IMG/VR virus record: IMGVR_UViG_3300025154_000355
Location: 1-25,774 of that record
Reading direction: 5' to 3' (one strand)
DNA length: 25,774 nt
Origin: a virus
In this document: one piece after another, positions 1 to 25,774 of the stretch
How positions within the stretch are numbered: the first letter of the stretch is position 1
How the letters are laid out: every line of letters starts with the position of its first letter
The notes under the pieces: generated by a model
Told to the model about the DNA's origin: nothing
Seen by the model: the letters and a program-made list of their open reading frames with translations, nothing else
The model's database searches: none
Program-made: the position numbers and the translations under genes

Positions 1-88
1 ATTCAATATCAAAAGCACTGATCTGTCCTAAAACCAAATTCGGCCGGCAATTATTAAATTCTTCTAACTTAAATTCTGATTTTGTCAT
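1..88 (-). CDS. Partial gene leaving the window on the left, function unknown
   Basis: An ATG at 88-86 opens a frame that stays open for 29 codons to the window edge. A good ribosome binding site (AGGAG) lies about 8 bases upstream. The visible residues begin MTKSEFKLEEF and are not enough to name a family. It lies downstream of the strong promoter at 250-278 with a leader of about 155 bases, so it is probably the first gene of the next operon. Partial: only the N-terminus is seen. Confidence 0.6.
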   Translation of the reverse strand, partial: MTKSEFKLEEFNNCRPNLVLGQISAFDIE

Positions 89-141
89 AATGTTTGCTCC
101 TATTATTTTTTTGATTGTTAACGTCCCTCCCCTTGTGTTTG

Positions 142-156
142 AACCGGAAACCGGTT
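142..156. promoter_or_regulatory. Perfect inverted repeat in the leader of the leftmost operon
   Basis: AACCGG (142-147) and CCGGTT (151-156) form a perfect six-base inverted repeat around AAA. It lies between the promoter at 250-278 and the start codon at 88. It could be an operator for a dimeric repressor or a short hairpin in the leader RNA. No U-run follows it, so it is not a classical terminator. Confidence 0.4.
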
Positions 157-249
157 GTCCCGGCGTTCCAGTCCTCCATTTAGATCTATATTCGCCTCAT
201 CTGACTTTGTTTTTTGTTGGGCCAATGGGCGCTTGCTGATCGTAGTTTA

Positions 250-278
250 ATTATGCGCTGTGGTTTTAATTTTGTCAA
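250..278 (-). promoter_or_regulatory. Strong sigma70-type promoter reading left
   Basis: On the minus strand there is a perfect -35 box TTGACA (278-273), a spacer of exactly 17 bases and a -10 box CATAAT (255-250). Transcription would start near 243 and run toward position 1, into the partial gene at 88. The promoter shares 26 of 34 positions with the one at 1279-1307. Confidence 0.8.
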
Positions 279-284
279 GTTTTT

Positions 285-473
285 TTAATTATCTAAATCG
301 TTAAAACAGTAGTCGTCGCCGCGCAATTGCTCCAAAATCGCCATTTCGTTTTTGTTGTACGGCTGTTCCGACTCGTCGAAACTCCCTTTTATAATACCGT
401 TTGATTTCCTATAAAAATATAAATACTGTTTTTCCGCGTCCATAAAGTAAATCCTATTCCCAGTTTCAATCAT
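285..473 (-). CDS. Small acidic protein, function unknown
   Basis: 62 residues, starting at ATG 473 behind a strong GAAGGAG site about 7 bases upstream. Its start overlaps the end of the gene before it by 8 bases, so the two are probably translationally coupled. The protein is acidic and aromatic (for example QYLYFYRK, GDDYCFNDLDN), with no signal peptide, membrane segment or motif that I recognise. The stop codon is at 285-287, just upstream of the promoter at 250-278. It belongs to the small operon headed by the ribbon-helix-helix gene. The reading frame is well supported; the function is not known. Confidence 0.7.
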   Translation of the reverse strand: MIETGNRIYFMDAEKQYLYFYRKSNGIIKGSFDESEQPYNKNEMAILEQLRGDDYCFNDLDN

Positions 474-708
474 TTTTTAACTCCTTCTGCCTTTCGTAAT
501 AATTTTTGTATTTTTCTCTGTTCTCCGCGTCCATAAAAAACGGGTGGATCATAACTTTGTTATCTCTTTGAAACACCGGTATCGCCTCGTCCTCCGGATT
601 AACTTTGTGATCCCTGAACCATTCCGCGTCCTGTAATCCAAATACCTTGTGATCGCAATACTTCTTGCCGTTAATTTCTACAAACTTATATAATGGCTGT
701 TCTTCCAT
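466..708 (-). CDS. Small charged protein, function unknown
   Basis: 80 residues, starting at ATG 708 behind TTGAGG, only five bases after the stop of the ribbon-helix-helix gene. The sequence is hydrophilic and rich in charged and aromatic residues (KYCDHKVFG, WFRDHKVNPEDE, REKYKNYYERQKEL), with no membrane segment or recognised domain. It shares the short string FMDAE with the next gene (FFMDAENREKY here, YFMDAEKQYLY there), so the two may be distant relatives or a duplicated pair. Coupled start and stop sites point to one operon with its neighbours. Confidence 0.7.
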   Translation of the reverse strand: MEEQPLYKFVEINGKKYCDHKVFGLQDAEWFRDHKVNPEDEAIPVFQRDNKVMIHPFFMDAENREKYKNYYERQKELKND

Positions 709-712
709 TTCC

Positions 713-865
713 TCAACCCTCCTCCGTTTCCAATTGTTTTACAATTAATTCTCTCACTAATTCCGACGTTGGTATCTTCCTTCTTGCTGACTCTAAAGCC
801 AGTTTATACCATAAATCGTCGGGCATCCTGATTGTTCTTGGCAACCATTTTTCCCTTCCTTCCAT
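713..865 (-). CDS. Ribbon-helix-helix (Arc/CopG-like) DNA-binding protein
   Basis: 50 residues, starting at ATG 865 with AAGGAG 6 bases upstream and ending in TGA at 715-713. Residues 9-20 (PRTIRMPDDLWY) fit the short beta strand and turn of the ribbon-helix-helix fold. Residues 21-46 form two helices (KLALESARRK, then TSELVRELIVKQLE). Such proteins bind palindromic operators as dimers or tetramers and usually repress transcription. It heads a three-gene operon with the two small genes that follow. A palindrome at 903-914 lies over its own predicted promoter, which suggests autoregulation. The fold call is fairly safe; the target is inferred. Confidence 0.75.
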   Translation of the reverse strand: MEGREKWLPRTIRMPDDLWYKLALESARRKIPTSELVRELIVKQLETEEG

Positions 866-889
866 ACTACTCCTTTTTGTATGCTATGT

Positions 890-917
890 ATTCTATTCTT
901 ATGGAACCTGTTCCCAA
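890..917 (-). promoter_or_regulatory. Probable promoter of the ribbon-helix-helix operon
   Basis: On the minus strand TTGGGA (917-912) could be a -35 box, followed by a 16-base spacer and TAGAAT (895-890) as a -10 box. The ATG of the regulator gene is 25 bases downstream of the -10. The -35 match is moderate, so this is a probable rather than certain promoter. Confidence 0.45.
903..914. promoter_or_regulatory. Candidate operator palindrome over the regulator's promoter
   Basis: GGAAC and GTTCC arms (903-907 and 910-914) form a perfect five-base inverted repeat with a two-base centre. It covers the spacer and the edge of the -35 box of the promoter at 890-917. Size and place fit a ribbon-helix-helix repressor site. 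That this gene's own product binds it is inference. Confidence 0.35.
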
Positions 918-1161
918 CTGCCTAATCCCATAGTGCGTTCCCAGCCGTTTCCTTCTCTGGGCAGTTAGTGTTTAGGCGCTTGCCCGTGTCCTAACTGTCT
1001 GCCCGTGAGTGAGGTATCCGTAGTTGTCTAACGTCCCCGAACTTGTAATCAAATTCTTTTAATTCGCTCATTACCTCTATCGGTGAGTTGTGCCACGAAT
1101 TTCCAATAAGTTTAGTTATTAGAAGCAGAAAAGAGTTTAATCCGTCCTGCTTTCAACAACC

Positions 1162-1187
1162 AAAAAAGCCCTCCGGTTACCCGGTGG
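1162..1187 (-). terminator. Rho-independent terminator
   Basis: On the minus strand a hairpin with arms CCACCGG and CCGGAGG (one central A-A mismatch, four-base loop) is followed directly by GC and six U residues (1167-1162). This is a standard intrinsic terminator shape. It lies about 90 bases downstream of the start point of the promoter at 1279-1307. Confidence 0.7.
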
Positions 1188-1272
1188 ACTCATTTGGACT
1201 ATGTAACGAACCAACAATAAAATTGTCGATCTTTACAAAAACACAAATTGTTATTTTTGGATCATTCATAGT
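1162..1272 (-). ncRNA. Candidate small RNA of about 110 nt (or leaderless 30-codon gene)
   Basis: A strong promoter (1279-1307) and an intrinsic terminator (1162-1187) bracket only about 110 bases, which is the layout of a small RNA gene. Inside is a 30-codon frame from ATG 1269 to TAA 1177. Its ATG would lie at or within a few bases of the predicted transcript start and has no ribosome binding site, and its stop falls inside the terminator stem. The unit could therefore be a regulatory RNA or a leaderless micro-gene. The frame has no feature that I recognise. Confidence 0.45.
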
Positions 1273-1278
1273 GCTTTT

Positions 1279-1307
1279 ATTATGCGCCTTTTATTTTATT
1301 TTGTAAA
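1279..1307 (-). promoter_or_regulatory. Strong sigma70-type promoter just after the lysis operon
   Basis: On the minus strand: -35 box TTTACA (1307-1302), a spacer of exactly 17 bases, and -10 box CATAAT (1284-1279). The predicted start is near 1272. It sits about 25 bases past the terminator of the late operon, so it starts a new transcript. It is nearly identical to the promoter at 250-278. Confidence 0.75.
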
Positions 1308-1329
1308 GCCCTCGTCCTGTGGATAACTA

Positions 1330-1364
1330 AAAAAGAAGGCCGTGCGTGAGTTGACCTTCTTTTT
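1330..1364. terminator. Bidirectional terminator at the end of the late operon
   Basis: AAAAAGAAGG (1330-1339) and CCTTCTTTTT (1355-1364) form a perfect ten-base inverted repeat with a 15-base loop. On the minus strand it ends in a run of U residues and lies eight bases after the stop of the last lysis gene. Because both arms are A/T-rich at the outside it would also work on the plus strand. Confidence 0.8.
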
Positions 1365-1371
1365 CCTTGCC

Positions 1372-1554
1372 TTATTTTTTTTTGTTCGCGGCAATTTTCA
1401 ATTGGATACGATAGACAATGTAGGCAACTCCGGCCGCGCCGGCGACGATTGCTTGTATTGCGTTTACCCATTCGTTTTGATCGCCTCCGAAGATAGCGGT
1501 CAAAAAGGTGGCAATTACCACCCAAAACTCGGTTGTAACTAACCCTGTTTTCAT
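1372..1554 (-). CDS. Holin-like membrane protein
   Basis: 60 residues, starting at ATG 1554 behind a strong GGAGG site. Two hydrophobic segments are visible, roughly residues 9-23 (EFWVVIATFLTAIFGG) and 33-49 (AIQAIVAGAAGVAYIVY), joined by a short polar turn. The tail is lysine-rich (KIAANKKK). Small size, two membrane spans, a basic C-terminus and the place next to two cell-wall hydrolases fit a class II type holin, which makes the holes that let endolysins reach the wall. It is the last gene of the late operon. No family was confirmed, and other small membrane proteins nearby could share the role. Confidence 0.65.
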   Translation of the reverse strand: MKTGLVTTEFWVVIATFLTAIFGGDQNEWVNAIQAIVAGAAGVAYIVYRIQLKIAANKKK

Positions 1555-1570
1555 TTGCGCCTCCTCTTAT

Positions 1571-2065
1571 TTAATAAATGTAACCCTTAATCGCACTGTA
1601 ATTTTTGGAAATTGTCCTTTGTGAAACGACCCCAAATCCCTTGTAATTCATCTCGCTAATTGTGATCCGGTCGCTGTCTATGTTTTCTACATAAGCAACG
1701 TGTCCTACCCAACCCTCGTTTGTTACAAGAATTGCTCCGACCTCCGGCTCATCTCCCACCTCGTAATTAAATCTTGGAGCATTATAGAGCCACCTGTTGG
1801 CATTACCCGACCACGGCAGTCCGCCTCTTTTATCGGCAACATACTTTGTGCAGTTACCGTTAGCAAACTTGTGATTCCCTTTCACGGGTTGCGGTGTTAA
1901 TTCAGTTTCCGCAACCAAAGGTTTTTCCAAAAATTGATTGACCTCGACTACTTTTGCTTGTTTTGCCGTTGGCGGCATTGTAACCGGCATAATCTGACTT
2001 ATCTGAAGTAATGCCAACGTTAAAAAAGTTTCTATAGGCTTGGCCTCCCTTCTTTTCGGCGGCAC
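1571..2065 (-). CDS. CHAP-domain peptidoglycan hydrolase with N-terminal hydrophobic segment
   Basis: 164 residues from a GTG at 2065. Residues 65-164 look like a CHAP domain: Cys72 in NGNCTKYVADKRGGLPWSGNA, His122 in GHVAYVENI, and the ITISEMNYKG strand with Glu138/Asn140 as third catalytic residue. CHAP enzymes cut peptidoglycan as amidases or endopeptidases. Residues 11-30 are hydrophobic and could be a signal peptide or anchor, so export by the Sec pathway is possible. The start is uncertain: the GTG has no ribosome binding site, whereas GGGAGG (2049-2044) lies 8 bases before an in-frame ATA (2035), which would put the hydrophobic stretch at the very N-terminus. Partner of the amidase just upstream. 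Confidence 0.8.
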   Translation of the reverse strand: MPPKRREAKPIETFLTLALLQISQIMPVTMPPTAKQAKVVEVNQFLEKPLVAETELTPQPVKGNHKFANGNCTKYVADKRGGLPWSGNANRWLYNAPRFNYEVGDEPEVGAILVTNEGWVGHVAYVENIDSDRITISEMNYKGFGVVSQRTISKNYSAIKGYIY

Positions 2066-2110
2066 AATTATTAAATTACGCCGTCCGAAGGAAGATCCCC
2101 CTGTCGCTTC

Positions 2111-2974
2111 CTATGCTATCCCCAACCATTTTTTAATTCCAAATTTTATTATTTCCGGTCCGCTCAAATCAGTAATAACTTTGATCTCCGGTTTGCATTC
2201 CGGGCAAGGTTCGCAAATGACTTGTTCCGGGCATTCCGGGCAAACCACGCCTGCCGCACCGTCTTTGTAAGCCTGATCCGCCGTTTCTTTGGCGTCGGCT
2301 TCCGCTTTTGCCATAATCGTATTATGCTCCGCCTTTGTCATAAGTTGATAATTCCCCGCCTTCGTGTAAACGTCAAAAAGTAACTGCTCTAAAACGTATT
2401 GATTTCCGGCGGCGTATTCGGCTTCAATCCTTTTGGCGTCCGCTTCCGCGCCTGGATTGTCAAGCGGACCGCTAAGCATAACCTCGCGCGCTCGTCTGAT
2501 CGTCGCAATAACAAACTCGTGAAACTTATCCATATTGCTGCCTCCTTTTGCAATTTCAATTATTTTATTTATGTCTATTGTTCCAGGACATTGCGTTGCC
2601 TTGATCTCGTTGTGGCCCTTAATGTGTTCTCTGTCGATTGGTATGCTGTGCCGGGCGCAAATTTCTCTAACCAATTTTCCCGAAGTTTGATAACTTGCCT
2701 CGCTCAACTGTTTGTCCGGGTTGGCGTCGTGTTCTATCCCGATTGATATTTGATTGACCGCATAAACCCCCGCGTGCCACGCTGTATCGCCTTCGTCCAC
2801 CATTTGAACCAAGCGGCTGTCTGATATTAAATAATGTGCGCTGGCCTCTCGTGCCGGGTTCTGGAAAGAAGCAATAGCGCCGTCAATCGTTCCTACTCCG
2901 AACCAATGTATAATAATCAGGCTTGCCGGTTTTCCGCCTCGTCCCTTTGTGTAATTCGGGCTTTGTATAAACAT
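2111..2974 (-). CDS. N-acetylmuramoyl-L-alanine amidase (endolysin)
   Basis: 287 residues, starting at ATG 2974 with AGGAG 5 bases upstream; the start overlaps the previous stop (TAATG). Residues 15-140 are an Amidase_2/PGRP domain, the fold of T7 lysozyme. Zinc ligands visible are His23 (IIIHWFG), His121 (IKGHNE) and Cys129 (TQCPG), with Tyr48 and the SIGIE strand near residue 80. The enzyme cuts the bond between muramic acid and the peptide stem. Residues 150-235 are helical and charged. A four-times repeated CPEC/CEPC cysteine motif (residues 245-260) follows and may bind metal or link subunits. No signal peptide, so it needs a holin for export. Confidence 0.9.
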   Translation of the reverse strand: MFIQSPNYTKGRGGKPASLIIIHWFGVGTIDGAIASFQNPAREASAHYLISDSRLVQMVDEGDTAWHAGVYAVNQISIGIEHDANPDKQLSEASYQTSGKLVREICARHSIPIDREHIKGHNEIKATQCPGTIDINKIIEIAKGGSNMDKFHEFVIATIRRAREVMLSGPLDNPGAEADAKRIEAEYAAGNQYVLEQLLFDVYTKAGNYQLMTKAEHNTIMAKAEADAKETADQAYKDGAAGVVCPECPEQVICEPCPECKPEIKVITDLSGPEIIKFGIKKWLGIA

Positions 2975-3288
2975 TATACTCCTTGACTAAAAAACCAAAT
3001 AATCACAAGTAATAAAACGTGTAAATATTGGTCAAGCGCCAACTTGTAGTCCGGGCGCATTTTAATAAATTTGCAGGCCATAGCGTAGTCGATCGCGTAA
3101 TGGCTTGCCATAATAATTCCCGTTAAATAAATTGATAAATCCGCAAATAAAAAAAATAATCCGCCGTAAATAAAACAGTGAATTATCATAACTATCGGTA
3201 ATTCGCATTTCTTATCGCTTAAATATTTTCCTTGTAATGGAAAGTCGCCGAGAAAGTGTAAAAAAACCAATGTAAATAGTTCGTTCAT
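2974..3288 (-). CDS. DUF3307-like membrane protein
   Basis: 104 residues, ATG at 3288 with GAGGAA upstream. The N-terminal motif HFLGDFPLQ (residues 11-19) followed by KxLSDKK, and the later SHYAIDY (residues 62-68), match my memory of the DUF3307 family of membrane proteins, which carry conserved His and Asp residues. About three to four hydrophobic stretches are seen (33-47, 50-62, 88-100). Function is not established. It lies inside the lysis block directly before the amidase, with overlapping start and stop, so it may help lysis or act at the host membrane. Family assignment is by motif only. Confidence 0.7.
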   Translation of the reverse strand: MNELFTLVFLHFLGDFPLQGKYLSDKKCELPIVMIIHCFIYGGLFFLFADLSIYLTGIIMASHYAIDYAMACKFIKMRPDYKLALDQYLHVLLLVIIWFFSQGV

Positions 3289-3383
3289 TTGTTCCTCGCT
3301 TGTTTAATCAAATAATAGCATAAAACTGTTGAGGTTGCAACGAAGTAAAATATAATCCCAATCTGTATAACCTTTTCTGTCAT
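3285..3383 (-). CDS. 32-residue single-span membrane peptide
   Basis: An ATG at 3383 follows the stop of the previous gene by one base and has GAAGG about 7 bases upstream. The stop TGA (3287-3285) overlaps the next ATG, so it is coupled on both sides. Residues 8-26 form one hydrophobic span (IGIIFYFVATSTVLCYYLI), with a charged N-terminus (MTEK) and basic C-terminus (KQARNK). This shape is usual for small phage membrane peptides such as holins or antiholins. The function is inferred only from shape and place. Confidence 0.65.
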   Translation of the reverse strand: MTEKVIQIGIIFYFVATSTVLCYYLIKQARNK

Positions 3384-3384
3384 T

Positions 3385-3636
3385 TTAACCTTCGGCGTTT
3401 TGTTGGCCTAAAATCTCTTGTTTGATCCGGGCCATTTGTTCGTCGCGCATTGAACTTGCGGCCGTCGTGTTGTTCGGGCAATTTGCTACTGTTTCAATCA
3501 AATAAACAACCAATAAATTATTGTTGTTCAGCGCCTTCGTTAAATTGTCCGTTCGTTTTTCTGATCTAAGCATAAACCAGAGTACTACTGCTCCAAGCAC
3601 TCCGGCGTTCGCTAATGTTTGTTCGATCCCGGTCAT
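3385..3636 (-). CDS. Small membrane-anchored protein, holin-like (UviB/BhlA-type layout)
   Basis: 83 residues, ATG at 3636 with GGAGG upstream. A short hydrophobic segment (residues 9-22, NAGVLGAVVLWFML) is followed by a basic stretch (RSEKR) and a soluble, partly helical tail. N-terminal anchor plus charged helix is the layout of UviB/BhlA-type holin-like proteins and of some lysis regulators. Two asparagine runs (ALNNNN, CPNNTT) are present. It lies at the start of the lysis block. Specific family membership is not proven. Confidence 0.6.
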   Translation of the reverse strand: MTGIEQTLANAGVLGAVVLWFMLRSEKRTDNLTKALNNNNLLVVYLIETVANCPNNTTAASSMRDEQMARIKQEILGQQNAEG

Positions 3637-3649
3637 AATTCCCTCCTGC

Positions 3650-3895
3650 TTAAATTGTAAACTTTGAAGGATCGCAATGCTCGTCGGCCGTTTCGTCTAA
3701 CACGCCCTTAATTGCCTGATCCTCCGTTTTACCTTCTTCTAAATATTTTTTCATTCTTTGTTTGTTAACCATAACTAAATTATCTACCATAACTCCGGCC
3801 GGGTTGATCGTTTCGTGTACCGGCAAATCAACCACCACCTCAAAATATTCCTCGTTATAATCCTTCTTTGATTTAATGTTCCAATTTCGTGTCAT
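3650..3895 (-). CDS. Conserved-looking small protein between tail fibre and lysis genes
   Basis: 81 residues, ATG at 3895 behind GGGGAGG. The sequence is hydrophilic with alternating charged residues (MTRNWNIKSKKDYNEEYFEVVVDLPVH, shown here only to residue 27 in parts: MTRNWNIK, EYFEVVVDLP). It has no membrane span or signal. It starts three bases after the repeat-fibre gene ends and precedes the lysis genes, a place often taken by small tail or chaperone proteins. I do not recognise the family. Confidence 0.65.
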   Translation of the reverse strand: MTRNWNIKSKKDYNEEYFEVVVDLPVHETINPAGVMVDNLVMVNKQRMKKYLEEGKTEDQAIKGVLDETADEHCDPSKFTI

Positions 3896-3898
3896 AAT

Positions 3899-4519
3899 TT
3901 ACCTCCCCATCGCGATCATAGAGGTTGCAATCGTCCCCCAACTGTTTTGAACAATACAACTCCCTGCCGCTTTACTTTTAATTGTTGCCACAATCCCTGA
4001 TGCGGCTGATCCATCCTGTACCGTCGCTACTACCGCATAAGTTGAAGAAGAAGCAAATTGTCCTGCTGAAGGAAACGTCCAAGTAGTACCCGTGTTTGTC
4101 GTATTTAATATGTTAAAAATAATATTTAAGTTGGTGTAAGGTCCTTGATTGTTGAAAGGAAACAACCCGTCCTCAATCTCGTTTATCCCAACGCAATCGT
4201 TTTGTAATTGTGGTTGAGCAATACAGTTGTCCGCTAATTTGTCCACCGTAACGGCGTCGTTCGCGATCTCGGCCGTTCCTACGGCGTTCGTGGCTATTTC
4301 GTCGGCTCCTACCGCTCCGGCCGCAATCTTATCGGCTGTTATGGCGTTGTTTGCGATCTGCGCGGTCCCTACCGCATTGTCGGCAATATGTCTTGCTATA
4401 ATCGCGTCATCGTCAATATTTGTCCCGTCCTTAAACCCGGCGTCGTTTGAACCTAAGTAGTTCCATTTTGTAGCGCTCGGTTGTTCTCCATAAACAAAAT
4501 CAATTGCATTGTAAGACAT
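3899..4519 (-). CDS. Short tail fibre or appendage with decapeptide-like repeats
   Basis: 206 residues, ATG at 4519 with GGGGAGG upstream; it overlaps the gene before by 20 bases. Residues about 36-110 hold seven or more imperfect repeats of the form A-x-x-I-A-x-x-A-V-G/T (IADNAVGTAQIANNA, ITADKIAAGAVG, ADEIATNAVG), a pattern seen in trimeric phage tail fibres. The C-terminal 80 residues are Ser/Thr/Ala-rich and predicted beta (WTFPSAGQFASSSTYAVVATV). Its place after the tail hub gene suggests a receptor-binding or baseplate accessory protein. The assignment rests on repeat pattern and order. Confidence 0.7.
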   Translation of the reverse strand: MSYNAIDFVYGEQPSATKWNYLGSNDAGFKDGTNIDDDAIIARHIADNAVGTAQIANNAITADKIAAGAVGADEIATNAVGTAEIANDAVTVDKLADNCIAQPQLQNDCVGINEIEDGLFPFNNQGPYTNLNIIFNILNTTNTGTTWTFPSAGQFASSSTYAVVATVQDGSAASGIVATIKSKAAGSCIVQNSWGTIATSMIAMGR

Positions 4520-4940
4520 ATTTTTCCTCCCCTTTTTCGGTTGTTATTTCAAAATTATCTACTACTCTTTTTTCCGGGCTGGCTTCTTTTACGCCGGTTG
4601 GCCTTTTCTCCAAGTTTCTAAAAACCCTCGCTATATCTCTTTTGGTTGGTATTCTGACGGTAATTCGTCCTCTGCTATCAACTTTTTTTGTTCCAATTAT
4701 TCCTTTTTCCGCTTCGGCGATCCGGCTGTCATTTCCGCAAATTCCGCAACTGAACCCCCAATGCCCGTCAAATCTTTTACGGCAAGATAGTATTCCTCGT
4801 TCTTGAATATACTTAACGTCCGTCCCGTTTGGATCTTCTATAAACTTCATTTCTCTTGTGCCGTTCTTTTTTTCGTATTCCCAAAACCCTATCTTTATGG
4901 TCCCGATGTGTCGCTTGCATTGTGAACAAATTATTTTCAT
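4500..4940 (-). CDS. Zinc-ribbon protein in the tail cluster
   Basis: 146 residues, ATG at 4940 with GAGG upstream. Cys5/Cys8 (CSQC) and Cys65/Cys68 (CGIC) form a likely zinc site spanning the first 70 residues; Cys53 may add to it. The C-terminal half is basic and helical, with RGRITVRIPTKRDIARVF. No membrane segment. It lies between the tail hub and the repeat fibre and ends 20 bases inside the fibre gene. The role is unknown: possibly a structural accessory or an RNA- or DNA-binding protein. Confidence 0.65.
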   Translation of the reverse strand: MKIICSQCKRHIGTIKIGFWEYEKKNGTREMKFIEDPNGTDVKYIQERGILSCRKRFDGHWGFSCGICGNDSRIAEAEKGIIGTKKVDSRGRITVRIPTKRDIARVFRNLEKRPTGVKEASPEKRVVDNFEITTEKGEEKYVLQCN

Positions 4941-4962
4941 ATTTGCCTCTATTTTAACATAT

Positions 4963-6990
4963 TTAACTAATAGATGAGATTGTTCTCTTTACAATCGTTA
5001 ATTCTTGCGTAAAACCTTCCGAAGCCGTAATCTTTGATTTTATTCTTATAACGAAGTAGTTATCCGTTCCGCGTGTTACCAAATCCCCCAACTGTAATTG
5101 CGGTAATCCTCTAATCGTAATTATCTTATAATTGCCCGGCTCTTTTCTGTTTAACAATATCGAACTGGCGATTGATTTCATTGTCGCGTAACTTTGAATA
5201 TAATCGTTTTCAATCGTAACCACGTGTTCGTCGTAATCCGTAACGCTTGTTGCGTCCTCCTCTCGCAAATAAAGTCCTTGCTCCAAAATCTTTTCGGCCG
5301 GCTTTCCGAATACATTCATAGCCGTTAAATATCCCGTGAGCGTCGCGTGGTTGTTTCGTATAACTAATTTCGTCGCCTTGCTAAAGTTCGTCCATTCCGT
5401 AATTTCAAAATCGCTCGTCAAATTTGTACCGCTTCCGTCCGTAGCCGTGTTCGCCGTGAAGTTACTTTGTCCGCCTCCGGCCGTCGGTTCTATGTTGCTA
5501 AAAATCGGATCTTCATAATTTATAAATAATTCGTAAGTTGCGCCGGGCGCGATCGCTTCGCTTGCCGCCGGTAATGTCCAAATTTGTTTATCGTCCGCTA
5601 CTACGGCGCGCGGTGTGGCTTTGATCTCCACAACGTTGATAATCTTGTCTATGTTTTGATTTTCTTCTTTTAATATAATTGCGTCTGTAATAGTTAATAC
5701 CGAAGCCGTGTGCGGCGCGTTTAGCAAATGCAATCTATTCTCAAATCTAAATATCCCGTTTTCGTCAACGTAAAACGTGGCCTGCTCGGCTTGGCAAATC
5801 TTTGCAATTATATCTCCAACCTTCTGTCCGGCCTCAAAAAAACAAAAAGGTATAGTTATAAGCCCTTGATCTAAAATGTATTGTCCGGTTGTGAGTCCGA
5901 CGGTTTGTAAAAGTATGTCGATCAATTCGTCGCTTCGCTTGTCTTGGTAAAGTTGCGTTCTTTCCACCGGGTAACCCCAAAGCGCCTCCGTAAAGTCGAT
6001 CGCGTGAATTGTGCAAGTGTTTTCCTTTTGGTCGATTTTCGGCGTTTCAATAATCATTCCAACAAACTGCTGTATTCTGTTTGAAATTCCGTTGTAATTG
6101 AACCCTGCGCTCGCTCTAATCGGCCTCCTGCTTTTTATGTCCCAAGTAATTTCGTTAACTCCGACTTGTTCATAAACGTAAAAACAAACGTCTTGAGTTG
6201 CTTCGCCTCCCCACGCTCCCCAACCGTAATAACTGTAATTCCCATCGTGACTTGGGCTTGAAGTGTCTAACCCAACCGAAAGACAATTTGAAGCGTTTCC
6301 GCCGGTGTATTCAATCGCAACCGCGTATATCGTACCGGCTGTTAATTCCAATCTTTGTTCGCCCGTAAAATTAAATACTTTTAATTCGCCTGAAGTTTCA
6401 AGAGTGCTAATGTCAATTGTTTCCGAAGTTGCCAATGCTGTCCCGGTCGGGCAAGCGTCCACCCCATTTGTTCCGGTTTTAGCGTAAATTTTGGCCGTAA
6501 TGTTTCCTGTTGGGCTTCCGGTCTTTTTAATGTAAAAAGCAACCCGGTCTAAAACTCCTCCCAATGCTTCGAAGGTCTGTGCGTATCCCGTAACGTTCCC
6601 AGAGTAAGCGTTCCAAAACTCATTCGCATTTGCTTCTGCGTAACTGTCCGATAGTTCGTCCGTAAAATTAAGCGGCAAAAATCTATCCGAATTGTTGTCT
6701 AAAATAACGTCGCAAACCGATCTCGCAACACTAAAAACCGGCTCATCAAAATAACGGTCATATTCCATACTCATAAGGTATTCTGTTTCGTCTATGTAAT
6801 CGTAATTATCGCTTTCCGGCACAACGTTGTCCTCGCCCTTAATAACGTCGCCTCCGCCGATTGTGGAGGTCCCTATCGTGAACCAATCGTGGCCTTCGTA
6901 GTTTCTTAACCAACTAACTCCCAACCCGGCGACCGGCCGCCTGATCTTGGCCTTGCTTGCGGTGTCAAATTCTTCTGTTACTGTTTGCAC
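4963..6990 (-). CDS. Tail hub/tail-tip protein with inserted beta-sandwich domain
   Basis: 675 residues from GTG 6990, GGAGG 6 bases upstream. The outer parts look like a siphovirus tail hub: DVILDNNSDRFLPL (residues 94-107), then RRPIRASAGF (288-297), QFVGMIIETPKID (308-320), and a long beta-rich C-terminal half ending in a QLGDLVTRG segment (about 630-640). Between the first two, residues about 120-276 form an insert: AQTFEALGGVLDRVAFYIKK and YAVAIEYTGG fit the choice-of-anchor R type beta domain found on surface and carbohydrate-binding proteins. The insert may bind the host surface. The place after the distal tail gene supports the call. Confidence 0.8.
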   Translation of the reverse strand: MQTVTEEFDTASKAKIRRPVAGLGVSWLRNYEGHDWFTIGTSTIGGGDVIKGEDNVVPESDNYDYIDETEYLMSMEYDRYFDEPVFSVARSVCDVILDNNSDRFLPLNFTDELSDSYAEANANEFWNAYSGNVTGYAQTFEALGGVLDRVAFYIKKTGSPTGNITAKIYAKTGTNGVDACPTGTALATSETIDISTLETSGELKVFNFTGEQRLELTAGTIYAVAIEYTGGNASNCLSVGLDTSSPSHDGNYSYYGWGAWGGEATQDVCFYVYEQVGVNEITWDIKSRRPIRASAGFNYNGISNRIQQFVGMIIETPKIDQKENTCTIHAIDFTEALWGYPVERTQLYQDKRSDELIDILLQTVGLTTGQYILDQGLITIPFCFFEAGQKVGDIIAKICQAEQATFYVDENGIFRFENRLHLLNAPHTASVLTITDAIILKEENQNIDKIINVVEIKATPRAVVADDKQIWTLPAASEAIAPGATYELFINYEDPIFSNIEPTAGGGQSNFTANTATDGSGTNLTSDFEITEWTNFSKATKLVIRNNHATLTGYLTAMNVFGKPAEKILEQGLYLREEDATSVTDYDEHVVTIENDYIQSYATMKSIASSILLNRKEPGNYKIITIRGLPQLQLGDLVTRGTDNYFVIRIKSKITASEGFTQELTIVKRTISSIS

Positions 6991-6991
6991 C

Positions 6992-7342
6992 TCAAACCTC
7001 CGTAAAGTTTATTTTTACGTTTCTGTAATTGTAATGGTTGGCAAAATTAAAATTCATTTCCGGCATTGAAATAATAACTCCGGCGCTAAATGTAAAATCG
7101 TCGTCGCTAATCGTCAATATTTTAGCCGTGCCGTTGTCGCGCTGATCTTCGTACTCGGCTCTAATAACCTCATAATCCTCCGCGCTAATCGGCGTATATT
7201 CGCATTCAAAAATCTTTTTTTCGCTTCCCACAAAGTCCCGGCTGAATCCTCCGTCGAGCGTCCGGTGCACAACGGCTACAACGTCGTTTTTAATAACTTT
7301 TCTTTGTGGTGTTGGTATTTGGTTTCCGTCTAAAATCCACAT
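6992..7342 (-). CDS. Probable distal tail-type protein
   Basis: 116 residues, ATG at 7342 behind GGAGG. The sequence is all-beta in appearance, with short strands such as KNDVVAVVHRT, KIFECEYTPIS and YRNVKINFTEV. It lies exactly between tape measure and tail hub, where siphoviruses encode the distal tail (Dit) protein or a minor tail protein that joins tube and hub. It is shorter than most Dit proteins (over 200 residues), so it may be only the N-terminal, tube-like domain. Assigned mainly by order. Confidence 0.6.
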   Translation of the reverse strand: MWILDGNQIPTPQRKVIKNDVVAVVHRTLDGGFSRDFVGSEKKIFECEYTPISAEDYEVIRAEYEDQRDNGTAKILTISDDDFTFSAGVIISMPEMNFNFANHYNYRNVKINFTEV

Positions 7343-7343
7343 A

Positions 7344-9419
7344 TTATATTCCTCCTTTTGCTCTGTCTTGCCTTGACTGTTCTTGACTAACCTTTTCTAC
7401 GAAGGTAGAGAAGTCCTGTGGCGTCCCCAACATCTCTCCAATGTGGAAATGGTTCTCGGTCCTGCCTCCGCCGGCCGAGTTGATCTCCGGCGCTTTCATA
7501 GGCGCTGTGGCGGCCATTTGTAACTCCGGTCTGATCCCTCCGGTCATATCCGTAATACCGCTAAACATATCTTGGTACTGTCCAATGATCTGTGCCGTGC
7601 CGGCCTTAATATTGTCAACCAAACTCGGCGACTCTCTGTGAAACGGGTTGATCTTTTCCAATGCTTCTTTAACGCCTCCTACCTTGCCCTTAATCCATTC
7701 AAAAGCGTTTCTAAATGGTGTCGTAACCGCGTCGTAAACTCCTCCCAACGCTCCAACTAATCTACTCGGCAAGTCCCTAAACCAATCTACAATCCCGTTT
7801 ACAATGTCCGGTATAATCGAATGTCCTATTAAATTATCGTAAAGATTTTTGAAAAATCCAAAAATCCCTTCTACCAAACTTTTAACCGATCCGTAAACCG
7901 CGTTATAAAGTCCCGAAAATATGCTAATTATTCCGTTCTTCATTTTCTCAACCGACGCTCTAACTAATTCCGTGTTGCCCGTAAAAAGTCCGTAAATCAT
8001 TCCCCACCAACCTGAAATGAACTGCCAAAGTCCGCTAAAGAATTGAACAACGCCTGTAACGAAAGTTGCTACAAATTTTAATACGCCGGTCAAAATCCCG
8101 ATCAGTATTACAAACGACGCGATCCCTGCCATAATCGATCCGACTATAACTACGCCTATAATCGTCGCAATCAACTTGAAAAGCGGCCAAAGCGCAATAA
8201 GCGCCGGCTTAAGTTGGTCATTCCATAGTGGCAATAATTGTTCTTTGAGCGTCTGTATAAGCGCTTGGAATGCGCCTTTCAATAATTCTATAATCGGTTT
8301 CATAGCATTTATATAAGGTTGTAATCTTTCCATAATTCCTTGCCAACCTCCAAAATGGTTCAATAGTAATTGAACAATCGCGCCTAATGCCGCTCCTGCC
8401 GCTATAAACGGTAGTAATGGCGCCAACGCCGCCCAAACTCCTGCGGCCGCCGCCCAAGCCGCTCCGGCCCAAGCAACAAACGCCGGTATAAGCGCTCCTA
8501 CTATAATTCCAATAACGATCGGTAAATTGTTCTTCATAATTTCCGTAAAGTTCTTAATCCCTTCAATAATCTTTGGCAAGTTCTCGTCCAAAAACTTAAT
8601 GAAAATCCCGAGTGCTTTTTTGGCCAAGTCAAAGATCCCAGTTTGCTTAACAAACTCCGCTCCGGCAATAGAAAGATTGTCCTTCATATTGCTCCAAAGT
8701 TGGTTAAACGTTCCGGCTTGATCTCTAAAAGCGTTCTCAAAACGTCCTCCGGCCATTCCGGCGTCATTGAACATTTTCTCCAACATTTCAAAAGTAACTC
8801 CGCCGTCTGTGATAAAGTCACTCAACGCTTCGCCCGTCTTGCCCGTTGCTTGTGAAAGCATTTCAAAAATCGGTATGCCTGCAAAGGCAAACTGTTTTAC
8901 GTCCATCATAGCGGCTTTTCCTACCGCTCCAACCTGTTGTAAGTTAACGATAATTCTGTCGAGTTCCGGCTGTCCTTTTCCCATAGCCGCTAACGCCTTC
9001 CCAACGTTTAATAACATTTTTTCTGATCGTCCGGCGTCCTTTGTAACGGAAGTCAATAATTGGTTTGCTTGTACAAGTCCTGCCATTTCGAAAGGCGTTG
9101 TGGTGGCGTCCTTCTTAATCATTTGCAACGCTTCGTCTGCCTTCTCCGCTGATCCCAAAAGCGTAATAAATCCCGATCTCATAGTTTCCAAACTGGCGGC
9201 TGATTTAATTCCTGCAATCGAAATAGCGGTAAGTGCCGCGCCGGCAATCGCCAACCCGGCCGCAAATGCCTTGCTTCCGGCTTCCGCGCTTTTTAACATT
9301 CCCGTCAAGCCCTTAAACTTGCCGTCCGCTTTGTCCAGCCCACTATCAAACTTTTTGCTATCTAAATCGAGAGCATAATGTATTTTTCCTATTTCTGTTG
9401 ATCCTGCTATGTCGGCCAC
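7344..9419 (-). CDS. Tail tape measure protein
   Basis: 691 residues, GTG at 9419 with AGGAGG upstream. The N-terminal 250 residues carry the usual tape measure signature: SAASLETMRSGFITLLGS, then TTPFEMAGLVQANQ and the QFAFAGIPIFEMLSQATGKT segment. Two long hydrophobic stretches follow (about residues 298-352 and 410-470), which may enter the host membrane during DNA injection. The C-terminus is polar and ends RQDRAKGGI. The protein sets tail length and is filled into the tube by the tail chaperones encoded just upstream. Its size suggests a tail of moderate length. Confidence 0.9.
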   Translation of the reverse strand: MADIAGSTEIGKIHYALDLDSKKFDSGLDKADGKFKGLTGMLKSAEAGSKAFAAGLAIAGAALTAISIAGIKSAASLETMRSGFITLLGSAEKADEALQMIKKDATTTPFEMAGLVQANQLLTSVTKDAGRSEKMLLNVGKALAAMGKGQPELDRIIVNLQQVGAVGKAAMMDVKQFAFAGIPIFEMLSQATGKTGEALSDFITDGGVTFEMLEKMFNDAGMAGGRFENAFRDQAGTFNQLWSNMKDNLSIAGAEFVKQTGIFDLAKKALGIFIKFLDENLPKIIEGIKNFTEIMKNNLPIVIGIIVGALIPAFVAWAGAAWAAAAGVWAALAPLLPFIAAGAALGAIVQLLLNHFGGWQGIMERLQPYINAMKPIIELLKGAFQALIQTLKEQLLPLWNDQLKPALIALWPLFKLIATIIGVVIVGSIMAGIASFVILIGILTGVLKFVATFVTGVVQFFSGLWQFISGWWGMIYGLFTGNTELVRASVEKMKNGIISIFSGLYNAVYGSVKSLVEGIFGFFKNLYDNLIGHSIIPDIVNGIVDWFRDLPSRLVGALGGVYDAVTTPFRNAFEWIKGKVGGVKEALEKINPFHRESPSLVDNIKAGTAQIIGQYQDMFSGITDMTGGIRPELQMAATAPMKAPEINSAGGGRTENHFHIGEMLGTPQDFSTFVEKVSQEQSRQDRAKGGI

Positions 9420-9420
9420 T

Positions 9421-9711
9421 TTATCCTCCTAATAAACCCTTTAATTTATCTACGCCACTTTTCTTGTTGTCCGGGCGGTTGATTAAAAACCTTTCAATCG
9501 GATCTTCGCTAAAGTTCTCAAACTGTTTCATTATTCGTTCGTATTCGCCTTTTTTAGCATTTGGCAAAACAGCGATCAATGCTTGTTCCCGACGTTCGGC
9601 CGCGTCCAATTTAACGGATTGGCTGACTAAGGAATAAAATCTGATCGCGTATTCGTCCATAAGTGATTGGAATGTATAGCCCGGAAACTTTCGTAGAAAA
9701 TATGTTACCAA
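9421..9711 (-). CDS. Tail assembly chaperone, downstream (T) part made by frameshift
   Basis: 96 residues if counted from TTG 9711, but this codon has no ribosome binding site. The frame is open upstream back to a stop near 9771, across the A9 run at 9726-9734, in the +1 (equal to -2) frame of the gene before it. The best reading is that it is made as a fusion to the upstream chaperone, as in lambda G/GT. Helical, hydrophilic sequence (MDEYAIRFYSLVSQSV, EYERIMKQFENF). In such systems this part contacts the tape measure, whose gene follows at once. Confidence 0.75.
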   Translation of the reverse strand: MVTYFLRKFPGYTFQSLMDEYAIRFYSLVSQSVKLDAAERREQALIAVLPNAKKGEYERIMKQFENFSEDPIERFLINRPDNKKSGVDKLKGLLGG

Positions 9712-9712
9712 C

Positions 9713-10087
9713 CTAAGCAGTCGGATTTTTTTTTCCTTCTTCGTTTCCGTCGCCTGTAAGTTCTATGCCTTCCGCTTTCAACGCTTGTCCGTCCTTCGGT
9801 TGCGACATTTCAAAAACAAATTTTATTAGCGCGCCCATTTGCTCAAACGTCAAATCGACGTCTGGTTCTTTTAACGCCGGTACGATTGGGAGTAGCAATT
9901 CTGTGAGTTCGGCAAATGCCTTGCTCTTATCTTCGTCCGCCTCTGCCTTGCTCATTCTCTCAAAAATTGCCAAGAGTTTAACAATGGTTTTTAACTTCGG
10001 CGGGTAAATCTCAATTGCTTTGCCTCCCAATTGTGCGTATTCCGGTTTGGGCGCATAAACGTCAAGGTCTAACTTGATGTCGTTCAT
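9713..10087 (-). CDS. Tail assembly chaperone, upstream (G) part
   Basis: 124 residues, ATG at 10087 behind AAAAGGA. A beta N-terminus (IEIYPPKLKTIVKLLAIF) leads into helices (LTELLLPIVPALKE, FEQMGALIKFVFEM) and a charged tail ending EEGKKNPTA. Position between major tail protein and tape measure, size, and helical content fit the G-type chaperone that coats the tape measure during tail assembly. The last codons contain a nine-A run where ribosomes can shift into the next frame. Confidence 0.75.
   Translation of the reverse strand: MNDIKLDLDVYAPKPEYAQLGGKAIEIYPPKLKTIVKLLAIFERMSKAEADEDKSKAFAELTELLLPIVPALKEPDVDLTFEQMGALIKFVFEMSQPKDGQALKAEGIELTGDGNEEGKKNPTA
9726..9734 (-). promoter_or_regulatory. 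A9 slip site for programmed frameshift
   Basis: Nine A residues in a row on the minus strand, read as GGA AAA AAA AAT in the upstream frame. The downstream chaperone frame is +1 (or -2) relative to this. Both frames are open across the site: the upstream frame stops at 9715-9713, the downstream frame stays open from about 9768. Typical for G/GT tail chaperones, although most use -1. Confidence 0.65.
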
Positions 10088-10103
10088 TTTGTCCTTTTAT
10101 TTT

Positions 10104-10628
10104 TTAACTAATGCTATCAACGCCAATGTGGCCAAGTCGGTTTCCTTCGCTCTTTGTTTCGTCAATAAGCGCTTGGAATGTAACCTCTAAAACTCTTTGC
10201 TCGTCCACTTTATAATTGGTTTCTACCGCTTCAACTGCAACGGCCTTGTAAATAACCACGTCTTCGCTCAAGTCACTGGCTTCGTTGGCAATCGGGTGAA
10301 GTCTTAATAAGTGTGCTTCGTTGTCTAATTCGTAACCACAATTTCGGCCGATCTCAAGTCTGCTACCTTCCGCACCGGTTTCGTGGCTTGCACCAGGTAA
10401 AGCAACTTTCATATTGGCTAATGTCTGTTCTGCTAAAGAAAGTTTCATTTGCAAATTCTCGCCGATTAAAACCTTGTTAATCGGGCTTGACCCGTATTGG
10501 TCAACTGTAACGTCGGCAATGTCCGGCTCATAACTAAAACTAACGCCGTCTTTGGTGTGGCCCAAATCCACGCCGTTAAAAACCACTTGGCAAACCCCGA
10601 TTTTTACGTTCGCAATGTTCCCTGTCAT
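10104..10628 (-). CDS. Major tail (tube) protein
   Basis: 174 residues, ATG at 10628 behind TAGGAGG. N-terminal MTGNIANVKIGVCQVVFNG and HTKDGVSFSYEPDIADVTVDQYG show the pattern of tail-tube proteins that contain a beta sandwich; VEVTFQAL-like strands end it (RVLEVTFQALIDE). It lies just before the two tail chaperones and after the tail terminator, the usual place of the tube protein in siphoviruses. It would polymerise in hexameric rings around the tape measure. Confidence 0.8.
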   Translation of the reverse strand: MTGNIANVKIGVCQVVFNGVDLGHTKDGVSFSYEPDIADVTVDQYGSSPINKVLIGENLQMKLSLAEQTLANMKVALPGASHETGAEGSRLEIGRNCGYELDNEAHLLRLHPIANEASDLSEDVVIYKAVAVEAVETNYKVDEQRVLEVTFQALIDETKSEGNRLGHIGVDSIS

Positions 10629-10646
10629 TCTTTCCTCCTAATGAGT

Positions 10647-11033
10647 TTAACTTATTATGTTATTTGTGTCCCTATAAATGATCCGCGCTTGTATTTTGAA
10701 TATCTTCCTGCCTTCGCTGTCCCGGTCCAAATCCTCTACGTTAGCCGTTTCGCTTCTGTAAATATGGTAACCCGTAACGTCGAAATTGTTTTGTAAGTGT
10801 AACGCCTTCATAACGTCAAAAATCTTATCCCAACTTAACCGGGTTGATTTGTTTCGTCCCCATATGTCTATTGTCAAAAATCTCAAGTCATAATTCTTTT
10901 CGTTATCTCCGCCTCTGCTTATCAACATTATACCATTGTCGGTTTCGTTTGGAAAATCTCCAATAAAAATGTCCGTCCCTACTGTTCCGACGCCTTCGTT
11001 TTCTAAATAATCCGCAATTGCTTCTAAAATCAT
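10647..11033 (-). CDS. Tail terminator/tail completion protein
   Basis: 128 residues, ATG at 11033, overlapping the previous stop (ATGA). Starts MILEAIADYLENEGVG and carries the TVGTDIFIGDFP and IMLISRGGD strands typical of small tail-terminator (minor capsid C-terminal type) proteins of siphoviruses, followed by LRFLTIDIWGRNKS. It caps the tail tube and joins it to the head. The call rests on sequence pattern and on its place before the major tail protein. Confidence 0.75.
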   Translation of the reverse strand: MILEAIADYLENEGVGTVGTDIFIGDFPNETDNGIMLISRGGDNEKNYDLRFLTIDIWGRNKSTRLSWDKIFDVMKALHLQNNFDVTGYHIYRSETANVEDLDRDSEGRKIFKIQARIIYRDTNNIIS

Positions 11034-11395
11034 ACTCTTACCCCGTTTAGATATGCCTTAATCTTTTCCTTGCCTTTGGCCGTAATCGACTTGGCCGCGT
11101 CGCCCAAGTAATGCGCTTTTTTGCCGGGCTGTGAATATTTTCTCACTTTATGCGTTCCGTCCCGGCGCATTCCTCGCTCTTGGTAAAGTGCGTAAGCAAT
11201 CCAGTAACTAACAATGTATTTGAACCTTCCTAACTTCTGGACCTTGCCGCTATTTCTCAACATACCCTTATCTCTTGGAACATACATTTTACTCAACCGC
11301 TCTATGTCCACTCCCATATCTGATAAAAATAAATCTAATCTTTTCTCGGCCGTGTCCGCAAATTTTTTCGTATTGTCAATTATTCTGTAACTCAC
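11030..11395 (-). CDS. HK97 gp10-like neck protein
   Basis: 121 residues, GTG at 11395 overlapping the previous stop (GTGA), AAGGGA upstream. Contains the MYVPRDKGMLRNSG motif (residues 37-50) seen in gp10-like and minor capsid proteins, where a helix leads to P-x-D/x-T/K-G-x-L-R. Then SYWIAYALYQERGMRRDGTHKVR and a basic C-terminus. These proteins form part of the head-tail joint. Order between head closure and tail terminator supports this. Confidence 0.8.
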   Translation of the reverse strand: MSYRIIDNTKKFADTAEKRLDLFLSDMGVDIERLSKMYVPRDKGMLRNSGKVQKLGRFKYIVSYWIAYALYQERGMRRDGTHKVRKYSQPGKKAHYLGDAAKSITAKGKEKIKAYLNGVRV

Positions 11396-11721
11396 GATAT
11401 CATTCCCTTTTCTCTTTGCAACAATGCTTTCAGAAAGTTGATCCGGTTGCTTCCGAGCCGGCGCGCATAAATCATTTTCTTAATCCTGTAATAACTATCC
11501 CCAAACTTGATTATATCGTCCTCTCGTAAACCCTCGTCCGGCTTGAACCACGCCATAGCGTCGCAATTGATCGTTTCCGCGTTTTGGCTTCTTACTACTT
11601 CAGCGTTTTCTCTTATCCAACCCTTGATCTCCGTCCCGTCGCCTGAATATTCAATATCGCCATATTTGCTTTTGGTTGCCGTAAACTTGTAAATTGTATG
11701 CTTCAAAAAATGGTTTATCAT
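11392..11721 (-). CDS. Head closure (stopper) protein
   Basis: 109 residues, ATG at 11721 overlapping the stop of the adaptor gene (ATGA). Beta-rich: INHFLKHTIYKFTATKSKYG, IKGWIRENAE, and the DIIKFGDSYYRIKKMIYARRLG segment, which matches the small beta barrel of head-closure proteins that bind below the portal adaptor. Named by pattern and by order; the exact family (Hc1 or a similar type) is not fixed. Confidence 0.75.
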   Translation of the reverse strand: MINHFLKHTIYKFTATKSKYGDIEYSGDGTEIKGWIRENAEVVRSQNAETINCDAMAWFKPDEGLREDDIIKFGDSYYRIKKMIYARRLGSNRINFLKALLQREKGMIS

Positions 11722-12272
11722 ATCAATATCGTAGGCGCAATACTGTCTAACAACTTCTGCTCCGTCGGTCCGACGGCTTGCGCAATTGTTTTACTATATC
11801 CTTCAATCGACTCGCTAATAATGTCCTGTGGATTTTCCATAACCTTTGCCGCAATCATTGTGGCCAATGTAACAACGTTATCCGGTGCGCTTGTGGCGCT
11901 TCCAAACGATCCTGCTATTTTAATATTCTTAATTCCGCTCGGCCAATATCCGCTTTTCTTAACTATCGATTTGATCGTGTCCTCGTTGTAAGGCCAAGTT
12001 AAGTAATCATCTGTCGTATAAGCCGTAACTTCGTCGTCGTCCATATCCACATAACTAATTGCCGTAATCGCTTGGCATTCGTCAATAAATAATTCTTTCT
12101 TGTCGTTGCCGTCGTAATATCTCGTTTCGGTCGCGGCCTCAAATGTCTTTCCGGCCGTGCTGTCAATAAAGATTTTAACCGCATTGATTAAAACGTCGAT
12201 TATGGCTTTTTCGTCGTCCGTTAATTCTCTTTGGAGGTATTTTTCGATCGTCGTTTGATCTGTGTACGCCAT
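11718..12272 (-). CDS. Head-tail connector (gp6-like adaptor)
   Basis: 184 residues, ATG at 12272 with GAAGGG upstream. The start YTDQTTIEKYLQRELTDDE and the following helix IDVLINAVKIFIDSTAGKTFE are typical of gp6/gp15-like adaptor proteins, as is the ETRYYDGN and ITAISYV middle part and ATLMIAAKVMENP-like helix near the C-terminus. Twelve copies would form a ring under the portal. It follows the capsid gene directly, apart from a short possible gene. Confidence 0.85.
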   Translation of the reverse strand: MAYTDQTTIEKYLQRELTDDEKAIIDVLINAVKIFIDSTAGKTFEAATETRYYDGNDKKELFIDECQAITAISYVDMDDDEVTAYTTDDYLTWPYNEDTIKSIVKKSGYWPSGIKNIKIAGSFGSATSAPDNVVTLATMIAAKVMENPQDIISESIEGYSKTIAQAVGPTEQKLLDSIAPTILI

Positions 12273-12355
12273 TTTTTATTCCCTTCTTTTTCGTCCTTTT
12301 TCTTTGTAATAAACGGCCTTAAAATTGCCATATTTTTTATTTTGTCTATAAACAT
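12221..12355 (-). CDS. Possible 44-residue basic protein between capsid and adaptor
   Basis: ATG at 12355 has GAGG six bases upstream and the frame ends at TAA 12223-12221, inside the adaptor gene (52-base overlap). The product is short and very basic (PFITKKKDEKEGNKKWRTQIKRRSK). The ribosome binding site makes it worth listing; the large overlap and low complexity argue against it. It may be a real small gene or a chance frame. Confidence 0.35.
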   Translation of the reverse strand: MFIDKIKNMAILRPFITKKKDEKEGNKKWRTQIKRRSKNTSKEN

Positions 12356-12370
12356 ATTTTTCCTCGCCTT

Positions 12371-12396
12371 CAGAACCGGCTACGTGAGCCGGTCTG
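12371..12396 (-). other. Hairpin just after the major capsid gene
   Basis: CAGAACCGGCT (12371-12381) and AGCCGGTCTG (12387-12396) pair over ten bases with one bulged A and a five-base loop, seven bases past the capsid stop codon. No U-run follows, so it does not look like a strong terminator. It may block 3' decay and so keep capsid mRNA high, or act as a partial pause. Confidence 0.5.
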
Positions 12397-12402
12397 TGAA
12401 GA

Positions 12403-13554
12403 TTAGGAAACGGCGGCAGTCTTAATAACGGAAAAAGCGGAGGCAAAAATTGCGCGTCCGTCCATTCTTTGAACTGCTCTTAACGCTTTTGCGTCTTGCG
12501 CGCCCAAGTTAATGGCGTCATCTCCGGTTCCAACTGTACCTTCTTCCAACACTTTCAAGGTCATAACATTTCGGAGAACGAGAGTGTAATACTTCAGATC
12601 CCCAAAAACTATGAACGCTGTATTAAGTGCATCTGCTGAAACGGCAGTAAGAACTTCGGTCAAAACGTAAGGGTAACCCCAGATTGTGCCGTTGACGGAC
12701 CCGTTTGGTCCGGGTTGCCAAATATAATTGTTGTTTTCGTCTTTGATTTTCTTGATTGTCCCTAATACCGATCGGTGGAAGTAGAATTTGCCATTTGACA
12801 TTGAGTCGGTCGGCACGCCGTGAACCGCGTCAATAAGATTGTCAAAAGTCAAACTTGCGATTGATCCGCCGGTAATGGTAACGACGTTGGTACCGGAAAT
12901 TTTGGTAATTCCGTATGTGGTGTCGTTAAACATTATTTCGTCTTGCTTTTTTGCAAAAGCGCGAGCGAAGTCGGTTGTCAATTCGTTCCACACGTTGACT
13001 GCTGAATCCTCGTCCAATTCGTCGGATAGAGGAGCAATACCGGCATATTTTCTTAGCGATACTTCAACCTGTTGAAAGGTCATACCGGTTAAGGTTTTGC
13101 TTGCTAATTCTGCAGTTTCGTAAACTTCAACGCCGGCGTCTTTTTTGTTAATCAATACGGACGTTCGGCTTGTTCTGCGAACATTGGCGTTTGCTAATGC
13201 TACGCCATAACCTTCTTCAAGGCGTTGTACTTCGGCAATAAACTCGGCCGGTGGTACAAGGTATCCGCCTTGTGCGTCAGTGGTTTCGTTCATTGCTTTG
13301 AATTTCGAAAGTTCTGCAAAATCATTGTCGCGCATTGCTTTTACAAAGCGGACTAATTTCATTTCTTTGGTTTCTGCGTCGTCTGAACCTTCGCCGCCTT
13401 TTAATTCGGCTTTCTTGCTGATAGTGGCTTCAATTTCGTTGACTTTTTCGTCAACTAAGGTTTTGACGGTAGCGCCCAAACCTTCGCTAACTTTGTCGGC
13501 GATAGCGGATTGAGTTTGTTCGTCAAGTTCGATTGTCTTTTCTTCATTTTCCAT
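12403..13554 (-). CDS. Major capsid protein, HK97 fold
   Basis: 383 residues, ATG at 13554 with AAGGA upstream. Residues 1-90 are a helical, charged N-terminal (delta/scaffold-like) domain, normally removed by the prohead protease. The HK97-fold part begins at GGYLVPPAEF (96-105), with VRRTSRTSVLINKK, an E-loop segment and the PYVLTEVLTAVSADALNTAFIVFGD strand seen in the family. The C-terminus QDAKALRAVQRMDGRAIF is also typical. It directly follows the protease gene with overlapping ends. The head shell is built from this protein. Confidence 0.9.
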   Translation of the reverse strand: MENEEKTIELDEQTQSAIADKVSEGLGATVKTLVDEKVNEIEATISKKAELKGGEGSDDAETKEMKLVRFVKAMRDNDFAELSKFKAMNETTDAQGGYLVPPAEFIAEVQRLEEGYGVALANANVRRTSRTSVLINKKDAGVEVYETAELASKTLTGMTFQQVEVSLRKYAGIAPLSDELDEDSAVNVWNELTTDFARAFAKKQDEIMFNDTTYGITKISGTNVVTITGGSIASLTFDNLIDAVHGVPTDSMSNGKFYFHRSVLGTIKKIKDENNNYIWQPGPNGSVNGTIWGYPYVLTEVLTAVSADALNTAFIVFGDLKYYTLVLRNVMTLKVLEEGTVGTGDDAINLGAQDAKALRAVQRMDGRAIFASAFSVIKTAAVS

Positions 13555-14467
13555 TTTGTTCCTTTGCTATTTTTTCTTTAACCTGATTGATAAGTAATTC
13601 TGTCGACCTATCGCTGATTTGAGCGATCTTTTTTAACTTAATCAGGTATTTAACTTTATTCGCGCCCGGTTCGGTTGCGGCGGAGGCATTGGCCTCCAAC
13701 GCCGAAGCGGATTTTTTAATTAAATCAATGTTTGATTGTATTTCTTCGTCCTCTGCGCCTTTGGTTTCGTCTTTTCCTTCGTCTGCGTCCTCTTTGCCGT
13801 CTGCGCTCAAAACTTCGTCTAACGCGGCTCTGGCGGCTTCCAGTATGTTTCTGTTCTTCTTGCTCAACACTTTGCCTTGCTTAACTTCAATATCTTCCAA
13901 TTCGCCGGTTTCGGTTGCTTCGATCTCTTTTTTCTCGATCTTAATTTCGCCGGTGGCAACTTTATTGTAATAATCTACATCAATTCCAAACTTCTTTGCC
14001 GTTAAAAGCGCTTGGCTGTTGGCCGGAATCGGCACTACTGAATATTCCAACATCTCCGATTTGGTCCAAATTAATTGGCCGTTCTTGCCGTCCTCCATTT
14101 CCTTTGGAATAAATCCAATCGAAAATGCGTTAATGTAACCGCCTTGAATTAAGTTATAAACCAATCTTGCGAAGTCATATACTTCAATCGCAAATTTCAT
14201 TCTTGCTACGAGTTGATCTCCTACTTTTTTCAAACTGATCGTCTTTGCAATCGGTGGTTGACTATAATCGTGTCCCCATTGTACAACCGGGTTTTTCATA
14301 TAATTTTTAGTGTCCAACCCACTCATAACCAAAATTTCGTTAACTCGGTCAACGTTTTCCGTCGCTACGATTGCTTCAATTTCGCCTTCGCCCAAATCTT
14401 TAACCGAAATTGCCTTGAGTTGTGGGCTAAATTTCATTTCCTTTGTATCAATAGTTAATTCGTCCAT
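13544..14467 (-). CDS. Prohead protease with long C-terminal extension
   Basis: 307 residues, ATG at 14467 behind CAGGAGG. Residues 20-160 are an HK97-type (S78) prohead protease: VVQWGHDYSQPPIA holds the likely catalytic His66, and AFSIGF the likely Ser116; LEYSVVPIPAN is the usual following strand. The protease trims capsid subunits after assembly. Residues 175-307 are an added acidic, helical tail (a run rich in E, D, K, then LIKKSASALEANASAA and a lysine-rich helix), as in proteases that also act as scaffold. No separate scaffold gene is seen, so the tail and the capsid delta domain may share that job. Confidence 0.85.
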   Translation of the reverse strand: MDELTIDTKEMKFSPQLKAISVKDLGEGEIEAIVATENVDRVNEILVMSGLDTKNYMKNPVVQWGHDYSQPPIAKTISLKKVGDQLVARMKFAIEVYDFARLVYNLIQGGYINAFSIGFIPKEMEDGKNGQLIWTKSEMLEYSVVPIPANSQALLTAKKFGIDVDYYNKVATGEIKIEKKEIEATETGELEDIEVKQGKVLSKKNRNILEAARAALDEVLSADGKEDADEGKDETKGAEDEEIQSNIDLIKKSASALEANASAATEPGANKVKYLIKLKKIAQISDRSTELLINQVKEKIAKEQNGK

Positions 14468-14493
14468 TGTCTTGCCTCCTGTTATTAAAAATA

Positions 14494-14534
14494 CCCGATC
14501 AATAATGGCGTATTCTAAAATGCGCCTGATCGGG
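14494..14534 (-). promoter_or_regulatory. Hairpin between the Com-like gene and the protease start
   Basis: CCCGATCA (14494-14501) pairs with TGATCGGG (14527-14534), and inside it GGCG (14507-14510) with CGCC (14523-14526), giving a long imperfect stem. The Com-like stop codon (14501-14499) is in the stem. On the minus strand the stem is followed by TATTTTTAATA and then the protease ribosome binding site. It may be a weak terminator/attenuator or a protein-binding leader element. Confidence 0.55.
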
Positions 14535-14708
14535 ATCTAAATGTCCTCTACTTGGCATTATACCACATTGGCTATTTTTCGCAACTCCGCCTTGCGAAAC
14601 TACGTTTATTTTATTGATCGTTTTACATCTGTGGCACTTAATCTCGCCGATAACTATAACCGGCTCTTTCATAAATAAGTAACCGCAATTTTTACAACGT
14701 ATGTCCAT
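14499..14708 (-). CDS. Com-like zinc-finger protein
   Basis: 69 residues, ATG at 14708 behind AAAGGA. Cys5/Cys8 (IRCKNCG) and Cys25/Cys28 (IKCHRCKTIN) match the Com family, known from phage Mu, where Com binds the mom mRNA leader and turns on its translation. Between the pairs is a short beta segment (VIVIGE). Residues 40-69 form a tail outside the zinc finger, encoded over the hairpin at 14494-14534. Com-like genes occur near head genes in other phages, so regulation of a modification gene is only one possibility. Confidence 0.75.
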   Translation of the reverse strand: MDIRCKNCGYLFMKEPVIVIGEIKCHRCKTINKINVVSQGGVAKNSQCGIMPSRGHLDPDQAHFRIRHY

Positions 14709-14763
14709 TTTTTCCTTTAATTAAATGGGAGGACGAAAGACGCCCTCCCCAGTCGTCTGTTCG

Positions 14764-15102
14764 TTAGTTCGTTCCGGCGTCGGTGTAACCGCATTTGTCG
14801 GCGACGCATTTGTAATGTTCCGCGCATTCTATCAATTCTCCTCCACATTTCGGGCAATTTATTTGATCGCTTCCTTCGCAATCGTAAATCAGTTTCAACT
14901 GAATGTCTTTTGCCTCGTGGCAAATGTCGTTGATCCCCTCTTCAAGCAAGGTCGTTACGTTGGCGATCGCTACGTAAGTTCCGGCGTCTAAGAGCCCGGC
15001 CTTTTCGATCTCCTTGTTTATAAGGTCCAATGTCAAAGTCAAACCGCGTCCGATTTTGATCAGGACTTCTGCGCTTTCGTTCAGTATCTCGCGTCTGTCC
15101 AT
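14764..15102 (-). CDS. Helical protein with C-terminal zinc ribbon
   Basis: 112 residues from ATG 15102, chosen because GGAGG (15115-15111) sits 8 bases upstream; a TTG at 15117 lies before that site and is a poor start. Residues 1-75 are helical (LNESAEVLIKIGRGLTLTLD, VAIANVTTLLEEGINDI). The C-terminus is a zinc ribbon: CPKCGGELIEC and the CVADKCGY knuckle. Its first 160 bases overlap the HNH frame. Role unknown; it lies in the block of small zinc proteins before the head genes. Confidence 0.65.
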   Translation of the reverse strand: MDRREILNESAEVLIKIGRGLTLTLDLINKEIEKAGLLDAGTYVAIANVTTLLEEGINDICHEAKDIQLKLIYDCEGSDQINCPKCGGELIECAEHYKCVADKCGYTDAGTN

Positions 15103-15307
15103 TTTGTTTGCCTCCAATGTGCTTGTCCCTGTGTTCGCAAAACTTGCAACGCAATCGGCAATTCCTGACCGTGTCCGGTCCTCCGTCCCGGCGGTATTTT
15201 ATATGGTGTCCTACCGCCTTCCTTGAAGATATTGGTCGTCCGCAATCCTCGCAAAACCAACCTCCGATTTCTTGCGCTCTCTGTCGTTTCGCTTCTCTCC
15301 AACTCAC
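14942..15307 (-). CDS. HNH endonuclease-like protein
   Basis: About 121 residues from GTG 15307 (GAGGGG about 8 bases upstream); a GTG at 15316 is too close to that site. It carries CEDCGRPISSRKAVGHHIKY and the GGPDTVRNCRLRCKFC segment with a last His (HRDKHIGG), the pattern of an HNH nuclease with two zinc-binding Cys pairs. In HK97-like phages an HNH protein helps the terminase cut DNA. The last 54 codons overlap the next gene in another frame and are basic, low in structure and probably shadow-like; the domain itself ends near residue 70. Confidence 0.7.
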   Translation of the reverse strand: MSWREAKRQRAQEIGGWFCEDCGRPISSRKAVGHHIKYRRDGGPDTVRNCRLRCKFCEHRDKHIGGKQNGQTRDTERKRRSPDQNRTRFDFDIGPYKQGDRKGRALRRRNLRSDRQRNDLA

Positions 15308-15331
15308 AAAGAACACCCCCTCTTTTGATTG

Positions 15332-16186
15332 TTAAGTCAATCCGTTTCTCGACTTAACTGATGCGATGGCTAATCCGTTAATTGTTTTTATTGAACTCTT
15401 TGCTAACCCGTTTATAGATTTAATTGCTGAGGAGATGTAAGTATAAGTAATTACTACTATTCCTGCTCCACCATAGTTAGTACCAGCACCATTTTGAGAT
15501 CCACCTCCCCCGTAGTTTCCACCATTAAATAATCCGCCTGCTCCACCGCCCGAACCGTGAGTAGTCCATTCTGTACCGTCTAACCCTGCTGAATTGCTAC
15601 CGCCATTACCACCACCGTTCGCACCTACGCCCGCAGTTCCAGGAACAGTCGTGCCCGCACCACCTGCTGTTCCGCCGTCTGCACCACCACCTCCACCGTG
15701 ATATACGCCAGAAGTGCTTCCGTTTCCGCCTGCACCGCCTGCACCGTGAGCACCTGCCGCTCCGCCACCTCCACCAGTACCTTTACCACCTATACCACCA
15801 CCAGTTCCACCTGCACCGCCTGAGTACGCACCAGTTGTCGGAGTACAAGCCGCCGCCGCTCCGCCTGCCGCACCAGTTCTTAAAGTAGCAGTTACTCCAC
15901 CTTTAGCGATAACATCAGCACCATAAGAGGTATCTCCACCGTCAGCGGTACTTGCTCCGCCTCCTGCACCGATAGTAACAACTACATTTGTCCCATCCGT
16001 AACGGCAGGATTAATAGCATACGCTCCGCCGCCACCTCCACCATTTCCAGGAGGAGCAGAATACTTTCCACCGCCACCGCCGCCGATGGCTTCAACTGTA
16101 AAAGCATTGCCGTCCCAAGCAAATTCTCCAGTAGTTGGCAATGAATATGTCTGTGATGAAGTTAAAATTACTGTTTTTGTTGCCAT
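15332..16186 (-). CDS. Glycine-rich fibre/decoration protein
   Basis: 284 residues, ATG at 16186 behind AAGGATAA. Residues 1-35 form a beta start (VILTSSQTYSLPTTGEFAWDG), followed by about 200 residues that are extremely rich in glycine (GGGGG, GAGGGAST, GNGGGGGG), as in phage fibres with glycine-rich domains that form polyglycine-II-like bundles. Three copies of an NGLA-type repeat end it (IKSINGLAKSS, IKTINGLAIAS, VKSRNGLT). It follows the collagen-like fibre and probably forms part of the same surface structure. Confidence 0.75.
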   Translation of the reverse strand: MATKTVILTSSQTYSLPTTGEFAWDGNAFTVEAIGGGGGGKYSAPPGNGGGGGGAYAINPAVTDGTNVVVTIGAGGGASTADGGDTSYGADVIAKGGVTATLRTGAAGGAAAACTPTTGAYSGGAGGTGGGIGGKGTGGGGGAAGAHGAGGAGGNGSTSGVYHGGGGGADGGTAGGAGTTVPGTAGVGANGGGNGGSNSAGLDGTEWTTHGSGGGAGGLFNGGNYGGGGSQNGAGTNYGGAGIVVITYTYISSAIKSINGLAKSSIKTINGLAIASVKSRNGLT

Positions 16187-16195
16187 TTATTATCC

Positions 16196-18331
16196 TTAAA
16201 TATGAGTCATATAATCAGGCGAAGGATTAAACATCAATTCGTCGGCTGTGTTTCCAAATCCTACTATCCTGATCGCGGCGTCTGTCGTCGTCGGCTGTGC
16301 AACAACAATATCTCCGGCCGTTTCGCTAATGTAAGCCGGTGCGCCTATTGTCAGCGTCGGAAATACCGCGTCCGCTCTGACTTTTCCATACAAAAGCATT
16401 TCAGTCGCGTTTCCGTCCGCTCCGGCCGCTAATACGCATATTCCTAATTTTTTGTTATACCCGTCGCTTAAATTGGCGTCCACTAATTCCCAACGGCTGT
16501 CCTCGTTATTAAAATAACAAAGATCTCCAAACGCCAATGCCGCTCCTGCCGTCCCCGCTTCCGTGATCCCGCAATATTTCCCGTCGGCGCTTAATGCGCT
16601 GTCTAATGCTAACGCCGTGTTTTCCCCAAATGTAATATCGCCTGTAAGCGTTCCGCCTGCAAAAGTCATATAAAGCGTATCGAAATATAATTTTAATTTG
16701 GCCTTGATGTTCGCCCAAGATATTTTCTTTAATAAATAAGTATCCGCGCTGTCAGATAATCCGAACTCGTCTGCGTCTACCGGCGTGTCTTTTTCTAATA
16801 CGCCGTGAATTGACGCCGCTACGTCCGCGCTTGTTCCGGCTTCGCCTTGTATACCCTGAATACCCTGTATTCCCTGCTCACCTTGAATACCTTGCGCGCC
16901 CTGTGGACCCGCTTCGCCTTGAATACCTTGCGCGCCTTGTGGTCCCGTATCTCCTGTTGGTCCTTGAATACCTTGCGCTCCACTCAAATCGTTTGTATAT
17001 GCGTAAATTGATCCGTTCCATAAATAAAGTTTTGAATTGTCCGCGTCGTTTGGATCTACTGTCGTAACAATCGCAAACTCTCCCGATATTATTCCCGTCG
17101 GGCTTGTATCCGCCTCTAATTCCGCAACGCTTGCGTAAATCTTTGCAATATTAAAACCCTGTCCCGTTGCACCTTGTATTCCTTGTTGGCCTTCTGGTCC
17201 TTCTGGTCCTTGCGGTCCTTGCGGTCCGGTTGATCCTTGCGGCCCGGTTGCTCCGGTTGGTCCTTGAACTCCTTGAATACCTTGCGGTCCGGTTGATCCT
17301 TGCGGTCCTTGTAATCCGGTCGCGCCCTGTGGCCCAGTTTCTCCAATTGGTCCTTGTGGCCCGGGTACTGTTGAATCTGCGCCTGCCGGTCCTTCTGGTC
17401 CAGTTAAGCCTTGCGCTCCTGCCGGTCCTGTTGGCCCTGTTGCTCCAGTTGGTCCTTCTTCTCCTAATATGCTTCCTCTAAATTCAATTCGGTCCGTATA
17501 TAGCGCGGCTGTTTTATTTATTATTTCGAAAGTATTGTCATCATTGTTTACTATAAAATCGCCTACTTGCGATTCGCTCCCCATAACGTAAGTTTCCATT
17601 TCTCCGGCTTCAGCAACAAACACCCTCTGCCCGTCTGCGCCGGTTGCTCCAGTTGCACCCTGTGGACCTGTTGCTCCGGTTTCTCCTATTTCGCCCTGAA
17701 TGCCTTGCGGTCCTTGAATACCCTGAACCCCCTGCGCGCCTTGTGGTCCTATTGCACCAGTTGCTCCAGTTGCGCCTGCCGGTCCTTGTGATCCTGTCGG
17801 GCCTTGCTCTCCCTGCGGGCCTTCCGGTCCCGTAATTCCTTGTGCGCCTGATAAATCGCTCTGAAAAGCGTATGCCGTCCCTGTCCAAATGTAAAGTCGT
17901 GAATTGTCCGGATCGTCCACGTCATCTGTAACAATCAACGCAAATTCTCCGGCGTCAATTCCGGTTGGTGTCGTGTCGGCTAATAGCGCCGCGACTGTGC
18001 TATAATATTTAGCAATATAGAATCCCAATCCCTCTGGGCCTTCTGGGCCTTGAACCCCCTGTGGTCCTGTCGGTCCAACTGAACCCTCCGGGCCTTGTGG
18101 TCCTGTTGCTCCTTGTATTCCTTGCTCTCCTTGCGGACCTTGTGCGCCGGTTGGTCCTTGTATTCCCGTTTCTCCCGTGTCACCTTTTTCGCCTTGTGGT
18201 CCCTGAGGTCCGGTTTCGCCGGCCGGGCCTGTTAATTGTTCAATAATATTAAAAGTAACGTTGATCGTTTCGCCTTCCGTAATAACAACGTCTATTGTTT
18301 CGTCCGATATAACTACGTTTGTATCTTCCAT
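16196..18331 (-). CDS. Collagen-like fibre protein
   Basis: 711 residues, ATG at 18331 directly after the previous stop, AAGGA 9 bases upstream. Four collagen-like G-x-y blocks (residues about 35-102, 162-234, 293-391, 451-499) are broken by beta-like spacers. The spacers at 103-161 and 392-450 are copies of each other ([19 protein letters not shown] against [19 protein letters not shown]); the one at 235-292 differs. The C-terminal 150 residues ([31 protein letters not shown]) form a beta domain of a type found at fibre and decoration tips, ending in [11 protein letters not shown]. Such proteins are trimers on the virion surface. Confidence 0.85.
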
Positions 18332-18679
18332 TTATACCGTCCTTCTCGTAATGTCCTCTTTGATTACAAGCATATCGCTAATAATCGTTAAAATACTGCC
18401 GTCGCTTTTCTTAACTTGTATATCGTAATAGTATTGTCCGGGTTCAAGCGTCGCCGCTTCTGCCGCCGTAATGTTTACTCTTGTTGTTCCCTCTGCCGCG
18501 TTCGTGTGTAAAACGACCGTCTTGCTGATCTTCGCCGCCGCGTCTAAATCTGATCTTTCTTTTTTTACTGTGAAAAATACTGTCCAATCAGTAATATCTA
18601 TGGCTACGCCGACGGCGTCTTTGAAATTCAAAGTATATTGTTTGGTGTCGCCTCTAAAGATTTCTAAATTATTTGCCAT
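18332..18679 (-). CDS. BppU-like beta-sandwich protein
   Basis: 115 residues, ATG at 18679 behind AAGGGAG. The pattern IFRGDTKQYTLNFKD, ITDWTVFFTVKKERSD and LEPGQYYYDIQVKKSDGS matches the N-terminal domain of BppU-type baseplate upper proteins, an Ig-like fold used to anchor receptor-binding proteins. Here it stands alone, one base before the collagen-like fibre, so it may be the anchor for that fibre on the virion. Confidence 0.7.
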   Translation of the reverse strand: MANNLEIFRGDTKQYTLNFKDAVGVAIDITDWTVFFTVKKERSDLDAAAKISKTVVLHTNAAEGTTRVNITAAEAATLEPGQYYYDIQVKKSDGSILTIISDMLVIKEDITRRTV

Positions 18680-18680
18680 T

Positions 18681-20684
18681 TTACTCCCTTGCTAATTTTT
18701 TAACTGGTAATATTGTGCATTGGCAATGTGGGTGTAAAGGCGGTTCTCCTACGTCCATAAAATCTACCAAATATTGCCCGTTGCCTTCTTTGCCTTGTAC
18801 CGCGTCGCCAAGTGAAGCAAAGTTAGTCGTTAGTGATATCGTCTTGCCGTTCATCGTTTGGCAAAAGTCGCAAGCGTCCGGATCTGCGAACCACTCCTTG
18901 CCTTCAATCCACCCAGTTTGTTTGTATGCTTCTACTGCGGCCGTGTTACTTGCGTATGCCGTTTCGGTTCTCGCAATTCGTTCGGCGTTCTTGCCTTTTT
19001 GCGTATCGTAAACTTTTTCAATTCGTTTTTTCAGATCTCTGATATTTTCTCCGGCGTTGACGCCTTCCGTAAGTGTCGCAACCAAATCGCTTTTAACATT
19101 TGTTAAATATTCCGGCACAAATTTATCCGTCCGGGCGGCAACATATTCTTTGATCTTCTCTGTGATTACAAAATCGCCTTCCTGTCCGAGTAGGTCAAAT
19201 GCGCTTTGTCCCTGCTCCTTCATAAGTTCCAAAAGTAAAGGTGTCATTTTTTCTGTGAACGCTTTTTGTTCGGCCGCGTCATCAAACAACCAATCTTCAA
19301 ATGCTTTCTTTTTCTGTCCGTTGATCCTTGCTAAAATCCCTTTCATTTGATCGTTGAGTAATTTGCGCATAAGGTAATACATATTTTTCTGCCATCGTTC
19401 TTGCCTCTTATAAACTTCAATTCTAAACATTTCTTTTTGCTCGGCTTCGATCTTAAATTCCTTTGTTTTAATTTTCAAAACTACGTGCTTTGCTTGCGCC
19501 TGCTGTTCTGGTTCTTCTCCAATCGGCACTAAATTGATCGGCTTGTAAATAACGCCGCCGCCGTCCATTTCGTCTAACCCTTCGGCGCTTCGTATATCGT
19601 TTGTAGTCAACCAAACATCGATCCCTGCCTTGTAATATTCAATTTTCTCGGCCTGATCTTCCGGCACCGGGCTTTCATATCCAATTTGGTATCCGTCGCC
19701 GTATCGTTCAATCAATTCATTGTTTAGCGTGTCCACAATTCTATACATTTCTGGATCAATAATTTCTTTCATAAATACATAATGAGCCGTCTTTGCGCTT
19801 GCCAAGTTAACGTCCTCAAATATTCCTAAAATTGGCTTGCTAACTCTAAACATAGTCATAATATCGTCGCGTGTAAGGTTCTTGAGTTCTTTTAGTGCTA
19901 TGTCCCCAAGTCCCATTCCCACTTGCGTAAATGTGGCTTGCGCTCCGCGTATAATTGCTGTCTTGCCGGCGTTTTCAATTGAGCCGTATTCTTCTTGCCA
20001 TTGTCTTTTAATTTTCTGAAACTCCGCCGCGTCAACTTTTGCGTCAAGCGCTAATACGCCGTTTGGCCGGGCGTTGTTAAATAAAAAGTTTCTCGTCCAT
20101 TTACTCGCGTATGTTTCCGTCTGAATATAAATCATAGCGGCTTGAACTGTTCCAATGCCGCGTTTCGGATCTTTCGGATCAGGGTATTTGAATTGCAAAA
20201 CCTCGTCCGCTTCCAAAGGTACTTTCTTGCCGTTCTCAGCCGTAAAAATCCAACCTACAATGTCGTCGCTGTCGTCAACAATCGGCGTCATTTTGTCCGG
20301 GCGCAACATAAATATAGTTTTTGGCTTTCGCGTAACCGCTCCCAATTCAAAATACCAATATGCCTCGCCCGTTAGCCGCAAGTGAGTAACTGTCATTTCT
20401 ATCAATTGGTATTTGCTCAAATGATCGTTCGGGTTTCGTAATAGCCGTAATAGTTCGTGGTTTTTAGTCGTGAGTTCCGTGCCGTCTGCGTTTGTTTTCT
20501 CTGCAAAAAAATCGATCATCGCTGTTCTCTGCGCAATGGCCGATATACAAGTATGAACAATCCCTTCGTACTGTTCCAAATATTCTGATCTTCTCCAACT
20601 CGAAGGCGTCAAATAGTTCTGAAAAAATGTGCTTGTTCCAAAGTTCTTAAAAAACTTTTGTTTAATCCCCTGAAGTAATGACAT
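18681..20684 (-). CDS. Portal protein fused to a MuF-type domain
   Basis: 667 residues from ATG 20684, chosen because GGAGG lies 8 bases upstream; the TTG at 20690 is only about two bases from it. Residues about 20-380 are an HK97-type portal (YEGIVHTCISAIAQRTAMIDFF, RPDKMTPIVDD, VLQFKYPDPKDPKRGIG, and ILGIFEDVNLASAKTAH). Residues about 540-667 are a Mu gpF-like (MuF) domain: ARIARTETAYASN and the CDFCQTMNGK and PPLHPHCQCTILPV cysteine and histidine motifs. The portal is the ring through which DNA enters and leaves; MuF proteins are head components, sometimes ejected. Here both are one chain. Confidence 0.85.
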   Translation of the reverse strand: MSLLQGIKQKFFKNFGTSTFFQNYLTPSSWRRSEYLEQYEGIVHTCISAIAQRTAMIDFFAEKTNADGTELTTKNHELLRLLRNPNDHLSKYQLIEMTVTHLRLTGEAYWYFELGAVTRKPKTIFMLRPDKMTPIVDDSDDIVGWIFTAENGKKVPLEADEVLQFKYPDPKDPKRGIGTVQAAMIYIQTETYASKWTRNFLFNNARPNGVLALDAKVDAAEFQKIKRQWQEEYGSIENAGKTAIIRGAQATFTQVGMGLGDIALKELKNLTRDDIMTMFRVSKPILGIFEDVNLASAKTAHYVFMKEIIDPEMYRIVDTLNNELIERYGDGYQIGYESPVPEDQAEKIEYYKAGIDVWLTTNDIRSAEGLDEMDGGGVIYKPINLVPIGEEPEQQAQAKHVVLKIKTKEFKIEAEQKEMFRIEVYKRQERWQKNMYYLMRKLLNDQMKGILARINGQKKKAFEDWLFDDAAEQKAFTEKMTPLLLELMKEQGQSAFDLLGQEGDFVITEKIKEYVAARTDKFVPEYLTNVKSDLVATLTEGVNAGENIRDLKKRIEKVYDTQKGKNAERIARTETAYASNTAAVEAYKQTGWIEGKEWFADPDACDFCQTMNGKTISLTTNFASLGDAVQGKEGNGQYLVDFMDVGEPPLHPHCQCTILPVKKLARE

Positions 20685-20700
20685 TTTCAATTCCTCCTAT

Positions 20701-22068
20701 TTATATTATAGCGAAGTCGTCGGCTGTAAACGTTTGTCCTCCGTCCGTAAATGTAAGCATTAATGCGTCCGCAATATCCGGGCTTTCCACCCCTCTTTTT
20801 TGTAACTCGTCCTTTGGCTCAATTTGGAATTTGCTACTGCTATTCGGCTTAAATCGTATTTCGAGTAATTGATACCAATCCGCGCTATCGCTTAATTTTC
20901 CGCTTTGGTTTTCTATCCAATCTTTTACTAAAAAGTAATTTTCTGCCTTCAAGTTTGCGTAACTTGCTCCGTCTGTTGCGCCTTGTCCTTCTTTTACACC
21001 GTTAACTTCGTGTCCCAGTTCTCTCAATCGGTCCGTAACTCCTCCGCCTACTCCCACATCGTCAACGTAAATATTATTGGCTTCAATCTTATATTCTTTC
21101 ATATAGTTAATAATTCGTCCCGGCTGGCTCATCAAATCGGGATCACGGTTCTTCTCTAATATTATAGCACAGTTGTCGCCTCTTAACACATAAGCCGAAT
21201 AGTTCCCTCCTCGTCCGATGTCAACCCCAAGTCTTAACGTGCCGGCCGGTACAATGTCTTTAATCATTATTTCCTGCATTTGTTTTTCAAAAAACATTCG
21301 CCTCCACCCTCGTTCGTCCACTTCGTCTTCCATAGGAAATTTGCATTCATAAAGCACGTCGAAAAGCGGTCTTTTCTTTGCCTCGTCAATAAATTGTTGT
21401 GTATATCGTCCTTCGGCCAATGCTTGTATGTAGTCAATAACAATCGTTTTCCAATTGTCGTCAAAAGATGTTTTGTAAAAATGATTTCGATAAAACGGGT
21501 TTCCGATCTTTACATATAACGGATCTTTCTTCCCGGCGATCATACGGAAGATCGTCGCTTCCGTCCTGTCCGGTATCAATCCCGACTCGTCCTCTAATAT
21601 AACGTCTGCGCCTTCTCCCATAGCCGCCTCAATTGATTTTTGCGCGTTCCCGGCTTGCGCCGATATACAATAAACTCCTCCGCCATTGCGTAAAATTATT
21701 CTGTCTTTGCTTTCCTCTTGGCGCAACCTTTCCAGTTTCGTGTTCTTTTCCAATTGGCTATAAAACATTATATCGTCGCCCAAGTGTTCTACATAATATC
21801 TCATAATCAATTTGGCCTTCGCGTCTGTTGGCGCAACAATAGCAACCATTTTTCCAATAACGCAACTTAAAATAAGCGCCGCGAGCGCTAATGTTAAACT
21901 TTTCCCGTATTGAGTGCAAGTAATAACTTCAACAAAAGGATATACCCGAAATACTATATCTTCGAATATCTCTAACTGTCCTTCCGTCAATTTGTCTGAC
22001 GCCGGCGCTCCGTCAACTTTGAATAGTTTCAGAAGGTTCAGCGTCTTTTGCCTTCTCGTCATCTTCAT
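20701..22068 (-). CDS. terL: Terminase large subunit
   Basis: 455 residues, ATG at 22068 with AAAGGAA upstream. The ATPase part has a Walker A-like CTQYGKS (51-57), a Walker B DVILEDE (155-161), and the coupling segment VKIGNPF (187-192). The nuclease part has Asp283 in LGVDIGRGG, Asp336/Asp337 in NIYVDDVG and Asp431/Asp434 in SPDIADAL, as in RNase H-like terminase nucleases. The protein drives DNA into the head and cuts it. Its start lies 56 bases inside the end of the gene before. Confidence 0.95.
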   Translation of the reverse strand: MKMTRRQKTLNLLKLFKVDGAPASDKLTEGQLEIFEDIVFRVYPFVEVITCTQYGKSLTLALAALILSCVIGKMVAIVAPTDAKAKLIMRYYVEHLGDDIMFYSQLEKNTKLERLRQEESKDRIILRNGGGVYCISAQAGNAQKSIEAAMGEGADVILEDESGLIPDRTEATIFRMIAGKKDPLYVKIGNPFYRNHFYKTSFDDNWKTIVIDYIQALAEGRYTQQFIDEAKKRPLFDVLYECKFPMEDEVDERGWRRMFFEKQMQEIMIKDIVPAGTLRLGVDIGRGGNYSAYVLRGDNCAIILEKNRDPDLMSQPGRIINYMKEYKIEANNIYVDDVGVGGGVTDRLRELGHEVNGVKEGQGATDGASYANLKAENYFLVKDWIENQSGKLSDSADWYQLLEIRFKPNSSSKFQIEPKDELQKRGVESPDIADALMLTFTDGGQTFTADDFAII

Positions 22069-22540
22069 TTATTAGTTCCTTTAGTTTTTCTCTCATATCC
22101 GCAACCTCTTTATTTTCCGTTACTTCTACCGGTTGCTTTGCCTTGCCGAGCGCTCTGTCTAAAATCGCTTCTGCGGCCGCCAAGCGTGTCCCGGCCGGAT
22201 ATTTCTTGCCGAGTAATACGCTCTGCGTTTGTAATGCGACGTCTACTGTTTTGTTTAGTTCTGTTACCGCCGATATAATCGACTCGCTTCCTAAAATTTC
22301 ATTTAATAAATCAATAGCCGGGCGCAATCTTCCGTTATATTGGAATATCTGTCTATAATACACCTCCTCGTGATCGTGCGCCGGAAACTCCGTCTTAATG
22401 TTGTAAACAATATCCTTGTATGGGTATCCTTGTGATCGCATTTCTACTGCTCTTCTCTCCCAATTCTGTAATTCCATCGTATTGTATTGTTCATATTTAT
22501 TAGCGAGGTCTGCTTTCAGTTGCTTAATTCTATCTTCCAT
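22013..22540 (-). CDS. Probable terminase small subunit
   Basis: 175 residues, ATG at 22540 with GGAG upstream; it starts inside the end of the glycosyltransferase gene. Helical throughout. Residues 1-75 hold a charged coiled coil, then a likely helix-turn-helix segment (MRSQGYPYKDIVYNIKTEF). The C-terminal segment ALQTQSVLLGKK, LAAAEAILDRALGKAKQPVEV is common in small terminase-like proteins that precede a large terminase. It would recognise the packaging start on the phage DNA. Named by pattern and by overlap with terL. Confidence 0.7.
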   Translation of the reverse strand: MEDRIKQLKADLANKYEQYNTMELQNWERRAVEMRSQGYPYKDIVYNIKTEFPAHDHEEVYYRQIFQYNGRLRPAIDLLNEILGSESIISAVTELNKTVDVALQTQSVLLGKKYPAGTRLAAAEAILDRALGKAKQPVEVTENKEVADMREKLKELINEDDEKAKDAEPSETIQS

Positions 22541-23315
22541 ACTCCACCACCTTTTTCCAATTTATTTTTACTTCTGTTAAATCGTGATTTTTATTGTAAA
22601 TCTTTTGCGCAATTTCGTTTCCCCATTTCCTCGTCATAATCTCTGCGGCGGCCTCGTGCTTTCCGCGTCTTTGCTCAGCCGTACCGCAACCGCCTGTTTC
22701 CTTGCTCATTGTCTTGCAATCAAACGCCCAATAATAGAAACTAATGTTTTTATATCCTTTGTTTAGAATTTCCAATGTGATATTGTAATCTTCAAATATG
22801 TTTAATTTCGGATCGTATTCAATTCCTGCTTGCCGATACGTTTTGTTGTTGTGCGCTTCAAAACACCAAGCCCGTGTATTTTCTTTACTAACTCCATTAT
22901 ACAACCAATTGCTTTTGCCGTAACTTATCGTGGCCTGCAAATAATCCGGGTGGTTTAATAAGAATTTCTCAATATACTTGAACATTCCCTTTATTTCCGC
23001 CGGTGTCATTTTCGTTAATCCGAAATACTGTTTTGGCCTCATAGCGCCGGCTCTTTTTTTGAATGCCGTTATGTCGTCGTCCAAAAAGAAAATAATCTCG
23101 TCGCCCAAATAATCATTAGCGTATTGCCGGCTGTATGCAATTCCTTTGTCGTTTTCTCCTATGTTGACGATCGTGGCAACCTTGCTATATTTTTGATATT
23201 TTTCCCAATCTTGCGGCTCAACAAATAAATAAATGTCTTTTGGAAATATCTTATAAATCTGCTTGAGCGTATATTGCCTATCCGGCCTGCCTTTTGTGCA
23301 AATCGCAATTTTCAT
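22530..23315 (-). CDS. GT-A glycosyltransferase, TET-associated (TAGT) type
   Basis: 261 residues, ATG at 23315 overlapping the previous stop (ATGA), AAGG upstream. N-terminal MKIAICTKGRPDRQYTLKQI, then GIAYSRQYANDYLGDEIIFF and the metal-binding LDDD (residues 78-81), then FEDYNITLEILNKGYKN (174-190) and a GGCG loop near 208-211. This order fits GT-A enzymes, especially the TET-associated glycosyltransferases that phages use to add sugars to modified DNA bases. No TET/JBP gene is in the window. The target could be DNA or a protein; the place next to terminase and radical SAM genes favours DNA. Family call by eye. Confidence 0.65.
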   Translation of the reverse strand: MKIAICTKGRPDRQYTLKQIYKIFPKDIYLFVEPQDWEKYQKYSKVATIVNIGENDKGIAYSRQYANDYLGDEIIFFLDDDITAFKKRAGAMRPKQYFGLTKMTPAEIKGMFKYIEKFLLNHPDYLQATISYGKSNWLYNGVSKENTRAWCFEAHNNKTYRQAGIEYDPKLNIFEDYNITLEILNKGYKNISFYYWAFDCKTMSKETGGCGTAEQRRGKHEAAAEIMTRKWGNEIAQKIYNKNHDLTEVKINWKKVVEYGR

Positions 23316-24574
23316 ATGTTCGCCTTTTTGTAATCAAAAGCATAAACCGCGTCGCCTTTTTCGTCTTTTCCTATCTTGTAAATTACTCCCTCAAAATAAT
23401 CCTGAAAATAACTGCCGTTCCATTGCTTAATAAAATAATCTTGATACGTCATATCTCGTCTTTTGTGGCGCTGGCTTCCGCTTCCTAAGTTCATATACTG
23501 CTCTACTTTCGAATTTACTCTCCAGTCCTTTTCCGTTTCGTCTAAATATTCCATTGCTTCCGTAAACGTCATTATGCCCTTTTCCTTGATTTTGTGAATT
23601 AGGTTGCTCATTTGGAATTTGGCGTAATCTTTGAAGTATTCGTTCGTGTCGAGCAATCCGCAACAACTGCCTCCGCAACTCTTGTCTTTGTGCTTGGCGT
23701 CGCTTATAAAGTACGGCAATCCTACTGCCTTGCATTCGTCCATATACCTTTTTACGTATGGCTTCAGAAAATTATAGTCCAACCGTACGTATCCGCTTCC
23801 CGTTCCGTATCGCTTATAAAACTTTAGTAAACTCATATCCGCCGCTTGGCTGATCCTTTTGTAATTTTCCAGCGTTTCGTTTCGTCCAAATCCGCGTGTA
23901 TCTAAGCAAAAAAACTCGGTCGTAATGCTTTGGCAACCGATCTCCTTTGCTGTCTTTATCATTTCGCTCATTGTTTTGTCGGTTACTCCTATAATAAACG
24001 GCCTCATTCTCCAAGTTGTGAGCGTCCCGGCCTCCTCGTGCAATCGTTTGAGTACCTCTACCCTGCGCTGTGGCGTCGGCGTGCCGCGCTCCACCAATTG
24101 CCAGTCCTCCTCGTCCAGTGTGATTATGCTTGCCTTGTAATGCCACCTGTTTCCGGCTTTCTTAAATTCGTTTAGATATCGTTCGTCCGTGATCGCCAAA
24201 TCGCCTTTGCTACTAAAACTTATCGGCTGTTCAATGTCATTAAAAAACTTCAGTAATTCCAATCCGACTCCGTACTGTTTTTCCAATGGACAAAATGGAT
24301 CGCTTAATCCTCCCCATTGTATCGGCCTCTTGGCTTCTATCCATTTCCACATCGGCGTTTTGATCTGTCCGGTGAATATCTTTTTTACTCTGTCTACGTT
24401 GACGGCTTTTACCTTCTTAGCGTCATAATCCTTGCAGGCCGGGCCTGTACCTCTAATGTATTGACTAAAACAATACGCGCAATTATGCCCGCAATTGCTA
24501 TAACTGTCGAATGTAATCGGCATTGAGCAGTCGCAAAACTCGCTCGTAATTCTTGGCGAGCCGTAGTAATCCAT
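23312..24574 (-). CDS. Radical SAM enzyme, spore-photoproduct-lyase-like
   Basis: 420 residues, ATG at 24574 overlapping the previous stop (TAATG). Cys28, Cys32 and Cys35 (NCGHNCAYCFSQY) are the radical SAM 4Fe-4S ligands. WGGLSDPF (87-94) matches the GG-type SAM-binding strand of the SplB-like group. The middle part (KASIITLDEEDWQLVERG, RVEVLKRLHEEAG) also fits that group. A second cysteine cluster, C300-x3-C304-C305 (SCGGSCCG), may hold another Fe-S centre. Reaction unknown. Its place in one coupled unit with a ParB-fold protein and a glycosyltransferase suggests DNA base modification. Confidence 0.85.
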   Translation of the reverse strand: MDYYGSPRITSEFCDCSMPITFDSYSNCGHNCAYCFSQYIRGTGPACKDYDAKKVKAVNVDRVKKIFTGQIKTPMWKWIEAKRPIQWGGLSDPFCPLEKQYGVGLELLKFFNDIEQPISFSSKGDLAITDERYLNEFKKAGNRWHYKASIITLDEEDWQLVERGTPTPQRRVEVLKRLHEEAGTLTTWRMRPFIIGVTDKTMSEMIKTAKEIGCQSITTEFFCLDTRGFGRNETLENYKRISQAADMSLLKFYKRYGTGSGYVRLDYNFLKPYVKRYMDECKAVGLPYFISDAKHKDKSCGGSCCGLLDTNEYFKDYAKFQMSNLIHKIKEKGIMTFTEAMEYLDETEKDWRVNSKVEQYMNLGSGSQRHKRRDMTYQDYFIKQWNGSYFQDYFEGVIYKIGKDEKGDAVYAFDYKKANI

Positions 24575-25215
24575 TATTCGCCTTCTTTTTTGGCTTCCGT
24601 CGAGTCAACAAAATTCATCAATTTATTCGTGTCGAGTTCTCCGCTTCGCGTAGTGGCAAAATGGCTCTTGACCTTATGCCATTGTTCCATATTCGCCAGG
24701 TAAAATGCCACCTTGTCGCTTCTGATCGGCGCGCCGGGTTGTTCTACTCCCACGGCTACTTTTTCGTTTCGGTCAAAAATCTTCTGTATTTCCTCGTCGT
24801 CGTCAACGCTGTATCCTTCGCTTTGTTCTAAATTGATCTCTTTTCTCATAAGCGCTTGGCTGATCTCCGCTTCGCTAAAACCTATGGCTTCGCTTTCCAA
24901 TTCTGCCAAAACATTTGCCAATTTTTCTTCATTAAAATAGCCGCTGATTTTGTTCAACGCTAAGTTTAGTACCTTTTCCTGTTTTTTGTCTAAATCCAAT
25001 ACTATACACGGCACTTCGGCGATCCCTAATTGCTTGGCCGCCTCCAACCTCTGATGTCCGCCAATTATAGTCATATCGCTGTTAACTACAATTCCTTCAA
25101 CCAATCCAAATTGCTGTATGCTTTTTTTAAGTTCCTCTAAATCGCTTGTGCTAATCTCGCGCGGGTTGTAATCCGCCGGTTTGAGTTCGCTGACGTTTAT
25201 AGTTCTGTTTTCCAA
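24574..25215 (-). CDS. ParB N-terminal-domain protein
   Basis: 213 residues, starting at TTG 25215 behind an excellent CAGGAGG site. Residues 5-90 match the ParB/Srx-like fold: INVSELKPADYNPREIS, then LKKSIQQFGLVEGIVV and the GGHQRLEAAKQLG motif (52-64) that binds and hydrolyses nucleotides in this family. The C-terminal half (90-213) is helical and charged, with no ParB helix-turn-helix that I can see. In phages, stand-alone ParB-fold proteins are often next to methylase or other modification genes. The stop overlaps the radical SAM start, which supports a common job. Confidence 0.8.
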   Translation of the reverse strand: MENRTINVSELKPADYNPREISTSDLEELKKSIQQFGLVEGIVVNSDMTIIGGHQRLEAAKQLGIAEVPCIVLDLDKKQEKVLNLALNKISGYFNEEKLANVLAELESEAIGFSEAEISQALMRKEINLEQSEGYSVDDDEEIQKIFDRNEKVAVGVEQPGAPIRSDKVAFYLANMEQWHKVKSHFATTRSGELDTNKLMNFVDSTEAKKEGE

Positions 25216-25350
25216 AGTGCCTCCTGTTTAATTATTGCGCATAGCGGTCTTTGTTTATCGCGGTGTGATGTTGGTTAATCTTGACCGTTCATTCTTTGTA
25301 ACCGCCGTCTTAACGACTCCTCCTAACGCGGAGTATGCCGTATTTCTAAT
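25216..25350. other. 135-base gap before the ParB-fold gene
   Basis: No gene of any length with a start codon and ribosome binding site is seen on either strand. The minus strand holds an unused AGGAGG near 25320 with no start codon after it, and the real site of the ParB-fold gene at its left end. No clear promoter or terminator could be found. Confidence 0.4.
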
Positions 25351-25710
25351 TTATTGTTTAATATCCTCTGCTCCGTCAACCATTTGCTTGACCTGTTCGC
25401 TAATCTCAATTCTGTAAATATCTTCTTCTGCGCCGTTTGGCTGTCGTTCTTTTCCATTGTCGGTCAATTTTTTGATCGCCTTGTACTCGTCATTGCTCAA
25501 TTCTACTGTTTCCTTGCTTGCTCCAATTTTCAACCCGGCGTGATAAGCATTCGTCTTGTCGGCCGGTGTCAACCCCATACTGTGGCCTTTTCTAATGTAA
25601 GTCAAAAGCGCGTGGCCTAACTGAAAGTCAGGTGCGTTTTCTTCGGCTGTGGTCTTGATCGCTTCGCCTTCGAAATTGACGATTGGCTGATCGATTTTTA
25701 ACTTCTTCAT
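25351..25710 (-). CDS. Small acidic protein, function unknown
   Basis: 119 residues, ATG at 25710 behind AAAAGGAGC. The sequence is hydrophilic: NFEGEAIKTTAEENAP, then FQLGHALLTYIRKGHSMGL, and an acidic C-terminus (EISEQVKQMVDGAEDIKQ). It has no membrane span or signal and no motif that I recognise. It lies 135 bases before the ParB-fold gene and may belong to the same transcript. A possible -10 box (TACAAT, minus strand 25755-25750) lies upstream, but its -35 would be outside the window. Confidence 0.7.
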   Translation of the reverse strand: MKKLKIDQPIVNFEGEAIKTTAEENAPDFQLGHALLTYIRKGHSMGLTPADKTNAYHAGLKIGASKETVELSNDEYKAIKKLTDNGKERQPNGAEEDIYRIEISEQVKQMVDGAEDIKQ

Positions 25711-25774
25711 TGCTCTGCTCCTTTTATTTAATTATCTTATCTTTTCTTTATTGTATATCATTTTCGTATTTTTC

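Follow-up and report, generated by a model that had tools for sequence, protein, structure and literature searches.

Gene content and layout of the locus

The window, by which we mean the whole stretch of DNA that was analysed, is the entire 25,774-bp virus entry IMGVR_UViG_3300025154_000355, yet it represents only a fragment of a genome. On its minus strand lie, in this order, genes for a ParB-like protein, a radical SAM (rSAM) enzyme, a glycosyltransferase (GT), a small-terminase-like protein (TerS) and the large terminase (TerL) (Table 1). The ParB-like and rSAM genes overlap by 1 bp (TAATG), the rSAM and GT genes by 4 bp (ATGA), and the GT and TerS genes by 11 bp. A sequence-only reading had described three enzymes with overlapping ends abutting both terminase genes; coordinates and overlaps agree with it, and the trio running into the terminase genes is confirmed as real. 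Scans with single proteins found nothing close to the rSAM, GT or TerL of the window, and alignment-based scans succeeded. The terminase relatives G035 and G037 bear related cassettes.

Table 1. Positions in the window of the genes and motifs discussed; A5 is an alignment of 71 rSAM homologues and A3 one of 14 that includes shorter relatives
Feature	Position	Strand	Support
ParB-like protein, 213 aa, TTG start	24574..25215	-	ParB_N, phrog_620
Radical SAM enzyme, 420 aa, SPL-like fold	23312..24574	-	CxxxCxxC, AF2 model
rSAM Cys16	24527..24529	-	invariant, 71/71 in A5 and 14/14 in A3
rSAM [4Fe-4S] motif C28-x3-C32-x2-C35	24470..24493	-	invariant in 71/71 homologues
rSAM Cys223	23906..23908	-	71/71 in A5 (long subfamily only); K or F in shorter relatives
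rSAM Cys304-Cys305 pair	23660..23665	-	invariant, 71/71 in A5 and 14/14 in A3
TAGT-type GT-A glycosyltransferase, 261 aa	22530..23315	-	PF20691, phrog_842, AF2
GT DDD (DxD) motif, residues 79-81	23073..23081	-	D80 invariant in 33 TAGT homologues
Small terminase-like protein	22013..22540	-	phrog_2538 0.0047 (weak); 31-32% to the equivalent gene of G035 and G037
Large terminase, TerL	20701..22068	-	phrog_2 4.4e-21; 47-48% identity to TerL of G035 and G037

The ParB-like gene has a ribosome site, AGGAGG, accompanying its start codon. Its product matches Pfam ParB_N above the cut-off (7.9e-12) and phrog_620 of PHROGs (9e-44), and its closest phage homologues (44-50%) are the N-terminal domains of phage DNA methyltransferases. 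Identity as a partition ParB was rejected, with TIGR00180 reaching only 42.2 bits against a cut-off of 58.45. By its sequence we take it for a ParB-fold protein, and a part as a DNA-targeting or nucleotide-binding partner is proposed by inference only.

The GT scores 43.5 bits against the TET-associated glycosyltransferase (TAGT) family PF20691 (4.5e-11; curated cut-off 27.5), which bears out the likeness to the TAGT group claimed for it earlier, and also matches phrog_842 (3.6e-27). Its AF2 model (pLDDT 89.1) has a GT-A fold, and a fold search on such a model cannot resolve GT-A subfamilies. Assignment as a polysaccharide GT was set aside, since PF20691 outperforms Glycos_transf_2 by far in profile comparison; where polysaccharide or protein families had been named as a possible refutation, the sequence matches the DNA-base family instead. 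Residues D79 and D80 are invariant in alignment A2, and a downstream acidic residue, D176, is conserved alongside them. The T-even TAGT, beta-glucosyl-HMC-alpha-glucosyltransferase, has the family PF20691/phrog_842 and the DxD motif in common with the window GT, but is only ~23% identical and acts on glucosyl-hmC. Characterised TAGT members glycosylate DNA bases, and the proposed role of the GT, addition of a sugar to a modified base, is inferred without biochemistry.

Cysteines and predicted fold of the radical SAM enzyme

The window rSAM matches Pfam Radical_SAM (PF04055) at 1.3e-5 with 25.8 bits, under the cut-off of 29.5, though this cut-off is a database threshold and not a defining feature, and the rSAM motif and fold are both met. 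An extra cluster of the form CxxxCC had been claimed at residues 300-305; the motif is present, but C300 is variable and only C304 and C305 are invariant across 71 homologues, and the extra-cysteine set is instead C16, C223, C304 and C305, all four invariant in that alignment. It is possible that Cys16 serves as an auxiliary-cluster ligand or as a catalytic cysteine.

The AF2 model (pLDDT 94.6, pTM 0.92) resembles many rSAM structures and includes the expected partial TIM barrel. VIA-align placed spore photoproduct lyase (SPL) first (Z 19.8, rmsd 3.0 over 258 residues; next family Z 16.4), and SPL was absent among the best 50 Foldseek matches, of which viperin ranked first at a marginal E of 7e-6. 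A viperin-like defence enzyme was set aside only provisionally, PADLOC having given no viperin match. Profile searches of PDB sequences found no solved structure with sequence similarity to the rSAM, and solved SPL showed none at E 10; the likeness to SPL is a match of predicted fold only. SPL is an rSAM enzyme that acts on thymine in DNA, as is proposed for the window rSAM, but the latter differs from it in a longer C-terminal part with the invariant CC pair and in a phage operon context in which a repair role is not expected. Its proposed role, that of an enzyme functionalising the methyl group of thymine, is inferred.

Conservation of the cassette and exchange of partners

The rSAM subfamily of the window (rSAM-A) comprises about 112 loci, and a ParB gene lies within 4 kb of rSAM-A in 64 of the 66 with enough flank. 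The exact order ParB-rSAM-TAGT recurs in L168-L171 and L173, with junctions of -1/-4 bp within the trio in L168 and L169 and a rSAM/TAGT junction of -4 bp in L170 and L173. The sequence-only reading would have failed had homologues of the trio occurred apart; they travel together, and ParB, rSAM and TAGT are observed as a conserved unit. Some relatives carry a second rSAM (rSAM-B).

The partner of rSAM-A varies. TAGT accompanies it at 43 of the 112 loci and a kinase/ADDT class, meaning a gene for a 5-hmdU-kinase-like protein, an amino acid:DNA transferase (ADDT) or both, at 50, with TAGT and this class together at 1 and neither at 18, and at least 21 switches between TAGT and kinase/ADDT fall on the rSAM tree. 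Among the loci with neither, a GT-B gene replaces the partner in five (L166, L167, L172, L110, L174), and L206 and L214 encode TAGT-rSAM fusions. Control loci of other SPL-like rSAM enzymes gave TAGT in 2/69 and kinase and ADDT in 0/69 each. The kinase-like partner reached the Pfam HMUDK cut-off in just one among the rSAM-A records searched, so that some of these partners are merely P-loop kinases by Pfam. Both partner types, TAGT on the one hand and 5-hmdU kinase plus ADDT on the other, elsewhere use 5-hydroxymethyl-pyrimidine in DNA.

Possible source of the proposed modified base

Because the record is a fragment, the absence of TET or hydroxymethylase genes from the window alone means little, and the gap was closed through near relatives and complete genomes, the latter being G035 (123-bp terminal repeat), G040, G042, G052 and G064. 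The set of rSAM-A phages held 45 records (1.84 Mb, several complete, window included). Thymidylate-synthase-type (TS-type) hydroxymethylase (PF00303) was found in none of the 45, with 4/4 controls positive, and Tet_JBP was absent from the window and the 44 others, with its positive controls detected; the lack of such genes asserted from the window thus extends to its relatives, and a TET or hydroxymethylase gene elsewhere in the phage genome could be discarded over these records. A TS-type hydroxymethylase or TET/JBP is, by contrast, encoded in reference phages that carry these partners. Gene scans of G035 and the near-complete G037 revealed no other candidate genes. It cannot be excluded that a TS-unrelated hydroxymethylase or the host supplies 5-hydroxymethyl-pyrimidine. 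A C5-cytosine methylase occurs in just 3 of the 45 records, which rules against 5mC as a general substrate and leaves thymine as the general C5-methylated base.

Discussion

Pyrimidine methyl oxidation within DNA is known from O2-dependent TET/JBP enzymes. In base J of kinetoplastids, a eukaryotic system, an O2-dependent JBP hydroxylase acts with a glucosyltransferase, and the cassette would resemble it in that the thymine methyl in DNA is functionalised and a sugar then added, with the difference that JBP needs O2, which the rSAM as proposed would not. An aerobic parallel in layout is the actinophage operon of Gordonia phage MakoManhole (ParB-Tet_JBP-ADDT-kinase-terminase), with a counterpart operon of the TET/JBP type in Rhodococcus phage Tonitrus (PMC11955845). 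As in the window, ParB comes first, the genes overlap, and the modification enzymes directly precede the terminase, and ADDT and kinase are common to sister loci of the window; a TET/JBP dioxygenase fills the rSAM slot, however, and in the window TAGT replaces ADDT and kinase. The TET-TAGT-methyltransferase cluster of Nonlabens phage P12024L likewise has TAGT adjoining a first-step base-modifying enzyme, but with TET plus methyltransferase, and with neither rSAM nor ParB adjoining. That the cassette might be undescribed holds for the combination ParB-rSAM-TAGT, of which we found no description in the literature searched (some key papers were left out), but not for rSAM in phage base hypermodification, already known from phage M6.

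DNA hypermodification by the cassette is well supported, and the reaction of the rSAM is inferred. We consider it probable, without great assurance, that the cassette combines targeting by ParB, O2-independent functionalisation of the thymine methyl by the rSAM and glycosylation by TAGT. In this scheme the enzymes would be tethered or guided to phage DNA by the ParB-like protein; the C5-methyl of thymine in that DNA would lose a hydrogen to the SPL-like rSAM and, with no O2 involved, be converted so as to give 5-hydroxymethyluracil or an equivalent functional group; TAGT would transfer sugar from a nucleotide sugar to give a base-J-like glycosylated thymine, which may shield phage DNA against host nucleases. 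As the cassette genes precede the terminase, modification may finish before packaging. In the absence of biochemistry or nucleoside data, DNA as substrate, thymine as base, hydroxylation, the sugar and the ParB role all remain inferences, and hydroxylation of a methyl group by an rSAM would be unusual chemistry.

One alternative, which we think unlikely, is that the rSAM acts late, tailoring a group that the base already carries, with the 5-hydroxymethyl-pyrimidine coming from an unrecognised hydroxymethylase or the host. The rSAM of phage M6 has reportedly been proposed to rearrange or tailor such a group, and it is a remote relative of the window rSAM family. The thymidine-hypermodification (5-NedU) cassette of this Pseudomonas phage comprises PLP enzyme, rSAM, kinase and ADDT-type genes (PMC9476957), of which window relatives share the kinase and, at other loci, the PLP enzyme. 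M6, however, has its own TS-type hydroxymethylase, missing from 45/45 rSAM-A records, as well as aGPT-PPlases, and is without TAGT; BLAST places M6 gp53 closer to rSAM-B than to rSAM-A, and an enzyme tailoring amino-acid adducts would not be expected to be equally linked to TAGT in the absence of ADDT. Less likely again is functionalisation of the thymine methyl other than by hydroxylation, for example by forming a C-N, C-S or C-C bond, with the GT or kinase using the product: the SPL-like fold and the invariant C16, C223, C304 and C305 fit several rSAM chemistries, but in other systems both TAGT and the pair of 5-hmdU kinase and ADDT are known to work on hydroxymethyl-pyrimidines.

We give very little credence to two further readings. 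That SPL is the best structural match could point to a DNA repair enzyme of SPL or related type, with the GT a separate gene, which is hard to reconcile with the fixed gene linkage and the TAGT-rSAM fusion, with occurrence in phages whose hosts, Bacteroides for one, form no spores, and with the lack of sequence similarity to solved SPL. The GT-A fold, common to many polysaccharide and protein GTs, would equally allow the GT and rSAM to act on the virion surface, on polysaccharide of the cell surface or on a peptide, and this is countered by the membership of the GT in a sequence family acting on DNA bases and by the interchange of TAGT with DNA kinase and ADDT modules.

The suggestion from the window alone that the rSAM replaces TET or hydroxymethylase chemistry gains support from the kinase/ADDT interchange, the lack of TS-type hydroxymethylase and TET in 45 records, the TAGT-rSAM fusion and the SPL-like fold, though the reaction itself stays inferred. 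Matched genome bins point to hosts of anaerobic lineages, with Bacteroides fragilis S82 and Selenomonas ruminantium S137 among the isolates. We put forward tentatively, with slightly more doubt than conviction, an anaerobic replacement for TET/JBP in which the rSAM hydroxylates the thymine methyl without O2 and feeds interchangeable TAGT, GT-B, or kinase plus ADDT modules across many phages that infect anaerobic bacteria, those of gut and rumen among them. Isolates with related prophage-like loci allow direct testing. If true, O2-free oxidation of the thymine methyl in DNA by an rSAM would be a new enzyme activity and might serve to label thymine within DNA; it would explain how phages of anaerobes might produce hypermodified DNA with no hydroxymethylase, and many unannotated ParB and rSAM genes adjacent to terminase would belong to anti-restriction biology.

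A conserved trio ahead of the terminase genes

The ParB-like, radical SAM (rSAM) and TET-associated-type glycosyltransferase (TAGT) genes are a conserved unit. The sequence-only reading took them to be a coupled unit running into the terminase genes, which is borne out by overlaps of 1 base (ParB-like/rSAM) and 4 bases (rSAM/TAGT), followed by small and large terminase genes on the minus strand; the window is an entire virus record, yet only part of a genome. The rSAM is similar to PA0069/Rv2578c-type enzymes, and scans built on alignments, covering viral contigs as well as genomes of bacteria and archaea, gave 112 loci of its long (about 420-aa) subfamily, rSAM-A, the window counted. Where at least 3.5 kb of flank was available on each side, a same-strand ParB-like gene lies within 4 kb of rSAM-A in 64 of 66 loci.

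Features of the window and of related records
Record	Positions	Strand	Feature	Remarks
Window	25215-24574	minus	ParB-like gene	Pfam ParB_N 8e-12
Window	24574-23312	minus	Radical SAM gene	CxxxCxxC motif; below Pfam cut-off
Window	23315-22530	minus	Glycosyltransferase gene	Pfam TAGT 4.5e-11
Window	16196-18331		Collagen-like GPQG-repeat protein	Structural region; likely virion fibre/surface protein
Window	15332-16186		Glycine-rich protein	As preceding
Window	3899-4519		Tandem 'AVGTAEIANNAI'-type repeats	Likely tail protein
G035	21161-23369		SAM methyltransferase and family 2 glycosyltransferase genes	Amid structural region; possibly virion/surface decoration
L125	2274-4833		C5-cytosine methylase; ASCH-domain protein (proposed reader of modified bases)	Bacteroides fragilis S82; beside ParB-ADDT-kinase-rSAM-A-terminase
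L086	8167-8961		MetK-like gene
L118	9278-10084		MetK-like gene
L188	6243-7097		MetK-like gene
L023, L024, L026, L028, L037	around 6800-10350		ParB (one or two)-short SPL-like rSAM (~340 aa)-PLP enzyme (PF00291) or S-adenosylmethionine synthetase-terminase	Gut/rumen phages
L046	1957-6249		7-deazaguanine-pathway-like genes (QueD, QueE, FolE by eye)	Between ParB-like and rSAM-B genes

When the same trio was sought in other phages, the order ParB-rSAM-TAGT was found in the nearest relatives (L168-L171 and L173), whose rSAMs are 51-68% identical; the L168 and L169 junctions are -1/-4 bp. In G037, the 35.7-kb record holding L169, with a TerL 47% identical to that of the window, the trio adjoins the terminase genes, two small ORFs preceding TerS, and the record is apparently missing no more than a short junction, because it begins in the protease gene and stops in the capsid gene, two genes that are adjacent in the window phage. 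TAGT and rSAM are fused in a single 698-aa protein in L206 and L214 (98% identical, one lineage), and L198 may hold a reverse-order fusion, its TAGT part being weak (E 0.0057).

Exchange of partner genes

Partners swap around this constant core: the 112 loci comprise 43 with TAGT, 50 with a kinase-like gene and/or an amino acid:DNA transferase (ADDT), 1 with both and 18 with neither (33, 37, 1 and 10 after thinning to 81 sequences), and a quick rSAM-A tree requires no fewer than 21 switches between these two main states, an approximate number. A GT-B glycosyltransferase fills the slot in "neither" loci of the window's own clade (L166, L167, L172, L110/L174). At 69 loci with other rSAMs like spore photoproduct lyase (SPL), by contrast, TAGT occurs only twice, and neither kinase nor ADDT is present at any. 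Partners were detected with local profiles, not by Pfam cut-offs throughout; the cut-off for the 5-hmdU kinase family HMUDK is met in one rSAM-A record (L014/G005), G001 falling slightly under, and that for ADDT in G005, G010 and L125. The kinases of L077, L014 and L010 are related to M6 gp54, that of L014 also to PhiW-14 gp37.

A MetK-like gene (short S-adenosylmethionine synthetase homologue) adjoins rSAM-A in about 31 loci, as if SAM supply were limiting. The 41,684-bp phage L016/G007 reads TGA as sense, probably Gly, like Absconditabacteria-type codes, and carries MetK-like, ParB, kinase-like, rSAM-A, possibly ADDT-like, rSAM-B (a second rSAM) and ParB genes. The short-rSAM loci of the gut/rumen phages form a second modification-like cassette, TAGT-free and reminiscent of M6.

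Absence of the usual first enzyme

Hydroxymethyl-pyrimidines are the substrates of both TAGT and 5-hmdU kinase/ADDT in phages studied elsewhere (PMC6449724, PMC13216743, PMC13390438). Reference phages that have these partners encode a TS-type hydroxymethylase (MW202897, LuckyBarnes, M6, LysYB1) or, in P12024L, TET instead. The sequence-only reading, seeing neither in the window, had suggested that the rSAM might replace their chemistry, and the absence extends to all 45 rSAM-A records searched (1.84 Mb total). Five are taken as complete (G035, G040, G042, G052, G064; terminal repeats of 99-127 bp), and G006 and G062 (26- and 25-bp repeats) may be so too. G035 (40,427 bp) belongs to the same phage lineage as the window (TerL 48%, portal 29%); a Pfam scan covering 45 of its proteins yielded a single radical SAM protein, without any pyrimidine enzyme. 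Because C5-cytosine methylases occur in just 3 of the 45 records, no base other than thymine generally has a methyl group at C5.

Before the terminase, Gordonia phage MakoManhole has ParB (gp1), Tet_JBP (gp2; 5.7e-4, under the Pfam cut-off), ADDT (gp3), a P-loop kinase (gp4) and gp5, its ParB, ADDT and kinase matching profiles built from rSAM-A loci; Rhodococcus phage Tonitrus is described as carrying ParB, TET-like, aGPT-Pplase2 and 5-hmU DNA kinase (PMC11955845). The layouts are alike, except that these phages of aerobes have TET where rSAM-A stands, and rSAM-A therefore occupies TET's position. Hosts of rSAM-A genome bins (Bacteroides fragilis S82, Selenomonas ruminantium S137, Prevotella, Phocaeicola, Lachnospiraceae, Clostridia and others) belong to anaerobic lineages, with the caveat that single-contig binning can err. 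TET/JBP enzymes require O2.

Predicted properties of the proteins

The rSAM model (pLDDT 94.6, pTM 0.92; 71 sequences) best matches SPL, whose substrate is a thymine photoproduct in DNA (Z 19.8, 3.0 Å over 258 residues; next family 16.4). This support is of fold only, since sequence searches from the rSAM did not detect SPL and Foldseek ranks viperin and others highest, at marginal E. In addition to the cysteines of the cluster motif, four more (C16, C223, C304, C305) are invariant across the 71 sequences, C223 being missing in shorter relatives, and by inference these four might ligate a second cluster. The glycosyltransferase is modeled with a GT-A fold (pLDDT 89), which alone cannot separate DNA from sugar or protein acceptors. 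Among phage homologues, those closest to the ParB-like protein form the N-terminal domains of DNA methyltransferases (44-50% identity), and PADLOC groups it with Type II methyltransferases (5.6e-25); such homology suggests a DNA-handling part common to different DNA-modifying enzymes. The full partition-ParB model is not met, and identity as a partition ParB was rejected.

Proposed pathway

An rSAM in phage thymidine hypermodification is already known from M6-like phages (PMC9476957), but there it accompanies a hydroxymethylase, whereas the 45 rSAM-A records searched have no TS-type hydroxymethylase. The ParB-rSAM-TAGT combination, the kinase/ADDT exchange and the absence of TS-type hydroxymethylase and TET were not found described in the literature searched, coverage of which is incomplete, so priority is uncertain. 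Without product data, we consider it very probable that the cassette serves DNA hypermodification and lean, with less assurance, toward rSAM-A performing the first step; that its reaction is strictly hydroxylation is possible but slightly harder to credit than to doubt. Most likely, ParB would direct the cassette to DNA, rSAM-A would functionalize the methyl group of thymine independently of O2, and TAGT would attach a sugar before packaging.
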